Of a stretch of 64,000 nt of DNA, positions 1 to 64,000 are shown piece after piece. Below the pieces are notes generated by a model, which saw only the letters and a program-made list of their open reading frames with translations, was not told the origin of the DNA and searched no databases. Origin of the DNA: Thermococcus guaymasensis DSM 11113 (GTDB lineage Archaea; Methanobacteriota_B; Thermococci; Thermococcales; Thermococcaceae). Location: the NCBI RefSeq assembly GCF_000816105.1, contig NZ_CP007140.1, positions 1,700,388 through 1,764,387 on the forward strand, in the 5' to 3' direction. Every line of letters begins with the position of its first letter. The stretch's first letter is position 1. A program made the translations under genes and the position numbers.

Positions 1-1
1 G

Positions 2-1237
2 GAGATTGAGATAAGCGGAAGGAAGTTCCCCGTCTACAAGAGCATTCTTGAAGTTCCCGACGAGGTTGACATGGCCGTTGTCGTTGTCCCGGCCAAGTTC
101 GTCCCGCAGGTCGTCGAGGAGTGCGGCCAGAAGGGCGTTAAGGTTCTCCCGATCATCAGCTCGGGCTTCGGTGAGCTTGGCGAGGAGGGCAAGAAGGTCG
201 AGAGGCAGCTCGTTGAGACCGCCCACAAGTACGGTATGAGGATCCTTGGCCCGAACATCTTCGGTGTCGTCTACACTCCGGAGAAGCTCAATGCCACCTT
301 CGGCCCGACCGACGTCATGCCCGGTCCGCTCGCCCTTATCAGCCAGAGCGGAGCCCTTGGAATTGCCCTCATGGGCTGGACGATCCTTGAGAAGGTCGGT
401 CTTTCAGCGGTCGTCAGTATAGGGAACAAGAGCGACATTGATGACGCTGATCTACTTGAGTTCTTCAAGGAGGACGAGAACACCAGGGCAATACTCATCT
501 ACATGGAGGGGGTCAAGGACGGAAGGCGCTTCATGGAGACCGCCAAGGAAGTCAGCAGGGTCAAGCCGATAGTTATCATCAAGGCCGGAAGGAGCGAGCG
601 CGGTGCCAAGGCCGCGGCTTCCCACACCGGTTCCCTCGCCGGAAGCGACAAGGTCTACGATGCCGCCTTTAAGCAGGCCGGCATAATAAGGGCCTACACC
701 ATCGGTGAGGCCTTCGACTACGCGAGAACCCTCAGCAACCTGCCGGAGCCAGAGGGAGAAAACATTGTCATTCTCACCAACGGCGGTGGAATTGGTGTCA
801 TGGCAACCGACGCGGCTGAGGAAGAGGGACTCCACCTCTACGACAACCTCGAGGAGCTCAAGGTCTTCGCCAACCACATGCCACCCTTCGGAAGCTACAA
901 GAACCCGGTTGACCTCACCGGTATGGCCGGCGCTGAGAGCTATGAGGGTGCCATCAGAGACGCCCTTGCCCACCCTGAGATGCACGCCATAGCCGTCCTC
1001 TACTGCCAGACGGCGGTGCTTGACCCGCGTGACCTTGCCGACGTAGTCATCCGCGAGTACAACGCCAGCGGCAGGAAGAAGCCGCTCGTCGTTGCCATCG
1101 TCGGTGGAATCGAGGCCAAAGAGGCCATCGACAGGCTCAACGAGGAAGGAATCCCGGCCTACCCGGAGCCGGAGAGGGCTATAAAGGCTCTCGCCGCCCT
1201 CTACCGCTGGAGCAGGTGGAAGGCCAAGCAGGAGTGA
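2..1237 (+). CDS. acdA: ADP-forming acetyl-CoA synthetase, alpha subunit (5' partial)
   Basis: The reading frame is open from base 2, so the gene begins before the window; 411 residues remain of a family of about 460. The subunit works in the cytoplasm with a separate beta subunit, converting acetyl-CoA, ADP and phosphate to acetate, CoA and ATP in sugar and peptide fermentation. The CoA-binding region comes first, followed by succinyl-CoA-ligase-like domains. The segment SHTGSLAGSD carries the histidine that is phosphorylated in this family. No beta subunit gene is seen here. Function rests on family knowledge and overall motif fit. Confidence 0.93.
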   Translation, partial: EIEISGRKFPVYKSILEVPDEVDMAVVVVPAKFVPQVVEECGQKGVKVLPIISSGFGELGEEGKKVERQLVETAHKYGMRILGPNIFGVVYTPEKLNATFGPTDVMPGPLALISQSGALGIALMGWTILEKVGLSAVVSIGNKSDIDDADLLEFFKEDENTRAILIYMEGVKDGRRFMETAKEVSRVKPIVIIKAGRSERGAKAAASHTGSLAGSDKVYDAAFKQAGIIRAYTIGEAFDYARTLSNLPEPEGENIVILTNGGGIGVMATDAAEEEGLHLYDNLEELKVFANHMPPFGSYKNPVDLTGMAGAESYEGAIRDALAHPEMHAIAVLYCQTAVLDPRDLADVVIREYNASGRKKPLVVAIVGGIEAKEAIDRLNEEGIPAYPEPERAIKALAALYRWSRWKAKQE

Positions 1238-1301
1238 TCTGTTTTCCTTAGTTTTCCCCAAATCTTTTATATCCTTTTGTCGTAATTCTCCTGGTGGTTG
1301 T

Positions 1302-2093
1302 ATGAAGCACCGTTTGAAGATTATTGGAGTGCTGATTTTTCTCTTTGGCCTTGTTCTAGTAGGGACGTACAGTCGGCCGAACTGTACAGGGATTTCGTGT
1401 CAGGTGGCATTTCCAGTGCTTGAGCTTTCCAGCTTTCGCATTAAAAACGGAGACAGTGTAAACGCCTACGTCATCGCTTTCTGGGGAGACTGCAACGGCG
1501 AGACATATGAAGTTGCCTCGGACAATGGTCCCGTGCAGTTCCATCAGGACGGTTCCATTTACATCGCCAGCAGAATGGGGCACTTTGGAAGCTTTTACCT
1601 CCCAGGATGTAGGGGAAACCTGACGGTCTATGCAGTTAGCACGTACTTTTCCAACATTACCCCTCCAAACATCACCTATAAAAGGGCGGGGGGCTACTTT
1701 GTCTTCCTGAATGACTACTTTCTTCCCCTCAAGGAGTTCCACATAGAAGTCTCGGGCCCCATAGGGTTCAAGGTCACCAACTGGCTCAACATCTTCCCGG
1801 CAGAGGACTTCAGAACGTACGAGATGACCTATACCAACGGAACCCTTCAGGCATTGGACGTGATTTATCAGGAACAGGTCGAAGGGATATTTGTAAGGAA
1901 CGGGACGAGGATAAGGGAAATGACCGTTTACGATGATCCTGCAGCTTACCTCGAATTTAAGAGGTGCACCGAACACTACAACGAAACCTTAGAAGCCTGC
2001 CGGGCCAGCGGTTCCCCAGAGTACCAGCTTCCCCTTGGGCTTGGCCTGATGCTCGCGGGTATCGCTCTCTTTGCCTATGGGATGAGGTTTTAA
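1302..2093 (+). CDS. hypothetical membrane-anchored extracellular protein
   Basis: A 263-residue protein I do not recognise. A hydrophobic helix lies at about residues 7-23 and another at the extreme C terminus (about 244-262). The region between is polar, with several N-x-S/T sites and about seven cysteines, so it probably faces outside the cell between two membrane anchors. A TATA-like element (cttttatat) lies about 35 bases upstream, and a GGTGG site precedes the ATG, suggesting its own transcription unit downstream of acdA. Confidence 0.75.
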   Translation: MKHRLKIIGVLIFLFGLVLVGTYSRPNCTGISCQVAFPVLELSSFRIKNGDSVNAYVIAFWGDCNGETYEVASDNGPVQFHQDGSIYIASRMGHFGSFYLPGCRGNLTVYAVSTYFSNITPPNITYKRAGGYFVFLNDYFLPLKEFHIEVSGPIGFKVTNWLNIFPAEDFRTYEMTYTNGTLQALDVIYQEQVEGIFVRNGTRIREMTVYDDPAAYLEFKRCTEHYNETLEACRASGSPEYQLPLGLGLMLAGIALFAYGMRF

Positions 2094-2122
2094 GCCCGTT
2101 CTCCCATTTCCCTTTGGTGGGG

Positions 2123-2833
2123 ATGGTGATAATAGCCCTCATCAGCGATATCCACTCTAACCTTGAGGCGCTTGAGGCAGTGTGGGACGAGGTTAAGGAT
2201 GCCGACGCTTTCCTCTGCATGGGTGACCTTGTCGGCTACGGCGCTTCTCCGAATGAAGTTGTGGAATTCGTGAGGAAGCAGATGAAAAGGCGGACTTTTC
2301 TCTGCGTCCGCGGAAACCACGACAACGCGATTGCCTTTGGAACGGACTGGGGCTTCAACCCCTACGCGAGGCAGGCTGTCCGGTGGCATCAGCGGGTCAT
2401 GACGATAGAAAACCTTGAGTTCCTCAGGCGGCTGCCGGTGAAACAGCTGTTTGAAGACGACACCGGACAGAGTTACCTGATCATCCACGGTTCTCCACGG
2501 GCTCCCCTGGACGAGTACCTCTTCCCCTGGCTCCCAGAGAGCGAGTTTAAAGCAGTTCTAAGCTACGTTCGCCAAGACGACTTGCTTCTCGGCCACACCC
2601 ACGTGCCAATGCTGAAGGTCGTCGAAGGAAGAAGGATAATAAACCCAGGCTCGGTAGGCCAGCCGAGGGACGGGGACTGGAGGGCTAGCTACGCGGTAAT
2701 CGACACAGAAAGAGAACCACCGGACAACGTTGAGTTTCACAGGGTTGAATATGATGTGGAAGAAGCGGCCAGAAAGATAATAGAAGCGGGGCTGCCGAGG
2801 TTCTTGGCGGAGAGGCTCTTTGAAGGCTACTAA
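2123..2833 (+). CDS. metallophosphoesterase (YfcE/MJ0936-like)
   Basis: A 236-residue calcineurin-like phosphoesterase. All metal-binding motifs are present in order: SDIHSN near the N terminus, GDLVGYG, GNHD, the IHGSP segment and GHTH. Such proteins are cytoplasmic two-metal phosphodiesterases; the substrate cannot be read from sequence. An open frame extends upstream into the previous gene, but I chose the ATG at 2123 because a GGTGGGG site directly precedes it and SDIHSN then sits at the usual distance from the N terminus. Confidence 0.88.
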   Translation: MVIIALISDIHSNLEALEAVWDEVKDADAFLCMGDLVGYGASPNEVVEFVRKQMKRRTFLCVRGNHDNAIAFGTDWGFNPYARQAVRWHQRVMTIENLEFLRRLPVKQLFEDDTGQSYLIIHGSPRAPLDEYLFPWLPESEFKAVLSYVRQDDLLLGHTHVPMLKVVEGRRIINPGSVGQPRDGDWRASYAVIDTEREPPDNVEFHRVEYDVEEAARKIIEAGLPRFLAERLFEGY

Positions 2834-3114
2834 CGGTGCCTTATACTCCTAAACTTTGATTTGACAGCCAGCTTGCTTGAGTCAATGATTATAACCTCTC
2901 CGATGCTCCTGACAGCACTTACCGGTATCAGAAGGAGGCCCTCATGGTCTGTAACGAACTCGCTCGTGTCCAGATCTTCGTCGGGCTCCGCAACGATCAC
3001 AAGAAGCTCTCCTGTCTTCTCATCAAAGCTGAGGTCATAGACCCAGCCGAGCCTTACGCCCGTGTCTGTGATAAGTTCAACATCTCTGAGCTTTGAGGCA
3101 AGTATCTTAACCAT
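2830..3114 (-). CDS. PRC-barrel domain protein
   Basis: A 94-residue protein consisting of one PRC-barrel fold, recognised from the pattern of short beta strands (LRDVELITDTGVRLGWVYD ... GELLVIV ... LLLIPVSAVRSIGEVIII). Archaeal PRC-barrel proteins are small cytoplasmic proteins of poorly defined role, some linked to RNA metabolism or cell division. It converges on the phosphoesterase gene with a 4-base overlap. Its likely TATA box is gttttatac on the minus strand near 3160. Confidence 0.8.
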   Translation of the reverse strand: MVKILASKLRDVELITDTGVRLGWVYDLSFDEKTGELLVIVAEPDEDLDTSEFVTDHEGLLLIPVSAVRSIGEVIIIDSSKLAVKSKFRSIRHR

Positions 3115-3218
3115 CTCTACACCCCTCCATTTTACGGTATGCCTAAATCATCACGATCGTATAAAACTTTTTCCACGCGGTGGAGCAGGAACAAAGACCA
3201 AAAAGTCTATGAGGGGAT

Positions 3219-3305
3219 GGGTAGAGCTACCCCGGGCGATGAAGAGATTCATCCCTCCTGACGGGGACTCGCTCCCCCCGAGATGAAGATGCGGTCCCCC
3301 CTCGA
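3219..3305. repeat. GC-rich hairpin cluster, possible mobile-element end scar
   Basis: A strongly GC-rich stretch sits at the 3' edge of an AT-rich gene block. It holds GGGTAG-AG-CTACCC (3219-3232), a GGGGA...TCCCC hairpin near 3262-3276, and two related segments starting CGATGAAGAG and AGATGAAGAT. On the minus strand the CCCCGTCAGGAGGGATGAA stretch resembles, from memory, right-end sequences of archaeal IS200/IS605 elements. The reading frame of the neighbouring ATPase runs into it. A C/D-box-like RNA was considered, but the box D motifs are incomplete. Confidence 0.45.
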
Positions 3306-3955
3306 GCCCTTTTTAGCTCTCCTCCTATTATCTCCAGTGTTTTGTTGGTGATTTTTTGGAGTCTTGGGTCGTGGGAGGTGATTATCATTGGAGTATTGTC
3401 CTTAAGCTGGCTGAGGATGTTAATAACGACTTCTGAGTTTTCGGCGTCGAGCATTGAAGTTGGCTCGTCAAGGAGTAAGAGGTCTGGGTTATCAGAAAGC
3501 ACCATCAATAACTCAGCCCTCTTGAGCTCTCCACCACTCAGCTGGTCTGGATGTTTGTCGAGGATGGTTTTAATGTTGAGTTCCTCCGCGAGCTCTCGCA
3601 CTAAACTTTCATTCAACTTTCTTCCTCGCCCTCTTGCGTAGAAGAGGATGTTCTCCCAGACGGTCAGTTCTTTTATCATTGTGCCCTCCTGCGTGAGGTA
3701 ACCTATTCTCCGCCTGACTTTGAGGGCTTGTTTTTCGTTCTTTGGCTCGATGCCAAAAACCTTGACTGAACCGTGGATTGGCTGGACTAATCCGAGGATG
3801 GCTTTTAGTATTGTTGTCTTCCCGCTTCCTGAGGGCCCCATGATGAGGAGTACTTCTCTATCATTCAAGCTGAAGGTGACTCCCCTTAACGCCAAAACTC
3901 CACCCGTGTACGTTTCATACTTCACAAACACATCCTCAAACTCAACAACACTCAT
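3227..3955 (-). CDS. ABC transporter ATP-binding protein (LolD/MacB type)
   Basis: A 242-residue ATPase with Walker A GPSGSGKTT, signature LSGGELKRAELL, Walker B LLLLDEPTS and H-loop ITSHD. It should energise the FtsX-like permease encoded directly upstream, whose 3' end nearly abuts it. The start at 3955 follows a GGGGGTGAT site; the TTG at 3970 is less likely. The last 24 or so residues, after GGELKRA, are arginine-rich and unlike the family; they are encoded by the GC-rich hairpin region, suggesting that the original stop was lost to an insertion or rearrangement. Confidence 0.9.
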   Translation of the reverse strand: MSVVEFEDVFVKYETYTGGVLALRGVTFSLNDREVLLIMGPSGSGKTTILKAILGLVQPIHGSVKVFGIEPKNEKQALKVRRRIGYLTQEGTMIKELTVWENILFYARGRGRKLNESLVRELAEELNIKTILDKHPDQLSGGELKRAELLMVLSDNPDLLLLDEPTSMLDAENSEVVINILSQLKDNTPMIITSHDPRLQKITNKTLEIIGGELKRARGGTASSSRGERVPVRRDESLHRPG

Positions 3956-3960
3956 CTTAA

Positions 3961-6018
3961 TCACCCCCAAACAAACACATGAGGAGGCCTAAAGAGGGAT
4001 TGAATGGTCAGTTTCCCATTCTCAAAGACGATTCTTCCGGAGGTATATGTGACACCGATGTAGGCATCAAGGAAAATTGCAACGACTACAGTTACCATTA
4101 CGGACAAAAGTGTTATCAAGCTCATTTTTAGAATCAAGAACTTAAGAAAGCTTTGCTTGATGGCCTTTGGATCCCCTCCCCTAAGGCTTGAGTACTCTCG
4201 TATGGAGAAATATTTCCTCAGGGAGATTAAAATAATCAAGGAAATTGCCAGTAGCCCCATAATTCCAAAGCCTGGACTCAACTTATTTAGATAATCAGCT
4301 AATAGACCAAGAGATGTTATATCATCGTGTCCTACTACCTCCACGTACTCGCGATTCTGGAAAACAGCATTAAGAACTTTATTCAGGGAGACTATTCTCG
4401 GAAGCAGTGATAGGCCCAACGAATATGCCGAGAACGTTAAAATGTATGAGTACCCAGTCAGGGATCTGAAATAGTACCTTACGTCAAACATAAACTCAAA
4501 GAACTGCACTAGGCTCTTGCATACCTTGTGGAAAAAGTACCCTATGAAAATCCCCATGACGGGGACGAGAGCCATTAGAAGTGAGAATAGTAACATTAAG
4601 CTTCCATATCCCCTGCCAGCGAGAACTAAACTATTCACTCTCATGTAGCCAAGTAGAATGAAGGCTGAGAGAAGGATAACCAACAAAAGCTCTAAAGTTC
4701 TACCAAATCTCCAAGTATCCCCAATTCTGGCTACCAACATGGCCAGGTAAACAAAACCAATTACGCCTAAGATCACTAGGAGCGACGGGGAATAATCTGA
4801 AAATGAACAGAAAGATACATATGCACTCACCGAAGCTAAACCCGTAGCCGAAAAAATAAAGAACTCCTGAACAACCTTGAAATTTCTGTGGATTCCCCTA
4901 AGCTCGAGAATTTCAAGATCACTGCGCAGCTCTCTGAAGACTGTTGACGCTGCATACAATACTAGGAGGAAGAAGGGAAGGTATATAACAACAAGAAGTC
5001 CCCCGTATTTTCCGAAGAATTTTACAGTCTGAGTCCCAGCATTTCTTACCAGGTTAGTTATATCTGCCTGCCTGAGAGTAACACCAGATGAGACTATACG
5101 AATACCTTCATTTTGGTTGATTACCTTCACCAAATACTCCTCGTCGTTGGGGTTGATCCAGGTTCTGTTGAAGTATAGTCTACGGGAGCCGTTGATTTCG
5201 TTCCTGAGGTCTATTACAACTCCATCATTGCCGTAAATCTCAGTGTAAGCCCTAACAACGAGTGTGGTTAAACTACGAGGCATTTTGGAGGTTATGATGT
5301 TATCAATTATATGGGGATCCCGGATAGAGTTTTTAATATTAACCGCCACGTAGATGTTAATCCTAAGCCCAGAAGCGTTTAAGATATCACGGTTGATCCA
5401 TCTGGAGTATTCACTAAGCGTTTTGTTAGTTAGGGGAACTGCAACCTGAACGTACTCGACGTTGGATAAGGAATCAAGGGGATACTCCCGAAAAATCCCG
5501 TATGCCTCAACCAAAGAAATGTTTTTGCCAAGGAAGTACGACGAGACATCTTCAGGTGTTAACTCTCTGGACAGGTTGTAGCTGAGGAGGAGAAAGTGAT
5601 TTTTCGAGGAGTTAAACTTGAATCCGAACTCCTCAACGTCCTTAATATCCCTGAAGAAGTAGGCCTGAAAGTATATCGTATGGCCATTAATTTGGAGGGG
5701 TTTTACGTATGTCACAGGAAGAGCCATAAGAAACTTAATACTCAAACTTTTATTTGTAAGATTCTTCTCAAGTGTGTTAATAATATTTGAAACCTGCCCA
5801 CTCATATTGGAAAGAGAGACTTCTCTTCCAAAGTCAAGGCTGAGGGAATAAACGGCATGTGGGCGGTAATGAGTAAACGTATATTCAATGTTTTCGTCGA
5901 CGAGATGATTCACCTGCCCCACAATACCGAAGATCAAAAGGGATACTATAAAGGACATCAGTATTAAGAGAAAGAAGCTCATCCTCCGGGTTATGATTTT
6001 AATTAGATACCTTAGCAT
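3961..6018 (-). CDS. FtsX-like ABC transporter permease
   Basis: A 685-residue protein with one N-terminal membrane helix (about 15-34), a large outside domain of about 300 residues rich in N-x-S/T sites, then about eight more helices. This matches the MacB/FtsX layout and is also reminiscent of the permeases of bacteriocin export systems. It lies between a small membrane protein gene and the ATPase gene in one minus-strand run. Base composition is clearly more AT-rich than in flanking genes. It probably acts on an exported protein or peptide rather than importing a nutrient; the substrate is unknown. Confidence 0.85.
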   Translation of the reverse strand: MLRYLIKIITRRMSFFLLILMSFIVSLLIFGIVGQVNHLVDENIEYTFTHYRPHAVYSLSLDFGREVSLSNMSGQVSNIINTLEKNLTNKSLSIKFLMALPVTYVKPLQINGHTIYFQAYFFRDIKDVEEFGFKFNSSKNHFLLLSYNLSRELTPEDVSSYFLGKNISLVEAYGIFREYPLDSLSNVEYVQVAVPLTNKTLSEYSRWINRDILNASGLRINIYVAVNIKNSIRDPHIIDNIITSKMPRSLTTLVVRAYTEIYGNDGVVIDLRNEINGSRRLYFNRTWINPNDEEYLVKVINQNEGIRIVSSGVTLRQADITNLVRNAGTQTVKFFGKYGGLLVVIYLPFFLLVLYAASTVFRELRSDLEILELRGIHRNFKVVQEFFIFSATGLASVSAYVSFCSFSDYSPSLLVILGVIGFVYLAMLVARIGDTWRFGRTLELLLVILLSAFILLGYMRVNSLVLAGRGYGSLMLLFSLLMALVPVMGIFIGYFFHKVCKSLVQFFEFMFDVRYYFRSLTGYSYILTFSAYSLGLSLLPRIVSLNKVLNAVFQNREYVEVVGHDDITSLGLLADYLNKLSPGFGIMGLLAISLIILISLRKYFSIREYSSLRGGDPKAIKQSFLKFLILKMSLITLLSVMVTVVVAIFLDAYIGVTYTSGRIVFENGKLTIQSLFRPPHVFVWG

Positions 6019-6023
6019 TTAAG

Positions 6024-6395
6024 TCACACCTCCCTCAGATGGTACGCTGTAATGATTCCTGTCACGTAGAGGATAGAATGCTGAACCACGAGCCTCCAGG
6101 TTATAATGGTTTTTACCCCATTTAAAACTCCAACTGAGAGCAACCTGATTACAGTGAATAGAAAGGCCAGACCAGCCATTCTCTTCTCTCCAAAATCATT
6201 CACAATGCCAAAAACGTAAAGTCCCGAGACCAGGATTTCAAAAACCTTAATGAGCCAGTATTCTGGAGACAGGACATTCAAAATAAGCTGTCTGTGAACT
6301 GGATCCAAAAGATATAAATTTATAAGAGACAGTAGATCGGTTATTAAAATTAGCAAGAAGAAAATTAGGAACAGGAATCTTACCCTCCCATTCAT
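6024..6395 (-). CDS. small four-helix membrane protein
   Basis: A 123-residue hydrophobic protein with about four predicted membrane segments and no motif I recognise. I chose the ATG at 6395 because GGAGGTAACCTCG lies directly upstream and the upstream gene ends at 6401; the longer open frame would overlap that gene. It sits five bases before the FtsX-like permease gene and shares its AT-rich composition. An accessory or immunity-like role in the same export system is a guess from position only. Confidence 0.7.
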   Translation of the reverse strand: MNGRVRFLFLIFFLLILITDLLSLINLYLLDPVHRQLILNVLSPEYWLIKVFEILVSGLYVFGIVNDFGEKRMAGLAFLFTVIRLLSVGVLNGVKTIITWRLVVQHSILYVTGIITAYHLREV

Positions 6396-6400
6396 CGAGG

Positions 6401-7330
6401 TTACCTCCCTATGAACTCTTCTGGCTTTACAAGCTGGTACCACGCCCAAAAGACCTTGAGGTAGTGGTCATCGACGATTGCCTTGTTTTGAGCTTTTATA
6501 TAATCCTCACGCCACAATTCCGAGAGGTAGACAATAGAGGGCTTAAACAGCGCCTCGGCATAAGGGTCTCTTTTCAGTTCCAGGATGAGGGATCTTAGTG
6601 AGTTGTAACTTTTTTCCGGGTCATATCCCTCGATAAGGGAATCCAACATAGTACTGTTTCGGGATACCACGTATACAAAATGTTGAAGGGCAAACCTGGT
6701 CTCGATAGGCCATTCCCCGCTGAATGGTTCTCCATAAGTTTTTGATACCAACCTTCTGAGCCTTAGAGTGAGATTCAAGAGCGTATCGTATGAAAAAGAG
6801 GGCTCACCATAAACCTCCAACGCCCTTGCTTTAAATGAATCAAAGTTCTCCAGCCTCTCTTTGAGTATACATATTTCACCGGTTTTATATGGTAACTCAT
6901 CTTCCTTGCTAGACGCGAGGAAGGAAATCTCAATTCTGAGATCTCCTAAGAGAAGAACCCCAACAACGCTTTTTTCAGAGACTTCACGCTTTGAAAGGTT
7001 TTTATACTGAGAAACGATGCAATTAACGGTGTTTTTCAAGATAGTGACATTCTTAGTCAAGGTACAGTTGTAGTGTTCATAATCCAGCTTGTTCCAGAGA
7101 TACTCTCCATAAAGAGCATCCCTCATTGAGTAATAGGAAGAGGAGTAGTTCTCCAGTATGCCCCCAAACAGCTCCTCATATTTTGAAGATGGGAAAGATC
7201 GAGAACCGTTGGGAGATGCTTGGTTAGTTTTATCGCCTGAGTCGGATTTAATTATGTTGGAAGCCATATACACAACAGCAATGGTCAAAAGAAGAAAGAT
7301 ACAAAGGGAAACACTTTTCTTCTTTTTCAT
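6401..7330 (-). CDS. hypothetical membrane-anchored protein
   Basis: A 309-residue protein with a lysine-rich start and a single hydrophobic helix at about residues 7-25, followed by a serine-rich linker and a mostly helical charged domain. No family was recognised. The helix contains a cysteine (SLCIF), but the lipobox is not convincing, so I call it a signal anchor. It is preceded by AAGGGGGGTTTATA and lies 12 bases after the secreted protein gene, so it is probably cotranscribed with the ABC genes. Confidence 0.72.
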   Translation of the reverse strand: MKKKKSVSLCIFLLLTIAVVYMASNIIKSDSGDKTNQASPNGSRSFPSSKYEELFGGILENYSSSYYSMRDALYGEYLWNKLDYEHYNCTLTKNVTILKNTVNCIVSQYKNLSKREVSEKSVVGVLLLGDLRIEISFLASSKEDELPYKTGEICILKERLENFDSFKARALEVYGEPSFSYDTLLNLTLRLRRLVSKTYGEPFSGEWPIETRFALQHFVYVVSRNSTMLDSLIEGYDPEKSYNSLRSLILELKRDPYAEALFKPSIVYLSELWREDYIKAQNKAIVDDHYLKVFWAWYQLVKPEEFIGR

Positions 7331-7342
7331 TATAAACCCCCC

Positions 7343-8185
7343 TTATGGCTTCAGCTGAACCACAACGTTCACAATTGGCAATACTGCAGTATCCTCTTTA
7401 ACGGACACATAAACTGGGGTATCCATTCCAGGCCCTATATATGTGTAACCTCTCTCTACTGTATACTTGGCATCAAAGTTTATCCAGTCCTCATAACCAA
7501 CGGAGTGAGAGTTTGCCCAATTTCTAGCACCAGTTAGTGTTAGCTCATCTTTGATAATCCCATAGTCTGCATCATAGTATTCTTGCCACAATATTTTTCC
7601 ACTTCTTAGATTAACTGTCAAATGATTAGTGCCTAGCCCACTGATAACATCCGAGTTAGGACCTAACATGTCAAATGCCCATGACGCTCCAACAGGAGAA
7701 CCGGCTAATGACAATACTGCATCAAATGCAGTCTTGAGCATGGTGTCAAGGGCATCGTAGCGAATGTTCGAGCCGCTTAGGTATCTATAGGCATCCTCAA
7801 ATGCTATGAACCACTGGGAATCTGCAGAGCCTGAATAGTAGTCCTCGTATTTTTTCACATGAACCTCTCCCTGGTAGTAGGTGCAAAATATCCAAAGAGT
7901 ACAAGACTTCCATGAATCTCCGTCCTCTTTCTTGAAGGCGGAAACCCTCCAAGTATATGGATTCCACGGTGCAGTTTTGCTTACCTCAAAGACTATATCA
8001 TCAAGGTAGCCTTCTGCATCAGGGGAACCCTGAACGGCATAGAACTTTCCAAGGGTGTGTCCATCGTATGTATAGGTTGTCTGATATCTATCCTGCTCCA
8101 CCCAACTGTCGCCACTTGCACTTACTGTTCCCAACGTTCCGGAAAGGAAAAACAAAACCACAAATGCAATTCCTAGTTTCCGCAT
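7343..8185 (-). CDS. secreted protein of unknown function
   Basis: A 280-residue protein with a clear signal peptide: MRKLGIAFVVLFFLSGTLG, then a probable cleavage after VSA. The mature part is rich in Tyr, Trp and Asp, has two close cysteines (SCTLWIFC) and a hydrophobic Gly/Ala/Ser-rich helix in the middle. No family was recognised. The ATG at 8185 follows GGGGGGAAG; the longer frame would spoil the signal peptide. It is the first gene of the AT-rich block and the best candidate for the substrate or effector of the ABC system. Confidence 0.75.
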   Translation of the reverse strand: MRKLGIAFVVLFFLSGTLGTVSASGDSWVEQDRYQTTYTYDGHTLGKFYAVQGSPDAEGYLDDIVFEVSKTAPWNPYTWRVSAFKKEDGDSWKSCTLWIFCTYYQGEVHVKKYEDYYSGSADSQWFIAFEDAYRYLSGSNIRYDALDTMLKTAFDAVLSLAGSPVGASWAFDMLGPNSDVISGLGTNHLTVNLRSGKILWQEYYDADYGIIKDELTLTGARNWANSHSVGYEDWINFDAKYTVERGYTYIGPGMDTPVYVSVKEDTAVLPIVNVVVQLKP

Positions 8186-8359
8186 CTTCCCCCCCCATTT
8201 AGTTGTATATTTCAAATGGGTTAGGCAATTTATTTTCTTACTTTATAGTTTAAATAATTTTCGATCTAATTGACATGATCATGTAGATTGTAGCATATAA
8301 CCACTTTGAGTTGTAACACTTAATAGTAAAGCAGAAAAAGTTTGTCAGTGTTCTACATA

Positions 8360-9076
8360 ATGATGATACCAGTAAAAGTTCGCTCTGAAAGTTCCATCCC
8401 AATCGAGATACCGCCGAACACCGTAATGCTCAGGGGAATTGGCTGGGACTCCAATATCTACCTCGTCAGGGATAAGAGAGAGGCTCTCATCGTTGACACT
8501 GGAACCGGAGTTAACTGGCACGTATACGCCGAGATCTGGGAGGGAAACGGCTACCTTAAGGGCGTGAAGAGGGTGGTGATCTTCAACACGCACGAACATT
8601 TCGACCACGTTGGTGGAAACAGAGCCTTCAGAGACTGGCTGGAAGGTCTCGGTATCAAAGTTCTTTTCGCGGCCCACGAGATAACCGCAAAGACCCTTGA
8701 GCGGGGGGACGACTACGTGATCCTCGGCTACGCCTACGGCAGGCCCTTTGAGCCGCAGCCGGTTGAGATGAAGCTTAACGAGGGGGCCAGGATCAAAATC
8801 GGCTCCCTTGAGCTCCGCCTTATCCACACGCCGGGTCACACGGCCGGAAGTGCCTGCCTCTACCTTGAGGATGGGGAAACCAAAATAATGTTCACCGGCG
8901 ATACAGTCTTCAACGGAACCGTCGGAAGGGTTGACCTTCCCACCGGCGATGGGTGGGAGCTAAGGGAGAGCCTTGAGCGGCTTTTTGAGTTCGATGTGGA
9001 CTTCGGCCTGCCTGGTCACGGGAAACCGATAACCGAGTGGAAGAGGAACTTGGAAAAAGTCCTGGGGCTGGTATGA
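8360..9076 (+). CDS. metallo-beta-lactamase fold hydrolase
   Basis: A protein of about 238 residues with the motif THEHFDHVGG, the later HTPGHTAGS and FTGDT metal-binding elements, and a C-terminal GHG. This is the two-metal hydrolase fold of the glyoxalase II group; the thioester or other substrate is not known. The start is uncertain: a TTG at 8342 opens the frame, but ATG codons at 8360 and 8363 place the first strand correctly. Its stop overlaps the start of the next gene, so the two are probably translated together. Confidence 0.85.
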   Translation: MMIPVKVRSESSIPIEIPPNTVMLRGIGWDSNIYLVRDKREALIVDTGTGVNWHVYAEIWEGNGYLKGVKRVVIFNTHEHFDHVGGNRAFRDWLEGLGIKVLFAAHEITAKTLERGDDYVILGYAYGRPFEPQPVEMKLNEGARIKIGSLELRLIHTPGHTAGSACLYLEDGETKIMFTGDTVFNGTVGRVDLPTGDGWELRESLERLFEFDVDFGLPGHGKPITEWKRNLEKVLGLV

Positions 9077-9321
9077 TGAGGAAGGGCTCTCTAAAGGAGG
9101 TTCTGGCGAAGATCAAGCACGACCCCCGGGAGGATGAGCGGGACTACTACATCGTTATCGAGCACCGGGGAGCTTACGGTAACGAGAAGAAGATCCCGGT
9201 CGAGATGATCGAGCTTGGACACGGCTACTTCTTCATAGGCGAGACTCAGATTCCCTATCACCGCATCCTCAGGGTTGTGAAGAAGAACGGAAGAGTCGTG
9301 TGGGAAAAACGAAAGCGCTGA
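9073..9321 (+). CDS. UPF0248 (DUF504) family protein
   Basis: An 82-residue basic protein matching the archaeal UPF0248/DUF504 family, with the typical PYHRILRVVKKNGRVVWEKR end. The role is unknown; the fold and charge suggest nucleic acid binding, which is inference. The ATG overlaps the stop of the hydrolase gene (ATGA), so it is translationally coupled. A second ATG three bases later is equally possible. Confidence 0.8.
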   Translation: MMRKGSLKEVLAKIKHDPREDERDYYIVIEHRGAYGNEKKIPVEMIELGHGYFFIGETQIPYHRILRVVKKNGRVVWEKRKR

Positions 9322-10305
9322 TCACTCTATCTTTTCCATGTTGGCCCTCAATATGGCCCAGCTCGTGGGTGTAAACGCTTCCTTCTCCGCGGAGACTATA
9401 AGGTAAAAACCCCTCTCTATCGCCAGATCCCTCAAATCAAGGAGGAACTTTATCAGATCTTTCTCGTTTGTTTCCAAGAGCAAGTACTCGGCGCTTTCAA
9501 GGAGGACGGCTCTAAGATTTTCCGACGAGACAAATTCGGCTATGTCTTCGGCCTTGTCAAGGAGGAGCTTGGGGGGAAGGGTCTTGACACCGCTCATCTT
9601 CATTGCACTCTCAGAGAGCCAGAGAACTGGGACGTCAATTTTCATCCACGAGCGGATCTTCTTCGGGTGCTCCCGTGTTATTACAAGCCCCTTATCCTCT
9701 CCGGTTACGTCAAGGAATGTGTAGCGCGCCTTCTCCCTGTCCTCAAAAAGGTAACCCCCCGGCTCGAGGGCTTCTAGGGGTATTTTCCTCCTCTTCATCT
9801 TTGAGACGAGCTCGTAAACCTTCCTTATTCTTTCGTAGTGCTCCTCCTCCATGAGCGCGAGCTGTGCGAATAAAGCCCTGGCCTCCTCATCCTCCGCTTT
9901 GGCTGAGAGTATCTCGTAGGTTCTCTTCGCGAAGAGTTCGCTCTCCATGCAGTACTCAAGAGCGTGGAGATAGTCCTCAACCTTCTCGAACTCAGGATAG
10001 AAGGGTGCAACCTCAACGGGAGGGGCGTCAACCTTAACCGGCTCCTCGTCGGGAAAGACCCTCTTGAAAAGGCTGTAAAGCCTTTCTTTGTGCTCAAGGC
10101 TCTCGTCACTCATCTGGAGAAAGAGCGCCCTAACGCTTGGCTTTTTGGCTTTCTGGGCCAGCTCTGCGTAATATTTTGCCTCGTCCTCTTCGTTGAAGAT
10201 CGCGTAACTCAGGGCCTCCTTGAAGGAGAGCGATTTCAGCTTATCGACCACCTCACTGAGATAACTCTCTAGTCTCTCCCTGTCAAAGCTTACCACTGGC
10301 TTCAC
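9322..10305 (-). CDS. ferritin-like domain fused to DUF835
   Basis: A 327-residue two-domain protein. Residues of about 25-170 form a rubrerythrin-type four-helix domain with all four ligand helices: EEDEAKYY, DESLEHKE, ESELFAKRTYE and EEEHYERI. Residues of about 190-327 match DUF835, a Thermococcales domain of unknown function that usually follows sensor or membrane modules. The fusion suggests an iron- or oxygen-responsive signalling protein in the cytoplasm; that is inference. It converges on the UPF0248 gene with no gap. A second DUF835 protein lies at 30736-31803. Confidence 0.82.
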   Translation of the reverse strand: MKPVVSFDRERLESYLSEVVDKLKSLSFKEALSYAIFNEEDEAKYYAELAQKAKKPSVRALFLQMSDESLEHKERLYSLFKRVFPDEEPVKVDAPPVEVAPFYPEFEKVEDYLHALEYCMESELFAKRTYEILSAKAEDEEARALFAQLALMEEEHYERIRKVYELVSKMKRRKIPLEALEPGGYLFEDREKARYTFLDVTGEDKGLVITREHPKKIRSWMKIDVPVLWLSESAMKMSGVKTLPPKLLLDKAEDIAEFVSSENLRAVLLESAEYLLLETNEKDLIKFLLDLRDLAIERGFYLIVSAEKEAFTPTSWAILRANMEKIE

Positions 10306-10372
10306 CGTTTCCTTAGTTTTCCATATTGAAGAAAAGCTTTTCTACCAATTGTCAACCTCAGATGGGATGGAA

Positions 10373-11128
10373 ATGATCGACGCTCACGCCCACGTTGAGA
10401 TGTTCAAGGGGAAAATCCCCGAGGTCATTGAGGAGAGCAGGAATAGGCTAAAACTCATAGTTGATTCCATAACCGAATACAGAAAGTTCCACGTCTGGAA
10501 GAGCTGGGAGGCCCTGAAGCCCTATTTTGGCTTTATTCAGCCGACACTCGGCTACGCACCGAATGAGGCGAGGAGGGGCAACTGGGAGAAAGTGAAACGG
10601 GTTGAGGAGTTCATACGGGAGCATGCAGACGAGATAGTGGCAGTTGGCGAGATCGGGTTAGACTTCTACTATGCAGAGACTGAAGCTGAGAGGAAAAACC
10701 AGCGGGAGATATTCAAACACTTCCTGAACCTTGCAGTCGAGCTCGACCTCCCCGTTGTTCTGCACGCGAGGGACGCCGAGAGGGAAGTTTTTGAGGCCGT
10801 TGAGAAGGCGGGCATTCCTGCGTACTTCCACTCCTACAGCGGGCCAAAAGAGTTGGCTCTTGAAATAGCGCGGGCCGGACACTTCGTGGGGATAAACACG
10901 GGGATTGACTTTATTCCTGAGGTCAGAGCGGCGGCGGAAACAGTTCCTCTGGAAAACCTGCTCGTGGAGACTGATTCGCCCTACATGAGCCCGTATAAGG
11001 GACAGAAGAACTATCCATGGAACGTCGAATATGCCATCAGAAGAATAGCGGAGCTGAGAGGTCTGGCCTTTGAGGAGGTTGAAAGGATAACTGAGGAAAA
11101 CACCCTAAGATTCTTTGGACTGAGGTGA
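10373..11128 (+). CDS. TatD family metal-dependent hydrolase
   Basis: A protein of about 251 residues with the TatD signature: DAHAH at the start, GEIGLDFYY, VVLHARDAE, HSYSG and ETDSPYMSP. Relatives are two-metal deoxyribonucleases or amidohydrolases; the archaeal branch is poorly studied. ATG codons at 10367 and 10373 are both possible; I chose 10373 because DAHAH then begins at residue 3 and GGGATGG lies just upstream. The gene overlaps the start region of the next small gene. Confidence 0.85.
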   Translation: MIDAHAHVEMFKGKIPEVIEESRNRLKLIVDSITEYRKFHVWKSWEALKPYFGFIQPTLGYAPNEARRGNWEKVKRVEEFIREHADEIVAVGEIGLDFYYAETEAERKNQREIFKHFLNLAVELDLPVVLHARDAEREVFEAVEKAGIPAYFHSYSGPKELALEIARAGHFVGINTGIDFIPEVRAAAETVPLENLLVETDSPYMSPYKGQKNYPWNVEYAIRRIAELRGLAFEEVERITEENTLRFFGLR

Positions 11129-11133
11129 TGGTA

Positions 11134-11427
11134 ATGGTAGAGGTGCCTGAAGTTGAAGAGGTGAAGTCCCTACTGCGTGAGCTTGGTGAAGAAGACTTAA
11201 TAAGGGTAGTGGACTCTTTTGTGGCCCTCAACACGGGTCTGGAGAGCAAAAAGGGAAAGGAGTTCATAGAGGTTTCCGTACTCGGCTTCCTCGAGGGTAT
11301 ATTGACCGCACTGAAGTCAAAGGTCGACGATCCCCGCGTCGGAGAGCTCTACGAGAAGGTCAGGAAAAGAAGGGCAGAGCTCGATGAAATGTTCCGAAAG
11401 CCGAGGATACCCTACTTGGAGGGGTGA
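11134..11427 (+). CDS. conserved hypothetical helical protein
   Basis: A 97-residue acidic, mostly helical protein that looks like a Thermococcales-only family (possibly DUF3216; I am not certain). It has no catalytic motif. The start at 11134 is preceded by GAGGTGAT; GTG 11125 and ATG 11128 are alternatives. It directly follows the TatD gene and is probably cotranscribed. Confidence 0.65.
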   Translation: MVEVPEVEEVKSLLRELGEEDLIRVVDSFVALNTGLESKKGKEFIEVSVLGFLEGILTALKSKVDDPRVGELYEKVRKRRAELDEMFRKPRIPYLEG

Positions 11428-11472
11428 CTCTCCTTTTCTATCTTTTCACCACAAACAAGATATCAAGACAAA

Positions 11473-12816
11473 TCACCACCCCTGAACCTTCGCCAGAACG
11501 CTGTCCGGAACTCTGCCCTCTTCCACATCGGTTATAGCCTGCTCCAACCTGTTGAGACCCTCGTCAAGGAGCTCCTCCTCTATCGTGAGGGGCGGCTGAA
11601 TCCTGAGCACGTTGCCCTGGAGGAACGCGAGCACGAGGCCAAGCTCGTAGGCGCGCCACACAACTTTTCTGGCCTCTTCGTAGGCCCTCTCCTTTGTTTC
11701 TCTGTTCTTCACAAGTTCAACCCCGAGCATCAGGCCGAGGCCGCGGACGTCACCGATAAGCTCGTGTTCCTCCTTCATTCTCTCCAGCCGCTTTTTCGTG
11801 TACTTTCCAAGCTTCTCCGCCCTTTTGAGGAGGTCTTTCTCTTCTATCTCCTCGATGACGGCCAGAGCTGCCCTGCTCGTTAGGGGGTTGCCGCTGAGGG
11901 TGAAGGCGTGGCCGAGCGGCGGGAGAGAGTCCATGACTTCAGAGCATCCCACTATCGCGCTTATCGGGAGTCCGCCTCCAAGTGGCTTCGCAAGGGTTAT
12001 TATGTCGGGCTTCACCCCGAAGTGCTCTATCGCGAACCATTTGCCTGTCCTACCCATTCCGCTCTGAACCTCATCAACTACCAAGAGAATGCCGTGCTCG
12101 TCGAGGATTTTCTTCACCTTCTTGAAGTAGCCCTCCGGCGGAACCACCATCCCCGCGTCGCCCTGTATCGGCTCGGCGAACAGAGCGGCGACACCGTCCG
12201 CGTAGACCTCCCCCTCGAACTTCTCCTTGATGTACGAGACGCACTCCATCTTACAGCTCTTGGGCTCCTTCCCGAAGGGACAGCGGTAGCAGTTGGGATA
12301 GGGGATGTAGTGGACATCGCTCAGTTCCCCAACCTTGGAACGAACCTTGAAGTCAAGACCAGTTATGCTCATTGCACCGTAGGTTGACCCGTAGTAGCTC
12401 TTGAGGTAGCTTAGGATGGTTCTCCTTCCTGTGTATGCCCTTGCAAACTTTATTGCGCCGTCGTTGGCGTCACTCCCGCTCAACCCGAAGCTTACCTTTG
12501 GGTTATCGATCGGCGCTATCTCCGCCAGCTTTTCGGCGAGAAGAAGAGGCTCAACAGGGAAGCCGTATATGAACGTGAAGTGGATAAGCCTCTCTGCGGC
12601 TTCCTTTATTGCATTCACGACCCTCGGATTGTTGTGGCCGACGTTTTGAACGGCCGCGTCGCTCAGAAAGTCTATGTATTCTCTCCCCCCGAGGTCCCGG
12701 ACAATGGCGTTTTTAACCTCTACGGCAACTATCGGGGCGTAGGTAACGCGCGTTGCCTTTGAAAAAACCCGTGAATAGCGCTCCACGACCTCCTCCTTGT
12801 TCTGGGGATACCTCAT
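11473..12816 (-). CDS. PLP-dependent class III aminotransferase / amino acid racemase
   Basis: A 447-residue fold-type I PLP enzyme with the [13 protein letters not shown] segment and the PLP lysine in TLAKPLGGG. An insertion with four cysteines ([18 protein letters not shown]) resembles the broad-substrate amino acid racemase group described from Pyrococcus, so racemisation of neutral amino acids is as likely as omega-amino-acid transamination. An Lrp/AsnC regulator is transcribed divergently 117 bases away, supporting control by amino acids. Sequence alone does not settle racemase versus aminotransferase. Confidence 0.88.
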
Positions 12817-12933
12817 GCTCCCACCATGATGCTATATGCGTTCGAAACTAATATCAATTTCGCCAGAATTTTGCTAATTTCGGAGAAATACTTAAAAGTA
12901 TAGTGTTGAATTATTAAAAATAGGTGTTGTTTA

Positions 12934-13395
12934 ATGCGGGATGGTGGACACATTGACGAGCTTGACAAGATGATACTCAACATCCTCCAGGAAGACGGAA
13001 GGGCCAGCTACTCCGAGATAGCGAGACACCTGAAGGTGCCCGAGTCCACCGTCAGGCTCAGGGTGAAAAAGCTCGTCGAGAGGGGCATTATCAGAAAGTT
13101 TGCTGCGCTGATAAATCCCTTCAAGGCGGGCTATTCAATAGTCGCCTTCATAGCCGTCGATGTTGAACCGAGCAGGGTGAAGAAAGCGGCCGAAGAGCTG
13201 AGCAAGCTCCCCGAGGTAGACGTCCTTGGTATAGCAACCGGGGCACATGACATCCTCATGCAGGTGACGGTGAGGGACCTTCAGGAACTGGAGAACTTCC
13301 TCATAGAGAAGCTTGGGAGAATAGAGGGAATAAGGAGCACGGAAACGTCCATCCTGACCAGCGTGCGGAAGTGGGGCTATGCGAGGGTGTTTTAA
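12934..13395 (+). CDS. Lrp/AsnC family transcriptional regulator
   Basis: A 153-residue protein with an N-terminal winged helix (LDKMILNILQEDGRASYSEI ... PESTVRLRVKKL) and a C-terminal RAM ligand-binding domain with VDVLGIATGAHDIL. Such regulators are octamers that sense amino acids. Divergent placement next to the racemase/aminotransferase suggests local control. The shared intergenic region contains TATA-like acttaaaagta (12892-12902), about 37 bases before the ATG. Confidence 0.9.
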   Translation: MRDGGHIDELDKMILNILQEDGRASYSEIARHLKVPESTVRLRVKKLVERGIIRKFAALINPFKAGYSIVAFIAVDVEPSRVKKAAEELSKLPEVDVLGIATGAHDILMQVTVRDLQELENFLIEKLGRIEGIRSTETSILTSVRKWGYARVF

Positions 13396-14468
13396 GTTAC
13401 CCTCTCAAGCCCATCCTTTTTGACGATGTAGGTATCCTCGTGCTTTATCGCGCCCTCCGGAATCATGAGGGGCGGGTGAATTATGCTCAGCACCATGCTC
13501 TCCTGAACCCTCACGGCCCTCTGGGGGACGACTATCGTGGTTATCGGCGGCTCCTCAATTAGGAGGCCGACGCCGTGGGTGTAGCCGGCTATGTAAGCAT
13601 CCCCGAACCCCTTCTCCTTGAAGAAATTCGCGAGCTTCTTCTCAACGGCGTTCAGGGCAACGCCAACCTTTGTCTCCTCAAGCGCGATTTTGCGGGCCTC
13701 TTCCTTGACCTCGATGGCTTTCCTCACCCTCTCACCCGGCTCCCCAACAACGAACGTCCTCGCCATGTTGGCGTAATAGCTGTTCCAGTCAGCTCCGATG
13801 ACGACGGTAACGACGCCGTTTTCAGGAACCCTGAGGTCGCGGAACGGTTCGGCATGTGCTCTGGGCGTCGTTGAAACATAAACCTTTGGATCCTCGCTCC
13901 CATTGAGCATGAGCTCCCTCACGACTTCAGCTGCTATCTCAAGCTCGCTCTTGCCGGGCTTTATGACTTCTTCAGCGACCTTCATTCCCTTTCTTGCTAT
14001 CTTTCCGGCCTTCCTTATGTTGTCCAGCTCCCAGTCATCTTTTATCATTCTGAGGCCCATCGTGAGGTCAAGGACGTCCACTATTTCCACAGTTGGATTG
14101 AGCCTCTGGAAGAGCTTGAAGAAGATGAGGTATGCATCACGCTCCACTCCAAACTCAAGGCCGACCTTCCTCATGCCGTTCCTGCGGATCCAGCTCACAA
14201 CGCCCGCCATCAGCTCCTCAACGCGCTGGAACTCCACGACGTTCTCTATCCAGCTCCTCCTTTTGAAAAGCTCTCCCTCACCTTTGACCACGTAAACAAT
14301 GGGTTCTCCTTCCGCAGGAATAAGAAGGCTCGGCCGGAGCCACTTTGTCCCGGTGAAGTAGATGAAGCTCGAAAGCGTTCTGATGACGGCCCCGTCTATG
14401 CCGTTCTCCCTAAGGAGCTCCTGAAAGCGCTCCACACGCCTTTTGAAAATTTCAGGGTTTCCTCTCAT
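13392..14468 (-). CDS. divergent M24 (Xaa-Pro peptidase-like) protein lacking metal ligands
   Basis: A 358-residue protein with a creatinase-like N-terminal domain and an M24 pita-bread domain, about the size of Pyrococcus prolidase. Against the prolidase pattern as I remember it, three of the five metal ligands are replaced: the first Asp by Val223, the second Asp by Asn234 and the first Glu by Ile330. His298 and Glu344 remain. It is therefore probably not a normal metallopeptidase and may bind a ligand or use other chemistry. The start at 14468 follows GGGGGGT. It overlaps the Lrp gene end by four bases. Confidence 0.8.
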   Translation of the reverse strand: MRGNPEIFKRRVERFQELLRENGIDGAVIRTLSSFIYFTGTKWLRPSLLIPAEGEPIVYVVKGEGELFKRRSWIENVVEFQRVEELMAGVVSWIRRNGMRKVGLEFGVERDAYLIFFKLFQRLNPTVEIVDVLDLTMGLRMIKDDWELDNIRKAGKIARKGMKVAEEVIKPGKSELEIAAEVVRELMLNGSEDPKVYVSTTPRAHAEPFRDLRVPENGVVTVVIGADWNSYYANMARTFVVGEPGERVRKAIEVKEEARKIALEETKVGVALNAVEKKLANFFKEKGFGDAYIAGYTHGVGLLIEEPPITTIVVPQRAVRVQESMVLSIIHPPLMIPEGAIKHEDTYIVKKDGLERVT

Positions 14469-14598
14469 GTACATACCCCCCATAACTTCTCCCATATTTA
14501 ACGTTAAAACACCTTCCCCCACCCAAGCTTTACCACGAGGAACCTGGCGTGACAGATGCCCATGTTTTCCAAGCTTTCCCCCATTGACTACAAACGTG

Positions 14599-15939
14599 TC
14601 AATCCCTCCAGTCGAGCAACCTCTTCTCACCGTCTATCTCCTTGTAAGGGGCGATGTCCATAGTCATTTCAAGGGTTCCTAGATAGTTGCCCTCCTCGTC
14701 AAAGAGGGGCACGTATTTTATGTAAACGTACTTCGGTCCGAGCCTGAGCCAGAAGGCTGCCTCCTTCTTTCTGCCCTCCTTGAAGGCCTTGAGTATCTTG
14801 TTGACTATGTGGACGCTCTTCGGCGGGTGGCAGAGCTGGACGGGCCTTCCGAGCACCGATGGGGTCCTGGCGAATATTCTCTCGCCCGGCGAGAAGAAAC
14901 GAACGCGGTCGTCCCTGTCTATAAAGGTCACGTCCACCGGAAGGGCCTCGAATATCGCCTTTAGTTCCTCAATGCTCACGTAGCCGGTTCCAAGGTCTAT
15001 GTCCCCATCACGCTTCAGTTCGGTCTTGTCGAACTCCAACGGCTGACCCTTTAACGCCTGCTGAACCTCCTTTGGGAGGCTTAAGAGCTCCTCCACACCC
15101 AGTTCGGGGTTGATCTCCCAGGGGTGGAGCGGTTTAACGTCCTCGCCGGGGTCCCAGGCTGGGGGGTTTATCTTGTAGTAACCAATCTCATCCTCCTGCA
15201 TCCTTATTGCCTTCCACTCCCCATCGCTCAGCAGGGCCTTTAGGGTTGGGTAGTAGATGTTGTTCTCCCTGAAGACCATATCGCTCAGCGCGAACGAAGC
15301 CTCGCCCGCCTTTTCCTTAAAGCGCTCAACGAACTCCTCCCAGGGCACCTCATTTCTCTTCCTCAAAAGCTCGGCAAGCCTCTTTACCATGAACCTTATC
15401 TCATCGTGCTTCGTCCAGAGGACGGTAGCTATTGCTGTCAGACCCCTCCGCTCGATGTAGGGGAAGGTGAGCATCTCCTCGCGGTTGTAGTGGGTGAAGC
15501 CGACCTTCCTGAGGTTGCCCACTATCTCCTCCAGGACACCGAGGATTTCCTCCCTCATGCGCTCGTCCCTGGTGGTTGCCAGAGTCCTCGCGTAGAGGTT
15601 GAGCATCTCGGAGTCCTTCATTATCTCCTTGTTTTCGAGGTAGAGCGTCTTGAGCGGGTGTCCATCGGGCAAATCCTTCTCCTCAAGCTCCTCCGTTCCG
15701 GCAACCGCTTCCCTGAACAGCTCAACGTGCAGGTCGCACATCTTCGCTATGTCCTTGGCGGAAACGCCTTCCTTCACGAGCTCCTGCTCTATGATTGGAA
15801 TCTCAAGGGGGGAAATGCCGCTCAAAACCCTACGGAATTCTTCCTTGAGTTTATTCACGTCCTCGCCCTCGTGGATTCTAAGGAGAAGCTTCTTCAGCTG
15901 CTCCTTCTTGTATTCGCGATTGTTCAACAACTCAGTCAT
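14599..15939 (-). CDS. DUF438 / hemerythrin-like / PAS domain protein
   Basis: A 446-residue protein in three parts: an N-terminal DUF438 helical domain (about 1-80), a hemerythrin HHE-like helical bundle (about 85-240, with histidines such as DLHVEL, GFTHYNREE and WTKHDE) and a C-terminal PAS domain (about 310-440, with FIDRDDRVRFFSPGERIF). This layout suggests a cytoplasmic sensor or carrier for O2 or NO. The start at 15939 follows AGGTGG. A palindrome ATGAC-N4-GTCAT lies at 15953-15966, just upstream, and recurs at the hybrid cluster protein gene, linking the two. Confidence 0.87.
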   Translation of the reverse strand: MTELLNNREYKKEQLKKLLLRIHEGEDVNKLKEEFRRVLSGISPLEIPIIEQELVKEGVSAKDIAKMCDLHVELFREAVAGTEELEEKDLPDGHPLKTLYLENKEIMKDSEMLNLYARTLATTRDERMREEILGVLEEIVGNLRKVGFTHYNREEMLTFPYIERRGLTAIATVLWTKHDEIRFMVKRLAELLRKRNEVPWEEFVERFKEKAGEASFALSDMVFRENNIYYPTLKALLSDGEWKAIRMQEDEIGYYKINPPAWDPGEDVKPLHPWEINPELGVEELLSLPKEVQQALKGQPLEFDKTELKRDGDIDLGTGYVSIEELKAIFEALPVDVTFIDRDDRVRFFSPGERIFARTPSVLGRPVQLCHPPKSVHIVNKILKAFKEGRKKEAAFWLRLGPKYVYIKYVPLFDEEGNYLGTLEMTMDIAPYKEIDGEKRLLDWRD

Positions 15940-15952
15940 CTTTACCACCTTC

Positions 15953-15966
15953 ATGACGAGTGTCAT
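15953..15966. promoter_or_regulatory. operator palindrome A (ATGAC-N4-GTCAT)
   Basis: A perfect inverted repeat, ATGACGAGTGTCAT. It lies 13 bases upstream of the DUF438/hemerythrin start and just downstream of a minus-strand TATA-like cttaaaagta (about 15973-15982), so it covers the expected transcription start. That placement fits a repressor site. The same motif occurs at 17923-17936 and 18001-18014. Confidence 0.72.
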
Positions 15967-16015
15967 ACTGGGTACTTTTAAGCGTTTCTGGGCAGATTTG
16001 CCCAACAATCTTTAT

Positions 16016-16029
16016 ATGTCGCATGTCAT
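16016..16029. promoter_or_regulatory. operator palindrome B (one mismatch)
   Basis: ATGTC-GCAT-GTCAT, the shared motif with one mismatch in the left half. It overlaps the 3' end of the TATA-like tttatatg (16011-16018) in front of the TusA/DUF1858 gene. Protein bound here would block TBP access. Confidence 0.6.
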
Positions 16030-16050
16030 AGGAGGGAACGGTGATGAAAA

Positions 16051-16530
16051 ATGATGCTCGACGTTCGTGGATTGAAGGCACCCCAGCCGGCGGTTATGAT
16101 AATAGAAAGCCTTGGAAAGATCCAGGTGGGGGAAACGCTTGAAGTCATAGGCGACAAGCCTTTCGTTGACATGATAGGGAAGCTTGAGGAGGCCGGTTAC
16201 AGGATTGAGTTGAAGGAAATCGGTGAAGCCTTCGTGCTCAGGATAACCAAGACCGAGAACTCCAGGGAGCTTACGATGGAAGTTAAGGAGTGCGACGATA
16301 AACTGGACGGGATAACCGGGGAAACCAACGTGGGCAAGCTCCTAAAGGCCTATCCGGAATCCCTCAAAATCCTGGTGAAGTACGGCTTCTCGCCCCTTGA
16401 GAACCCCGTGATGAGGAAAACCCTCGCGAGGACGATAACCCTGAGGGGGGCAAAGAAGCTCATCGGGATGAGCGACGAGAGGTTCAAAGAGATGATGAAG
16501 GAGCTGAAAGAGTTGGAAAAGAAAAATTGA
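16051..16530 (+). CDS. TusA/DUF2249-like plus DUF1858 domain protein
   Basis: A 159-residue two-domain protein. Residues 1-70 have the SirA/TusA-like pattern (LDVRGLKAPQPAVMIIESL ... LEVIGDKPFVDMI). The TusA cysteine in the CPxP motif is replaced (APQP), as in DUF2249 proteins. Residues of about 90-155 match DUF1858 (VGKLLKAYPESLKILVKYGF). DUF1858 and DUF438 often accompany hemerythrin and hybrid cluster proteins. It is divergent from the DUF438 gene with palindromes A and B between them. The ATG at 16054 is an alternative start. Confidence 0.83.
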   Translation: MMLDVRGLKAPQPAVMIIESLGKIQVGETLEVIGDKPFVDMIGKLEEAGYRIELKEIGEAFVLRITKTENSRELTMEVKECDDKLDGITGETNVGKLLKAYPESLKILVKYGFSPLENPVMRKTLARTITLRGAKKLIGMSDERFKEMMKELKELEKKN

Positions 16531-16533
16531 AAA

Positions 16534-17904
16534 TCAATCAAGCTCTTCAGCGAGGGGTGAACCCTCTTCTACCTTTATGCCCTTATTCAGCATATCCCTA
16601 AGGTCTTTCTCGGGGTCTCCGATGAGCCTCAGGTCAAACTGCTTCCGGAGTATCTCAAACACGTTGGGGGTCAGGAACTCTGGAGCTTTAGGTCCGATGT
16701 AGATGCCCTTGATTCCCAGGTGGAGGAGCGAGTAGAGTATCGCTATAGCCTTCTGCTCCATCCAGCTGAGGACTATGCTCACCGGCAGGGAGTTCACGTC
16801 CGTTCCGAGCTCGTTTGCGAGGGCAGCGGCGATTTCGATTATTGAGTACACGTTGTTGCACTGTCCGAAGTCGAGGAAGCGCGGGATTCCTTCAATGGTA
16901 CCGTAGTTTCTCGCGTTGTAGCGGAACTTACCGCACGCGGCTGAGAGGATTAGCGCGTCCTCCGGGATAAGCTCGGTGAGTCTCTCGTAGTAACCCATAC
17001 CCTTGTGCGGCGTATCACAGCCGCCCACGACGAAGATGTGCCTTATCCTGCCCTCCTGGATGAGCTCTATCAGCCTGTCCTTCATAGCTAAAACGTTGGT
17101 GTGGTGGAAGCCGGTGAGGAGCTTTCCACCGTCGTAAGCCTTCATCCTGGGGGTCTCAAGGGCGCGCTTTATGAGCGGCTCGAAGTTGTAGTCCTCAATG
17201 TGAGGAACCCCCTCAAGGCCCGCTATTCCAACGGTGAAGATTCTATCCTGATACGCCTTCGTCGGCTGCTGGACACAGTTGCTTGTTCCCAAGATTACTC
17301 CCGGGAACTCCGCGAATTCCTTCTTCTGGTATAGCCACGAGCCTCCCCAGTTGCCGTAGAGGGCTTTGAACTTCCTCAGCTCCGGGTAGGCGTGAGCCGG
17401 AAACATTTCCGAGTGGGTGTAAACCTTGAGCTCGTCCTCAAGGCCCATCTCCTCGATCTGCCTGAGGAGCTCGTAGAGGGCCTTGTAGCTGTGGCCGGTG
17501 ACGAGTATTCCGTGACCCTCGGCGGTTCCGGTGGGCACTTCGACCGGCTCTGGCCTGCCGAAGGTCTCGACGTAGGCCTTATCGAGGAGCTCCATGGCCT
17601 CAAGGTGAACCCTTCCGTTTTCGAGTATGAGCTCAAGGAAGCGGTTCTTGTCAAAGTTAACGTTGGTCAGAGTCGAGTAGAGGGCCTCGGCCAGAAAGTG
17701 CCCTATTTTTGGGTCGTCGTAGCCAACCTCAAGGGCGTGATAGTAGTAAGCTGCCGTTCCCTTTATTCCGTAGAGGAGGGCCTCCTGAAGGGAGTTGAGG
17801 TCCGGATCCTTTCCGCACACTCCCCTTATCGTGCATCCTCCCTCCAGGCTCATCGAGCACTGGTTGCAGAGCATTCCGTACCTCTCCGGGGTTCTTATCG
17901 CCAT
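16534..17904 (-). CDS. hcp: hybrid cluster protein (hydroxylamine reductase)
   Basis: A 456-residue iron-sulfur protein. The N-terminal cluster cysteines are Cys13, Cys16, Cys24 and Cys30 (MLCNQCSMSLEGGCTIRGVC). Later hybrid-cluster regions include GGCDTPHKG, SAACGKFRYN and FGQCNN. The enzyme reduces NO or hydroxylamine in the cytoplasm and is a marker of nitrosative stress defence. The start at 17904 follows GGGTGTGGG; palindrome C lies 18 bases upstream. The gene is divergent from a small HTH regulator and convergent with the TusA/DUF1858 gene. Confidence 0.94.
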   Translation of the reverse strand: MAIRTPERYGMLCNQCSMSLEGGCTIRGVCGKDPDLNSLQEALLYGIKGTAAYYYHALEVGYDDPKIGHFLAEALYSTLTNVNFDKNRFLELILENGRVHLEAMELLDKAYVETFGRPEPVEVPTGTAEGHGILVTGHSYKALYELLRQIEEMGLEDELKVYTHSEMFPAHAYPELRKFKALYGNWGGSWLYQKKEFAEFPGVILGTSNCVQQPTKAYQDRIFTVGIAGLEGVPHIEDYNFEPLIKRALETPRMKAYDGGKLLTGFHHTNVLAMKDRLIELIQEGRIRHIFVVGGCDTPHKGMGYYERLTELIPEDALILSAACGKFRYNARNYGTIEGIPRFLDFGQCNNVYSIIEIAAALANELGTDVNSLPVSIVLSWMEQKAIAILYSLLHLGIKGIYIGPKAPEFLTPNVFEILRKQFDLRLIGDPEKDLRDMLNKGIKVEEGSPLAEELD

Positions 17905-17922
17905 TTCCCACACCCCCAATTC

Positions 17923-17936
17923 ATGACAGGTGTCAT
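17923..17936. promoter_or_regulatory. operator palindrome C (ATGACAGGTGTCAT)
   Basis: A perfect inverted repeat in the hcp leader. The likely minus-strand TATA (cttttatgaa) is at about 17962-17971, so the site falls at or just after the expected transcription start. This is a classic repressor position. It shares the same half-sites and 4-base spacer with sites A and D. Confidence 0.75.
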
Positions 17937-17998
17937 ATGCGGTTGTTTATTGGAAAAATCTTCATAAAAGCGTTGCGGTTTCTTAACTTAAAGAAGGG

Positions 17999-18016
17999 TT
18001 ATGACTTATGTCATAA
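17999..18016. promoter_or_regulatory. operator palindrome D (TTATGAC-N4-GTCATAA)
   Basis: The longest copy of the shared motif, a 7+7 inverted repeat with a TTAT spacer. It sits about 15 bases upstream of the BRE/TATA of the regulator gene (cttaaatatt, 18031-18040) and about 30 bases upstream of the hcp TATA on the other strand. It could serve autoregulation, activation of hcp, or both. Confidence 0.75.
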
Positions 18017-18030
18017 CAAATCCCAAAAAG

Positions 18031-18062
18031 CTTAAATATTCCGCCTGTCATGGTTACCACCA
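18031..18062 (+). promoter_or_regulatory. TATA box of the HTH regulator, leaderless start
   Basis: The stretch caaaaagcttaaatatt is a good archaeal BRE/TATA. Counting about 26 bases from its centre puts transcription start at or next to the ATG at 18062, and no Shine-Dalgarno site is present, so the mRNA is probably leaderless. Confidence 0.6.
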
Positions 18063-18448
18063 TGAAGGTCAGCGCTTTCGAAGTTGCCTCACGCTATGTT
18101 TATCCCTCACTCAGGCGGAGACTTGTAGAACACCTCCGCGAGAAAGGCCTGAAGCAGACCGAGATAGCGAGGCTCCTCCACATTACCCAGTCTGCCGTTT
18201 CCCGCTACCTCAACATGGATAGGGGGGCCTTAATAGACATCTCTCAGTTTCCAGACATTGACGCTGAGCTCCGCTCGTTTGCCGAAGAGATTATTGAGAA
18301 AAAGCCCGGGGAGTACGAGATACACAGGAGGCTCGTGGAGATCTCAGTAAAAATGTTGGGAAAGGGCTATGTCTGCTCATTCCATGCAAAAATTGACCCT
18401 GAAATAAATCCCTCAGAATGCAACGTGTGCCTTGACCTCTTTGGGTGA
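18062..18448 (+). CDS. HTH regulator with C-terminal cysteine cluster, candidate hcp regulator
   Basis: A 128-residue protein. Residues of about 15-55 form an XRE-like helix-turn-helix (KQTEIARLLHITQSAVSRYL). The C terminus has Cys105, Cys120 and Cys123 with His108 (YVCSFH ... SECNVC), a set that could hold an iron-sulfur cluster or zinc. Position next to hcp and a palindrome in its own promoter make it the likely factor that binds ATGAC-N4-GTCAT and senses NO or redox state. That role is inference; the HTH assignment is firm. Confidence 0.85.
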   Translation: MKVSAFEVASRYVYPSLRRRLVEHLREKGLKQTEIARLLHITQSAVSRYLNMDRGALIDISQFPDIDAELRSFAEEIIEKKPGEYEIHRRLVEISVKMLGKGYVCSFHAKIDPEINPSECNVCLDLFG

Positions 18449-18470
18449 TTTCTCTTTTCCCTCACGCTTT

Positions 18471-18749
18471 TTAGTCTCCCCCAATGTAGTCGAGCGTCTC
18501 CTCAACGAAGTCCTCAAAGGCCTCTTCATCAATTTCCTCAATCCTGAGCTCGAACTTTCTGCCGAGGCTCCACCTCACTGCGAGGGGCCCTTTATCGGTC
18601 TCCGCGATTATCAGGCCGAATGGCATATCCCCCGCCCAGTGGTGTTTGGCGAACGTCACTTTGAAGCCTCTCTTAGCGAGCTCTTCCATTATAATCTCGT
18701 AGGTCTGGAGGGGACCCTTGTCCGTTTTCGCGAACCCGATGAGTGGCAT
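18471..18749 (-). CDS. conserved hypothetical protein
   Basis: A 92-residue protein, mixed alpha/beta, acidic at the C terminus (ELRIEEIDEEAFEDFVEE). Not recognised; it has the look of a small Thermococcales-specific protein. The phrase TDKGPL occurs twice (at about residues 8 and 54), hinting at an internal duplication of a beta hairpin. The start at 18749 follows GGGCGAAGAG. Confidence 0.65.
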   Translation of the reverse strand: MPLIGFAKTDKGPLQTYEIIMEELAKRGFKVTFAKHHWAGDMPFGLIIAETDKGPLAVRWSLGRKFELRIEEIDEEAFEDFVEETLDYIGGD

Positions 18750-18788
18750 TTCTCTTCGCCCTCCACAGTCCCAAGAGGGGTTTGAATC

Positions 18789-18810
18789 CAAAACTTAAAA
18801 GGTTTTGGTT
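18789..18810. promoter_or_regulatory. inverted repeat containing a TATA-like element
   Basis: The repeat CCAAAAC-TTAAAAG-GTTTTGG is an inverted repeat with a TATA-like core readable on both strands. On the minus strand it can serve the gene starting at 18749. On the plus strand it would start a transcript near 18820-18825. Confidence 0.5.
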
Positions 18811-18824
18811 TTGAAAAGAGCGTA

Positions 18825-18986
18825 ATGAAAGACGGCCTAAACCGGCTGTTCTCGTTTACGGGCAGTGGTGCCCCCCGCAGGATCCATAGAAAGGTCCCGA
18901 TACTCATATCACTGTTTGGAGCACTTCTCGAACACGTAGAAGTACCTCTCAAGGCTCTTGTGCACGCGCTGGTAGTAGCGCCCTAG
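18825..18986 (+). other. possible small ORF or RNA downstream of the bidirectional TATA
   Basis: The plus-strand ATG at 18825 lies about 27 bases from the TATA-like core and opens a 53-codon frame (begins MKDGLNRLFSFTGSGA) that overlaps the 3' end of the minus-strand methyltransferase gene. The DNA also holds a GGGCA-GTGG-TGCCC hairpin. It may be a leaderless small gene, a small RNA or nothing. No homologue is recognised. Confidence 0.25.
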
Positions 18987-19916
18987 CATCCTGAACCCAA
19001 CTTTCTCAGCCTCGCTCTTTCCGTCGAAGCTCGTCGGGAAGGCTATTGCCAGCCTGCCGCCGTCTTCGAGGACGTTGTAGATGCTCCTCAGCACCCCCCG
19101 GTACAGTTCGTCCCTTTTCCTTCCCGCGAGTGTCGCGGCGGTTCCGTAGGGCGGGTCGGTTGCTACCGCCTCGAACTTCTTGCCCGAGAACAGCTCCTCA
19201 AGCCTCGTCGCGTCCCCGAGCCTGAGCTCATAGTCCTTCACGCCGTAGTGCCTGAGGTTCACCTCAGCCCCTTCCACCATCTCAGGCTTTATGTCCACGC
19301 CGTAGACCTTAAGCCCCAGCAGGCCCGCTTCAATCAGTATCCCGCCGGCGCCCATCAGGGGGTCGAGGATTTCCCGCGTTGCCTTCGTGAGGTTCACCAG
19401 CGCCCTTGAAACGCGCGGGTGGAGCGAAATCGGCCTGAAGAACGGCCTGTTGTGGGCCTTTCTCCTCTCAAAGTCCTTTGGGTCGAAGAAGCGGTATCTT
19501 ATTCCAGCGTAGACTTTCTCACCGCAGTAAACCCTTACGAGCGTATCGGGCTTCGAGAGGTTCACCCTGAAACCTTGCGAGTGAATAACCGCGCCGAGCT
19601 TCCGGGGAAGGTCACGGACGTTGTGCCTGCAGTTGGCCATCGTCTCGGTATCGACCTTAAACGTCCCGTTTATCGACCACTCAACTTCTTTAGCCTTCTG
19701 GAGGAGCTCTTCAATGGAATCGGCCTCGACTATCAGCTCCCCGTACTCGTGGGCGAGGCCGAGACGGTCGAGGTAAGGAAAGGCCTTCTCATCGGCTTTA
19801 ACTTTCAGGAAGAGGTAGTCCTGGCCGACTATCCCTCCCCCCGCCAGCTCCAGCATGGCCTTTACCTCGTCCCTCGCCATCTCTGGAAGGTTTCCGAGTA
19901 TCTCCACGTAGAGCAT
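18909..19916 (-). CDS. tRNA (guanine-N2) methyltransferase, THUMP + SAM domains (Trm-G10 type)
   Basis: A 335-residue protein. An N-terminal THUMP domain (about 1-150) is followed by a Rossmann methyltransferase with [23 protein letters not shown] and the catalytic motif TDPPYG (N2-guanine type). This matches the archaeal enzyme that methylates G10 of tRNA. It acts in the cytoplasm on tRNA. The start at 19916 ([14 protein letters not shown]) fits the family; the upstream extension of 14 residues is less likely. Confidence 0.88.
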
Positions 19917-20107
19917 GGTTTTGGGTTGTGACCTCCCGTTAAAAGAGTTTGCCTTCACAGCATGGGTTCACGGCAGAAACAACTTTTCAAATCGCCTGCC
20001 TAAGGGCAGTGCCACTAATTCGGCTTTTCTAATAACTTTCTATGACCAGAACAGCGCTCCGATAGACTTAATAGTGATAAGACGGAAATTTTAACCGGTG
20101 ATTCCAC

Positions 20108-20923
20108 ATGAAGAGGGCTCTCGTTACTCTCACACCGTCTGAGAGCAAGCGTCTGATTGCCAAAGCCGTTGTGGCGATGCCCGAAGTCCAGCACGCGCTC
20201 AGGCGCGGCTTCGTTTACATAGCGACGGGCACGACAGCGGCCTACGTTGCTGAGGAGATACTCGGAGAGAAAATCGAAAAGGAGAAGTGGACGGTCGGAA
20301 CTATAAGCAAGGGGAGAACCTGCGTAACCGCGAAGAAGACGTGGCCAAAGCACCTCGTCCTCTACAAGGGTAAGCCCTTCGAGGGCGAGCCCGTTGAGGC
20401 GCTCAGGGAAATGGGGCCGGAGGACGTCTTCATCAAGGGCGCAAACGCGATTGACATCAACTGGAACGTTGCGGTCTTTGCCGCTGCCCCCGACGGCGGG
20501 ACGATCGGCAGGACTTTCGGCTGGACGATAACCAAGGGCGTCTTCACGATAACGCCCATAAGCCTTGAGAAGTTCGTGCCGACCCCCGTTGAGGAGAGCG
20601 CCAAGCTCACGGGAATTTACTCATTCGACTGGGGAACCGGCCTCTACGCGGCCATCGTGCCAATCCCGCATGCCCACCCCGTGACGGAGGTCGAAGCCTA
20701 CAGGATACTGGCGGGTGTCGAGGCGATACCGATAGCCGCTGGAGGAGCCGGTGGTGCGGAGGGCAGCGTGACGCTCGTCCTTGAAGGCGAGGACGAGGAC
20801 ATGGAGAAGGCCAGGGAGATAACAAAAGCAGTCAAAGGTGAGCCCCCGCTGAAGCCGTACACCGAGGACTGCTCCATCTGCCCGTTCGCGAAGATATGCG
20901 GCGTCGGAAGTGGGGCGTTTTGA
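20108..20923 (+). CDS. conserved hypothetical protein with C-terminal cysteines
   Basis: A 271-residue protein I cannot name. The body is alpha/beta with a Gly-rich stretch (AAGGAGGAEGS, at about residue 216). The C terminus carries three cysteines in CSICPFAKIC, possibly an Fe-S or zinc site. The start at 20108 follows a GGTGATTCCAC leader. It stands alone between a tRNA methyltransferase and a broken rubrerythrin-like gene. Confidence 0.7.
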   Translation: MKRALVTLTPSESKRLIAKAVVAMPEVQHALRRGFVYIATGTTAAYVAEEILGEKIEKEKWTVGTISKGRTCVTAKKTWPKHLVLYKGKPFEGEPVEALREMGPEDVFIKGANAIDINWNVAVFAAAPDGGTIGRTFGWTITKGVFTITPISLEKFVPTPVEESAKLTGIYSFDWGTGLYAAIVPIPHAHPVTEVEAYRILAGVEAIPIAAGGAGGAEGSVTLVLEGEDEDMEKAREITKAVKGEPPLKPYTEDCSICPFAKICGVGSGAF

Positions 20924-20938
20924 ATTTCATTTTTAGAT

Positions 20939-21208
20939 TTGGCCACCCTAACGGTGGGGGAGTTTTCCTGCATTCAGTGTCTCTTTGGTGATGAAGACTT
21001 TGACAGCGAGGTTGATGCCGTCAGGATAGGCATGGAGCAGGAGAAGCTCACCCGGGAGTTCTACGAGAAAGTAGCTAAGGAAGCGAAGCACGAGTCCGTT
21101 AGGAGGATCTTCGAGGAGCTAGCAAAGATAGAGAAGGCCTAGTACGACTCGGTGATGAAGACGGGGATATGGATGGACTACCAGGACTTCAGCCTTGAAG
21201 TTGATTGA
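20939..21208 (+). pseudogene. rubrerythrin-like gene interrupted by an in-frame TAG
   Basis: The frame encodes a ferritin-like helix pair (AVRIGMEQEKLTREFYEKVA ... VRRIFEELAKIEKA), then TAG at 21140-21142. After this the same frame continues as YDSVMKTGIWMDYQDFSLEVD to a TGA. The tail with WMDYQDF is typical of rubrerythrin-like proteins of this order, so one base change (GAG to TAG) probably broke the gene. The N terminus also looks altered: no good ATG, only TTG. Pyrrolysine is not expected in this lineage. Confidence 0.65.
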
Positions 21209-21233
21209 GAGACCCCACTGGGCCTCAATCAAC
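21200..21233 (+). terminator. long hairpin at the end of the broken rubrerythrin gene
   Basis: GTTGATTGAG (21200-21209) and CTCAATCAAC (21224-21233) form a perfect 10-bp stem, with extra CCC/GGG pairing inside. A second small repeat, AATCAA-CTA-TTGATT, overlaps its right arm (21227-21241). It may be a transcription end signal or an insertion footprint. Confidence 0.5.
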
Positions 21234-21342
21234 TATTGATTCCGGAGTTCGTGCCATCAGTTAACCTTTTAACCTTTGGTTGATAACACTAATATTCGGA
21301 AAGCGTTTAAAGCGTGCTATCATCTTTGAAATTGGTGATACC

Positions 21343-22044
21343 ATGCTCACCATTAACAGACTCGTTAATGAAGGAAAAGCTGAGGAAGTGCTCGAATATG
21401 CGAGGGAGTTTCACGGGCACGTGTGCCCCTACCTGGCCCTTGGAATACGGGCCTCTCTCATAGCGATGGAGGAACTTGGAGTGGGGCGGCTCGACCATTT
21501 CGGCAGTGTTGACGAGAGCATCCTTGCGATTGTTGAAGTCAACAACTGCTTCACTGACGGCGTCCAGGTCGCCACAGGGTGCACGCTAGGCAACAACTCG
21601 CTAATCTACCTTGACCTGGGCAAGACCGCGCTGACCCTCGTCAGGCGCTCGACCTGGGAAGGGATCAGGGTGTACATCGATGCTGAGAGGCTTGAGAAAT
21701 ACTACCCGCCGGAGGCAAAGGGGCTCTTTAAAAAGGTCATACAGGAGAGAAAGGGGACTCCAGAGGAGAGAAAGCGTCTGAGGGAGCTCTGGGAAAGTCT
21801 TGCTAAGACCATGCTCCACCTGCCCAGGGAGGAGTTCAAAATAGAGCGGGTTACGGTTCCCCCAATTGAGCTGGCCCCTATTTTTGAGAGCATCCGGTGC
21901 TCGAAGTGCGGGGAGCTGGCAATGTCGAGGAGAATCGTCTACATCAACGGAGAGCCCCTCTGCTACAGGTGTGCCGGCGAAGAGTACCACGCGGTGATTG
22001 GACGGGGAATCGTTAAAGTAGGAGGGTCTGGCAATGGAGCTTAG
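21343..22044 (+). CDS. FmdE/FwdE family protein
   Basis: A 233-residue protein. The N-terminal FmdE domain has FHGHVCPYLALGIRA and a second cysteine in EVNNCFTDGVQVATGCTLGN. The C terminus is a zinc ribbon (CSKCGELAM ... CYRC). FmdE proteins are known from formylmethanofuran dehydrogenase operons, but Thermococcales lack that pathway, so the role here differs; metal or cofactor delivery is a reasonable guess. The gene heads a run with a TrmO-like gene and a Fec-type ABC importer. The start at 21343 follows GGTGATACC. Confidence 0.87.
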   Translation: MLTINRLVNEGKAEEVLEYAREFHGHVCPYLALGIRASLIAMEELGVGRLDHFGSVDESILAIVEVNNCFTDGVQVATGCTLGNNSLIYLDLGKTALTLVRRSTWEGIRVYIDAERLEKYYPPEAKGLFKKVIQERKGTPEERKRLRELWESLAKTMLHLPREEFKIERVTVPPIELAPIFESIRCSKCGELAMSRRIVYINGEPLCYRCAGEEYHAVIGRGIVKVGGSGNGA

Positions 22045-22477
22045 CCTCAGGCCGATTGGGGTGATACGGTCGCCCTACAAGAGTCCCTCCGAGTGTCCCA
22101 GACAGGGGAGGCTCTCGGATGAATTATCTGTGGTGGAGGTCTTTCCCGAGTTTGAAGAGGGCTTGAAGGACATAGAAACCTGCACGCACCTGATAGTCCT
22201 GTACTGGCTCGACTGGGCCAAAAGGGACGTTTTAACCGCCGTTCCGCCGCACGACGGCAGGGAGCACGGAGTCTTTGCAACCCGCTCTCCCCACAGGCCG
22301 AACCCGATAGGATTCGCCGTTGTGGAGCTCCTGGAACGGAGGGGCAGGGAGCTTGTTGTGAAGTGGCTCGACGCCGTGAATGGGACTCTCGTGCTTGATA
22401 TCAAGCCGTATTCTTCCGCCATAGACTGCGTGGAGAACGCAAGGGTCGGATGGTTCGAGGAGGTGGACAGAAAATGA
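22034..22477 (+). CDS. TrmO/TsaA-like SAM-dependent methyltransferase (COG1720)
   Basis: A 147-residue protein with the family signature [12 protein letters not shown] and the opening [13 protein letters not shown]. Bacterial TrmO methylates the N6-threonylcarbamoyl-adenosine of tRNA. Here the gene overlaps the FmdE gene by 11 bases and its end overlaps the start of the substrate-binding protein gene by 4. The context suggests a part in a metal or metallophore pathway instead. The family call is firm, the substrate is open. Confidence 0.87.
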
Positions 22478-23589
22478 AGAAAGTTCTCTTGAAAGTCCTC
22501 TCGCTCGTCGTCTTGCTTGTCCTCGTGTCTGGTTGCCTGCAGAGCCAGTCCGCGGAGAAAGCTACGATGGTCGTGAAAGACCTCGCCGGCAGGGAAGTGG
22601 CAGTTCCGAAGAACGTTGAGAGAGTAGTAGCGGCCGGCCCCGGCGCCCTGAGGATTATAGTCTATCTTAACGCGACGGACATTGTTGTGGGTGTTGAGGA
22701 CTTTGAAAAGCAACATCCGGGGGGCAGACCCTACATTATAGCCCACCCCGAGCTCAAGGAGCTCCCGAGCATTGGCCCCGGCGGGCCGGGAAAGCTCCCC
22801 GACCTTGAGGCGCTGATAGAGCTTAAGCCCGATGTCATCTTCATGACTTATGTTGATGCCAAAACTGCCCAGGACATACAGGAGAAGACAGGAATCCCCG
22901 TCGTGGTGCTCAGCTATGGGGAGCTGACGAGCTTCGAGGACGAAAAGCTCTTCGAGTCCCTTGAGCTGGCCGGAAAGATTTTGAAAAAGGAAGACCGGGC
23001 GCGGGAGGTCATTGATTTCATAAAGTCGGTCCAGGGGAACCTCCTCAAGAGAACGGAAAATGCAGAGAGCCCGAGCGTCTACGTTGGAGGACTGGGCTAC
23101 AGGGGAGCCCACGGGATAGAGAGCACGAAGGCCAAGTATCCCCCGTTCGTCGTGCTCCGCGCGAAAAACGTCGCCGACGAGCTTGGAGAGGGCCACAAGT
23201 TCATAGACAAAGAGAAGCTCCTTGAGTGGGACCCGGATTACATCTTCATTGACGAGGGCGGGCTGAAGCTGGTGCTCGACGACTACAGGAAGAACCCCGA
23301 GTTCTACGAGTCCCTGAAGGCTGTAAAGAACGGCAACGTTTACGGAGTCCTGCCGTACAACTACTACTCCACGAACATCGGCACGGCAATGGCAGACGCG
23401 TACTTCATCGGGAAGGTTCTCTATCCGGAGCGTTTTGAGGACGTTGACCCGGCTCAGAAGGCAAACGAGATATACGAGTTCCTCGTAGGCAGGCCCGTCT
23501 ACGAAGAACTCGCCAGGCAGTTCGGCGGGTTTAAAAAGATAGACCTCTCCACAGAGGAAGCGGAAAACTCACTACCGACTTCGCCGTGA
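22474..23589 (+). CDS. Fec-type ABC transporter substrate-binding lipoprotein
   Basis: A 371-residue lipoprotein. The signal peptide ends in the lipobox VSGC (Cys at about residue 19). The rest is a helical-backbone binding protein of the siderophore/cobalamin class ([37 protein letters not shown]). It should capture a metal complex outside the membrane and hand it to the permease encoded next. The start at 22474 overlaps the end of the TrmO-like gene. Confidence 0.92.
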
Positions 23590-23595
23590 TGTGGT

Positions 23596-24630
23596 ATGGA
23601 GTACGAAAGGTACGTTGCAACTAGGATTGCGGCGGGAATCTCTCTCCTAATCCTAATATTTTTGGTCAGCGTGTTCTCCATTTCCCACGGAGGTTATTCC
23701 CTTTCGATGGAAGAGGTCTTCCGGGCACTGATCGGGGGAGGCGACTACAGGGCCCACATGGTAATCTGGAACATCCGCCTCCCAAGGGTGCTTGCCGGAA
23801 TCCTCGTGGGCGCTTCGCTGGCAATCTCTGGGGCTGTTATGCAGGGATTCCTTAGGAACCCCCTCGCGAGCCCGTTCACGATGGGGGTCTCCCACGGGGC
23901 CATGTTCGGGGCTTCCATTGCTATCCTGCTCGGGGCGGGCTATTCCGAGAGCTCGGGGAGAATAGTCATGGACAACCCCTATTCCGTTGTGCTGTTCGCG
24001 TTCCTCGGGGCAATGAGCGCTGCAACTACTATCCTGCTCCTGGCGAGGCTGAAGGGGCTGAGCCCTGAAGCAATAATCCTCTCCGGAATCGCGATGAGCT
24101 CGCTTTTCACGGCCTTAACCACCCTCGTGCAGTACTTTGCAGACGAGCTCCAGCTCGCCGCGATGGTCTACTGGAGCTTCGGGGACCTCGGAAGGGCGAC
24201 TTGGAGGGAAGACCTCATACTCGGGGCGAGTTTTTCGCTGGTTTTTGCTTACTTTGTTATGAAGAGGTGGGATCTAAACGCCTCAGCTCTCGGGGACGAG
24301 GTCGCAAAATCCGTTGGTGTCGAAGTTGAGAGGATGAGAATAATTTCGACGTTTCTGGCGACGTTTTTGACGGCCGTAAGTGTATCCTTTGTCGGGGTTA
24401 TCGGCTTCGTCGGACTTGTGGCACCCCACGCTGTGAGGTTACTCTTTGGAGGCGACTACAGGTTCCTGATGCCCCTCTCTGCCCTGATAGGTGCCCTCCT
24501 GCTTCTTACCGCGGACACAGTTGCGAGGCTCCTCTTTTCACCGATAGTTCTGCCGGTTGGAGTTGTGACGTCGTTTCTAGGGGCTCCGATGTTCATCTAC
24601 CTACTGGTGCGCATGGAGGGAGGGGGATGA
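23596..24630 (+). CDS. Fec-type ABC transporter permease (FecCD family)
   Basis: A 344-residue protein with about ten membrane helices and the family hallmarks VWNIRLPRVLAGILVGASLA, GAVMQGFLRNPLASP, GFVGLVAPHAVRLL and a C-terminal GAPMFIYLL. It forms the membrane channel for the metal-complex importer. The gene lies six bases after the lipoprotein gene and overlaps the ATPase gene by four bases. Confidence 0.94.
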   Translation: MEYERYVATRIAAGISLLILIFLVSVFSISHGGYSLSMEEVFRALIGGGDYRAHMVIWNIRLPRVLAGILVGASLAISGAVMQGFLRNPLASPFTMGVSHGAMFGASIAILLGAGYSESSGRIVMDNPYSVVLFAFLGAMSAATTILLLARLKGLSPEAIILSGIAMSSLFTALTTLVQYFADELQLAAMVYWSFGDLGRATWREDLILGASFSLVFAYFVMKRWDLNASALGDEVAKSVGVEVERMRIISTFLATFLTAVSVSFVGVIGFVGLVAPHAVRLLFGGDYRFLMPLSALIGALLLLTADTVARLLFSPIVLPVGVVTSFLGAPMFIYLLVRMEGGG

Positions 24631-25382
24631 AAGTTCTGAAGGTTAAAAACCTGAATTTTGGCTACAACGGCTCACAGATACTGCACAACGTCTCCCTGGA
24701 GGTGGAGAGGGGGGAGCTGGTGGCGATACTAGGGCCAAACGGTGCTGGAAAGAGCACCCTTATGAAGTGCCTCGCTGGGGTTTTCAAGTGCAAAGGGGTA
24801 GAAGTTTTTGGAAAGCCTATAAACGAGTACTCCCAGGAAGAACTTGCGAAAATCATCGGCTACGTCCCCCAGGCCATTGTCCCCGGCTTCATGAGGGTAT
24901 TTGACACGGTTCTGCTGGGCAGGAGGCCCTACATGGGCTTGAAGCCTTCAAAAAAGGACATTGAGGCCGTTAAATCCACTCTAAAAATGCTGAAAATTGA
25001 CCACCTGGCCCTGAAACCTCTTAACAAACTCAGCGGGGGAGAACTGCAGAAGGTAAACATAGCAAGGGCGCTCGCGCAGGAACCTGAGATACTCCTTATG
25101 GACGAGCCGACCAACAACCTCGACCTGAGGAGCCAGGTGGAAGTGATGAAAATAGCGCGGGAGTTCGTTGACTCCGGCAAAACGGCCGTGATTATAATGC
25201 ATGATGTCAACCTGGCGCTGCGCTTCGCGGACAGGTTCGTCTTTATGAAAGATGGCAGGATAATAAAAGATGGCGGCAGAAACGTCCTCACCCCGGAACT
25301 TTTCGAGGAAGTTTATGGGGTCAGGGGCATTATTGCAGAAGTTCAAGGTGTCCCTGTTGTGATTCCAGCCTTGGAGGACTGA
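24627..25382 (+). CDS. Fec-type ABC transporter ATP-binding protein
   Basis: A 251-residue ATPase with Walker A GPNGAGKST, Q-loop GYVPQAI, signature LSGGELQKVNIARAL, Walker B ILLMDEPTNNLD and H-loop MHDVN. It completes the importer. It ends 74 bases before an iron-storage-like gene that has its own promoter and operator. Confidence 0.94.
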   Translation: MKVLKVKNLNFGYNGSQILHNVSLEVERGELVAILGPNGAGKSTLMKCLAGVFKCKGVEVFGKPINEYSQEELAKIIGYVPQAIVPGFMRVFDTVLLGRRPYMGLKPSKKDIEAVKSTLKMLKIDHLALKPLNKLSGGELQKVNIARALAQEPEILLMDEPTNNLDLRSQVEVMKIAREFVDSGKTAVIIMHDVNLALRFADRFVFMKDGRIIKDGGRNVLTPELFEEVYGVRGIIAEVQGVPVVIPALED

Positions 25383-25433
25383 CACACGGGAAGTTCCTCA
25401 AAAACGACCCCCTAAAAGGTTATTAACACTGGA

Positions 25434-25446
25434 GTGTACTGTACAC
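25434..25446. promoter_or_regulatory. perfect palindrome GTGTACTGTACAC
   Basis: The 13-bp palindrome lies between a TATA-like ctaaaaggttatt (25412-25424) and the Shine-Dalgarno/ATG of the EncFtn-like gene, at the expected transcription start. It is a good operator candidate for a metal- or redox-sensing repressor. Confidence 0.6.
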
Positions 25447-25456
25447 CGGTGATACC

Positions 25457-25759
25457 ATGCTTGCGAAATACCCGTTTGAAATTCCAAAGGAGGGGCCCCT
25501 CTCAAAGAGGGAAATCGCCCAGGCCCTGCGCTGGGCCATCGAGGCCGAGCTCGATGCTATAAACTTCTACGAACAGCTTGCCGAGCACATTGAGGACGAG
25601 AGGATAAAGCACATATTCTACGACGTTGCCAACGAGGAGAAGGAGCACTTTGGGGAGTTCCTCGCGGCGCTCTTTGAAATTGATAAGGAGCTCGCGAAGT
25701 ACATGAAAGAGGGCTTTGAAGAGGTCGAAGAAGAGACAGGAATAAAGGTCGAACTCTGA
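25457..25759 (+). CDS. stand-alone encapsulated-ferritin-like (EncFtn) protein
   Basis: A 100-residue two-helix ferritin relative. The sequence AIEAELDAINFYEQ and the later NEEKEHFGEF give ligands Glu31, Glu61 and His64, with the spacing of the EncFtn family. In Pyrococcus a closely similar domain is fused to the N terminus of the encapsulin shell. Here it is free-standing and no encapsulin gene is in the window. It probably oxidises and stores iron as a ring-shaped oligomer. The neighbouring Fec-type importer supports an iron role. Confidence 0.84.
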   Translation: MLAKYPFEIPKEGPLSKREIAQALRWAIEAELDAINFYEQLAEHIEDERIKHIFYDVANEEKEHFGEFLAALFEIDKELAKYMKEGFEEVEEETGIKVEL

Positions 25760-25766
25760 GCCCTTT

Positions 25767-26129
25767 TTAGGCTCTCTTTTCCCCGGTTAGGTCTTCCGGT
25801 TTGTAGCCCTTCCTGTTTTCAAATTTTCCCACGATGTTGTTGCTGAGGTCGTAGACGTAGACGTTCTGAAACTTCACAAGGGCGAAGCGCTCCATCATGT
25901 CCCCGATTATCTTGGAGTACGCGATGGGGCTCTCGCCGATGATGTTGTATTCCGCGTGGCTCTCAAAGCGGAGCCAGATTTTTAGGGTATCCTCGGTAAC
26001 TTCAAGGCCCGCCACAACGCCGGAGTCAAGGATGTCGCCCCCTGTAATGGGATCGGTTATCTTCTTTAGCTCCTCGATGACGGCCTTGTATGGCTCGGGC
26101 CACTCCCTATCTGGGCTGTAAACTTTCAT
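25767..26129 (-). CDS. DUF59/MIP18-like iron-sulfur assembly protein
   Basis: A 120-residue protein with the DUF59 core ITDPITGGDILDSGVVAGLEV near residue 26. Relatives help insert or target Fe-S clusters. The usual DUF59 cysteine is not evident and there is no cysteine at all, so the mechanism may differ. It converges on the EncFtn-like gene with a 7-base gap. Confidence 0.78.
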   Translation of the reverse strand: MKVYSPDREWPEPYKAVIEELKKITDPITGGDILDSGVVAGLEVTEDTLKIWLRFESHAEYNIIGESPIAYSKIIGDMMERFALVKFQNVYVYDLSNNIVGKFENRKGYKPEDLTGEKRA

Positions 26130-26162
26130 TTTTTCTCACCGCTTTAACATTTGAATGGTCAG

Positions 26163-26762
26163 TTATAAGCCTTCCTGGGCAGAGTTGAGAACCCTTGCCC
26201 TGGGATATGAAAGGAGCAGTGAGACTACCCACAGCGATACTGAGGCGGTGTAGAGCATAATCGTGGGTACGGAACGAGGATAGAGAGCGTTTACGAGCGT
26301 GAAAGCCACGAGAAGCCAAGCGGAAAGCCTTGCCATTGAGGCGGACTTCACTGGTGAATTCGAATAAAAGGCCACAGCATTCATCAAGAGAAGCAGAGAA
26401 ATGTCAGAGAACACCAAAACAATATGTGCCTTCGGATTGCCACTTACACCCGCGGACAGGACAATCAGACCGATTTGGAAAAGCATTTCAAGCTTTGCTC
26501 CAACGAGGCCACTCATCGAGAGGGCATAGACTATCAACGCAGAACCGAGAATAACGAGTACCCTTGCATCGTTTACATAGAGACCGGCTAGGTCTCCAAT
26601 GAACCCCAAAGCGGTCACAAGGCCTCCTAGGAGGAGTAACCAGGATAGTTTTTCCTTTCCGAGTCTGTATCGTTCCACAAGTCTCGTTAAGTGCCACGTG
26701 AGAAAAATTCCCACCAGCACGAGGAGGCCATTAGCGGACATTACGAGGGTATATGAATCCAT
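26163..26762 (-). CDS. hypothetical six-helix membrane protein
   Basis: A 199-residue hydrophobic protein with about six membrane helices and no recognised motif. Its general look (VYALSMSGLVGAKLEML in the middle) recalls membrane sensor modules that precede DUF835 in this order, but no DUF835 domain is attached. The gene is somewhat AT-rich. The start at 26762 (MDSYTLV) is preferred over 26774 on weak grounds. Confidence 0.65.
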   Translation of the reverse strand: MDSYTLVMSANGLLVLVGIFLTWHLTRLVERYRLGKEKLSWLLLLGGLVTALGFIGDLAGLYVNDARVLVILGSALIVYALSMSGLVGAKLEMLFQIGLIVLSAGVSGNPKAHIVLVFSDISLLLLMNAVAFYSNSPVKSASMARLSAWLLVAFTLVNALYPRSVPTIMLYTASVSLWVVSLLLSYPRARVLNSAQEGL

Positions 26763-26850
26763 AGTTCTCAACAATAGAACTTAGAAGGCAGGAGATATAA
26801 ACCTTGCCCAATGACGAAGACAAAAAGAGGGGGTAAAGGGGAAAATCTGA

Positions 26851-26890
26851 CCTCTTCCCCATCCTGAAGGGCGAGGCTTTCAAAAGAAAA
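26851..26890 (+). repeat. IS200/IS605-like end fragment, copy 1
   Basis: The sequence reads CCTCTTCCCCATCCTGAAGG, then GCGAGGCTTTCAAAAGAAAA. It matches copy 2 at 30579-30620 in the same orientation at most positions. The hairpin-forming core followed by GAGGCTTTC is, from memory, the kind of sequence flanking archaeal IS200/IS605 transposons. No transposase or TnpB is adjacent. Confidence 0.6.
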
Positions 26891-26899
26891 ATGTAAAGT

Positions 26900-27247
26900 T
26901 CACTCGAGCGCGACCTCGTTCTCCCAGAGGCCGTGGATGTTGCAGTAGCTGAGCGCGTAGAGCTTGCCCTTCTTCTCAGTCCTGAAGAAGAACACCGCCC
27001 GCGGCTCGGTCAGCGGGTCGCTGTGATTGCTGAACTCGGCCCTGCCGACGAGAACCGGGAAGTTCTCCCCCTCGGGGTGGAAGTAGAGCTCGATCCACGC
27101 TATGTGGTGCTCCGGGGTGTTCGGGTGCGGTATCTCCTTGCCGACGCTGACCTCGACCTTGACGAGGTCGCCCTCCTTTTCGTATTCTATAATGGGGACG
27201 TGTTTCTCCCCCTTCCAGTCTCCACTCTTTACCGTTCCGCTAAGCAT
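26900..27247 (-). CDS. sorA: superoxide reductase (neelaredoxin type)
   Basis: A 115-residue iron enzyme that reduces superoxide to peroxide in the cytoplasm with electrons from rubredoxin. The ligands are all visible: the Glu and His in GEKHVP, two His in IPHPNTPEHH, and Cys and His in CNIHG. It is about nine residues shorter than the Pyrococcus furiosus enzyme, from a deletion in the loop before TEP. The start at 27247 follows GAGGTGG. It is 10 bases downstream of the rubredoxin gene, in one operon. Confidence 0.95.
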   Translation of the reverse strand: MLSGTVKSGDWKGEKHVPIIEYEKEGDLVKVEVSVGKEIPHPNTPEHHIAWIELYFHPEGENFPVLVGRAEFSNHSDPLTEPRAVFFFRTEKKGKLYALSYCNIHGLWENEVALE

Positions 27248-27257
27248 CTCAACCACC

Positions 27258-27419
27258 TCACTCTATCTTTTCAAACTGGTCCTTGGGTGCACCGCAGAGC
27301 GGGCAGACCCAGTCGTCCGGGAGGCCTTCAAACCTGGTTCCGGGCTCTATCCCGTTGTCCGGGTCGCCCTCGTCCTCATCGTAGATGTAACCACAAACTG
27401 TGCACTTCCACTTCGCCAT
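27258..27419 (-). CDS. rubredoxin
   Basis: A 53-residue protein, [15 protein letters not shown] at the start and [17 protein letters not shown] at the end, with the two CxxC iron-binding pairs (Cys6/Cys9 and Cys39/Cys42). It is the electron donor to superoxide reductase and rubrerythrin, whose genes flank it. A GGTGGAAGAA leader precedes the ATG. It reads continuously with the superoxide reductase gene. Confidence 0.96.
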
Positions 27420-27498
27420 TTCTTCCACCATCCTAGTATAATCAGTTCGACCTTATAAGGTTTGTGGTTCAAACTTAGGATGTAGAAAAGCGAAAGGT

Positions 27499-28014
27499 TT
27501 ACTCAAAGACCACGAACTTGTCCCTGGGGACACCGCACACAGGGCACTTCTCGGGAGCCTCATCAACGGCTGTGTATCCGCAGACGGGGCAGATGTAGAT
27601 CCTCTCTATCTCTACATCCGTTCCGTGCTCGGCCTTTTCCTTGGCCTTGGCGTATAGCTCGGCATGTATCTTCTCCGCCTCAAGGGCGTAGTGGGTCGTC
27701 CTTACCGCGTCCTTCTCACCCTGGAACTCGGCGGCGTTCTTGAAGACGGGGTACATATCCTCGACCTCGTAGGTCTCGCCATCTATTCCCGCCTGCAGGT
27801 TCTCGGGGGTCTTCCTGAGGTGTCCGAGCGCTATGAAGTGGTTCTTCGCGTGAATGAACTCCGCGTAAGCAATTGCCCTGAAGAGCTTGGCTATGTTTGG
27901 GAAACCCTCCTTCTCGGCCTGCTCGGCAAAAATCAGGTACTTCATGTGCGCCATGCTCTCGCCGGCAAAAGCGTCTTCCAGCAACTTCCGGGTCATTTTC
28001 TTCTTCACTACCAT
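27499..28014 (-). CDS. rbr: rubrerythrin
   Basis: A 171-residue protein. The ferritin-like diiron domain comes first (AFAGESMAHMKYLIFAEQ, EFIHAKNHF, ALEAEKIHAELY) and a rubredoxin-like Fe(SCys)4 domain last (CPVCGYTAVDE ... CPVCG). It reduces hydrogen peroxide using rubredoxin. The minus-strand TATA attatatac lies near 28062. With the downstream rubredoxin and SOR genes it forms the typical Thermococcales oxygen-detoxification set, though a gap of about 80 bases suggests separate promoters. Confidence 0.95.
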   Translation of the reverse strand: MVVKKKMTRKLLEDAFAGESMAHMKYLIFAEQAEKEGFPNIAKLFRAIAYAEFIHAKNHFIALGHLRKTPENLQAGIDGETYEVEDMYPVFKNAAEFQGEKDAVRTTHYALEAEKIHAELYAKAKEKAEHGTDVEIERIYICPVCGYTAVDEAPEKCPVCGVPRDKFVVFE

Positions 28015-28147
28015 ACCTAACACCTACCAAACGTTAGTACATTAATATCTCGCCATTAAAGTATATAATGATTTCTAGAATTGAAAGCTTAAAGATAGTA
28101 TTCTCACGCTTCCTATGACCACCCCGCACTTCTTAAAAGAGAAAAGT

Positions 28148-29377
28148 TCAGGAGAGCCACGCCACGAGCTTCCTAACTGCTTCCCTGAGCTTCTCTTCGT
28201 CCTCAGGCCCGGGAGCACCTTTGCTTTCGACGGTGTCAACGTGGTCGAACTTGCTGCGGGTTATGAGGGTCTCTATCTTCCTTCCGGCGACGCCGCCCCA
28301 GCCGAAGGCGCCGACGATGAGAACCGGCTTCTCGTAGTTGGCCTTGTCCACGATCTCGTAGAGGGCATACCTTATGCGCGGGTGTATCTCAGCCTCGTAG
28401 GTGGAAGCGCCGATTATCAGGGCCTCGCTGTCCGGAACCTCACCCAGTATGTCGCTTACCGCGGGGGCCTCCTTGTCCGTGAACCGGTAAACGACCGGGT
28501 TCAGTCCGTTCTTCCTCAGCTCGTCTATCACGATTTCCATCCTCCTCTCAACGAAGCCGTACATGGAGTCGTAGAGCACCAGGACTTTGCCCTTCGTGAC
28601 CTTTCCAGCCCCGACTGCCTCGTAGTACTCGAATACCCTGGCCGGGTTCTTCCTCCATATGAGCCCGTGGCCGGGGAGTATCATCCTGGCATCATCAATT
28701 ATTCCCAGCCCCTTGAGCTTCTTGATGTTCTGGACTATGTACTTGTGGTAGTGCCCGATGACGGTGACTATGTACTTGGTCACGTAGGGGAGGTACTTCT
28801 GAACGACCTCTTCATCGCTGTCATCAATAGTTTCTGGGATTCCGTAGCCGCCGCCGGCGTCGCAGGAGAAGATCAGCTTGTCTTCCACTACGTAGGTAAT
28901 CATCGTGTCGGGCCAGTGGAGCCAGGGGACGGTTATGAAGCGGAAGGTTCTCCCGCCGATCTGAAGCTCCTCACCGTCCTTGACGATCTTGAAGTTCTTG
29001 ACGACTTCCTCCCCGTAGAAGCCCTCAAGGAGGTTTCTGGCGAAGGCCGTTCCAATTATCTGTGCCTTGTACCCGTTGGCCTCAAGCACCTTTGGAAGGG
29101 CCCCGGTGTGGTCGGGCTCGGTGTGGTGGACTATTATGTGCGTTATCTCCCCGGGATTGACGAGCTCTTTGAGCTTTTCGAGGAAGAGGTCAGCGTACTC
29201 GGCCTTTGTCGCATCGAACAGAACAACCGCGTCCTTCAGCTTCATCAGGTAGGCGTTGTAAGTTATCCCCTCCGGGATGTCCCAGGTCGCTTCGAAGTAC
29301 TTAATGCGGTCGTCGTCGACCCTTATGATGTAAAGTTCAGGCTCCTCAAGAATTTTTTCAACCCTAACAGCAGGCAT
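28148..29377 (-). CDS. fprA: flavodiiron protein (A-type flavoprotein)
   Basis: A 409-residue protein. The N-terminal metallo-beta-lactamase-like diiron domain has the motif HHTEPDH, then VPWLHWPD, FSCDAGGG and LPGHGL. The C-terminal flavodoxin domain begins at about residue 255 (VLVLYDSMYG). It reduces O2 or NO to water or N2O in the cytoplasm, probably with rubredoxin. The start at 29377 is the first Met fitting the family (MPAVRVEKI). Its presence 10 kb from hcp adds a second possible NO scavenger. Confidence 0.94.
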   Translation of the reverse strand: MPAVRVEKILEEPELYIIRVDDDRIKYFEATWDIPEGITYNAYLMKLKDAVVLFDATKAEYADLFLEKLKELVNPGEITHIIVHHTEPDHTGALPKVLEANGYKAQIIGTAFARNLLEGFYGEEVVKNFKIVKDGEELQIGGRTFRFITVPWLHWPDTMITYVVEDKLIFSCDAGGGYGIPETIDDSDEEVVQKYLPYVTKYIVTVIGHYHKYIVQNIKKLKGLGIIDDARMILPGHGLIWRKNPARVFEYYEAVGAGKVTKGKVLVLYDSMYGFVERRMEIVIDELRKNGLNPVVYRFTDKEAPAVSDILGEVPDSEALIIGASTYEAEIHPRIRYALYEIVDKANYEKPVLIVGAFGWGGVAGRKIETLITRSKFDHVDTVESKGAPGPEDEEKLREAVRKLVAWLS

Positions 29378-29507
29378 TTCTATCACCGAACCTATTTGGT
29401 ACGAAGACGTAAATAAGGTTTTCTCAACCAGAAGTTGTGGACAGAACTGGGAGCTGGAGAACATGCTATGTATCCCTATTTTGCCGTAAATAAAATGGAA
29501 ACGGCGG

Positions 29508-29652
29508 TCAGACCTTTAGGAGCTCGAAGATTTCTTCTAGGTTAAAGCGACAGATAGTGGAGAGCGACCTTTCGACGAGGAGGTGCCCGATGCCCGTTGA
29601 CACTTCTGTTTTGCTCTGATTGTGATATGAGCCTTCTGGATGGAGTTTTAGT
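29508..29652 (-). pseudogene. short coding remnant of unknown family
   Basis: The minus strand holds about 46 in-frame codons between a TAA and the TGA at 29508-29510, ending HLLVERSLSTICRF, NLEEIFELLKV. The amino acid pattern looks protein-like, but there is no usable start codon or Shine-Dalgarno site, so it is probably the C-terminal relic of a lost gene. I could not place the family. It accounts for much of the 370-base gap between the flavodiiron and tautomerase genes; the rest holds only the promoters. Confidence 0.4.
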
Positions 29653-29749
29653 TACTCAACTTGTTAAATCTCCTATTCCCTTAACTCAACTTCCACTTAG
29701 CCCGCAAGGATTTTAACGTATGAAACAAACAACATATCTGGTGGTTCCC

Positions 29750-29944
29750 ATGCCGACGGTGATAATTGAAGGCCCTAAAGCCGATGCTGAGATCAAGAGG
29801 GAGCTCGTGAGGAGGATAACCGAGGTAGTTAGGGAAGTCTACAAGGTACACCACGTGAGCGTGATAATCCACGAGAATGAGCCTGAAAACGTTGGCGTTG
29901 ATGGGGAGCTCCTCTCCGATGTGATAGCAAGGAGAAAGGGGTAG
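29750..29944 (+). CDS. 4-oxalocrotonate tautomerase family protein
   Basis: A 64-residue protein beginning MPTVIIEGPKADAEIKREL. After removal of Met the N-terminal Pro1 is the general base of the tautomerase family. Size and beta-alpha-beta pattern fit a small hexameric enzyme; the natural substrate in archaea is unknown. The start at 29750 follows GGTGGTTCCC. Confidence 0.88.
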   Translation: MPTVIIEGPKADAEIKRELVRRITEVVREVYKVHHVSVIIHENEPENVGVDGELLSDVIARRKG

Positions 29945-30052
29945 TCCAAGCGATTTATAATGGACTCTCTCCGAGTTGGTCTTTATGAACCATACTGAGG
30001 TCCCAAGGACGCCTGTTAGTACGTTTATTGGTTATTTAACAGGGTGATGCCC

Positions 30053-30520
30053 ATGAAAACGCTCGTTGTCTTCTACTCACGGAGTGGGACGACAAAAAGG
30101 GTCGCCCGGGAAGTAGCCGAGGCCCTCAGCGCGGACGTTGACGAGGTCATAGACAAAAAGTCCCGGAAGGGTATTTTAGGCTTCCTAAGGGCGGGCTACG
30201 ATGCAACGAGGGGCAAAACAACGGAGATAGAGTTTGAGAAGGATCCTTTTGATTACGACCTTGTGGTCATTGGAACTCCCGTCTGGAACGGCCGCGTGAC
30301 CCCGGCCATAAGGACTTACCTGCTCCGGAACAGGGAGAAGATTAAAAACGCCGCCTTTTTCTGCACGTGCGCGGGAAGGCTCGGAAAGTGCCTTGAGCAG
30401 ATGGAGAAAATCCTGGGAAAGAGGCCAGTCCTCAGGAAGATCTTGGTGAGAAAGAAGCTGGAAGAAGGGATAAAGGAGCTGGTTGAGGGTCTGAAGGCCT
30501 TAAGTGATCCTAATCTTTAG
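30053..30520 (+). CDS. flavodoxin domain protein
   Basis: A 155-residue protein with the FMN phosphate loop YSRSGTTKRV at the start and the GTPVWNGRVTPAIRTYL loop around the flavin ring. It resembles flavodoxin-like oxidoreductases, with two extra cysteines in FCTCAGRLGKC. It is probably a cytoplasmic electron carrier or reductase. ATG 30053 after GGTGATGCCC is preferred to the GTG and ATG just upstream. Confidence 0.88.
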   Translation: MKTLVVFYSRSGTTKRVAREVAEALSADVDEVIDKKSRKGILGFLRAGYDATRGKTTEIEFEKDPFDYDLVVIGTPVWNGRVTPAIRTYLLRNREKIKNAAFFCTCAGRLGKCLEQMEKILGKRPVLRKILVRKKLEEGIKELVEGLKALSDPNL

Positions 30521-30578
30521 CTGTGCTGAGTCGTGAAGAAAGCGACGCAGGTTAGGGAGGCTGAAATTTCCAGCATGG

Positions 30579-30620
<42 letters not shown>

Positions 30621-30700
30621 GTAACCCCCACTCTTGATGAAGGTCTGAATTCTGACACATTTACTACTTTTCCAGGCGATGTTTGTACCTGTTACGAAAA

Positions 30701-30736
30701 GCTTTTAATCGAGTATAATGTGGCTACACAATGGTA
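30701..30736 (+). promoter_or_regulatory. promoter of the membrane-DUF835 gene
   Basis: Cgaaaagcttttaatc is a BRE/TATA-like element; about 26-30 bases downstream lies the in-frame ATG at 30736. An earlier ATG at 30718 would lie upstream of the expected transcription start, so the message is probably leaderless or nearly so. Confidence 0.5.
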
Positions 30737-31803
30737 TGAGATGGAGATATGTAGAGTCAGTTACCCCCAGCATCAGTGTTCTCACAGCCATCATAACCCT
30801 AGGGGTACTTATTTACACGTACTTAAAGCATTGGAAAAGGCCCCTCCTTTACTGGTCTGCCGCTTGGGTCTTCTTCATACTAATGATGGTGTCATTTCAT
30901 ACAGAGAACAAAGAGGGAGTTGCAATTTTCTATGCCCTCTTCGCAGGAATGGCAATGTCCGGGACTGTAAGGTATCTCAAGGAGCATGGTGGTTTCAACG
31001 TTCTCTCTATGCCGGAGTTAATAGGGATTGTCCCTTCCCTCGTTACCCTCTACGGTGTGGTCTTAACTCATTTAGGGCTCCCCTATGGCTTTTTATCCTC
31101 TATTGAAGTCCCCTTTGTCGTCCTTTCAGGAGCGGTTATAATATTGGCCGGCATTCTTTTCGTGAAAATGAGTAGAAGACATAGAGACAGTCTTTACCTG
31201 GGCATTATAACAATTGCGTTTGGCATATTCGTTATCCTCTACCCAGTAAGAATGAGTTTTACCAGACTTCATTATATATTGAGGCTCCTCGCTACTGTTA
31301 TGTCTGTATTCATAGCCTTTTTCTTAATAAGGCTTGTACGTTCCAGGGGGTTCTTGTTCCTTGAGGAGCCCGTAGAGGTGAAAGTCTCCCTAGAACCCGG
31401 CGTCAAGCTCATAACACCTCGAGAGTACGAAGAAGTGAAAAAAGAGCTCAAGGAATATCCCGTGCTGGCATTTGTTAGGGACTTACGCGTCCCAGAAAAA
31501 TGGACGACCTTCTACTTGAGCAACACGGGGCAAAAGGGTTCCATCTCTCCAACGAATATTGCATACCTAGCCCAAGTAGTGTCTGACTATTTTAAGAAGG
31601 CAAAAGAAAAAGGAATTAGGGGTGTCGTGGTGATAGATTGCGTTGAGTATTTGATAACATACAACAGCTTTGAAGCTGTTGTGAAGTTCTTAGCAACATT
31701 GGCGGACCTTGCGCTGATAAACAATGGTGTGCTTCTTGTAGTCGTAGAAAAAGAGGCCTTGGAGGAGCATCAGTTTGTAATACTAAAGCGAATTCTAGGT
31801 TAG
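30736..31803 (+). CDS. seven-helix membrane protein with C-terminal DUF835
   Basis: A 355-residue protein with about seven membrane helices in residues of about 10-215, then a cytoplasmic DUF835 domain (from ITPREYEEVKKELKEYPVL onward). This layout is frequent in Thermococcales and looks like a sensor; the signal and output are unknown. The gene is more AT-rich than its neighbours, like other surface genes here. The second DUF835 in the window is fused to a ferritin-like domain. Confidence 0.78.
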   Translation: MRWRYVESVTPSISVLTAIITLGVLIYTYLKHWKRPLLYWSAAWVFFILMMVSFHTENKEGVAIFYALFAGMAMSGTVRYLKEHGGFNVLSMPELIGIVPSLVTLYGVVLTHLGLPYGFLSSIEVPFVVLSGAVIILAGILFVKMSRRHRDSLYLGIITIAFGIFVILYPVRMSFTRLHYILRLLATVMSVFIAFFLIRLVRSRGFLFLEEPVEVKVSLEPGVKLITPREYEEVKKELKEYPVLAFVRDLRVPEKWTTFYLSNTGQKGSISPTNIAYLAQVVSDYFKKAKEKGIRGVVVIDCVEYLITYNSFEAVVKFLATLADLALINNGVLLVVVEKEALEEHQFVILKRILG

Positions 31804-31867
31804 ACCGGTTTCTAGGGGGTCTGAACGAAAAGGCCCTTCAGCTCGAAGACGACAAAGCCTTCATTTT

Positions 31868-32414
31868 TCACTCTTTCTGTGTTTTCCACGCCTTCCCGAA
31901 CTCGTTATAGCTCACCTTCTCCCACTCGGAGACCTCTTCCCCGTGGGGTTCCTTTTTCTCCGCAGGGTAGCCGACCCCAATGATGCAGAGGACGTGGTAG
32001 TTCTTAGGAATGTTAAGGAGCTCCCTCACGTACTCCTCAGCGGTCCTGTTCTCATCATGCATCCTGTTTCGTATCTGCACCCAGAAGGCACCGAGGCCTG
32101 GGTTGAAGGTAGCGAGCTGTATGTGCTCTGCCGCTATGCTGGCGTCTTCAATCCAGACGTCGCTCCTGCTCTCGTCGGTGGTGACGACATCGCGAGAGGG
32201 GCCATCGCCAGTCTGGGGGCACCTAACTTTGCCGTTGAGAGAGCAAGGAACTTTCCTCCGTCGTCAACCACGATGAAGTGCCAAGGCCTCTTGTTGAACG
32301 AACTCGCGAGAGAAAGGCCGCCTCAAAGAGCTTCTCAACGAGCTCCCTCGGCACAGGTTTATTCTGGAAGCGCCTGATGCTCCTCCTCTTTCCGAGGACT
32401 TCAAAGAACTCCAT
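31868..32414 (-). pseudogene. nitroreductase family gene with two frameshifts
   Basis: Three frames together spell one nitroreductase. It starts MEFFEVLGKRRSIRRFQNKP (32414), goes on as SSFNKRPWHFIVVDDGGKF in a second frame, and then as ESRSDVWIEDASIAAEHIQL to the stop at 31868. Single-base losses are needed near 32303-32312 and near 32188-32198. Both lie at a CTCTCGCGA sequence on the coding strand. The rest of the protein is well preserved (GLGAFWVQIRNRM, HVLCIIGVGYPAEKKEP), so decay is recent, or the shifts are sequencing errors. Confidence 0.75.
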
Positions 32415-32527
32415 GCCACTACCAAGAGCGTTTGAGAAGGGGGTTTGGTACATTTCCTCGGCATTTCTCATTTTAAAAAATAAAAAATAAAATGAATAAC
32501 CTCCACTGAATCTTGCCCGGTATTCTC

Positions 32528-33922
32528 CTAGCTTTGACTTGCCGTAGCAGTTTGTTGATAAGTAGAGGTCTCTGCATTTTTGGATGCCTTAACAATAGTA
32601 ATGGTGGCGTTAGAGTCTTGCACAGAAGCCCAAGATTCCGCTACCTCAATATCGGAACTTGATATCTCGACCTTAAAGTTGCTCGTTTGAATGGAAGGCT
32701 CCGTGATAGTCGCGTTGGAGTCCTTTGAAATGCTTGGGAATGAACCATCTGGAGGGAGCTTTAAGACCCAGAAGTTTCCACCTACGGTACCAAAGTTGAA
32801 AGTAGAACCCGCTGCTACTATGTCTCCTTCTGGGGTAACTGCGATCGCGGCGGCCCAGTCATCTGACTCTCCTCCATAGGTCTTCTGCCACTTAACATTG
32901 CCGTTTTCATTAAGCTTTAGAATCCAGACGTCGAGATTACCAGCCCCAAAGCTATTAGTCTCCCCGGCTACTATTATGTCGTTGTCTGGGGTAATTGCAA
33001 TCGCGTAGGCACTGTCACGGCCAGGCCCACTGTACGTTTTCTGCCACTTGACATTTCCATCCCTATCAAGTCTTAGAATCCAGACATCCTTATTGCCTGC
33101 ACCGAAGCTGTGAGTAGAACCTGCCACGAGTATGTCTCCGTTTTTAGCAAGAGCAACGGAGGAAGCTTCGTCCATTTTTTTGCCACCGCATGTTTTCTGC
33201 CATTTTACATTCCCATTCTTATCAATCCTGAGAACCATAATGTCCCAATCTCCAGCACCGGAACTAAAGGTAGACCCCACCACAATGATGTCTCCTTCGG
33301 GGGTTATAGCAATGGCAGTTGCATACTCATCATCCCTGCTACCATAGGTTTTCTGCCACTTAATGTTACCATTCTCATCAAGCCTTAGAACCCACACGTC
33401 AGCGTTACCAGCGCCGAAGCTGAGAGTGTAACCTGCCACTATAATGTCACCGTTATCAGCGACGGCAACCGCACGGGCATAATCGCCATATTTACCGCCG
33501 TATGTTCTCTGCCATTTTATATTTCCATCCTTGTCAAGCCTAAGAACCCAAGCATTGCCCGCACTTGTGTCAAAACTTGTACTATCTCCGGCTATGATTA
33601 CATCCCCATCTTTGGTGAGGGCAATGGCGCCAACAGCATCAAACAACTTGCCTCCATACGTTTTTTGCCACTTCACACTACCGTTGGCTTTGAGTTTTAT
33701 GACCCACACATCTTCATAGCCAGCACCAAAGCTCCTGGTCTGTCCTGCCACCACTACTTCACCATCTGGAGTTACAGCGACCGCGGTCGCATAGTCAAAT
33801 GATTCACCACCATAAGCGTTGGCCCAGTAAAATTGTTTCCTTTCAAAGGTTTTTTCGCCTAGACCAACCATCCCAATTACCAACATAATAATTCCCAAAA
33901 TTAGCAGTGCACTTTTTCTCAT
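32528..33922 (-). CDS. secreted seven-repeat beta-propeller protein
   Basis: A 464-residue protein with an N-terminal signal or anchor helix (ALLILGIIMLVIGMVGLG), then seven repeats of about 52 residues. The consensus is built from YATAIAVTPDGDIIVAG, SFGAGNxDVWVLRLD and NGNIKWQKTYGG. Seven units are exactly one closed propeller. The Ser/Thr-rich tail after the repeats has no membrane anchor. It is probably an exported surface protein. The repeats are also visible at DNA level as 156-base units, which suggests recent amplification. Confidence 0.82.
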   Translation of the reverse strand: MRKSALLILGIIMLVIGMVGLGEKTFERKQFYWANAYGGESFDYATAVAVTPDGEVVVAGQTRSFGAGYEDVWVIKLKANGSVKWQKTYGGKLFDAVGAIALTKDGDVIIAGDSTSFDTSAGNAWVLRLDKDGNIKWQRTYGGKYGDYARAVAVADNGDIIVAGYTLSFGAGNADVWVLRLDENGNIKWQKTYGSRDDEYATAIAITPEGDIIVVGSTFSSGAGDWDIMVLRIDKNGNVKWQKTCGGKKMDEASSVALAKNGDILVAGSTHSFGAGNKDVWILRLDRDGNVKWQKTYSGPGRDSAYAIAITPDNDIIVAGETNSFGAGNLDVWILKLNENGNVKWQKTYGGESDDWAAAIAVTPEGDIVAAGSTFNFGTVGGNFWVLKLPPDGSFPSISKDSNATITEPSIQTSNFKVEISSSDIEVAESWASVQDSNATITIVKASKNAETSTYQQTATASQS

Positions 33923-34058
33923 TGGGCCCACCCATAGAGCTGACAGAAACGTTCCTTATAACTGTTGTGCTGTTGGATTTTTATTACATTTTTCTTTCGA
34001 AAATCTTGAAAGCGGGCAAGGCGGGGAGGGGATAGGATAATTGGGAGAAAGGGCACTT

Positions 34059-34400
34059 TCACTCCCTGAATATCTCCCCCGTGACGAGGTCTATTCCTAT
34101 CTTCCTGACCCTGAGCTTCCAGAGCTTCTCGGGCGCTCCACCTCCAACTTCTCTGTAACCCGCCATCTCGATTATCCCCATGTCCTCGAGGGCCGAGAGG
34201 TGGTAGTAAAGCGTTGAGCGGGGCATGTTGAGGCCCCTCTCTTGGAGGGCCTGGTATATCTCGTTCGTCCCCTTGACACCATCACTCAGGATTTTTATGA
34301 TGCTCCGCTTCGGTTCGGCCATCAAAGGCTTGAGGGTCATCATGAGGTTCTTCAAAACTGCCATGTCACCCATCATCCACTTCGGCACATCCACCACCAT
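34059..34400 (-). CDS. winged-helix regulator (ArsR/TrmB-like)
   Basis: A 113-residue protein with a winged helix at about residues 33-90 (RSIIKILSDGVKGTNEIYQA, MPRSTLYYHLSALEDMGI). It lacks an obvious metal-binding cysteine pair, so it is not a classic arsenic sensor. A minus-strand TATA (tttataag, about 34422-34429) lies 26 bases before the ATG, so the mRNA is likely leaderless. It is divergent from the TauE/BASS transport cluster and probably controls it. Confidence 0.85.
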   Translation of the reverse strand: MVVDVPKWMMGDMAVLKNLMMTLKPLMAEPKRSIIKILSDGVKGTNEIYQALQERGLNMPRSTLYYHLSALEDMGIIEMAGYREVGGGAPEKLWKLRVRKIGIDLVTGEIFRE

Positions 34401-34524
34401 TGATTATTGCCTTTCAATCCTTATAAAATTACCGCTTTTGGGCGAGTTTAGCTCAAATGTTATAGAAAGCTTTATAAAGATTCTTGTGATATTACAAAAC
34501 AGAAGAAGACGGAGGTGGTTGAGG

Positions 34525-35364
34525 ATGTTTGGGATGGTGATACTCACCTACATCCTCGCGAGCGTGTTCGCGATAGCTGGAATGGGAGCGGCGGGAGTGC
34601 TCATACCCAACTACATAGCCATGGGGCTGGGCGTTCACGCGGCCATGCTGCTCGGGCTGACCCAGAACACGGCGGAGCTGACCGTGGCAACCGCCATGAA
34701 CTGGAAGAAGGGCCTCATAGAGTGGAGGAAGGTTGCGAGGGTCTTCGTCCCCGCGGCACTCTTCGTGCCTCTGGGAGCGTACGTGAACGTTCACATCCCA
34801 AGGATCTTCGTACTCGTGGCCCTTGCATTGTTCTTCCTCTTCGCCATCTACCGCATGGTTACCGGTGGAGCAGCGGAGGCTGGAGATGGACGGAAGACGT
34901 ACCTGCTTGGAGCGGTTCAGGGCTTCACCGCGGGGCTCATAGGCGTTGACGCATCGCCAATAGCAATCATAGCCTTCTCATACCTCTTCAGAAACCCGAA
35001 GAAGGTCTCGGCGAACACGGCAGCCACTGCGCTCGGAGTTTCGGGCGTTACCCTGCTGACCTACGCCCTCCTGCTCCCGAGGATACCCATAGCGACTGGA
35101 ACCCTTGCGGCGATAGCAACCGCTGGCTTCCTCGGCGGAATAACCGGCACGCTACTGATGCACAGGGTGAAACCACTCCACGTCCGCTACACAACGATGG
35201 GGTTGCTCTCGCTTGCGACCGTTGAGATAATCGCGAAGATACTCACAGCGAACGTGCCAGAGACGCTCCACGTGCTCAGCGTGGGGACTGTGGTGGGTGC
35301 CTTCCTGGCCTTCCTGTACGGAATGGGAAGGCGCATGGCGAGAAGGCCCTCCCCCTCCCCGTGA
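34525..35364 (+). CDS. TauE/SafE family anion exporter
   Basis: A 279-residue protein with about eight membrane helices and internal pseudo-symmetry (AGMGAAGVLIPNYIAMGLG in the first half, GFTAGLIGVDASPIAIIAF in the second). TauE/SafE proteins move sulfite, sulfoacetate or other organic anions out of cells. The start at 34525 follows GGAGGTGG; the upstream frame is noncoding. A TATA-like gctttataaag is at 34468-34478. It heads a plus-strand run shared with two BASS-type transporters. Confidence 0.83.
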   Translation: MFGMVILTYILASVFAIAGMGAAGVLIPNYIAMGLGVHAAMLLGLTQNTAELTVATAMNWKKGLIEWRKVARVFVPAALFVPLGAYVNVHIPRIFVLVALALFFLFAIYRMVTGGAAEAGDGRKTYLLGAVQGFTAGLIGVDASPIAIIAFSYLFRNPKKVSANTAATALGVSGVTLLTYALLLPRIPIATGTLAAIATAGFLGGITGTLLMHRVKPLHVRYTTMGLLSLATVEIIAKILTANVPETLHVLSVGTVVGAFLAFLYGMGRRMARRPSPSP

Positions 35365-35403
35365 CCCTTTCGTTGTTTGAGCAAAAAGTAGGAGGTGGTT
35401 GAG

Positions 35404-35718
35404 ATGCCGTTCGGTGTTCCCGGATGGAAGTGGAAGGTTGGAAGGTTTGGCTACATAATGGAGAACGAGCCGAGCTACGAGGAGATTAAAGCAAAGGCGA
35501 AGGCACTGCTCGAGAAGGCCACGAAGGGGCCCGCGTGGCACTGCCGCTGCGGAACCGTGCATGTTCCCCTGCTCGTTGACGGGGAGATAGTCGGAGAGCT
35601 CTGGGAAGATGTCGAGCCGAGAGAACTCGAAGTCGGCGCCTACTGGCACGGAAAGTGGGGGACGAAAGTCCAGCTCGTGAAGGACGGAAGGGTGGTGGGT
35701 CTCCTATGGCTCGCCTGA
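35404..35718 (+). CDS. hypothetical protein with CxC motif
   Basis: A 104-residue soluble protein, beta-rich, with a CRCGTVHVPLL segment (Cys50 and Cys52) and many tryptophans. Not recognised. The start at 35404 follows GGAGGTGGTTGAG, the same leader type as the TauE gene 31 bases upstream, so both are in one operon. A role in binding the transported compound or a metal is only a guess. Confidence 0.68.
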   Translation: MPFGVPGWKWKVGRFGYIMENEPSYEEIKAKAKALLEKATKGPAWHCRCGTVHVPLLVDGEIVGELWEDVEPRELEVGAYWHGKWGTKVQLVKDGRVVGLLWLA

Positions 35719-35758
35719 GCCTTTGTTTTTCCAAACAATGAACCCGAAGGTGATGGAG

Positions 35759-36781
35759 ATGAAAGTTGTAAAGTTCCTGAAGGATAGGATGATCTACATC
35801 GTCTTCACGCTCATCATCTTATCGAGCTACGCCGGCGTTCACCACAGGGACATCTTCCTGTCCCTCAAAGGGACGCTGCCGATTGCGCTCTTCATGATGC
35901 TCTTCCAGCCGATGGTCTTCATGGACATGAGAAAAGCCTTCACGACGAGGACCGAGATAAAGACGAAGTATCTCACGGCTGTGACGGTCTTCTACGTCCT
36001 CCTCTTCCCGGCTTTAACGTGGCTTCTCATCAAGTTCTGGCTTGCTGTAATGCCGAACACCGACCCGAGGCTACTCGCTGGGATCGTGCTGATAAGCCTC
36101 GCTCCTCTTCCAAGCTCGGCTCCAGCGTTTACGAACCTCGCGGGTGGAAAGTTCCAGCTAACGCTCGTCGGCGTCGTGTGGACGTTCATCCTCTCGCTCT
36201 TCGTCATGCCGATTTACGCCAAGCTGCTCCTCCACACGCTCATAAAAGTCCCCACGCGGCTGCTCCTCAAGTCGCTCGTCCTCTACATCATAGTGCCCCT
36301 CGTGGCGGGCCAGCTGACGAAGTACGCGGTTTTGCGGTGGAAGGGTAAGGATGCCCTCATGAAGCTCAAGGAGCCCCTCGTGGGCCTCTCGCTCCTCGGC
36401 ATGTACTGGATGATAACCGTGGTCTTCGGCATAAACGGAAAGATGATAGCCGAGAAGCCGGAAGTTATACTCGTTGGAGCCCTCATAATGAACGCATACT
36501 TCCTAGTGCGTGCAGCCATAGCTTACTTCACCGGAAAAGCGCTTGGCTTTCCTCTGGAGCATATCATATCTCTCGTGTATTCAACCGGCTCCAACATGAC
36601 CCTCGCGACCGCTATTGCCATAGGGACGTTTGGCTCCCTCGCGGCCGTCGGCACAGCTTTAGGAGGGCCCTTCAGCGACATGATACTTATGATACTCTTC
36701 GTAAGGCTCTTCGCCAGCCTGAGGGCGAGGTGGGCGGAAAAGCAGGAAGGCAATGTGACTATTGAAGGCTCTGAGGCCTGA
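35759..36781 (+). CDS. BASS/ACR3-type transporter (first copy)
   Basis: A 340-residue protein with about ten membrane helices, related to bile acid:sodium symporters and the arsenite exporter ACR3 (LISLAPLPSSAPAFTNLAGG, STGSNMTLATAIAIG). The substrate may be an organic anion or metalloid. I chose ATG 35759 because GGTGATGGAG lies just before it; ATG 35738 and 35753 are alternatives. It follows the CxC protein closely and precedes a universal stress protein gene. Confidence 0.82.
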   Translation: MKVVKFLKDRMIYIVFTLIILSSYAGVHHRDIFLSLKGTLPIALFMMLFQPMVFMDMRKAFTTRTEIKTKYLTAVTVFYVLLFPALTWLLIKFWLAVMPNTDPRLLAGIVLISLAPLPSSAPAFTNLAGGKFQLTLVGVVWTFILSLFVMPIYAKLLLHTLIKVPTRLLLKSLVLYIIVPLVAGQLTKYAVLRWKGKDALMKLKEPLVGLSLLGMYWMITVVFGINGKMIAEKPEVILVGALIMNAYFLVRAAIAYFTGKALGFPLEHIISLVYSTGSNMTLATAIAIGTFGSLAAVGTALGGPFSDMILMILFVRLFASLRARWAEKQEGNVTIEGSEA

Positions 36782-36865
36782 GAAACTTTCCTCGGCGCCC
36801 GTCCAGATGGCATCCTTGATTTATTTCTTTAATACCCACCCATGGCCAGCAAACCTTAAAAGCAG

Positions 36866-36879
36866 TTAGGGTAGCCTAA
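36866..36879. promoter_or_regulatory. inverted repeat TTAGG-GTAG-CCTAA
   Basis: A perfect 5+5 inverted repeat immediately downstream of a TATA-like aaccttaaaag (36852-36862) in front of the universal stress protein gene. TTAGG/CCTAA half-sites are typical of DtxR/MDR1-type metal-dependent repressors, so control by Fe or Mn is possible. Confidence 0.55.
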
Positions 36880-36924
36880 TTACGTGAAAAACATTTGAAA
36901 TGAAAGATACAACAGGTGAGTTCG

Positions 36925-37413
36925 ATGTTTAGGAAGATACTTTTTCCAACGGATTTCAGCGAGGGAGCGTACAGGGCGGCAAAGCACTTCGAGAAGACCA
37001 ATACCGTGCCAGTCGGAGAGGTTGTTCTCCTTCACGTGATAAACGAGGAGACCCTTGAAGAGCTTCTCAACGGCTACTCGCTCCTCTATAACGACGAGGA
37101 GCTGGAAATCGAGGCCATCAAAGAGGAACTAATGAAGAAAACTATGGAGAAGCTCCAGGCCAAGGTCGAGGACGTGAAGAAGACGTTCGGAACAGAAAAC
37201 GTGAAACCCCTTGTCAGGTTCGGCCTCCCGTGGGAGGAAATCGTCAAGGTCGCCGATGAAGAGGACGTGTCGCTCATACTCCTGCCCAGCCACGGGAAGC
37301 TCGGCTTCTCGCATGAGCTCCTCGGCTCCACAACGGTTCGCGTACTGAGAAAAACGAAGAAGCCCGTCCTCGTGATAAAAACGCACCCCGAGTGCAGAGG
37401 TGATGGGGAATGA
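36925..37413 (+). CDS. universal stress protein (UspA family)
   Basis: A 162-residue Usp domain: KILFPTDFSEGAYRAAKHF at the start, VVLLHVINE, and the ATP-binding loop LPSHGKLGFSHELLGSTTVRV near the end. It probably binds ATP and may regulate the adjacent transporter, since Usp proteins pair with membrane transporters in many prokaryotes. ATG 36925 follows AGGTGAGTTCG. Its stop overlaps the next transporter's start by four bases. Confidence 0.9.
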   Translation: MFRKILFPTDFSEGAYRAAKHFEKTNTVPVGEVVLLHVINEETLEELLNGYSLLYNDEELEIEAIKEELMKKTMEKLQAKVEDVKKTFGTENVKPLVRFGLPWEEIVKVADEEDVSLILLPSHGKLGFSHELLGSTTVRVLRKTKKPVLVIKTHPECRGDGE

Positions 37414-38441
37414 ACTGGCTGAAGCTCAAGAACCATCTGGATGAGTACCTCCCGGTTTACGTCACGCTCGCCATGATAGCGGGCTTTTACGTCGGGACGC
37501 ACACGAACCTCAAGCCCTACCATAACACGCTCAAAACCCTGAACATGCTCGTTGTCATCAGCATGATATACCCGATGATGATTAACCTCCACCTTGAGGA
37601 GCTCAAGAACAGCGCCAAGCTCGGGAAGCAGCTGGTCATAGCCCTCACGATGGGACTCGTGATTTCCCCGCTCATAATGTACGGGGCGATATGGCTGACG
37701 AACCTCATCCATCCAATAAACCATATGCTCGCCCTCGGGCTCCTCCTGGCCGTCGTCGTGCCCTGCTCCTCGATGAGCATAGCCTACACCGGCTTCACGA
37801 AGGGCAATATCGAGCTGGCGACCATAGTAGTTGCGCTGAGCTTCACGCTGGCCATCGTGACGGTTCCGGCCTGGCTCAAGGTCTTCGCGTCGAGCTACCA
37901 CGTCTCAATCTCGGCATGGCTCCTCGTCAAGACGATCCTCATAGTCGTCATAACGCCCATGGTACTCGGCGTTCTCACGAGGTCCTACCTCATGAGAAAA
38001 CTCGGCCCGGAGGGCTTCCTGAGGGTAAAACCCGCCTTCCCGGCAATCTCGCTCATGGGCATGTACACCATCGTCTTCCTAATCTTCATGGAGAAGGCGA
38101 AGCTCATAGCCAGCAAGCCGAGCATCGTCGGCATCGCCCTGGTTCCCTTGGTCATCTACTACACGACCGCCCTGCTCTTCATGACCCTCGTGGACAGGGC
38201 CGTTGGAATTCCCTACAGGGACCACATGGCAATAACGTTTACGTCAGTTGGAAAGAACGAGGGGACGGCGATGGCCATAGCCCTTGCCGCAGGAACAGGC
38301 CTCATGGCGATAGCGCCCGCGGTGACCCCGATAGTCCAGATACCCTTCCTGATTGGCTACGTTAAAGCCTGGAGAAAGATAGCGGGACTCTGGAACTGCA
38401 AGGTTTTGGAGGAAGAGGAAGCCGTTCCGGGGGCTTCCTGA
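37410..38441 (+). CDS. BASS/ACR3-type transporter (second copy)
   Basis: A 343-residue protein with about ten membrane helices, homologous to the gene at 35759. It has VVVPCSSMSIAYTGFTKGNIE, whose cysteine sits where ACR3 proteins carry their essential Cys, and TSVGKNEGTAMAIALAAGTG. That makes arsenite or antimonite export possible for this copy more than for the first. It is translationally coupled to the Usp gene. Confidence 0.84.
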   Translation: MNWLKLKNHLDEYLPVYVTLAMIAGFYVGTHTNLKPYHNTLKTLNMLVVISMIYPMMINLHLEELKNSAKLGKQLVIALTMGLVISPLIMYGAIWLTNLIHPINHMLALGLLLAVVVPCSSMSIAYTGFTKGNIELATIVVALSFTLAIVTVPAWLKVFASSYHVSISAWLLVKTILIVVITPMVLGVLTRSYLMRKLGPEGFLRVKPAFPAISLMGMYTIVFLIFMEKAKLIASKPSIVGIALVPLVIYYTTALLFMTLVDRAVGIPYRDHMAITFTSVGKNEGTAMAIALAAGTGLMAIAPAVTPIVQIPFLIGYVKAWRKIAGLWNCKVLEEEEAVPGAS

Positions 38442-38495
38442 CTCTTTTTCTTCGATAACTGGAAAAAAGAAATTTCAAAAACGTAAAATGACCCC

Positions 38496-40325
38496 TCAGA
38501 GCTTTCTCCCAACCTCGTAGCCTTCCCTCACCGCGCTGGCTATGTTTCTCACCGATTTCGCGTCGCCGATGATGTAGTACTCAACGTCGTCTATGACGAA
38601 CGGTACGTAGGGTTTCATTCCAAACGCCCCGACGATTACGTCGCACTTTATCATCTCCTTTTCCCCGGTTTCGATGTTCTCCACTACCGCGTACCCCTCA
38701 CCGGCGCTCACGAAGCGCCTGCCGGTTAGGATGGGTATCCCTTTCTCCTCAAGCTCCCGCAGGAGGTATCCGCGCGTTATCCTCTCAACGTTGGGAAGGA
38801 TTGCGGGACTGCGCTTGATTATCTTGACCCTGTTGTTGAACTGGGCCAAGTACAGGGCGGTTTCAACGCCGACGAGGCCCCCTCCGCCGATAAGGACGTC
38901 TTTGTTCTCGACCCTGACCTCTCCACGTAGAATCTTGTCAAAGGGCGTTATCAAACCGCGTTCCCCGCTGCAGGGCAGGAACGGCTTCGCTCCCGTGGCT
39001 ATGACAACTGCCTCGGGGTTTAGCTTCAGCACGTCTTCTTTGGTTGCCTCGCCCTCATGAAAGTGGACGTTGGGCATCTCGGACAGGACGTTGCGGTAGT
39101 ACTCGATTAGCCAGCCGATTTTGTCCTTCCCCGGTGGAACCATCGCCAGGGTGAGCTGACCCCCGAAGACGTCGTAGAACAGATGAACCTCGTGTCCCCT
39201 CATGGCTGCAACCCTCGCGGCCTCAAGACCTCCCGGACCTGCTCCGATTATCGCCACGACACGTTTTCTCGGGGCCTTCGGGATTTCCTCCTCGTTTCCG
39301 ACGTTGGCGTTGACACCGCATCTTATCGGCCCCTTCTCGTCGTGTACTGCCTTGATGCACTCACTGCACCCTATGCAACGCCTTATCAGGTGCTCCTTTC
39401 CCTCCGCGACCTTCTTTACCCAGTCCGGGTCCGCTATCAGGGGTCTTCCAAGGACGATGAGGTCTGCCTGCGTCTCAAGGACTTTTTCCGCGACCGCGGG
39501 TTCCCTTATCATACCGACTGCCGCCACGGGAACTGGCAGGGGTCTTATCTTTTCGGCCAGGTAAGCACGCCAGGCCTGGGGATAATACATCGGTTCAAGA
39601 CGCTTCTCCTTCGGCCCGAGCCCTATGTCCGCCTGTATCATGTCGTAACCTGCCTTGGCGAGGGTCAGTGCTATCTCCCGTCCGGTGCTCAGGGTTATGC
39701 CCCCCTCAAGGAAGTCATCCACGGCCAGCCTTATCGTCACCGGAAAATCCCAGCCGCATTTCTCTGCTATGCGCTTCCTCACCTCCACCGCGAACCTCGT
39801 AGGCTCACCCCACTCGTCGTCGCGATGGTTGGTCAGGGGGGAGAGGAACTGGTTAACGAGCAGTCCGTGGGCCCCCTGTATCTCGACCATGTCGAAGCCG
39901 GCATCCATTGCGAGTCTCGCGGAGTACGCGAACTTCTCCACAAGCTCCTCTATCTTCTCAGGTGAGAGGTAGTCCACGCCAATCTTTTTCCAGCCCTCGT
40001 GGGCGAGCTCGATTGAGAGTTTAACTCCCTCGTGCTTGTGAACCTCGAACGTCAACCATTCCCAATCCTTGAGGACGGCTTTTGAGTCAATTCTTGGCTG
40101 GAAAGGCATGTGTTTTCCTTCTGGAAAATCTATGGATGTGTTCTCCACTATTATCAAGCCTACGCCGCCCCTTGCGCGCCTCTCGTAGTGTTTGACGAAT
40201 CTCTCCGTCAGCCTTCCGTTCTCAAGGGCAAAGTTCGTCGATATCGGCGGGAACACCACTCTGTTCATGAGCTCAACGTTGCCGATGTTTATCGGCTCGA
40301 ATAGCTTAGGATAATCTTCTTTCAT
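38496..40325 (-). CDS. FMN/Fe-S/FAD NADH oxidase or dienoyl-CoA-reductase-like enzyme
   Basis: A 609-residue protein of the old yellow enzyme / 2,4-dienoyl-CoA reductase family. The N-terminal TIM barrel binds FMN (to about residue 330). Then come cysteines CIGCSECIKA ... IRC for a 4Fe-4S cluster, and a C-terminal FAD/NADH module with IIGAGPGGLEAARVAAMRG and IGGGGLVGVETALYL. It transfers electrons from NAD(P)H to an unsaturated compound, oxygen or disulfide. The start at 40325 follows AGGTGAGCCTA. It ends convergent with the BASS cluster. Confidence 0.9.
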   Translation of the reverse strand: MKEDYPKLFEPINIGNVELMNRVVFPPISTNFALENGRLTERFVKHYERRARGGVGLIIVENTSIDFPEGKHMPFQPRIDSKAVLKDWEWLTFEVHKHEGVKLSIELAHEGWKKIGVDYLSPEKIEELVEKFAYSARLAMDAGFDMVEIQGAHGLLVNQFLSPLTNHRDDEWGEPTRFAVEVRKRIAEKCGWDFPVTIRLAVDDFLEGGITLSTGREIALTLAKAGYDMIQADIGLGPKEKRLEPMYYPQAWRAYLAEKIRPLPVPVAAVGMIREPAVAEKVLETQADLIVLGRPLIADPDWVKKVAEGKEHLIRRCIGCSECIKAVHDEKGPIRCGVNANVGNEEEIPKAPRKRVVAIIGAGPGGLEAARVAAMRGHEVHLFYDVFGGQLTLAMVPPGKDKIGWLIEYYRNVLSEMPNVHFHEGEATKEDVLKLNPEAVVIATGAKPFLPCSGERGLITPFDKILRGEVRVENKDVLIGGGGLVGVETALYLAQFNNRVKIIKRSPAILPNVERITRGYLLRELEEKGIPILTGRRFVSAGEGYAVVENIETGEKEMIKCDVIVGAFGMKPYVPFVIDDVEYYIIGDAKSVRNIASAVREGYEVGRKL

Positions 40326-40493
40326 TAGGCTCACCTAAAATAGTGTCTCGACGCCCCCTTATAAAGCTTGGTTCGATTGATGTATGCCTCACATGAAAAA
40401 TTTTCAATAAAACTCATCTTCTCGCGTATCCATATCGGGTGAACCAAAGGTAAAGGTTATTACATGTGTGGACGAATTAAGGGGGGTGATGTC

Positions 40494-40964
40494 ATGACTG
40501 CTCCATTTCCTCCGATCCGGGGAGGGCCTCGGGCTGAGTACAGGCCCCTGAAACCTGAAGACGGCAAAAAGGCGGTGGAGCTCGTCAGGGAAGCGCTTCC
40601 CTTCTTTCGAGCTGGAGAACCGATAACTCACCCCGATCACATTGACGTTCCCGTCCTCTACCTGAATTTTGGCATAGATAGGATTCACTACGACGGGAAG
40701 GCCAAAATGCCCCGCCCTAAAGGTGCCCCGCCTCACGGATCGGCGACCACAAATCCCAAAGAAGCTCGCGAGGTCATTGAACGTGTGCTCAAAGAAGCGA
40801 GGGTTCTCGATGCTGCTGAGTTCAGGGAGCCCGAGGACTGCTGGATAATTCCTGTTGCATGGAAGAGCTTCATAATCCTCCACGTACGCGTCTCCCGCGA
40901 GGGGGAGGAGCTCATCCCTGACTACGGCCTGACGGAGGAGGTAAGGCGCTACGGGACGCTTTAA
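40494..40964 (+). CDS. conserved hypothetical protein
   Basis: A 156-residue protein not assigned to a family. It has a Pro-rich N terminus, a histidine-containing segment (ITHPDHIDVPVLYLNFGIDR) and two cysteine-free basic helices. No signal peptide is visible. The start at 40494 follows GGGGGGTGATGTC; the earlier in-frame ATG at 40464 is less likely. Its 3' end carries the Shine-Dalgarno site for the next gene, so the two are coupled. Confidence 0.68.
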   Translation: MTAPFPPIRGGPRAEYRPLKPEDGKKAVELVREALPFFRAGEPITHPDHIDVPVLYLNFGIDRIHYDGKAKMPRPKGAPPHGSATTNPKEAREVIERVLKEARVLDAAEFREPEDCWIIPVAWKSFIILHVRVSREGEELIPDYGLTEEVRRYGTL

Positions 40965-42033
40965 AAATTTCATCCGGCGCGAATGGTTTCTCACGGCTCT
41001 CCTAATACTCTACCCAGCTCTAGCCGTGCTCGACTCAAGCCTCCCACGCAGAACCCCCGAACTTATAGACTGGGAGAGCCTTTCGGTCATAACAGCACTT
41101 ATAATGGTCTCCAAGGGGCTTGAACTGTCCGGTATCTTCTCAAGGCTCGCTCCCCACCTGATACGGGCCGCCAACCACTCGGAAAGACGCCTCATGGTGC
41201 TCTTCATCCTGGTGATTTCTCTTTCCTCCGCGGTTATCATGAACGACACGGCCATGCTGGTCTTCATCCCCCTTGTCGTTGCAACATCTAAGATTGCCCG
41301 CGTGGACACCGCGAGGGCAGTAACGCTCTCCGCCATCGCGGCCAACATGGGCTCTGCCCTCACCCCCATAGGCAACCCCCAGAACATCATAATATGGCAC
41401 AGCTACGGCCTCGGGTTCCTGGAGTTCGTCCGTTCGATGTTTCCCTTCGTGTCCATCTGGCTCCTCGTTCTTTTTTCGTTCACCCTCACCATCAAAAACC
41501 GGGAGCTCTCGGTTGAATGGATCCCGCCGGTTGCCCTTAGAAAGACTCTCCTCGTGGTTTCTCTTGTCTCTTTGGTCGCGGACATACTTCTGACCGAGAT
41601 CGGGAAGGCTCCGCTTGCTTTCATTTTCACACTCTTTGCTTTTCTGTTGTTGGGTAGGGAAGTGCTTAGGGGTTTTGACTGGGCGCTGATTTTGACCTTT
41701 GCCTTTATATTCATTGATTTCAACGAGCTCGCTTTCCTCCTGAGGAACGCCGATTTAAAATTCCCAACTGGGGGCGTTGGACTCTTCTTTGTCTCCGCTG
41801 TCTTGAGCCAGCTGTTCAGCAACGTCCCTGCGACGGTTCTCCTTTTGGCCAGCAAGCCGGAGTGGCTTCCGCTTTCTCTGGGGGTCAACATAGGGGGAAG
41901 CGGCATAGTTGTGGGTTCTATGGCTAATCTCATAGCCCTCAGGATAGCGGGGGTCAGCGTGAGGGACTTCCACCGCTATTCCATTCCCTACTTCCTCGTG
42001 GCCCTTTTGGTATCCGCGCTCTTTCTCGTATAG
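40951..42033 (+). CDS. ArsB/NhaD-like ion permease with unusual start
   Basis: A protein of about 360 residues with about ten membrane helices and the IT-superfamily motif SALTPIGNPQNIIIW, typical of arsenite/anion or Na+/H+ permeases. There is no ATG, GTG or TTG before the first helix (EWFLTALLILYPALAVL): the frame opens at 40945 and the first usual start is GTG 41026, which would delete that helix. A strong GAGGAGGT site at 40935-40942 is spaced correctly for an ACG codon at 40951. Either ACG is used, or the ATG was mutated or misread. Confidence 0.75.
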   Translation, partial: TGRFKNFIRREWFLTALLILYPALAVLDSSLPRRTPELIDWESLSVITALIMVSKGLELSGIFSRLAPHLIRAANHSERRLMVLFILVISLSSAVIMNDTAMLVFIPLVVATSKIARVDTARAVTLSAIAANMGSALTPIGNPQNIIIWHSYGLGFLEFVRSMFPFVSIWLLVLFSFTLTIKNRELSVEWIPPVALRKTLLVVSLVSLVADILLTEIGKAPLAFIFTLFAFLLLGREVLRGFDWALILTFAFIFIDFNELAFLLRNADLKFPTGGVGLFFVSAVLSQLFSNVPATVLLLASKPEWLPLSLGVNIGGSGIVVGSMANLIALRIAGVSVRDFHRYSIPYFLVALLVSALFLV

Positions 42034-42125
42034 CACGTGATTTCCCAAGCTTCATATGCCCGGTTCTTCACTCGCTCCCAAAGCGTTTTAACCCATGAAT
42101 CCTACTTCATCTGGGTGCTGAAGAC

Positions 42126-43052
42126 ATGAAGGCCATAGAAGTCGTCGGGCTCACCAAGTACTACGGTTCCTTTCTCGCCGTTGATAACGTGAGCTTTGAG
42201 GTTAGGAAGGGTGAGATTTTCGGTTTCCTCGGCCCGAACGGGGCGGGAAAGACGACAACCGTTAGAACTATTACCGGCGTTTTGAGGCCGAATTCAGGAG
42301 AGATAAGGGTTCTCGGCTACGACATGCTTGACGAAAGGGAAAAGATAAAGGCGAGGGAGAGGACGGGAATAGTTCCTGAGATGGCAAATCCCTATGTGGA
42401 TTTAACGGCGATGCAGAACCTCAGGCTCATGGGCGAGCTCTACGGGATGGAAAAGAGGGAGATAGAGAGGCGCTCAATTGAACTCCTCAAGCTCTTCGAC
42501 CTCTATGAGAAGAGGAACGTGAAGGTAAAAGCTTTTTCCAAGGGCATGAGACAGCGCCTCATCCTCGCGATGGCGATGATAAGCGACCCTGAGCTCCTAA
42601 TCCTCGACGAGCCAACGAGCGGGCTCGACGTCCTGAGCGCACGCCTGATAAAGGACGTTATCCGCGAGGAAAAGCGGAACGGAAAGACGATATTCATGAC
42701 AACTCACAATATGGTTGATGCAAACGAGCTGTGCGAGAGGATTGGAATCATAAGGAGGGGAAGGCTCATAGCGATTGATACGCCCGAGAAGCTAAAGCAG
42801 CTGGTCAAAGGAAGTGTTTCGGTCGAGGTCAGCTTTGAGCCCATGAAACTCGACCCCTCGGAGATAGCCTCCGCGACGAAGGTCGAGCTGATGGGGGACA
42901 AGGCGAGGGTTTTCACCGAAGATCCAGATGCAACGGTTAGGGAGCTGGTTCACTACGCCGAAAGAAATAACCTGCGGATAGTGAGCCTCAAAACGCTGTC
43001 GCCCTCGCTGGAGGACGTCTTCATCAAGCTGGTGGGTGAGGGAAATGATTGA
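42126..43052 (+). CDS. ABC-2 transporter ATP-binding protein (DrrA type)
   Basis: A 308-residue ATPase with Walker A GPNGAGKTT, signature FSKGMRQRLILAMAM, Walker B LLILDEPTSGLD, H-loop TTHNM and a C-terminal extension typical of drug or lipid exporters. It overlaps the permease gene by eight bases. A second similar system lies 3 kb downstream. Confidence 0.92.
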   Translation: MKAIEVVGLTKYYGSFLAVDNVSFEVRKGEIFGFLGPNGAGKTTTVRTITGVLRPNSGEIRVLGYDMLDEREKIKARERTGIVPEMANPYVDLTAMQNLRLMGELYGMEKREIERRSIELLKLFDLYEKRNVKVKAFSKGMRQRLILAMAMISDPELLILDEPTSGLDVLSARLIKDVIREEKRNGKTIFMTTHNMVDANELCERIGIIRRGRLIAIDTPEKLKQLVKGSVSVEVSFEPMKLDPSEIASATKVELMGDKARVFTEDPDATVRELVHYAERNNLRIVSLKTLSPSLEDVFIKLVGEGND

Positions 43053-43785
43053 AACGCTAAAACGCTCCTTCGCCATAGCGAAGAAAGACATGCGCATCTT
43101 CTACCTCAAGGGGCCTGTCGTGATAATGGGCCTCCTCTTTCCCTTCTTCCTGTTCGTGGCTTTCATGATAGGGCGCAACCTCTCGGGGGGCCATCTCCTC
43201 GTTGCCCTAACGGCCATGACCGCCTTCTTCACATCAACAGCCGTTGGCCCCACGATAATCCCCTGGGAGTGCAGGGGAAGAACCTTCGAGAGGCTCATAA
43301 CCGCTCCAGTTTCGCTGACGACGGTGCTCCTCGGCGACTTCCAGGCTTCTCTCTACTTCGGGCTGGCGATAACGTTCTCCATAACTGTTCCCGCAATGCT
43401 CTACCTCTCAGTCCATCCCTCCATCTGGCTCTTCATACTGTCCACGCTCCTGGCCGTCGGGTGCTTCTCTGCAATGACGGTGCTCATGTCCTCCTATCCG
43501 CCCACGGACGTTCCAGCTGACGTCATGATGCTGTCGTCGCTCGTTAAGTTCTCGCTCCTCTTCATCAGCGGAATCTTCGTTCCAATTGAAAACCTGCCAG
43601 CCTACGGCAGGTGGATTTCCCTCGTTTCACCGCTGACATACTACGCCGACGCCCTGAGGCACTCCCTCGGTAGTGGATATCTACCCCTGTGGCTTGACCT
43701 TTTAATGCTGGCCCTGTTTGGCCTCGCGTTCTTCTTCACGGGCACTGCAATCCACAGAAAAGTTCTGGAGAGAAGGTTCACTTAG
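43045..43785 (+). CDS. ABC-2 transporter permease
   Basis: A 246-residue protein with about six membrane helices in the ABC-2 pattern, including the FISGIFVPIENLPAYGRW loop before the last helices. It forms an exporter with the ATPase encoded just upstream. ATG 43045 follows GGTGAGGGA; GTG 43036 is an alternative. The substrate is unknown. Confidence 0.9.
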   Translation: MIETLKRSFAIAKKDMRIFYLKGPVVIMGLLFPFFLFVAFMIGRNLSGGHLLVALTAMTAFFTSTAVGPTIIPWECRGRTFERLITAPVSLTTVLLGDFQASLYFGLAITFSITVPAMLYLSVHPSIWLFILSTLLAVGCFSAMTVLMSSYPPTDVPADVMMLSSLVKFSLLFISGIFVPIENLPAYGRWISLVSPLTYYADALRHSLGSGYLPLWLDLLMLALFGLAFFFTGTAIHRKVLERRFT

Positions 43786-44191
43786 GCCTGATTATTTCAA
43801 CCTTTCCCTTTATCTTCTCCGCCCCTACCGTGTTGAAAACAGTTCCGTACTTCTCGGCGAGCTCCTTGACGCGGAGTATCTTCTTCTCGGGCTCGTCCGT
43901 CACGATGCGGACTTTGTATGTAATTTCCCTCAGCTGGGGCTCTTCCCTGTCCCTCCACCCCGAGACGGTTATCTCCATGCCCCCAACCTTCAGGCGCATC
44001 TTCTTGATTAGCCTCCCCCAGTTCACCGCCAGACAGCCACCTATGGCGGCGAGCAGGTACTCGGTCGGGTTGGGCCCGGTGTTGTTGCCGTCCGTGTTCG
44101 TGTCAATCCTGAAGAAGAACTCCCTAACCTTTGCCTCGCTCCCAACGTTGCCGTCCCATTCGAGTTCGGCCCGATACTCAAGGCGCTCCAT
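43778..44191 (-). CDS. OsmC family protein
   Basis: A 137-residue protein with the OsmC fold pattern: NPTEYLLAAIGGCLAVN carries the first peroxidatic-type cysteine. The second cysteine of true OsmC/Ohr peroxidases is not seen later, so thiol peroxidase activity is doubtful. It is cytoplasmic. The start at 44191 follows GGGGATAACC. It converges on the ABC permease with an eight-base overlap. Confidence 0.82.
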   Translation of the reverse strand: MERLEYRAELEWDGNVGSEAKVREFFFRIDTNTDGNNTGPNPTEYLLAAIGGCLAVNWGRLIKKMRLKVGGMEITVSGWRDREEPQLREITYKVRIVTDEPEKKILRVKELAEKYGTVFNTVGAEKIKGKVEIIRPK

Positions 44192-44313
44192 GGTTATCCC
44201 CAACATGTTGTGAAGTTCCCTTCAAATAAAACCCTTTTCTATGCCAGAAGTTGCACGGTGGAAAGGGCGTACAAAACCTAATAACCTTGTCCTTCGACCT
44301 CTTATGATGCCGT

Positions 44314-44979
44314 ATGAAGAGAGTCAAGTTCCGGATCCCCATGGACAGGATCAACTATGAGTTTTTTGACACCTTCGAATGGTTCATGGATCTAGTAGAG
44401 TGGGGCTACGGGGACACCTACTTCTTCCTCGGGAGCGACGTGGTGAAGCTCGTTGAGATAAAGTTCAAGGAAGACGTAAATCCCGAGGAAATCACTAAAA
44501 AACTCCTAGAAATCCCCTACATTAAGGACGCCAAGCTCATCCCAAAGAACGATCACTACATCCTCTACGTGAGGGCCAACATTCTGGAAGTGCCTTTTTC
44601 CAAAAACGTCCTGGAGATCTTTGATATTCAAAAGAAAGGTATGGTGGTGTTCGAGAAGAGCACCTTCACGCCCAGCGAGTTTTATCTGTACGCGGTCTGC
44701 GAGGACGAGCTCGTTGGTGACGTTATCTCTGTGGTAAAGAAAGTATATGGCGGGGAGCTGGTGAGCGTAGAGGACTACTCCCCGGAAGAGAGCCCGCTCT
44801 CAAAGCTCACCGGAAAGCAGCTTGAGACACTGCTCCTGGCGTACAAGAGCGGCTACTTCGACAATCCGAGGAGAGTGACCCTCAGAGAGCTCGCCGGGAT
44901 GCTGAACCTCAGCCCCTCAACGGTGAAGGAGCACCTGCGGAAGGCGCAGAGGAAAATCCTTGAGGAGCTTATCGGCTAA
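44314..44979 (+). CDS. HTH_10 (bacterio-opsin activator-like) regulator
   Basis: A 221-residue protein. The C-terminal HTH is a clear HTH_10: LTGKQLETLLLAYKSGYFDN, then LRELAGMLNLSPSTVKEHLR. The N-terminal 150 residues are a sensor-type domain without visible motifs. It lies 165 bases upstream of a three-gene ABC exporter operon in the same direction and may control it. Confidence 0.86.
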   Translation: MKRVKFRIPMDRINYEFFDTFEWFMDLVEWGYGDTYFFLGSDVVKLVEIKFKEDVNPEEITKKLLEIPYIKDAKLIPKNDHYILYVRANILEVPFSKNVLEIFDIQKKGMVVFEKSTFTPSEFYLYAVCEDELVGDVISVVKKVYGGELVSVEDYSPEESPLSKLTGKQLETLLLAYKSGYFDNPRRVTLRELAGMLNLSPSTVKEHLRKAQRKILEELIG

Positions 44980-45143
44980 TTTCCTCGGGATTCCTTTGGG
45001 GTGCTAGCTCCTGTTATCCTTAGAATTTGATTAGTTGAGAAATTCACTATTCCCTAACAAATTTGCTATTGGGTCATATACTCCCGCACATGTACGGGGC
45101 TAAATATAACTACTTTGACGTCTTATTTTAAATTGGTGAAAGT

Positions 45144-45995
45144 ATGCCCGTGATTGAGGTTAAGAATGTTAAGAAGTATTACGGCAATGTTAGGGGAGTT
45201 AATGGGCTGAGCTTCTCGGTCGAGAAGGGCGAAATCTACGGCTTCCTCGGGCCGAACGGGGCAGGAAAGACGACAACGGTGAAAATCCTCGTGAAGATCA
45301 TCAAGGACTACACTGGAGAGGTCAGGGTGCTTGGTAAGGATTTGGGGGAGTGGGGTAAGGAGTACTACAACAAAATCGGCGTTTCCTTCGAGTTTCCGGC
45401 GGTCTATTCAAGGCTCACCGCCAGGGAAAATCTCGAGTTCTTCGCGAGTTTCTACAAAAAGCACCTCGACCCCACCGAAGTGCTCAAGATGGTCGGCCTG
45501 GAGGAGAAGGCGGACGAACTCGTTAGTGGCTTTTCAAAGGGAATGAAGAAGAAGCTCGACCTCGCGAGGGCGCTCCTGCCGGATCCGGAAATTCTCTTCC
45601 TCGACGAGCCGCTCGAAGGCCTCGACCCGGCGAGCGCGAGGAGGATAAAGGACCTGCTCCTAGAGATGCGCAAGAGTGGAAAGACGGTCTTCCTGACCAC
45701 CCACAACATGTACGTGGCCGACGAGCTCTGCGACAGGGTAGCATTCATCGTGGACGGCTCCATAAGGCTCGTGGACAACCCTGGTGAGCTGAAGGTGAAG
45801 ATGGGCAAGCGGCTCGTTAAGGTGGAGTACGTCGCCAACGGCAGTGTTGCCGTGAAGGAGTTCCCGCTGGAGAACATCGGCCAGAACGAGGAGTTCCTCA
45901 GAGTCATCAGAGAGCACGAAGTCAGGAGGATAAACACAGAGGAGCCCACCCTGGAGGAGATATTCCTAAAGGTGACGGGGAGGAGGCTCGTATGA
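45144..45995 (+). CDS. ABC-2 transporter ATP-binding protein
   Basis: A 283-residue ATPase with GPNGAGKTT, FSKGMKKKLDLARALL, ILFLDEPLEGLD and TTHNM. Its gene overlaps the first permease gene by four bases, and two different permeases follow, so the exporter is probably a heterodimer in the membrane. A TATA-like ctaaatataac lies near 45101-45111. Confidence 0.92.
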   Translation: MPVIEVKNVKKYYGNVRGVNGLSFSVEKGEIYGFLGPNGAGKTTTVKILVKIIKDYTGEVRVLGKDLGEWGKEYYNKIGVSFEFPAVYSRLTARENLEFFASFYKKHLDPTEVLKMVGLEEKADELVSGFSKGMKKKLDLARALLPDPEILFLDEPLEGLDPASARRIKDLLLEMRKSGKTVFLTTHNMYVADELCDRVAFIVDGSIRLVDNPGELKVKMGKRLVKVEYVANGSVAVKEFPLENIGQNEEFLRVIREHEVRRINTEEPTLEEIFLKVTGRRLV

Positions 45996-46690
45996 GGAAT
46001 ATCGTCAGAACGAACATTGTTCTCGGAGTGAGGAGCTACGTTTATCCCATATACCTGCTTGTGGCCCTGGCTTATGGCCTCATGCTCCTTGCCTTCCCGG
46101 AGCGCTACCTCCCGACGATGGTGCCGATCTTCCTCCTCTTCGAGCCGGGGCTCGTCGGCTTCATGTTCGTCGGCACGGAGATATTCGCCGAAAAGAAGGA
46201 CGGCGCGATAAGCGCTCTGGCGGTCACGCCGATAGACTGGAGGGGCTACATCCTGGCCAAAACACTCCTCTTGAGCCTGCTCTCAGTCATCGGGGCGGTA
46301 CTCATAATGGCAATAGGCACCCGCTCCCTCAACGGGCTTCCGTATGTGGTTGTTGGAACCTTTCTCGTCTCCATAGTTTACACGCTCCTCGGGATAGCGG
46401 TCTCGGCCAAATACCGCGACCTCGACGACTACTTCATCCCGATACTGGGGGTTCTGGTGGTCTCGCTCCTGCCCTTTGCGCACTACCACGGCTACCTGAC
46501 GGGCGAAGTCTGGAAGATCCTCTATGCAGTCCCAAGCTATCCGGCGATATACTTCTTCAAGGCGCCCTTCGAAGAAATCTCAACAAATACCCTGCTGTGG
46601 TCAGCGTTGGCCCTGATAATCTGGAGTGGCGTGGCATACAACCTCGCTAAAATCCGCTTTTACAGGTACGCGGTGGAGGGATTGAGATGA
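45992..46690 (+). CDS. ABC-2 permease subunit 1
   Basis: A 232-residue protein with about six membrane helices (IYLLVALAYGLMLLAF, YVVVGTFLVSIVYTLLGIAV and others) and a FVGTEIFAEKKDGAISALAV loop common to fluoroquinolone-exporter-like permeases. The four-base overlaps with both neighbours show tight translational coupling. Confidence 0.88.
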   Translation: MRNIVRTNIVLGVRSYVYPIYLLVALAYGLMLLAFPERYLPTMVPIFLLFEPGLVGFMFVGTEIFAEKKDGAISALAVTPIDWRGYILAKTLLLSLLSVIGAVLIMAIGTRSLNGLPYVVVGTFLVSIVYTLLGIAVSAKYRDLDDYFIPILGVLVVSLLPFAHYHGYLTGEVWKILYAVPSYPAIYFFKAPFEEISTNTLLWSALALIIWSGVAYNLAKIRFYRYAVEGLR

Positions 46691-47391
46691 GCTTTGTGAG
46701 GAAGTTCCTTTCAATCTACAAGACCGACCTTAAGCTCCTCCGCAGGGATCCGATGCTGGTCTATTCCGTGGCAATGACCCTCGTGCTCCTCCTTATCGTC
46801 CGGTACTTCAAAGACCGCATCGGGGCTTACTACCCGCTGCTCGCCCTGCTGATGATGCTGTTCATCCCCATGATATTCGGCATGATTCCGGGCTTCATGA
46901 TGGCGGACGAGAAGGAGGACAAGACCATACAGGCCCTCCAGGTGATTCCAATATCGAGCGAGGCCTTCCTCGCCTACAGGCTTACGTGGGCCTCTGTGGT
47001 TACGGTGGTGATGACCGGCCTCGCACCCACAATCCTCGACATTGAAATCTCGCGGAACGGCCTGCTGGCGCTCATGGCGCTCTTCGTGCTCGAGGTCTGG
47101 ATTTACGGACTGCTCATCACGGTGTTCTCGGAGTCGAGGATGCAGGCACTGACTGTATCAAAAGTCCTGGGCTGGCTCCTCATGCTACCGCCGCTGATAA
47201 AGCTGGTCGTGGAGTGGAGGGACCTCTCAACCGACTGGAGCAGGTTCACAGCTTTCCTCCCGACCTACTGGCTCTACAGGGTCTTCGAGGGCATGGCCCT
47301 CAACGATTACGGTGACTTTCCGACCGCTGTGGTTGTGCATCTGGTCTGGCTCATTCCGCTGGTGGTGCTCTTCAGGAGAAGGGTGCTATGA
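46687..47391 (+). CDS. ABC-2 permease subunit 2
   Basis: A 234-residue protein with about six membrane helices and the matching loop MMADEKEDKTIQALQVIPIS. It is paralogous in layout to the upstream permease; the pair with one ATPase resembles bacterial and archaeal multidrug exporters. The substrate is not known. Confidence 0.88.
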   Translation: MSFVRKFLSIYKTDLKLLRRDPMLVYSVAMTLVLLLIVRYFKDRIGAYYPLLALLMMLFIPMIFGMIPGFMMADEKEDKTIQALQVIPISSEAFLAYRLTWASVVTVVMTGLAPTILDIEISRNGLLALMALFVLEVWIYGLLITVFSESRMQALTVSKVLGWLLMLPPLIKLVVEWRDLSTDWSRFTAFLPTYWLYRVFEGMALNDYGDFPTAVVVHLVWLIPLVVLFRRRVL

Positions 47392-47425
47392 GATTCTTTT
47401 CCACCAAAATCTTAGCGTTCGAAAG

Positions 47426-47434
47426 CCTTTTATA
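47426..47434 (+). promoter_or_regulatory. internal TATA box of the CDF transporter gene
   Basis: Ttttatatg, preceded by a purine-rich BRE (gaaagc), lies about 35 bases before the ATG at 47466 and inside the longer open frame. It argues that the cation transporter is transcribed from its own promoter and starts at 47466. Confidence 0.6.
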
Positions 47435-47465
47435 TGCCGGGCAAAGCCACCTTACGGGGATTAAA

Positions 47466-48359
47466 ATGGGCCACCACCATCACACCGGCGAAGTTAAGGG
47501 AAGGATTCTCCTTTCCTTCGCCCTCAACATCGTCATAACCCTCGCAGAAATAGTGGGCGGGCTTCTCTCGGGCAGTCTAGCCCTTCTCAGCGACTCAGTC
47601 CACAACTTGGGCGACAGCATGAGCCTGCTCGCGAGCTACTTCGCCATAAAAATCGGCGAGCGGAAGGCCAACGAAAAGTACACCTTCGGCTACAGGAGAG
47701 CCGAAATCCTCGTGGCGTTCGTCAACTCGGCGGTTCTCGTGGGAGTTTCGTTGCTCCTTCTCGTCGAAGCCTACAGGCGCTACAAGAACCCCGAACCAAT
47801 AGACGGCCCGCTCATGCTGGGCGTGGCTTTAATCGGCCTCTTCGCCAACCTTTTCTCGGTTCTCCTCCTGCACAGCCACGCGCACGGCCTCAACGTCCGC
47901 TCCGCGTACCTGCATCTGTTGAGTGATACCCTCTCCTCGGTGGCCGTCGTCGCGGGTGGAATCGCGATAATAAAATGGAACGTCCTCTGGGTTGACCCGC
48001 TCATCACGGTTCTCATAGCGCTCTACATCCTCCGCGAGGCGTACGAAATCCTCAGGGAAAGCATCGAAGTGCTCATGGAGGCATCCCCCGAGCTCGACCT
48101 CAGGGCGATAAAGGCGGAGCTCGAATCAATCCCCCGCGTTAAAAACGCCCACCACTTCCACGCCTGGCGCGTTGGGGAGGATGAGGTTCACTTCGAGTGC
48201 CACCTTGATGTTGAGGACATGCCCCTGAGCGAGGCGCAGAAGATTATCGACGAGGCCGAAAAGAGGCTGAGGAAGTTTGGAATAACCCATATAACCGTCC
48301 AGCTCGAGGTGGACAGGTGTAGGGGCAAGAACATCATCTGCACTGGGAAAGGGGATTAA
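47466..48359 (+). CDS. CDF family divalent cation exporter (ZnT/CzcD-like)
   Basis: A 297-residue protein. It starts MGHHHHTGEVKG, a His-rich metal-binding tail, followed by six membrane helices with the site motifs LLSDSVHNLGD and HLLSDTLSSVAV and a cytoplasmic C-terminal domain (VKNAHHFHAWRVGEDEVHFE). It exports Zn, Co or similar ions in exchange for protons. A longer frame begins at 47388 but contains the apparent TATA box, so I use 47466. Confidence 0.93.
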   Translation: MGHHHHTGEVKGRILLSFALNIVITLAEIVGGLLSGSLALLSDSVHNLGDSMSLLASYFAIKIGERKANEKYTFGYRRAEILVAFVNSAVLVGVSLLLLVEAYRRYKNPEPIDGPLMLGVALIGLFANLFSVLLLHSHAHGLNVRSAYLHLLSDTLSSVAVVAGGIAIIKWNVLWVDPLITVLIALYILREAYEILRESIEVLMEASPELDLRAIKAELESIPRVKNAHHFHAWRVGEDEVHFECHLDVEDMPLSEAQKIIDEAEKRLRKFGITHITVQLEVDRCRGKNIICTGKGD

Positions 48360-48517
48360 AGTCACGGTTCCTGCGCGTGAAGCACGCTAAGCTGTTATGA
48401 ACGCGAAAAATCAGTGCCGTTCAGCTCCGATGGTTGTCGAAAGAAAGAGATGAGCACCTGGAGATGAGCTTCCGTTAAAGTTAAGGTTCCGTTGCGAACT
48501 TCAACGCGGTGGGTAAA

Positions 48518-49057
48518 ATGTCCCTTAAGGTTGAAAACGTGGTGGCTTCCATCGACCTGCACGGGGAGATAGACGTTGAGAGGGTGGCGAATGAACTGGA
48601 GTCCGTACGCTATAACCCTTCCGTATTCCCGGGAGCCGTTTACAAGATGGAGTCCTTCGGGGTGACGTTTTTGATATTCTACTCAGGGAAGCTCGTCTGC
48701 ACGGGGGCAAAGAGCGTTGAAACGATTAAGAAAGCCACCGAGAAGCTAAAACGAACGCTTGAAGCTATGGGCATGAAATTTAAAGGAGAGGCCGAGATAC
48801 AGGTTCAGAACATCGTGGCAGCAGGCGACCTGGGCTTTGGGACGCTCGACCTCGACATCGTCGCGCTAACCCTCCCAAACGTCGAGTACGAGCCAGAAAT
48901 CTTCCCCGGTGTGGTCTACAGGGTCAAAAACTCCAGGATGACAGTTCTCATCTTCAACAGCGGGAAGGTGGTGGTTTCTGGGGCCAGAACTGAGGAGGAC
49001 ATCGAGAGGGCCGTGGAGGAGCTCACCAGGGATTTTGAAAAATACGGCCTGTTATAG
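48518..49057 (+). CDS. TATA-box binding protein paralogue
   Basis: A 179-residue protein made of two TBP repeats. Repeat 1 has YNPSVFPGAVYKM and FLIFYSGKLVCTGAKS; repeat 2 has YEPEIFPGVVYRV and VLIFNSGKVVVSGART. It binds promoter DNA with TFB. Compared with the known Thermococcales TBP as remembered, it is strongly divergent and lacks the glutamate-rich tail, so it is probably a second, specialised TBP. The start at 48518 follows GGTGGGTAAA. Confidence 0.88.
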   Translation: MSLKVENVVASIDLHGEIDVERVANELESVRYNPSVFPGAVYKMESFGVTFLIFYSGKLVCTGAKSVETIKKATEKLKRTLEAMGMKFKGEAEIQVQNIVAAGDLGFGTLDLDIVALTLPNVEYEPEIFPGVVYRVKNSRMTVLIFNSGKVVVSGARTEEDIERAVEELTRDFEKYGLL

Positions 49058-49198
49058 CGGGTGAAAACGCTCGTGGCTTTCTCTCTTTTTGTGTTTTTGT
49101 GCCCCTGTTTTTCAAAAGGAATAAAACGTGAGGGGAATACTTCCCGGCGACGCTTCCGTTCTTATAGTGTGGGAAAATAGCTAAGAAAGGAAAGAAGC

Positions 49199-49849
49199 TC
49201 AGTCGAGCTTCTTGTGGCAGAACCACCAGTCGTAGCACTCGATCTCGCCCTTGGCCTTGGCCTCCTCGCGCTCCTTGATGGCGTCGACGGTTCCGGCCGG
49301 TGGGACTATGGCGCGGTCGCCGATGAGCTCGTTGTTGGGCCACTTGTGCGGGAGGGCGACTCCCTTCTCGTCGCTGACCTTGAGGGCCTTGACGAGCCTG
49401 AGTATCTCGTCCCAGTCCCTGCCGACCTCGGCCGGGTAGTAGACTATCGCGCGAATGATGCCCTTGTCGTCAACGACGAAGACTGCCCTCGCCGTCTGGG
49501 TCGAGCCGCTCGGGATCATGCCGAGCTTCTCGGCGAGCTCACCGCGGTCGTCGGCTATGACCGGGAAGGTTATCTCCTCGCCGAGGTTCTCCTTTATCCA
49601 CTCCATCCACTTGAGGTGGCTGAAGACCTGGTCAATGCTCAGCCCTATCGGCTCGACGCCGAGCTTTCTGAACTCCTCAGCGCGCTTCTGCATCGCGTAG
49701 AACTCGGTCGTACAGACCGGAGTGAAGTCAGCCGGGTGGCTGAAGAGAACGAACCACTTGCCCTGCTCGGCGAAGTAGTCCGGGAGCTTTATCACACCGT
49801 GGGTGGTCTTAACCTCAACTTCCGGGAACTTTTCTCCTATGACGACCAT
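49199..49849 (-). CDS. peroxiredoxin (archaeal Prx6 type)
   Basis: A 216-residue thiol peroxidase with the peroxidatic cysteine in [16 protein letters not shown] (Cys47 region) and two C-terminal cysteines in [11 protein letters not shown], as in the decameric Pyrococcus and Aeropyrum enzymes. It removes hydrogen and organic peroxides in the cytoplasm. Its minus-strand promoter includes a TATA-like tttatatattc near 49903-49913. Confidence 0.95.
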
Positions 49850-50073
49850 CTTTCATCACCTCTTCTTTTTGTGTGTCGTCTTCACTATAAACTTATCCGG
49901 TTCGAATATATAAACCTTTCGGTTCGCCTAACACTATCATCTTTGTCGGATTTCCAAGACCATTTGGGGTATTACAGAATGGACATGCAAAAGTTAGCAA
50001 AGTTTGTCGTCATAATGTGAAATCAAACTGGAAAAAGTTACCAAAAAGCTTGAAAGAGAAGGCATTTTTTGCC

Positions 50074-51984
50074 TCAAACTCTCCTAACATCAACCCAAGT
50101 TGAGTGATAAGCTGAACCGTTGCCGTATTCTTCAACCGTCTTATCCGTCGTCAGAAAGTTGGCGTTCCAGCCGAGCAGGGCCGGCCAGAAGGCCTTGTAC
50201 AGGAGAACGACTCCGCGCGGGAGGTCTTCAGTGAGCTTGGCCTTCGTTCTTACCCTGCCGTACTCGTTGAAAACCTCAACGGTGTCGCCGTCCTTGATTC
50301 CCCTCTCGTTAGCGTCGGTCGGGTTGATGTAGAGCTTGGGGTCAATCATGCCGTGGGTGTTGTGGTACTGGCTCGTTATCGTCATTCTGTGGGTAGGAGT
50401 GAGCAGGCGAAGCGGGTAGTTGCCCTTGAACTTCCTGTATTCCGGAAACGGACTTAGACCTCTCTCAACGGCCCGTTGGGAGTAGAACTCAATCTTTCCG
50501 CTCGGTGTCTCCCACTTTCTCGGCTTTTCTGGAATTTTAACGAAGCCTTTCGCCTTTATCTCCTCCCAGCTCAGGCCGTTGAGTTCGAGAATCTTCCGGA
50601 TTACCTCCTCATCGCTCTCGTAGAGGTAGGGATTTTTAATGTCCAGCACCCTTGCGAGCAGTCTCGTCACCTCGCTGTTGCTCTTCCCGTAAAGCCTGGC
50701 AACGGGCTCATTCAGGGCTACGTAGCGGTGATAGTAGCCCTCCGCTATATCGAGGCGCTCAAAAAAGGTGTTCGCCGGGAGGACAACATCAGAGTAAAGG
50801 GCAGTGTCGGTCAGGAAAATATCGTGTGTAACGATGAAGACATCGCTTTCTTCCAAGGCCTTCCTTAGCCTGTTCTGGTTCGGCAGGCTCGCGAGCGGGT
50901 TGGAGTTGTATATGTAGATGAACTTTATCTCGCCCCGCTCAAGGTACTCCGCGAGCTTTACCTGAGGGATTCTTTTAGCCGGCTTTGTCCGGAGGAAGGC
51001 ACCTTCGGCGTAGGATTTGTCTATCGTTTTCATGTCGTAGATGAAGCCGAAGCGATGGCCCACCAACGCAGGTAGAATCGAAATTGCCCTTACAGCTTCC
51101 CCTCCTGCCAGGGAGCGCTGGAAGCCGTAGCCTATGTGGATTACACCCCTCTTCTCTGCAAATTCACGGGCAAAGGTTCCTATCTCTTCAACGCTCAAGC
51201 CCGTCTCTGTACTTACATAATCAAGCGATAGTGTTTTTACATAATTCTTGAATTCTTCAAAGCCATAAACGTTCTCGCGGACGAAATCTTTGTCGTAGAG
51301 CTCTTCCTCGATGATTATCTTTGCAGCCCCGAGTGCGAGGAGGACGTCGGTGTCTGGCCGTATCTGGAAGAATCTGTCCGAGCGCTTGGCAGTCTCCGTT
51401 TTAACAACATCAACCGTCCAGATTTCGAGCCCGTGCTTTTTGGCAAAGGTAAAGCCGTGGAGGTTAGTCCAGAAGGCGTTTATACCCCAGTAAACGAGCA
51501 GCTTCTGGTTTTTCAGCTCCTCCGGATCAAGACCGACCGCGGTGCCGTAGACGTCCTTTAGAGCCTTCTGACCTGCCCTGTCGCAGACGCCGTAGTCGAG
51601 CATCGCCGTGTTGAGATAGTGGAAGAGCCTCAGCGGGAAGGCGTAGTTGACAACACCCCTGTCGCCAGCATACTGGTAGACTAAAACGCTCTCGCTCCCG
51701 TATTTCTCAATTGCCTCCATCAGTTTCTTGGCAACGAGAGTAATTGCCTCCTCCCAGCTTGTCTCCCTGAATTCCCCGCTTCCCCTCTCGCCCGTCCTAA
51801 CGAGCGGCCTTTTGAGCCTATCCTCAGCGTGGAACCATTTGGGGAGAAGGGCACCCTTCGGACAGAGAAAGCCCGCTGTTATCGGGTGTTCCGGATTGCC
51901 CCTAACTCTAAGCTTTCCATCTTTAAGCTCGCTTATCATGGCGCAGGTGTCGTAGCAGTCGCGCATACAGACTGAGAACGGCAT
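50074..51984 (-). CDS. molybdopterin (Mo/W) oxidoreductase, DMSO reductase family
   Basis: A 636-residue catalytic subunit. The N-terminal 4Fe-4S motif is CMRDCYDTC followed later by CPKG. The body carries Mo-bisMGD binding segments (YGINAFWTN-like VYWGINAFWT, IYIYNSNPLAS, VVLPANTFFERLDIAEG) and the C-terminal cap domain. The metal ligand may be the cysteine in DYGVCDRAG. No electron-transfer subunit or chaperone gene is adjacent, so substrate and partner remain open; thiosulfate, sulfur or aldehyde-type chemistry is possible. The start follows GGGTGTGAG. Confidence 0.9.
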   Translation of the reverse strand: MPFSVCMRDCYDTCAMISELKDGKLRVRGNPEHPITAGFLCPKGALLPKWFHAEDRLKRPLVRTGERGSGEFRETSWEEAITLVAKKLMEAIEKYGSESVLVYQYAGDRGVVNYAFPLRLFHYLNTAMLDYGVCDRAGQKALKDVYGTAVGLDPEELKNQKLLVYWGINAFWTNLHGFTFAKKHGLEIWTVDVVKTETAKRSDRFFQIRPDTDVLLALGAAKIIIEEELYDKDFVRENVYGFEEFKNYVKTLSLDYVSTETGLSVEEIGTFAREFAEKRGVIHIGYGFQRSLAGGEAVRAISILPALVGHRFGFIYDMKTIDKSYAEGAFLRTKPAKRIPQVKLAEYLERGEIKFIYIYNSNPLASLPNQNRLRKALEESDVFIVTHDIFLTDTALYSDVVLPANTFFERLDIAEGYYHRYVALNEPVARLYGKSNSEVTRLLARVLDIKNPYLYESDEEVIRKILELNGLSWEEIKAKGFVKIPEKPRKWETPSGKIEFYSQRAVERGLSPFPEYRKFKGNYPLRLLTPTHRMTITSQYHNTHGMIDPKLYINPTDANERGIKDGDTVEVFNEYGRVRTKAKLTEDLPRGVVLLYKAFWPALLGWNANFLTTDKTVEEYGNGSAYHSTWVDVRRV

Positions 51985-52035
51985 CTCACACCCCTTCCCT
52001 GCTGCGGAGAGAGGCCATATAAGCCTTTGCGGAAG

Positions 52036-52079
52036 TTTGTTCTAAAAATGGAACAAATTCTTTTAAAATGCGGAACAAA
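52036..52079 (+). promoter_or_regulatory. rib operon promoter with repeated TTTGTTC/GAACAAA sites
   Basis: TTTGTTC (52036-52042) and GAACAAA (52051-52057) form an inverted repeat; a further GAACAAA is at 52073-52079. The TATA-like cttttaaaat (52059-52068) lies between the second and third sites. The ATG at 52089 falls at the expected transcription start, so the ribD message is probably leaderless. The sites may bind the archaeal riboflavin regulator RbkR or another repressor. Confidence 0.62.
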
Positions 52080-52088
52080 GGTTCAAAC

Positions 52089-53171
52089 ATGAGCAGTGAA
52101 GATGAAAAGTTCATGCGGCTGGCGCTCGAACTGGCGAAGCGCGGTGAGGGCTGGGTGAACCCAAACCCCATGGTTGGCGCGGTCATCGTTAAGGACGGGA
52201 AGATAATCGGCGTCGGCTGGCACAAGCGCTTCGGCGATAAGCACGCCGAGGTCAACGCCATAGAAGACGCGAAGAGAAAGGGGTACGACGTCAGGGGGGC
52301 GACGATGTACGTAACGCTCGAACCCTGCTCACACTGGGGGAAACAGCCGCCCTGCGCCGATAGGATAATCAGAGAGGGCTTCAAGAGGGTTGTAGTCGCG
52401 ATGGTGGACCCGAACCCCCTCGTCTCGGGAAGGGGAATCGAAAAGATGCGGAAGGCTGGAATAGAGGTGGAGGTCGGCCTGCTTGAAGAGGAGGCGAGAA
52501 AACTCAACGAGATTTTCATCAAGTACGTGACGAGCAAGATGCCCTTTGTTTCGATTAAGCTCGCCCTGACCCTCGATGGCTTCATCGCGACGGAGACAGG
52601 TTCCTCCCAGTGGATAACAGGGGAAAAGGCGAGGCAAAAGGTTCAAGAGCTCAGGAGGGGGCACATGGCTATAATGGTCGGCGCGGGAACGGTTTTAGCT
52701 GACGACCCGAGGCTCAACTGCAGGCTGGAAAACTGCCCTGAGAAGGTGAAGGTAATCCTCGACCGCTCTGGCAGGGTTGCCAATGCCATCAGAGAGGGCA
52801 GGAAGTTCAGGCTCTTTGAAGATGGCCGGGTAATCTTCTTCACGGAGAGGCCGGAGCTCTTTGAGGGCATCGCCGAGGCTTACCCGATAACCGAGCCGAA
52901 GGAAATCCTCAAAAAGCTCGCTGAGCTCGGTATTGACAGCGTCCTCATCGAAGGGGGCAGGATAGCCTGCCAGTTTTTAGCTTTTGCGGACAAGTTCTAC
53001 CTCTTTTACGGGCCCAAGCTCTTTGGGAACGGAATAAAGCCCTTTGAGTGTCTAAAAGTCCAAGAGGCCAGCGAGGCTCCGGTGGTGAGAATTGAGTCAA
53101 TAGAGAGGCTTGGAGAGAGCTTCCTTGTAACGGCCTACCCCGGTGGTGGAGATGTTCAGCGGAATCGTTGA
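52089..53171 (+). CDS. ribD: bifunctional diaminohydroxyphosphoribosylaminopyrimidine deaminase/reductase
   Basis: A 360-residue enzyme. The N-terminal cytidine-deaminase-like domain has the zinc motif HAEVNAI and PCSHWGKQPPC. The C-terminal reductase domain has KLALTLDGFIATETGSSQWI and SVLIEGG. It carries out steps two and three of riboflavin synthesis after GTP cyclohydrolase II. The layout is bacterial, unlike the separate archaeal ArfC route. It overlaps ribE by 20 bases. Confidence 0.95.
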   Translation: MSSEDEKFMRLALELAKRGEGWVNPNPMVGAVIVKDGKIIGVGWHKRFGDKHAEVNAIEDAKRKGYDVRGATMYVTLEPCSHWGKQPPCADRIIREGFKRVVVAMVDPNPLVSGRGIEKMRKAGIEVEVGLLEEEARKLNEIFIKYVTSKMPFVSIKLALTLDGFIATETGSSQWITGEKARQKVQELRRGHMAIMVGAGTVLADDPRLNCRLENCPEKVKVILDRSGRVANAIREGRKFRLFEDGRVIFFTERPELFEGIAEAYPITEPKEILKKLAELGIDSVLIEGGRIACQFLAFADKFYLFYGPKLFGNGIKPFECLKVQEASEAPVVRIESIERLGESFLVTAYPGGGDVQRNR

Positions 53172-53709
53172 GGGAACTGGAAAGGCCCGCTACTCGGCGG
53201 GAAAGCTTTACGTAGAGCTTCCGTTTGAAGTCAAACCGGGCGACAGCGTCGCGGTGAACGGGGCCTGTCTGACCGTTGTTGAGTTCGACGGGAAAAGAGC
53301 GGTCTTCGACGTCGGTGAAGAGACCCTGAATAGGACTAACCTCAGGGAGGCAAAGCTGGTGAACCTCGAGAGGGCCCTGAAGCTCGGCGAAAGGCTTGAC
53401 GGCCACATAGTCACCGGCCACGTGGACGGGACGATTCGCTTTATAACCGCCCGGAGGAGCGGGAACACGACGTGGATGGCCTTTGAGATGCCCCGCGAGA
53501 AGTGGGGGGTCGCTGAAAAGGGTTCGATAGCGCTCAACGGCGTCTCCCTCACCGTTGCGAGGGTCGAGGCAAACCGCTTCTGGATCCAAGTGATCCCTTA
53601 CACGCTCGAAAACACAAACCTCGGGCACCTCAAGCCAGGAGATAAGGTGAACTACGAGATTGACGTGCTGGCAAGGTATGTCAAAAGGATTATGGAGGTG
53701 AGACCATGA
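53152..53709 (+). CDS. ribE: riboflavin synthase, alpha type
   Basis: A 185-residue protein of two lumazine-binding repeats (MFSGIVEGTGKA ... VNGACLTVVEFD, then DGHIVTGHVDGTIRF ... LNGVSLTVARVE). It converts two 6,7-dimethyl-8-ribityllumazine to riboflavin. This is the bacterial type, not the archaeal RibC. The start at 53152 follows GGTGGTGGAG inside the end of ribD; its stop overlaps ribBA by four bases. Confidence 0.95.
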   Translation: MFSGIVEGTGKARYSAGKLYVELPFEVKPGDSVAVNGACLTVVEFDGKRAVFDVGEETLNRTNLREAKLVNLERALKLGERLDGHIVTGHVDGTIRFITARRSGNTTWMAFEMPREKWGVAEKGSIALNGVSLTVARVEANRFWIQVIPYTLENTNLGHLKPGDKVNYEIDVLARYVKRIMEVRP

Positions 53710-54866
53710 ATCTTAAAGAGATTCGCAAAGCACTCCTCGACGGAAAACCCGTCGTGCTGATAGACGACAGGAGGGAGTTCGAAGCAGACCTGATTTATCC
53801 GGCCGAGATAGCTTCGGCCGAGGTAGTCAACTTCATGCTCTCGGCCAAGGGCCTGCTATGCCTCACGATGGACATGGACGAGGCCCTAAAGCGGGGCTTC
53901 TTCCGCCTGCCGAGCAAGGAGGGTGAGACTAACTTTCTAATACCAGTTGATTACAAGGAGACCTTCACCGGTATAACGGCAGATGAGAGAGCCCTTACCG
54001 CCAGAAAGCTCGCCGAGGGGCTGGGAGTTGATGCCTTCCGCTATCCGGGACATTTACACCTCCTCGGCGGGATCGGCCTGAACAGGCGCCGCGGCCACAC
54101 CGAGAGCTCGCTCGAACTCATGGAGTTCCTCGGCTTCAAGCGCTATGCTCTAATAATCGAGATTCTCGACGAGAAGGGCGACTCTCACAACCGCGAGTAC
54201 GCTCTAAAGTTTGCAGAGGAGCACGGCCTTCCGGTCATCACGACGGACGACGTCTGGAAGGAGTTCGTGAAGAGGAAGCAGCTGATAAGGGTCTACGCGA
54301 ACGCGAGGCTCCCAACGCGCTACGGAGACTTCAGGATAATCTCCTTCGAGAACGAGCTCGACTTCAAGGAGCACGTGGCCATAGTTAAGGAGCCCTACGG
54401 CGACGTCCCGCTTGTCAGGGTGCACTCGAAGTGCCTCACCGGTGACACGCTTGCTTCCCTCAAGTGCGACTGCGGAAGCCAATTAGCCAACTCGCTGAGG
54501 ATGATAGCCCAGGAAGGTGGAATACTGCTCTACATGGACCAGGAGGGCAGAGGAATAGGTCTGAAAGAGAAAATCAAGGCCTACGAACTCCAGGACAAGG
54601 GGCTCGATACCGTTGAGGCAAACAAGGCGCTTGGATACAAGGCAGATGAAAGAACCTATGAAGCAGCCTTCCAGATGCTCCGCGCCCTTGGAGTTTCGAG
54701 GATAAGGCTCATAACCAACAACCCGGCAAAGGTAAAAGCCCTGGAGGAGTTTGGAATAGAGGTTGTCGAGATAGTCCCTGCTCCACCAGAGGTAACCGAG
54801 CACAACAGACCGTACCTGAAGGTTAAGGCCGAGAAGCTCGGTCACAAGCTCCCGTTTGAAGTTTAG
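53706..54866 (+). CDS. ribBA: bifunctional DHBP synthase / GTP cyclohydrolase II
   Basis: A 386-residue fusion. Residues 1-195 are 3,4-dihydroxy-2-butanone-4-phosphate synthase (DDRREFEADLIYPAE, RRRGHTESSLELM). Residues of about 200-386 are GTP cyclohydrolase II with zinc cysteines in CLTGDTLASLKCDCG and the GTP site MDQEGRGIGL. It supplies both precursors of riboflavin. GTP cyclohydrolase II replaces the archaeal GTP cyclohydrolase III usual in methanogens. Confidence 0.96.
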   Translation: MNLKEIRKALLDGKPVVLIDDRREFEADLIYPAEIASAEVVNFMLSAKGLLCLTMDMDEALKRGFFRLPSKEGETNFLIPVDYKETFTGITADERALTARKLAEGLGVDAFRYPGHLHLLGGIGLNRRRGHTESSLELMEFLGFKRYALIIEILDEKGDSHNREYALKFAEEHGLPVITTDDVWKEFVKRKQLIRVYANARLPTRYGDFRIISFENELDFKEHVAIVKEPYGDVPLVRVHSKCLTGDTLASLKCDCGSQLANSLRMIAQEGGILLYMDQEGRGIGLKEKIKAYELQDKGLDTVEANKALGYKADERTYEAAFQMLRALGVSRIRLITNNPAKVKALEEFGIEVVEIVPAPPEVTEHNRPYLKVKAEKLGHKLPFEV

Positions 54867-54884
54867 TGTTTAGGAGGTGTGCCT

Positions 54885-55349
54885 ATGGAGGTAAGAACGA
54901 TTGAAGGTGGCTTTATTGGAACCGGCCTCAAAATGGGCGTGGTAGTTGCCCGCTTCAACGACCTCCTCACTGAGGAACTGCTTAAGGGTGCGCTCGACTG
55001 CTTCGAGAGGCATGGGGTCGAGGAAGTTGAGGTTGTCAAGGTCCCTGGCTCCTTTGAGATTCCACTGGTGGCAAAGAGGATGGCCGAAAGCGGCAAATAC
55101 GACGCGGTTCTGGCCCTTGGGGCCGTTGTGAGGGGCGAGACAAAGCATTTCGACCTCGTCGCCAACGAAGTCGCCAAGGGAGTTGCCAAGGTCTCCCTCG
55201 ACACCGGAGTTCCTGTTATCTTCGGCGTCATAACGGTTGAGGATGAACTGCAGGGCTTCAACAGGGCGGGAGTGAAGAGCAACAAGGGGTTCGAGTACGC
55301 TATGGCGGCCCTGGAGATGGCAAACCTAATAAAAAAGATGAGGGACTGA
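54885..55349 (+). CDS. ribH: 6,7-dimethyl-8-ribityllumazine synthase
   Basis: A 154-residue protein with [56 protein letters not shown] and [11 protein letters not shown], all typical of lumazine synthase, which assembles into pentamers or icosahedra. It ends the rib operon. The start at 54885 follows AGGAGGTG. Confidence 0.96.
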
Positions 55350-55865
55350 TCAGCCTCTCTTCTTCTCTTTTTCCTTAAACAATTCTTTTAAAAGCTTTAG
55401 TTCTCCCTCAAGGCGTTCGTAGTGGCTCCTCTCCACCTTGGCGAGTGACTCGAAGAGCTCTCTGAGTTCCGGGTCAGAAGTTTCCTTGGCAAGGCGGGTA
55501 TAGACCTCCATGGCGAGCTTTTCACTCTCCATCGCCATCTGAAGGGCTTCAATCGCGTCCTCTGCCCTTTCAAACTTGTGGAGAATGGGGTAGACTTCAA
55601 TGGGCGGAATATCCGGTGGCTCTGGCTCTTTACCATATGTTTTTCGGTAAATTGTCTCTAACTTTTCTCCATGCTCCTTTGACTCCTTCGAGAGTGCCCA
55701 GAATGTCTCCACAAGCGAATCAGGTAGCCCGAGATTTTTGGCCCTCTTAGCCAGCTCAGCGTAGAGCTCCGACTCCTCGAACTCCCCCTTAATCCAGTAA
55801 GCGAGTAGAGATTCCTTGGTGAGTTGTTTTAGTCTTTCAACGGCAACTTCAAGGGGGTCCTGCAT
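55350..55865 (-). CDS. ferritin-like (rubrerythrin domain) protein
   Basis: A 171-residue protein with all four iron-ligand helices: GEFEESELYAELAKRA, SKESKEHGEKL, MAMESEKLAMEVYTRLA and VERSHYERL. It is a close architectural match to the N-terminal domain of the protein at 9322-10305, without DUF835 and without a rubredoxin domain. It probably acts in iron or peroxide handling. The start at 55865 (MQDPLEV) is supported by GGTGGTAAAA upstream. Confidence 0.83.
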   Translation of the reverse strand: MQDPLEVAVERLKQLTKESLLAYWIKGEFEESELYAELAKRAKNLGLPDSLVETFWALSKESKEHGEKLETIYRKTYGKEPEPPDIPPIEVYPILHKFERAEDAIEALQMAMESEKLAMEVYTRLAKETSDPELRELFESLAKVERSHYERLEGELKLLKELFKEKEKKRG

Positions 55866-56091
55866 TTTTACCACCGAATTACATTCTACAAACTGGTTAA
55901 TTAGCCTTCTGGTGTTCGAAAACATAAACCAAGGGTTATAGGTTCAACAGACTTATATGCGGTCACCCGCTTACGAAGAGGATTCCAAGGTCAGCCTTAT
56001 ATCCTGGTAGCGTTCAGATGTGTGATTAGAACTTTATATTCCGGAAGTTCAAACATATCACGCTGGTATATCAAAAACTGGAGGTGATATC

Positions 56092-56901
56092 ATGGACATT
56101 GACAAGCCCCTGCCGTACGTCGGGATAACACCTATGCAGATAATCACTGCCATGGTGGTCTTGGTAGTGGGCTTTATCGTGGCCAAAATCATAGTGGCCT
56201 CTTTCAAGAAAGGACTGCAGAAGACAAAGCTTCCCGGACTTGTCATTGAGTTCTTCGCAAGGTTTCTGAGCGCCCTTCTCTACGTGGCGGTAATCCTGCT
56301 GGCTGTCAAGGCACTTGGGGTTTCAGTTGGCTCGGTCGTCCTCGGCCTCTCTGCTGTGATAGGCCTGATACTCGGCTTTGGAATGCAGGACACCCTCACA
56401 AACCTCGCGGCAGGAGTGTGGCTCGCCGCCCTGAGACCCTTTGACAAGGGAGACTTTGTGACCGTCGCCGGCCAGACGGGAAAGGTCGAAGCTGTTGGAG
56501 TTATGAGCACGGAGCTCCTGACACCTGACAACGTCCTCATAACAATACCGAACAAGCTCGTCTGGGGAAGCGTGATAACTAACTACACTAAGATGCCGAC
56601 GCGCAGGGTCAGCATTGACGTCGGCGTCGCCTACGGCACAGACCTCGATAAGGCGATAAAGGTTGCGATGGACATCATGAAGAGTCACCCGAAGGTGCTG
56701 AAGGATCCTGAGCCGGCCGTCGTCATAACTGGACTTGGGGACTCCGCAATAAACCTGCAGCTCAGGGCATGGGCCAAGATCGAGGACTACGGAACCGTTA
56801 AGGGCGACCTCACAAAGGCCATCTACGAGGCTTATATGAGGGAGGGAATTGAGATACCGTTCCCGCAGATGGGGGTTCACATAAAGGAAATGCCGCGCTG
56901 A
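56092..56901 (+). CDS. small-conductance mechanosensitive channel (MscS family)
   Basis: A 269-residue protein with three membrane helices (about 15-35, 50-70, 80-110), the glycine/alanine-rich pore helix (VLGLSAVIGLILGFGMQDTL) and the cytoplasmic beta and alpha/beta domains (DFVTVAGQTGKVEAVG, TPDNVLITIPNK). It releases solutes under hypo-osmotic shock. A TATA-like actttatatt at 56031-56040 and a GGAGGTGATATC leader precede the ATG. Confidence 0.93.
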   Translation: MDIDKPLPYVGITPMQIITAMVVLVVGFIVAKIIVASFKKGLQKTKLPGLVIEFFARFLSALLYVAVILLAVKALGVSVGSVVLGLSAVIGLILGFGMQDTLTNLAAGVWLAALRPFDKGDFVTVAGQTGKVEAVGVMSTELLTPDNVLITIPNKLVWGSVITNYTKMPTRRVSIDVGVAYGTDLDKAIKVAMDIMKSHPKVLKDPEPAVVITGLGDSAINLQLRAWAKIEDYGTVKGDLTKAIYEAYMREGIEIPFPQMGVHIKEMPR

Positions 56902-56959
56902 GCTCCTTTCCCTTTTGACTACCAAAGAAGTTAAAGGGGGAGAATAAAAGCTTTTAAAG

Positions 56960-57553
56960 CTATTCTGAAGCTCTTTTCCAGCCGAGCTCCCAGTTTTCTC
57001 TGCTCAGAATTCCGATCGCAAGCACTTTGTTCTTGAAAGGCAACCCCATGGTCTTCTCAGCCAGCTCCTGGGCGGTATTGAACTGCGGAAACTCTATCTC
57101 TGTGAAGCCGAGGTTGTACGTGGCCGTGACGAAGGCCTTGCCTTCTTTCAGCTCCAGCTCCCTTACCCAAAACTCGTCCTTTCCAGCGAAGCCGAGCCAG
57201 CCCCTTCCGTCTTTTCCTATTATCCCGGCTATCCTTGGGGTGTTGTAGTCGTCCCTCTCGTAGTCGAGCGCGTCTAAAACGTGGATTAGGGCCTTTTTCG
57301 GGCTCTCCCACTCGAGGGCCTGGGCGATGAAGTCAGTCTGCAGGCCGTTGGTAACGACAGCGTAGTCTTCAAGGAGCCTGACGACCGGGTAGCTCACGTA
57401 GGGGTTTTCAGTTTCCGTGAGGTTCTCTATGTAGGCGGCGTTTCCCTTAATGACAGCCCTTCTCTTGGGGAAAGAGCGGGAGCAGAGGAGGTAGAAGGCG
57501 AAGGGCTTGCCCTTCATCAGGCCGATTCCGAGCGTTCTGCCCGTGTATGTCAC
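56960..57553 (-). CDS. purO: archaeal IMP cyclohydrolase
   Basis: A 197-residue protein matching PurO (TLGIGLMKGKPFAFYLLCSR, NAAYIENLTETENPYVSYP, VTNGLQTDF). It closes the ring of FAICAR to IMP, the last step of purine synthesis. It overlaps purP by four bases and is the last gene of a thiC-purC-purP-purO run. Confidence 0.94.
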   Translation of the reverse strand: MTYTGRTLGIGLMKGKPFAFYLLCSRSFPKRRAVIKGNAAYIENLTETENPYVSYPVVRLLEDYAVVTNGLQTDFIAQALEWESPKKALIHVLDALDYERDDYNTPRIAGIIGKDGRGWLGFAGKDEFWVRELELKEGKAFVTATYNLGFTEIEFPQFNTAQELAEKTMGLPFKNKVLAIGILSRENWELGWKRASE

Positions 57554-58482
57554 GATACCACCTCCTCAAGCCTCTCCTCTTTGAGGGCGAGGTTTATCTC
57601 GCGCGCTATCCTCCTGCCCATGCTCATAGGCTCTCTCCAGTAAAGCCTTCCATACCAGTGGGGCGCGTTGGAGCCGCCGTCAATCCGCGAGGCGAAGCCT
57701 ATCGCCCTGAAGTCCCCGTCGTAGGCGAAGTGGAGCGCAAACGGTCCGATGACCCCCGGAGGTTCGAGTTTCTTCATTGCCTCGACGAAGGCCAGCCCGT
57801 AGTCGTAGAGCCTCGGCAGGAGCGACTCCCTGAGGGCGACTCCGACGTTTCCGGCTATCGTGTACGGCAGGGGCTTAACGGGCCAGCGGGAGTTTCCGTC
57901 TGCTATGACCACGCGCTCATCAACTCCGAGCAGTTCGAGCCTTCCCAAAATCGGCGAGTAGAAGAAGTGGACGTACAGGTAGACCCCCGGTATGAACTCC
58001 TCAATCCTGTGGGGCTCGCTCAGCCCTGCAAGCCTCTCTTCAAGCTCGCTCCCCTTCGCTATGAAGTGCCCGCTTCCTCCCTTCGGCCCCTCTATCCTCA
58101 CGAAGTAGAGCTTATCCGGCTCGACTTCATCCGGCTTAATGACCTCCACCCTTGGGATTCCGGCCTTGTCGAGGGCCCTGTCCTGGAGCTCAAAGGCCGT
58201 CTCCCACTTGAGGAAGCGCCTGTTGCCGAAGAACCTCGCTCCTGCGTTCTCTATTGCTTCAAGTCCCAGGTATGCAACGAAGGAGCCGTGGGGGACTATT
58301 ATTCCGTCGTCCTTGAGGATTGCGCTCATGTCCTTTGTCACTACAAGCTCATCTGCCAGGCCGGTTGAGGCGTAGAAGGCCTTCCTCTCAGGCTTTACAT
58401 AGAGCCTCGTCCTGAAGCCTTCCTCTTTTGCCCCGAGGAGAATCTGGAGGGAAGAGTGGGACGCTATCGTCGAGAGTATCAC
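57550..58482 (-). CDS. purP: FAICAR synthetase (formate-dependent)
   Basis: A 310-residue ATP-grasp enzyme with the PurP start TIASHSSLQILLGAKEEGF and phosphate or formate-site segments (RIEGPKGGSGHFI, RIDGGSNAPHWY). It converts AICAR, formate and ATP to FAICAR without folate, the archaeal route. Four-base overlaps on both sides show one operon. Confidence 0.95.
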   Translation of the reverse strand: MILSTIASHSSLQILLGAKEEGFRTRLYVKPERKAFYASTGLADELVVTKDMSAILKDDGIIVPHGSFVAYLGLEAIENAGARFFGNRRFLKWETAFELQDRALDKAGIPRVEVIKPDEVEPDKLYFVRIEGPKGGSGHFIAKGSELEERLAGLSEPHRIEEFIPGVYLYVHFFYSPILGRLELLGVDERVVIADGNSRWPVKPLPYTIAGNVGVALRESLLPRLYDYGLAFVEAMKKLEPPGVIGPFALHFAYDGDFRAIGFASRIDGGSNAPHWYGRLYWREPMSMGRRIAREINLALKEERLEEVVS

Positions 58483-59138
58483 CTTATCACCCCCGACAGC
58501 TCTTCCCGCGTTAAAATCCTCCCGTTCTTTGCAACCCGCATCGTGTCCCCGCTCAGCTCGTCTATGACGATTAAACTGCCGTCGAGCCTTCCGAACTCAA
58601 GCTTGAAGTCAACGAGCTGGAGCCCCTTCAATGAGAGGAAGTCCCTTAAAACCCGGGCGACCTTTCTGGTGGTCTCTTTCATCTCCTCTACCTCGTTTTT
58701 GCTCGCGATTCCGAGGGCTGTGATTGCTTCCTCCGCTATGAGCGGGTCGTCGAGCGAGTCGTCCTTGAGGGTGAACTCCACTATCCCAAGCCGCTGGAAC
58801 GGCTCCACCCAGCCTTTGTAGCGCCTCAGAAAGCTCCCGTATGCGAGCTCGCGGTAGATGACTTCGAGAGGGATTCTCTCCGCCCTCAGGAAGCGCGCCC
58901 GTCTCTCATCGATCCGCTCAACGAAGTGAGTCTTTACACCGTTCCTCTCAAGCAACTTGAAGAAGAACTCGGTCTGCTCCAAAACGATGCTCCCCTTCCC
59001 CGCGCTCTCTCCTATAACCTCGTTGCCTCCGCTGTCCTCTCTCCCTTCCCTGCCGAGAACCGTGTCCTTGAAGTGGAAAACGAGGTAAGGCCCGTCCTCG
59101 TAGACGTCCTTCGTCTTGCCTGAATAGATGAGCCTCAA
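58479..59138 (-). CDS. purC: SAICAR synthetase
   Basis: A 219-residue enzyme starting MRLIYSGKTKDVYED, with GKGSIVLEQTEFFFKLLE, RELAYGSFLRRYKGW and LVDFKLEFGR. It joins CAIR and aspartate. Its gene starts five bases after thiC ends. Both enzymes depend on the same purine intermediate AIR (directly for ThiC, through CAIR for PurC), which makes the joint operon meaningful. Confidence 0.95.
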   Translation of the reverse strand: MRLIYSGKTKDVYEDGPYLVFHFKDTVLGREGREDSGGNEVIGESAGKGSIVLEQTEFFFKLLERNGVKTHFVERIDERRARFLRAERIPLEVIYRELAYGSFLRRYKGWVEPFQRLGIVEFTLKDDSLDDPLIAEEAITALGIASKNEVEEMKETTRKVARVLRDFLSLKGLQLVDFKLEFGRLDGSLIVIDELSGDTMRVAKNGRILTREELSGVIR

Positions 59139-59142
59139 GCTC

Positions 59143-60423
59143 TCACCCCTTCCTGAGCATGTCGTTGATTAGCTTTATCGCGCAGAGGTCGCCGCACATC
59201 GAGCATGCCCCTGTCTTTGTGGGCCTCTCCTTCCTTATCTCGATGAACCTGTCCCTGTCGGCGCTCAGTTCAAACTGCTTCGCCCAGTCGAGCCTTCCGC
59301 GGGCCACGCTCATGAGGTAGTCCTTCTTAAAGTCCGCCTCGAAGCGGGTGAGGTTGACGGCATGGGCGGCGAGCTTGGCGGCGATTACTCCCTCGCGGAC
59401 GTGCTCCACCGTCGGGAGGCCGAGGTGTTCCGCAGGCGTCACGTAGCAGAGGAAGTCAGCGCCGTTCAGGGCCGCCATAGCTCCACCTATTGCCCCGGCT
59501 ATGTGGTCGTAGCCCGGAAAGATGTCCGTGACGAGCGGGCCGAGGACGTAGAAGGGCGCGTTGTCGGTTGCCACCTTCGCGAGCTTTACCTGGGCGGGAA
59601 TCTGGTCAATGGGCACGTGGCCAGGCCCCTCGACCATCGTCTGGACTCCAGCCTCCCTCGCGCGCTTTACCAGCCTTCCGAGGGTGTAAAGCTCGGCGAT
59701 CTGAAGCTCATCTCCAGCATCGGGAAGCCCACCGGGCCTTAGTCCATCGCCGAGGCTCAGGACGACGTCGTATTCTCTGGCCAGCTCGAGAAGGTAGTCG
59801 TAGTCCCTGTAGAACGGATTCTCCTCGCCCCAGTGGAGTATCCACGCCGCGAGAAAAGTTCCTCCGCGCGAGACCATGCCGACGATCCTGTTGGTGCGCT
59901 TCATCTTCTCGACGACTTCCTTGGTCACTCCGACGTGAATCGTGGTGTAGTCAACGCCGTCATTGAAGTGCTTCTCCACAGCTTTCCACATGTCGTCCTC
60001 GCTCATCTCGATGATGGCCTTTCCTTTAGCTAGCATCTCCTCCGCAGCTTGGTAAATCGGCACCGTTCCGACTGGCACGTCAACAGCCCTCATTATCTCC
60101 TTCCTTATCGAATCGAGGTCGCCCCCTGTGGAGAGGTCCATTATCGTGTCCGCTCCATATTTGACGGCTACCCTTGCCTTCTCTATCTCCGCATCAACGT
60201 CCACTATATCGCGCGAGGTTCCAATGTTGGCGTTAACCTTAACGCGGACGACGTTGCCAACGGCAACGGGCTTTACCCAGTCGTGGCGGACGTTGCGGAA
60301 GATTACAGTGTGGCCTTTAGCAACACTCCTCCTGAGCTTTTCGGCGCTTATGCCTTCCCTCTCGGCGATAAATTTCATCTCTTCCGTGATTACCCCGCGC
60401 TTGGCTTCTTTCATCTGGGTCAT
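59143..60423 (-). CDS. thiC: phosphomethylpyrimidine synthase
   Basis: A 426-residue radical-SAM enzyme that turns AIR into hydroxymethylpyrimidine phosphate for thiamine. The family motifs VKVNANIGTSRD, MDLSTGGD, MVSRGGTF, EGPGHVPIDQI and the cluster-binding CSMCGDLCAIK are present. It is first in a run with purC, purP and purO. The start at 60423 follows GGTGGTAGAA. A palindrome upstream (60465-60481) is shared with thi4. Confidence 0.95.
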   Translation of the reverse strand: MTQMKEAKRGVITEEMKFIAEREGISAEKLRRSVAKGHTVIFRNVRHDWVKPVAVGNVVRVKVNANIGTSRDIVDVDAEIEKARVAVKYGADTIMDLSTGGDLDSIRKEIMRAVDVPVGTVPIYQAAEEMLAKGKAIIEMSEDDMWKAVEKHFNDGVDYTTIHVGVTKEVVEKMKRTNRIVGMVSRGGTFLAAWILHWGEENPFYRDYDYLLELAREYDVVLSLGDGLRPGGLPDAGDELQIAELYTLGRLVKRAREAGVQTMVEGPGHVPIDQIPAQVKLAKVATDNAPFYVLGPLVTDIFPGYDHIAGAIGGAMAALNGADFLCYVTPAEHLGLPTVEHVREGVIAAKLAAHAVNLTRFEADFKKDYLMSVARGRLDWAKQFELSADRDRFIEIRKERPTKTGACSMCGDLCAIKLINDMLRKG

Positions 60424-60464
60424 TTCTACCACCGATAACCCGTTTATAACAAAGTTTTTAAATC

Positions 60465-60481
60465 TCAAAACTTAGTTTTGA
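60465..60481. promoter_or_regulatory. palindrome TCAAAAC-TTA-GTTTTGA between thiC and thi4
   Basis: A perfect 7+7 inverted repeat in the 88-base gap between divergent thiC and thi4. TATA-like elements flank or overlap it (ttttaaat at 60456-60463, usable for thiC on the minus strand; cttaaaagg at 60488-60496). It is a candidate operator for the archaeal thiamine repressor ThiR. No TPP riboswitch fits into the short leaders. Confidence 0.6.
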
Positions 60482-60511
60482 ACGCAACTTAAAAGGTTTT
60501 GGGTGGTGACG

Positions 60512-61264
60512 ATGCTTAAGGAGATAGAGATAAGCAGGGCGATAATCGAGACCTACATGAATGAGCTCCTCGAAAGCCTGAGCCTCGACGTCGCCATCGT
60601 CGGTGCCGGTCCCTCCGGAATGGTCGCAGGTTACTACCTGGCCAAGAACGGCGCAAAGGTTGCCATCTTCGAGAAGAAGCTCTCCATCGGCGGCGGAATC
60701 TGGGGCGGTGCGATGGGCTTCAACAAAATCGTCGTCCAGGAGGAAGCCAGAGAAATCCTCGACGAGTTTGGGATAGATTACAGGCCCTTCGGGAACGGCC
60801 TCTACGTGGCGGACGCGATAGAGACCGCCACCACAATAGCGAGCAAAGCCGTGAAGGCCGGCGTAAAGTTCTTCAACATGGTCGAGGTTGAAGACCTCGT
60901 CCTCAAGGAGAACCGCGTAGCTGGCATTGTAATCAACTGGACGCCGGTTATGATGGCAGGCCTCCACGTTGACCCGCTCACCATCGAGGCCAGGTTCGTG
61001 GTTGACTCGACAGGCCACGGGGCACAGGTGAGCGGGCACCTAGTCAGGCGCGGTCTCCTTCAGGTTCCGGGCGAGGGGCCGATGTGGGCCGAGAAGGGAG
61101 AAGAGCTGACGGTAAAGCACACGAGGGAGGTCTTTCCGGGCCTCTACGTCACCGGCATGGCGGCGAACGCCATAGCTGGAGCGCCGAGGATGGGGCCGAT
61201 ATTCGGCGGGATGTTCCTGAGTGGTAGAAAAGCGGCCTTTGAAATCCTTGAGAAGCTGAGGTGA
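60512..61264 (+). CDS. thi4: thiazole synthase, Thi4/archaeal type
   Basis: A 250-residue flavoprotein-fold enzyme. The NAD-binding site is [20 protein letters not shown], followed by [11 protein letters not shown] and C-terminal [16 protein letters not shown]. It makes the thiazole part of thiamine from NAD and glycine. At the sulfur-donor position of yeast Thi4 there is histidine (AGLHVDP), so it should use free sulfide catalytically, as in Methanocaldococcus. ATG 60512 follows GGGTGGTGACG. Confidence 0.93.
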
Positions 61265-61268
61265 TGGA

Positions 61269-62552
61269 ATGGCCGTTCTCATCATAGCGGGCCTTGACAC
61301 GGGCGGAGGCGCTGGTTTAAAGGCCGACATCGAGACGGTCTCGGCTTTAGGCGAGCACCCGCTCCCTGTTCTGACCGCGATTACCTATCAGAACCCCTCG
61401 GAGGTGAGGGGCTATCACACCCTTCCGCCCGAAGTCGTGAGGGAGCAGATACGGGCCGTTAAGGACGGCTTTGAGGTTAAAGCGGTTAAAATCGGAATGC
61501 TCGGGAGCGGTGAGGTTGCCGAGGTAGTGTGGGAAGAGACGGCAGGCTTTGTCAGGGTTTTCGACCCGGTAATGGCCTCAAGTACAGGCACGAAGCTTGT
61601 TGATGGTGTGGAATCGCTCAGGACCCTCATTGAGGGCTCGATAGTCACCCCAAACGTCCCGGAAGCCGAAGCGCTGACGGGCATTGAAATCCACTCTGTG
61701 GAAGACATGAAGGAATCTGCGAAGGCCCTTGTTGAAGAGCTTGGCGCCGAGGGCGCGGTCGTCAAAGGGGGTCACCTGAACCTCACCGACGTCCTCTACT
61801 GGCGTGGGAGGCTCTACGAGTTCAGGGGAGAAAAGGCCAAAGGTTTTACCCATGGAACCGGCTGTGTCTTCTCCTCCGCCTTAGCGACGTTTTTGGCCAA
61901 GGGCTTTGAGCTTCCTGAGGCAGTTGAGAAAGCGAAGCGCTTCGTTGAGGGAGCGATAGCCTTCTCAAAGGCAGAGGCCAGGGCGGTGAACCCCCTATGG
62001 GAGCTTGAGAGAGACGCCTACCGCTGGAGGTCCGAGAGGGAGCTTGAAAAAGCTGTTGAGGAGCTCGTGAGGCTCGGCGAAAAACTCAACCCTTACGTTC
62101 CAGAGGTCGGTACGAACTTCGCCCTCGCGACGCCCTTCGGGGAGGTCTTCGCCGTGAAGGGCAGAATCGTCCGCTACGGAAAGACCGTAAAGCCCGTCGG
62201 CCCAGTTGAGCTCGACGCCAGCGACCACCTGAAGCGAGCTTTGCTCAAGATGCGCGAGTTCTACCCCGAGGTCAGGGCTGTGCTGAACCTGCGCTATTCG
62301 AAGGAGCTCGTGGAGAAGGCCGAAAGGCTCGGCCTCGTTGTTTCCTTCTACGACAGGAGGGAGGAGCCGGAGGAGGTTAAGAGGGCGGAGAAAGGCACGA
62401 TGGAGTGGGGCATCGAGACGGCCGTAAGGAGGGGTGGGAGGAGGCCCGACGTGGTCTACCACCTCGGCGACTGGGGCAAGGAGCCTATGATTCTAATCTT
62501 CGGCAGGGACGCGCGGGAAGTTTTGGAGAGGGTCAAGGGGCTCTTGGGCTAA
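61269..62552 (+). CDS. thiDN: bifunctional HMP(-P) kinase / thiamine-phosphate synthase (ThiD-ThiN)
   Basis: A 427-residue fusion. Residues 1-250 are ThiD (IIAGLDTGGGAGLKADIETV, GTKLVDGVESL, FTHGTGCVFSSALA), phosphorylating hydroxymethylpyrimidine. Residues of about 260-427 are ThiN (VPEVGTNFALATPFGEVFAV, ALLKMREFYPEVRAVLNLRY), which joins the two halves of thiamine phosphate and replaces ThiE in archaea. The gene starts five bases after thi4 ends, so they form one operon. Confidence 0.94.
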   Translation: MAVLIIAGLDTGGGAGLKADIETVSALGEHPLPVLTAITYQNPSEVRGYHTLPPEVVREQIRAVKDGFEVKAVKIGMLGSGEVAEVVWEETAGFVRVFDPVMASSTGTKLVDGVESLRTLIEGSIVTPNVPEAEALTGIEIHSVEDMKESAKALVEELGAEGAVVKGGHLNLTDVLYWRGRLYEFRGEKAKGFTHGTGCVFSSALATFLAKGFELPEAVEKAKRFVEGAIAFSKAEARAVNPLWELERDAYRWRSERELEKAVEELVRLGEKLNPYVPEVGTNFALATPFGEVFAVKGRIVRYGKTVKPVGPVELDASDHLKRALLKMREFYPEVRAVLNLRYSKELVEKAERLGLVVSFYDRREEPEEVKRAEKGTMEWGIETAVRRGGRRPDVVYHLGDWGKEPMILIFGRDAREVLERVKGLLG

Positions 62553-62591
62553 CGTTTTAACCCCTTCTGCTCTATTTTTCCCGGTGATAGC

Positions 62592-64000
62592 ATGCTCATC
62601 AGGGGGAGGGTCGTCGGGAGTGAAATCCCGCGCTTCAAGCACCGCTGGTTCGGAATCCTTGAGGTTGAAGCCGATGGGGAAAAGTACAACCTCTACATGA
62701 CGGGCAACGTTGCCCAGTGGTTTCTGAACGGAGATGAAGTTGAAGTTGAGATTCTCCACAAACCCAAGGAGAAGAACGGCGCCAAGGTTCTTGACTTTGA
62801 TGATTACAGGCTCTGGAAGTTCTATGAGGGGGACAGAATACCCGTGTGGCCCCCCTTCGAGAAGGAAGTCGAGGCCAAGCGCTACTCCCCGCTAACGGGC
62901 GAGCTCCTCTACACCTACAAAATCCGCGCCCGCGAGGCAAAATACGAGAGCGATTTCGAGGCGATAGCCGAGCTGGAGCAGTACCACTACGCGAGCCAGA
63001 AGGAGAAAGTCGCTCTTTGGCGCTGTGAGAACGGCCACATCTTCGAGGCCAACACCAGGCAGAGATGCCCAATCTGCGGGGCTGAGAGCCACATACTTGA
63101 GATAAAGGGCTCAACACCTGCGTCACGCTTCCTCATCTTCGAGCTCGTCGAGCGGGAGGAGTACGAGCCGAGGATTCTCAGCTACGTCCGCGTCGACCCG
63201 CCGATACCGCTCATGCACCGCCGCCTGCCGAACGGAGAAATTGAGAAGAACATCCGCGAGAAGATCTTTCCTGAGGAGTGGTTTCATCCAGCCTTCTGGC
63301 CGGAGCGCATAATGAAGGAGCTCTACGAGGAGCTCAAGAAGAAGCACAAAAAGAAGAGGGTTGCGCGCTCCTACCTCTGGGAGGAGGCGAAGTGGAAGGC
63401 CCTGGCGGAGACGAACACTGCCGGCGCGAGGATTGCGAGGGTCGTGGTTCACCCGGACTACCGCTCCGACGGACTTGGGCAGTTAAGCGTTAAAGCCGCC
63501 CTCGAATGGATAGCAGAGCGCAGGATTCCGGAGATGAGAAAGAGGAAGCACATCGTAGAGACCATAGCCCAGATGGCCCGCTACAACCCGTTCTTCGAGA
63601 AGGTTGGCTTCAAGTTCCTCTGGGAGACCGCGAGCGGGAGGCCCGTCCTCTTCTACCCGCTGACAGAGGAAGCCAAGGAGTACATCGAGCGGTTCCTTCG
63701 CGAAGACCCCTACGCGCCGGAGGATGGGCGTCTCTGGCGTCCGAGCTACGGAAAGGTTGAGCCCCTTGGGGGGCCGATAAGGTTCATCAACGTGAGCAAG
63801 GTCTTCGAGAGCGAGCTGGACATTAAGGGCCTGCCCGAGGACATCCAAGAACTGCTGATTGCCTTCGGTGTGAGACATCGCGTTATCCAGAGGCCTGTTT
63901 TGAGAAATCTCAACTTCGAGATTCAGCCGGGCGAGCTAATAGCGGTTGTGGGTGCGAGCGGTGCTGGAAAGACAACCTTGCTCAGGCTAATCCTTGGAGC
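62592..64000 (+). CDS. acetyltransferase (GNAT)-ABC ATPase fusion, COG2401-like (3' partial)
   Basis: The frame is open from ATG 62592 (after GGTGATAG) to the window end, at least 469 residues. In order: an OB-like N-terminal domain, a zinc-ribbon-like segment (CENGHIFEANTRQRCPICG, about residues 142-160), a GNAT region (RIARVVVHPDYRSDGLGQLS), and the start of an ABC ATPase with Walker A GASGAGKTTLLRL at the edge. The domain order matches the archaeal COG2401 family. The soluble layout suggests RNA or ribosome-linked acetylation; that is inference. Confidence 0.85.
   Translation, partial: MLIRGRVVGSEIPRFKHRWFGILEVEADGEKYNLYMTGNVAQWFLNGDEVEVEILHKPKEKNGAKVLDFDDYRLWKFYEGDRIPVWPPFEKEVEAKRYSPLTGELLYTYKIRAREAKYESDFEAIAELEQYHYASQKEKVALWRCENGHIFEANTRQRCPICGAESHILEIKGSTPASRFLIFELVEREEYEPRILSYVRVDPPIPLMHRRLPNGEIEKNIREKIFPEEWFHPAFWPERIMKELYEELKKKHKKKRVARSYLWEEAKWKALAETNTAGARIARVVVHPDYRSDGLGQLSVKAALEWIAERRIPEMRKRKHIVETIAQMARYNPFFEKVGFKFLWETASGRPVLFYPLTEEAKEYIERFLREDPYAPEDGRLWRPSYGKVEPLGGPIRFINVSKVFESELDIKGLPEDIQELLIAFGVRHRVIQRPVLRNLNFEIQPGELIAVVGASGAGKTTLLRLILG

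Follow-up and report, generated by a model that had tools for sequence, protein, structure and literature searches.

In anaerobic bacteria, HcpR regulons control hcp and often hemerythrin-like genes as well, and the regulator gene is divergent from hcp in some genomes (PMC1274295). Bacterial NO regulons have hcp, a norV-type flavodiiron protein gene and a dnrN-type hemerythrin protein gene as core members, and the COG4309 family is another recurrent NO-regulated gene (PMC1274295). In bacteria, the hybrid cluster protein (HCP) itself acts as an NO reductase of high affinity (PMC10210160). The NsrR and NorR regulons have the same core targets, namely hcp, dnrN (hemerythrin, YtfE/RIC type) and norV (flavodiiron); NsrR is an Rrf2 protein with a repression logic, and NorR is a sigma54 activator.

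Among archaea, HTH-ThiN (ThiR-like) regulators combine an HTH domain with a C-x2-H...C-x2-C module, and ThiR carries a C-terminal ThiN ligand domain. The Thermococcales regulators SurR, Phr and TrmBL1 use short palindromic promoter operators whose motifs (GTTn3AAC for SurR) are unlike the palindrome ATGAC-N4-GTCAT described here. To our knowledge, none of these three regulators has an hcp/DUF438 core regulon, and no described archaeal hcp/DUF438 regulon was found in the freely accessible literature that we searched.

The locus analysed here lies in a 64,000-nucleotide stretch of the Thermococcus guaymasensis genome (the window). Judged by its genes, its nearest counterpart in function is the bacterial HcpR regulon: hcp is the predicted main target, with a palindrome at 42/42 hcp promoters in the genomes sampled, a hemerythrin-like gene is included, and the regulator gene is divergent from hcp. 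One HcpR consensus, TTGACnnnnGTCAA, even has its TGAC-N4-GTCA core in common with the archaeal operator (PMC1274295). However, HcpR belongs to the CRP/FNR family, whereas the archaeal regulator is a 128-aa XRE-like HTH protein in which Pfam detects no CRP/FNR or cNMP-type domain. Because the two regulators differ in family, the likeness of the cores looks convergent or coincidental. The logic proposed below is that of NsrR, but both NsrR and NorR are unrelated to the HTH protein, in which Pfam and NCBIfam searches gave no match to an Rrf2-type winged helix, and their operators (gATGyAT-N5-ATrCATc and GT-N7-AC, respectively) are different. The protein has the same HTH and C-x2-H...C-x2-C module as the ThiR-like regulators, with profile search matches in Thermoproteota, but it lacks a ThiN domain according to Pfam and its targets differ.

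Results

Genes and candidate operators of the locus

The features of the locus are as follows, where all transcription start site (TSS) positions used here are inferred from TATA boxes.

14599 to 15939, minus strand: DUF438/hemerythrin (HHE)/PAS protein, 446 aa (Pfam PF04282, PF01814, PF13596)
15953 to 15966, no strand assigned: operator 1, exact, ATGACGAGTGTCAT; candidate start-site operator of the DUF438 gene
15989 to 16004, no strand assigned: 16-bp palindrome TGGGCAGATTTGCCCA, between the divergent TATA boxes of the DUF438 and TusA-like genes
16016 to 16029, no strand assigned: operator 2, one mismatch, ATGTCGCATGTCAT; overlaps the TATA box of the TusA-like/DUF1858 gene
16051 to 16530, plus strand: TusA-fold (DUF2249-like) and DUF1858 protein, 159 aa (PF08984, PF01206, PF10006 sub-threshold)
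16534 to 17904, minus strand: hcp, hybrid cluster protein, class III-like, 456 aa (PF03063, TIGR01703)
17923 to 17936, no strand assigned: operator 3, exact, ATGACAGGTGTCAT; hcp-proximal
17977 to 17988, minus strand: second hcp element, (A/G)GTTAAnnAACC, immediately upstream of the BRE/TATA of hcp
18001 to 18014, no strand assigned: operator 4, exact, ATGACTTATGTCAT; candidate distal hcp operator, which precedes the TATA box of the HTH gene as well
18038 to 18051, plus strand: operator 5, imperfect with two mismatches, ATTCCGCCTGTCAT; joined to the TATA box of the HTH gene
18062 to 18448, plus strand: HTH regulator, 128 aa, an XRE-like HTH followed by a C-terminal C-x2-H-x3-D-x7-C-x2-C

The DUF438/hemerythrin/PAS protein is the orthologue of PF0695 and has a PDB sequence match to 3cax. 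In the TusA-like protein, the TusA motif G-L-x-C-P-x-P is replaced by GLK(A/P)PQP, with Ala or Pro in place of the catalytic Cys, in all orthologues with a readable motif (five are unreadable). Because this cysteine is missing, the protein is probably not a sulfurtransferase, and an annotation as such is probably wrong. Its sub-threshold match is to the DUF2249 family, which we take to be COG4309. The best PDB match of the hcp product is 7e0l, a class III enzyme, and the protein lacks the middle region of roughly 100 residues that distinguishes classes I/II from class III (PMC10502027).

The palindrome is rare in the genome

The first-pass annotation of this DNA had reported three perfect copies and one near copy of ATGAC-N4-GTCAT, and all four are present where it placed them (operators 1 to 4). 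A pattern search of the complete T. guaymasensis genome (1.92 Mb) returned exactly three exact matches, all within the same 2.1 kb, and none to the reversed control pattern. When one mismatch was allowed, the genome held 57 forward matches compared with 21 for the control, and thus single-mismatch copies alone carry little weight. Among 5-bp inverted repeats with spacers of 0 to 10, ATGAC-N4-GTCAT is the sole family in the 64-kb window with at least three exact copies inside 2.2 kb. A look-elsewhere test produced some such family in 1/40 Markov-1 simulations (p ~0.025 from the window alone), and therefore the window by itself is suggestive rather than decisive. Comparative sequence data, not window statistics, settle that the palindrome family is real.

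The sites mark the same genes throughout the Thermococcales

A match to the HTH protein was found in 72/94 Thermococcales genomes and to hcp in 52/94, where some of the matches are fragments. To the window we added 60 regions from other Thermococcales genomes, fetched by their HTH or hcp gene with sites ignored. Of the 42 hcp genes in this sample, 40 have an exact site no more than 130 bp upstream and the remaining two have a one-mismatch site, as the first-pass annotation's proposed check on orthologous hcp genes had anticipated. An exact site also stands directly upstream of 36/44 DUF438 genes. In the remaining eight cases, the DUF438 gene follows a site-bearing flavodiiron protein gene as the second gene of its operon, so that all 44 DUF438 operons in these regions, which were not selected for sites, have a site either directly or at the operon head. 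Three further flavodiiron-DUF438 operons (L179, L180, L185) come from regions fetched because of a site.

Sites are essentially absent from unrelated loci, the other check that had been proposed. Among the remaining ORFs (100 aa or longer), 7/831 have an exact upstream site, all seven of which encode flavodiiron proteins, leaving 0/824 non-target ORFs with a site. The flavodiiron protein, whose gene adjoins the DUF438 gene in at least 11 other genomes, is thus a predicted further member of the regulon in some relatives; the regulon of the window itself yielded none. In genome G093, an exact site also stands in the promoter of another flavodiiron protein gene, away from the DUF438 locus (L184:5226-6407).

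By a hand count across 41 genomes, approximately three-quarters of all exact sites are at core promoters. The hand-counted rate of non-core exact sites (~0.8 per genome) equals that in genomes lacking the HTH gene (0.82 per genome), and the regulon defined by exact sites therefore comprises essentially these genes. The regulon first proposed, consisting of the hcp, DUF438/hemerythrin/PAS, TusA-like/DUF1858 and HTH genes, is accordingly strongly supported by site conservation, and the 14-base palindrome beside hcp is, on these comparative grounds, a real and conserved switch site.

Two further groups of sites were considered and set aside. DUF4405-like small membrane protein genes have exact promoter sites (as in L175, L176 and L178) in just G005, G021, G024 and G043; because most relatives have none, this protein is an occasional regulon extension at best. 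Three other kinds of site, in a cdc6/MTAP intergenic region, within a gene for malate dehydrogenase and ahead of an MFS gene (L167, L170, L182, L181), are not widely conserved and were regarded as background. The cdc6/MTAP site, exact in L167 and L170 from the related genomes G005 and G007, has no clear target gene and is possibly near a replication origin.

Operator positions overlap promoter elements

Alignment of the sites refines the motif to ATGACR-N2-YGTCAT. Operator 1 spans about -14 to -1 relative to the TSS inferred from the TATA box at 15975-15982. The position of this site relative to the start codon is the same in 43 DUF438 promoters; in nearly all, the site begins 24 to 36 bp before the start codon, at the expected transcription start. 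Operator 3 likewise conforms to the general position of hcp-proximal sites, just 3′ of the expected start site (inferred here from the TATA box at 17963-17970). In TusA-like and HTH promoters, the right half, GTCAT, does not vary, and the left half-site is degenerate and merges into the TATA box. The left half is mostly ATG(C/T)C in TusA-like promoters (ATG(C/T/A)C overall) and ATTCC in HTH promoters. Operators 1 and 2 are 63 bp apart, and this spacing between the DUF438 (or flavodiiron) site and the TusA-like site is constant across most genera.

The form AT..C-N4-GTCAT lies within 45 bp of the HTH start in 56/59 orthologues, and the corresponding site at 18038-18051 is the predicted operator of the HTH gene itself, which the first-pass annotation overlooked. 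Its assignment of sites to four promoters stands for the hcp, DUF438 and TusA-like/DUF1858 genes, but not for 18001-18014 as the HTH site. That site, 78 bp from operator 3 in the window, is assigned to hcp as a distal operator because L116 and L124, in which the locus has no HTH gene beside it, keep a distal-proximal spacing of 79 to 80 bp. In further genomes, approximately 190 to 194 bp separate the distal from the proximal hcp site. It is possible that operator 4 also affects the HTH gene.

Two other elements were noted. The sequence (A/G)GTTAAnnAACC occurs in 35/42 hcp promoters, mostly 51 to 55 bp from the operator 3 position, and is probably the site of another factor, possibly an activating one. 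The SurR motif resembles it but has a different spacing. The palindrome TGGGCAGATTTGCCCA is the sole match in the window at up to two mismatches, and variants lie upstream of other DUF438 genes; it is possibly the site of another factor too.

The HTH gene tracks its sites

Among 74 high-quality genomes, 11 were counted as lacking the HTH gene, including G026 with just a partial divergent match. The hcp gene is present in 47/63 HTH-containing and 0/11 HTH-less genomes (Fisher p = 3e-6, uncorrected for shared ancestry), and hence every high-quality genome with hcp also has the HTH gene. Ten of the 11 HTH-less genomes have neither DUF438 nor hcp. The exception, G017, has a DUF438 gene whose promoter retains the TATA box and an upstream TGCCCAGAAACG element, which is part of the 16-bp palindrome, but has lost the operator. 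This genome is an apparent natural experiment linking operator loss to loss of the HTH gene.

The converse state, HTH without detected hcp, is found in 16 high-quality genomes. In L147 (G018), from a very close relative whose HTH protein is 98% identical to that of the window, hcp is interrupted by an in-frame TAG. The hcp genes of G093 and G088 likewise contain in-frame stops, and hcp is truncated in others. This pattern suggests that hcp decayed repeatedly while the HTH gene persisted.

In the g3 genomes, HTH, hcp and DUF438 are at separate loci, yet exact sites at hcp and DUF438 are kept (L116, L169, L171, L172, L174; the DUF438 loci among these were retrieved by their sites). Outside the Thermococcales, the Desulfurococcales MAG L207 has hcp, an exact site and a divergent HTH gene. 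In the Thermoproteota MAG L208, an HTH gene whose site is embedded in its TATA box precedes an exact site and then DUF438. In each case this is the sole exact site of the genome. These contigs are short and binning error is therefore possible, but at 58% and 55% identity the HTH proteins that they encode are more distant than full-length Thermococcales orthologues (63 to 98%).

A conserved Cys/His module in the HTH protein

The HTH protein matches PF01381 (HTH_3) above the cut-off, and Pfam returns HTH_3/HTH_5-type matches only. Its AlphaFold model is all-helical (pLDDT 89.5); PDB sequence searches gave generic HTH matches and Foldseek gave E > 1. Residues C105, H108, D112, C120 and C123 are invariant in 49 sequences and could hold an Fe-S or zinc centre. 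Because distant homologues, among them HTH-ThiN proteins and one of 321 aa with a ThiN domain, have the C-x2-H...C-x2-C arrangement too, it is not diagnostic of a sensor and may instead be a structural zinc site. The profile matches place the regulator among XRE-type proteins, with the archaeal HTH-ThiN regulators as relatives.

Discussion

The scheme that we favor, and consider on the whole fairly likely, is that of a dedicated, autoregulated HTH repressor of a small regulon, released by reactive nitrogen species. An HTH dimer would bind the inverted repeat ATGACR-N2-YGTCAT. In unstressed cells it would block transcription of hcp, the DUF438 gene (in some species a flavodiiron-DUF438 operon) and the TusA-like/DUF1858 gene by occupying their TATA boxes or start sites, and it would do the same at its own promoter by way of an imperfect operator that is weaker and lies within the TATA box. 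Its release would be triggered by reactive nitrogen species, with NO the likeliest, probably via a metal centre held by C105/H108/C120/C123, so that an NO-reducing and iron-centre-repair set is turned on and autoregulation then resets the system. The parts of this scheme differ in strength. The sites, their positions and conservation, and their joint occurrence and loss with the HTH gene are observed. The HTH protein very probably binds the sites, and its action there is quite probably repression. Taken singly, a sensing role for the Cys/His centre is conceivable rather than probable.

With regard to the signal, we lean toward NO or a relative because the gene set matches bacterial NO regulons and HCP reduces NO in bacteria; hcp and the DUF438-hemerythrin gene are in the window and the flavodiiron protein gene is in other genomes. 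The same regulator and operators could instead respond to O2, peroxide or general Fe-S damage and so form an oxidative-stress regulon, with the flavodiiron protein serving as an O2 reductase and the hemerythrin as an O2/iron sensor. Flavodiiron proteins reduce O2 or NO (PMC6033852), FdpA protects Pyrococcus furiosus against O2 (work cited in PMC4473059), and a single genome, G009, has a site at an EncFtn-like gene. However, hcp is the most consistent enzyme target, HCP peroxidase kinetics are regarded as non-physiological (PMC10210160), and with no other exact site in the T. guaymasensis genome, genes dedicated to oxygen defence, such as those for superoxide reductase and rubrerythrin, are, if present, not exact-site targets there. 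We regard this alternative as unlikely, though it is the main rival.

An autoregulated repressor is the best reading of operator position because the sites lie on TATA boxes or +1, including the imperfect site on the HTH gene's own TATA box. It is improbable that the protein is instead an activator that binds upstream of promoters under stress, as operator 4 might be taken to indicate. That operator lies upstream of the TATA boxes of hcp and the HTH gene alike, as the sites of archaeal activators can do, and paired sites approximately 79 or 192 bp apart are conserved; but the core sites at the DUF438, TusA-like, HTH and proximal hcp promoters are on the TATA box or TSS, and a separate conserved palindrome takes up the place next to the hcp BRE, on its upstream side, where an activator would be expected.

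The g3 genomes in which the HTH gene is apart from hcp and DUF438 (L114, L115, L118) would be in keeping with a different, unlinked regulator that binds the palindrome and has the HTH gene as merely another target. We consider this very improbable, since presence, absence and operator loss all track the HTH gene and its pairing with the site recurs in two MAGs of other lineages. A chance repeat, or an element unconnected with transcription, could draw on the modest window statistic and on non-core sites as frequent as in HTH-less genomes, but is already refuted by position-specific conservation across six genera with none of the non-target ORFs bearing a site.

The repressor scheme may have a wider reach, although we think the following extension somewhat doubtful: the protein would be an archaeal NO-sensing repressor from a family with no earlier link to NO, and its C-x2-H...C-x2-C module, shared with archaeal HTH-ThiN-type regulators, would bind an Fe-S cluster that is destroyed by NO; the regulon and its operators would have moved between archaeal lineages; and the HcpR-like core would have evolved independently.

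Little is known of reactive-nitrogen sensing in strictly anaerobic hyperthermophilic archaea, and there is dispute over what HCP does in archaea (PMC10210160). A candidate regulator with a 14-bp operator and few targets would make both questions testable in the genetically tractable Thermococcus kodakarensis or P. furiosus. The analysis also offers a hypothesis of function for the DUF438/hemerythrin/PAS and TusA-like/DUF1858 proteins and for a branch of archaeal XRE-like regulators.

Follow-up and report, generated by a model that had tools for sequence, protein, structure and literature searches.

A Cys-tail HTH protein encoded next to hcp in Thermococcus guaymasensis: a probable repressor of nitric oxide and redox stress genes

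In bacteria, the control of hcp in response to nitric oxide (NO) has been assigned to HcpR, NsrR and other factors. NsrR is an Fe-S containing, NO-sensing repressor of hcp, hmp and ytfE and belongs to the Rrf2 family, like IscR, which binds a [2Fe-2S] cluster by Cys3His ligands. Both proteins contain three cysteines with a short and regular spacing, to which a histidine is added in IscR. HcpR is a member of the Crp/Fnr family and regulates hcp in strict anaerobes. For the Thermococcales, the order of the organism studied here, SurR is known as a sulfur-responsive, redox-type regulator with a CxxC motif; it is an ArsR-type protein, larger than the one described below, and recognizes the motif GTTn3AAC. 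In Haloferax, OxsR was identified as a single-domain stress regulator of the TrmB family which uses cysteines (PMC9426492). A literature search, with bioRxiv preprints outside its scope and subscription papers sparsely covered, gave no description of the regulator reported here and no archaeal hcp regulator.

The window, the whole stretch of 64,000 nucleotides that was analysed, is part of the complete 1.92-Mb genome of T. guaymasensis (G000), the relatives of which include other members of Thermococcus. The following genes and protein regions were assigned in it:

18062..18448, plus strand: gene of the Hcp-linked Cys-tail HTH regulator (name coined here), 128 amino acids, with ORF and start kept in 70 orthologous sequences
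18110..18226, plus strand: HTH region, residues 17-55, with Pfam matches above the gathering score and AF2 helices at residues 5-27, 32-39 and 43-51
18368..18430, plus strand: putative metal/redox site, Y103-x-C105-x2-H108...D112...P117-x2-C120-x2-C123
16534..17904, minus strand: hcp, coding for the hybrid cluster protein (annotated as 'hydroxylamine reductase'), divergent to the regulator gene; TIGR01703 with 650 bits (cut-off 361, equivalog), Prismane PF03063
16051..16530, plus strand: TusA-DUF1858 gene, adjoining hcp and divergent to the DUF438 gene; PF01206, PF08984
14599..15939, minus strand: DUF438-hemerythrin-PAS gene, 446 amino acids from the conserved start; PF04282, PF01814, PF13596

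The regulator ORF translates to MKVSAFEVASRYVYPSLRRRL...GKGYVCSFHAKIDPEINPSECNVCLDLFG. An in-frame ATG at 18050 was rejected as start, position 18062 being the start conserved in all orthologues. An XRE/Cro-type HTH was identified by the match to HTH_3 (26.1 bits, cut-off 23) at residues 17-54, the subtype being uncertain because HTH_5 passes its gathering score in the same region (25.5 bits, cut-off 22). The AF2 model, calculated with 51 orthologues as input, is all-helical and confident (pLDDT 89), with lower values in the Cys tail (pLDDT 77-81), where helices begin at residues 105 and 122. Beyond the HTH and the Cys tail, Pfam and the model revealed just two further helices and no recognised ligand-binding domain. 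Compared to the PDB, the model gave no fold match at E<=0.001, with weak HTH matches only, and the sequence likewise matched at the HTH level only. No match was obtained in viral contigs; a genome contig collection contained one Thermococcus MAG and two short HTH matches only, and a plasmid search gave four haloarchaeal matches, two of which are annotated as members of the thiamine-phosphate synthase family.

A first-pass annotation of this DNA had described a tail behind the HTH holding Cys105, His108, Cys120 and Cys123, and exactly this arrangement was found. It had also proposed an alignment of orthologues as a check for the invariance of the cysteines. Orthologues were identified in 69 of the 94 family genomes, across six genera, giving 70 sequences (one MAG was counted twice) with identities down to 63%. 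In all 70, C105, H108, C120 and C123 are identical, and Y103, D112 and P117 are likewise unchanged. The proposal thus survived the refutation which it had named for itself, cysteines varying between orthologues. The codons of the four residues vary synonymously, with TGC 46/TGT 24 for C105, CAC 42/CAT 28 for H108, TGC 60/TGT 10 for C120 and TGC 48/TGT 22 for C123. Cysteines outside this tetrad are absent from 69 of the 70 proteins. The invariant ligand pattern is C-x2-H-x11-C-x2-C, which is not the spacing of NsrR and IscR.

The regulator contains neither a Crp nor a Rrf2 domain, so that the earlier statement of a layout unrelated to the Crp-like HcpR and the Rrf2-like NsrR holds. No Rrf2 family was present among the best 25 of 31 Pfam families (E up to 1), of which HTH_3 and HTH_5 were the best, and the TrmB winged helix of OxsR (PF01978) was absent from the same 25. 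With its 128 amino acids, it also has no cNMP-binding or Crp HTH domain among the Pfam and NCBIfam families listed. Membership of the NsrR, IscR, HcpR and OxsR groups was rejected on these grounds. If the model set out below is right, it would be a small three-Cys repressor like NsrR, and like NsrR would control hcp together with a hemerythrin repair-like gene, but from an unrelated family, with a different cysteine spacing and a different operator. Three cysteines and one histidine are also the ligand set of IscR, a likeness taken as a lead only; the ligand order is Cys-Cys-Cys-His in IscR and Cys-His-Cys-Cys here, and the Rrf2 fold is missing. With HcpR it shares the linkage to hcp in strict anaerobes, and with OxsR the use of cysteines in a single-domain archaeal protein.

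A palindrome, ATGACAnnTGTCAT, was identified 18 bp upstream of hcp. In the window, the following candidate operator sites were assigned:

17923..17936: operator O1, ATGACAGGTGTCAT, without mismatch, 18 bp ahead of the hcp start; the sole perfect match to the palindrome in the 1.92-Mb genome
18001..18014: operator O2, ATGACTTATGTCAT, one mismatch, between hcp and the regulator gene; its distance of 77-81 bp to O1 is conserved in many genomes
18038..18051: half-conserved weak site, ATTCCGCCTGTCAT, immediately preceding the regulator gene; it deviates from the consensus at 2-3 positions and occupies -24/-25 in most orthologues
15953..15966: operator O3, ATGACGAGTGTCAT, 13 bp ahead of DUF438, with one mismatch; at the same position before DUF438 or the flavodiiron protein (FDP) gene in 45 genomes
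16016..16029: operator O4, ATGTCGCATGTCAT, 21 bp ahead of TusA-DUF1858, with two mismatches; 63 bp from O3, a spacing counted 18 times in related loci

The palindrome differs from the HcpR consensus wTGTGAnnnnnnTCACAw (PMC1274295). It also differs from the SurR motif, and SurR has a different architecture as well. Family-wide, it recurs with 0-1 mismatch before hcp and before the DUF438 gene or the FDP gene at the head of its operon, and in some genomes also before the TusA-DUF1858 gene. For hcp, a site with at most one mismatch is located no more than 70 bp from the start in 42 genomes; for TusA-DUF1858, the site is found 16-20 bp upstream in several genomes. Four further one-mismatch sites are present in the T. 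guaymasensis genome outside the regulon, none of them preceding a superoxide reductase or rubrerythrin gene. In the hcp gene of the closest relative (L003, G018:C1:1514338-1515705), an in-frame TAG was observed, so hcp may be inactivated there; the regulator of this genome is 98% identical. Within the window, a short rubrerythrin/ferritin-like ORF of 67 amino acids at 20939-21142 looks truncated.

In the 94 genomes, 109 perfect sites were counted, compared to one for a reversed control pattern. From 75 perfect sites listed, 66 have hcp, DUF438 or the regulator gene no more than 400 bp downstream, and five more precede an operon in which FDP comes first, followed by DUF438 where the locus was read through. 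Perfect operators are present in 61 of the 69 genomes with the regulator and in 1 of the 25 without it (Fisher p=1.6e-14), the DUF438 gene in 67 of 69 and 4 of 25 (p=6e-15) and, more loosely, hcp in 49 of 69 and 3 of 25 (p=3e-7), p-values which overstate the strength of the association because related genomes are not independent. The single regulator-less genome with a perfect operator is a fragmented draft, with a break of the hcp contig directly upstream of the operator. Of the eight regulator genomes lacking a perfect site, most carry one-mismatch sites in place. Only two regulator genomes show no operator of this or better quality at the regulon promoters in the loci read, namely G072, with no recognisable operator, and G090.

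Better evidence than the p-values is given by relocated genes and by operator decay. The operator has stayed with hcp where this gene is remote from the regulator (1.5 Mb away in G027, on another contig in G048, 7 kb away in G059), and with remote DUF438 genes in G005, G007, G008 and G009; in front of such relocated genes it is still found at 10-60 bp. G017 is a complete genome which has kept DUF438 and lacks the regulator. Here, the operator position reads aatttaatgtgactgtgaaggtg; the palindrome is gone, with TATA element and ribosome binding site intact, and no site with at most one mismatch was present within the stretch examined. On these observations, read directly from the genome sequences, the operator and the regulon almost certainly belong to this regulator. 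A different, unlinked transcription factor might bind the palindrome, with the Cys-tail protein merely located nearby; in some Pyrococcus-like genomes the regulator is indeed far from its targets, and its DNA binding is predicted. This is highly improbable, since the operator tracks the regulator even when unlinked (G005, G007 and G009 have both), G006, G010 and G011 are devoid of both a perfect operator and an intact regulator gene, and absence of the regulator goes along with operator decay.

Some loci carry traces of loss. In G009, which has no hcp, a perfect operator (L116:1699) remains between the two genes which in G005 (L108) enclose hcp, an apparent scar of a deleted hcp. A second, decayed copy of the regulator gene, or what remains of one, was observed at G049:C16:3325-3698, and remnants in G010, G011 and G026, three genomes without hcp, DUF438 or perfect operators. 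Three perfect sites in Pyrococcus-like genomes (L106, L107, L115) are unexplained and do not precede known regulon genes. In two of these genomes the perfect operator is conserved between purine-nucleoside/MTA-phosphorylase-like and Cdc6/Orc1-like genes (L106:1557, L115:1689), adjoining no regulon gene. The third site (L107:1813) lies just before an ORF for a 97-amino-acid membrane protein without Pfam match, next to suf-like genes; this ORF may be an additional target there.

At hcp, DUF438, FDP and TusA, 12-21 bp separate the site from the start codon; it closely follows a TATA-like element, or overlaps it in the case of TusA, and lies beside or over the initiation region. Since a protein bound at such sites should block initiation, this placement points to a repressor, unlike HcpR. 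Paired sites occur at fixed spacings of 63, 77-81 and 190-194 bp, which suggests cooperative or looped binding. It is possible that the regulator controls its own gene by the weak site at 18038-18051.

The content of the regulon points to NO as the signal. In genomes without hcp, the regulator gene is mostly found near the TusA-DUF1858/DUF438 pair. FDP, which heads the DUF438 operon in some species, is NO-reductase-like, and among solved structures it is closest to 1ycf, the NO reductase of Moorella (E=2.7e-84). Flavodiiron proteins also reduce O2. By comparative genomics, control of an NO-defence type was predicted, with hcp, NO-reductase and repair genes represented by the operators before hcp, FDP and the DUF438-hemerythrin gene. 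NO is favoured because this target set is close in kind to those of bacterial NsrR, HcpR and NorR (PMC1274295). For Hcp, recent bacterial work described an NO reductase and also a weak peroxidase activity (PMC10210160). These further activities of FDP and Hcp make O2 or peroxide a possible signal, too. A role of the regulator in NO or redox stress is likely. The earlier proposal of a distinct NO/redox regulator is strengthened by the regulon (Hcp, FDP, DUF438-hemerythrin-PAS and TusA-DUF1858) and by the shared operator which tracks the regulator; as a whole, its interpretation is supported in part, an Fe-S cluster being one candidate content of the tail.

In the model preferred here, the regulator would act as a transcriptional repressor which binds ATGACAnnTGTCAT, presumably as a dimer, in front of hcp, the DUF438-hemerythrin-PAS gene (with the FDP gene ahead of it in some species), the TusA-DUF1858 gene and probably its own gene. 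The C-terminal C105, H108, C120 and C123 would hold a metal centre formed by zinc or by an Fe-S cluster. By reaction of NO or oxidants with this centre, DNA binding would be weakened and the detoxification genes would be turned on. The probability of this model as a whole is estimated to be about 0.62. Very probably, the protein represses NO/redox-stress genes and has a Cys3His site as sensor; taken for itself, the tetrad is rather likely to be the sensor, and an Fe-S cluster as its content has a chance slightly below even.

With the same regulon and operator, the tetrad might instead bind Zn(II) or act as a set of bare redox thiols. The signal would then be oxidation (by O2, peroxide, disulfide or sulfur stress) or S-nitrosation, and not damage of an Fe-S cluster. 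Four residues arranged as CxxH...CxxC are as compatible with Zn(II) or a redox thiol switch as with a cluster; CxxH and CxxC pairs, here each near a helix start in the AF2 model, are common zinc ligands, OxsR provides a known thiol-based regulator of oxidative stress in archaea (PMC9426492), and TusA-DUF1858 is sulfur-related. However, the targets resemble an NO defence more than the usual peroxide or superoxide set, and this alternative is considered unlikely.

The tetrad could also be a structural zinc site, as used by many proteins of thermophiles, in a repressor which senses something else or nothing; repression would then be constitutive or controlled by the level of the protein, and the stress signal would enter by another factor. 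In this respect, a second conserved palindrome, GGTTtmTTAAC(C), was observed upstream of hcp between O1 and O2 (17978-17988). It is not the exact SurR motif, having a spacing of 4 instead of 3, and may mark another hcp regulator. This purely structural role is improbable in view of the few elements outside the HTH and the Cys tail, two helices without a recognised ligand-binding domain, and of a ThiN-fused paralogue of the regulator, which keeps the HTH and the linker without an intact tetrad. In all 21 Thermococcales sequences read for this paralogue, the H108 position is occupied by Tyr (or a shifted Tyr) and the C123 position by a residue other than Cys, mostly Phe. The complete tetrad is therefore not needed for that fold, which favours a sensory role in the regulator.

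The paralogue, found in the same genome with E=3.2e-6, introduces a wider archaeal family defined by a common HTH, linker and C-terminal CxxH...CxxC, to which the regulator belongs. True relatives with the same HTH, linker and Cys tail are the HTH-ThiN proteins (ThiR-like thiamine regulators; hmmsearch E 7.7e-11 to 2.6e-8) and small 'PPCE' HTH proteins of other archaea (E 2.6e-16 to 7.1e-12), one of which gave a single match when searched against plasmids. The ThiN fusions carry a ligand domain, whereas the regulator ends after the Cys tail, by which an identity as HTH-ThiN protein was ruled out. The small relatives carry an additional Cys set that is missing from the regulator. Outside the family of genomes compared here, some relatives contain CxxH...CxxC in the aligned tail and others lack this part. 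Two sets can be distinguished, A with Pro-Cys near the N-terminus plus CxxC, and B with CxxH...CxxC. Both are present in L092-L094, L095-L098 have no intact set B, and the Thermococcales regulator has set B only. This independent distribution identifies A and B as separable modules.

Tentatively, with odds somewhat short of even, the regulator may represent a previously undescribed archaeal class of NO-sensing repressors with a metal centre, probably Fe-S, unrelated to NsrR, HcpR, NorR and IscR. Such a class would combine an XRE-like HTH and a CxxH...CxxC tail with an Hcp/flavodiiron/hemerythrin regulon in hyperthermophilic anaerobes, within a family which reuses separable Cys sets for thiamine (ThiN), NAD (nadA neighbours) and possibly arsenic genes. 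This would suggest that the assembly of an NO-defence regulon took place on more than one occasion, with unrelated proteins as sensors. Small and thermostable, and with operator, targets and four possible ligands defined, this candidate makes the sensing of NO or related stress in strict hyperthermophilic anaerobes directly testable.

Among the small relatives with a Cys-rich tail, those at L093-L098 adjoin nadA, coding for quinolinate synthase, an Fe-S enzyme, and those at L092 and L096 are located near a gene for an ACR3-type arsenite exporter. These proteins may regulate the adjoining nadA or arsenite exporter genes.
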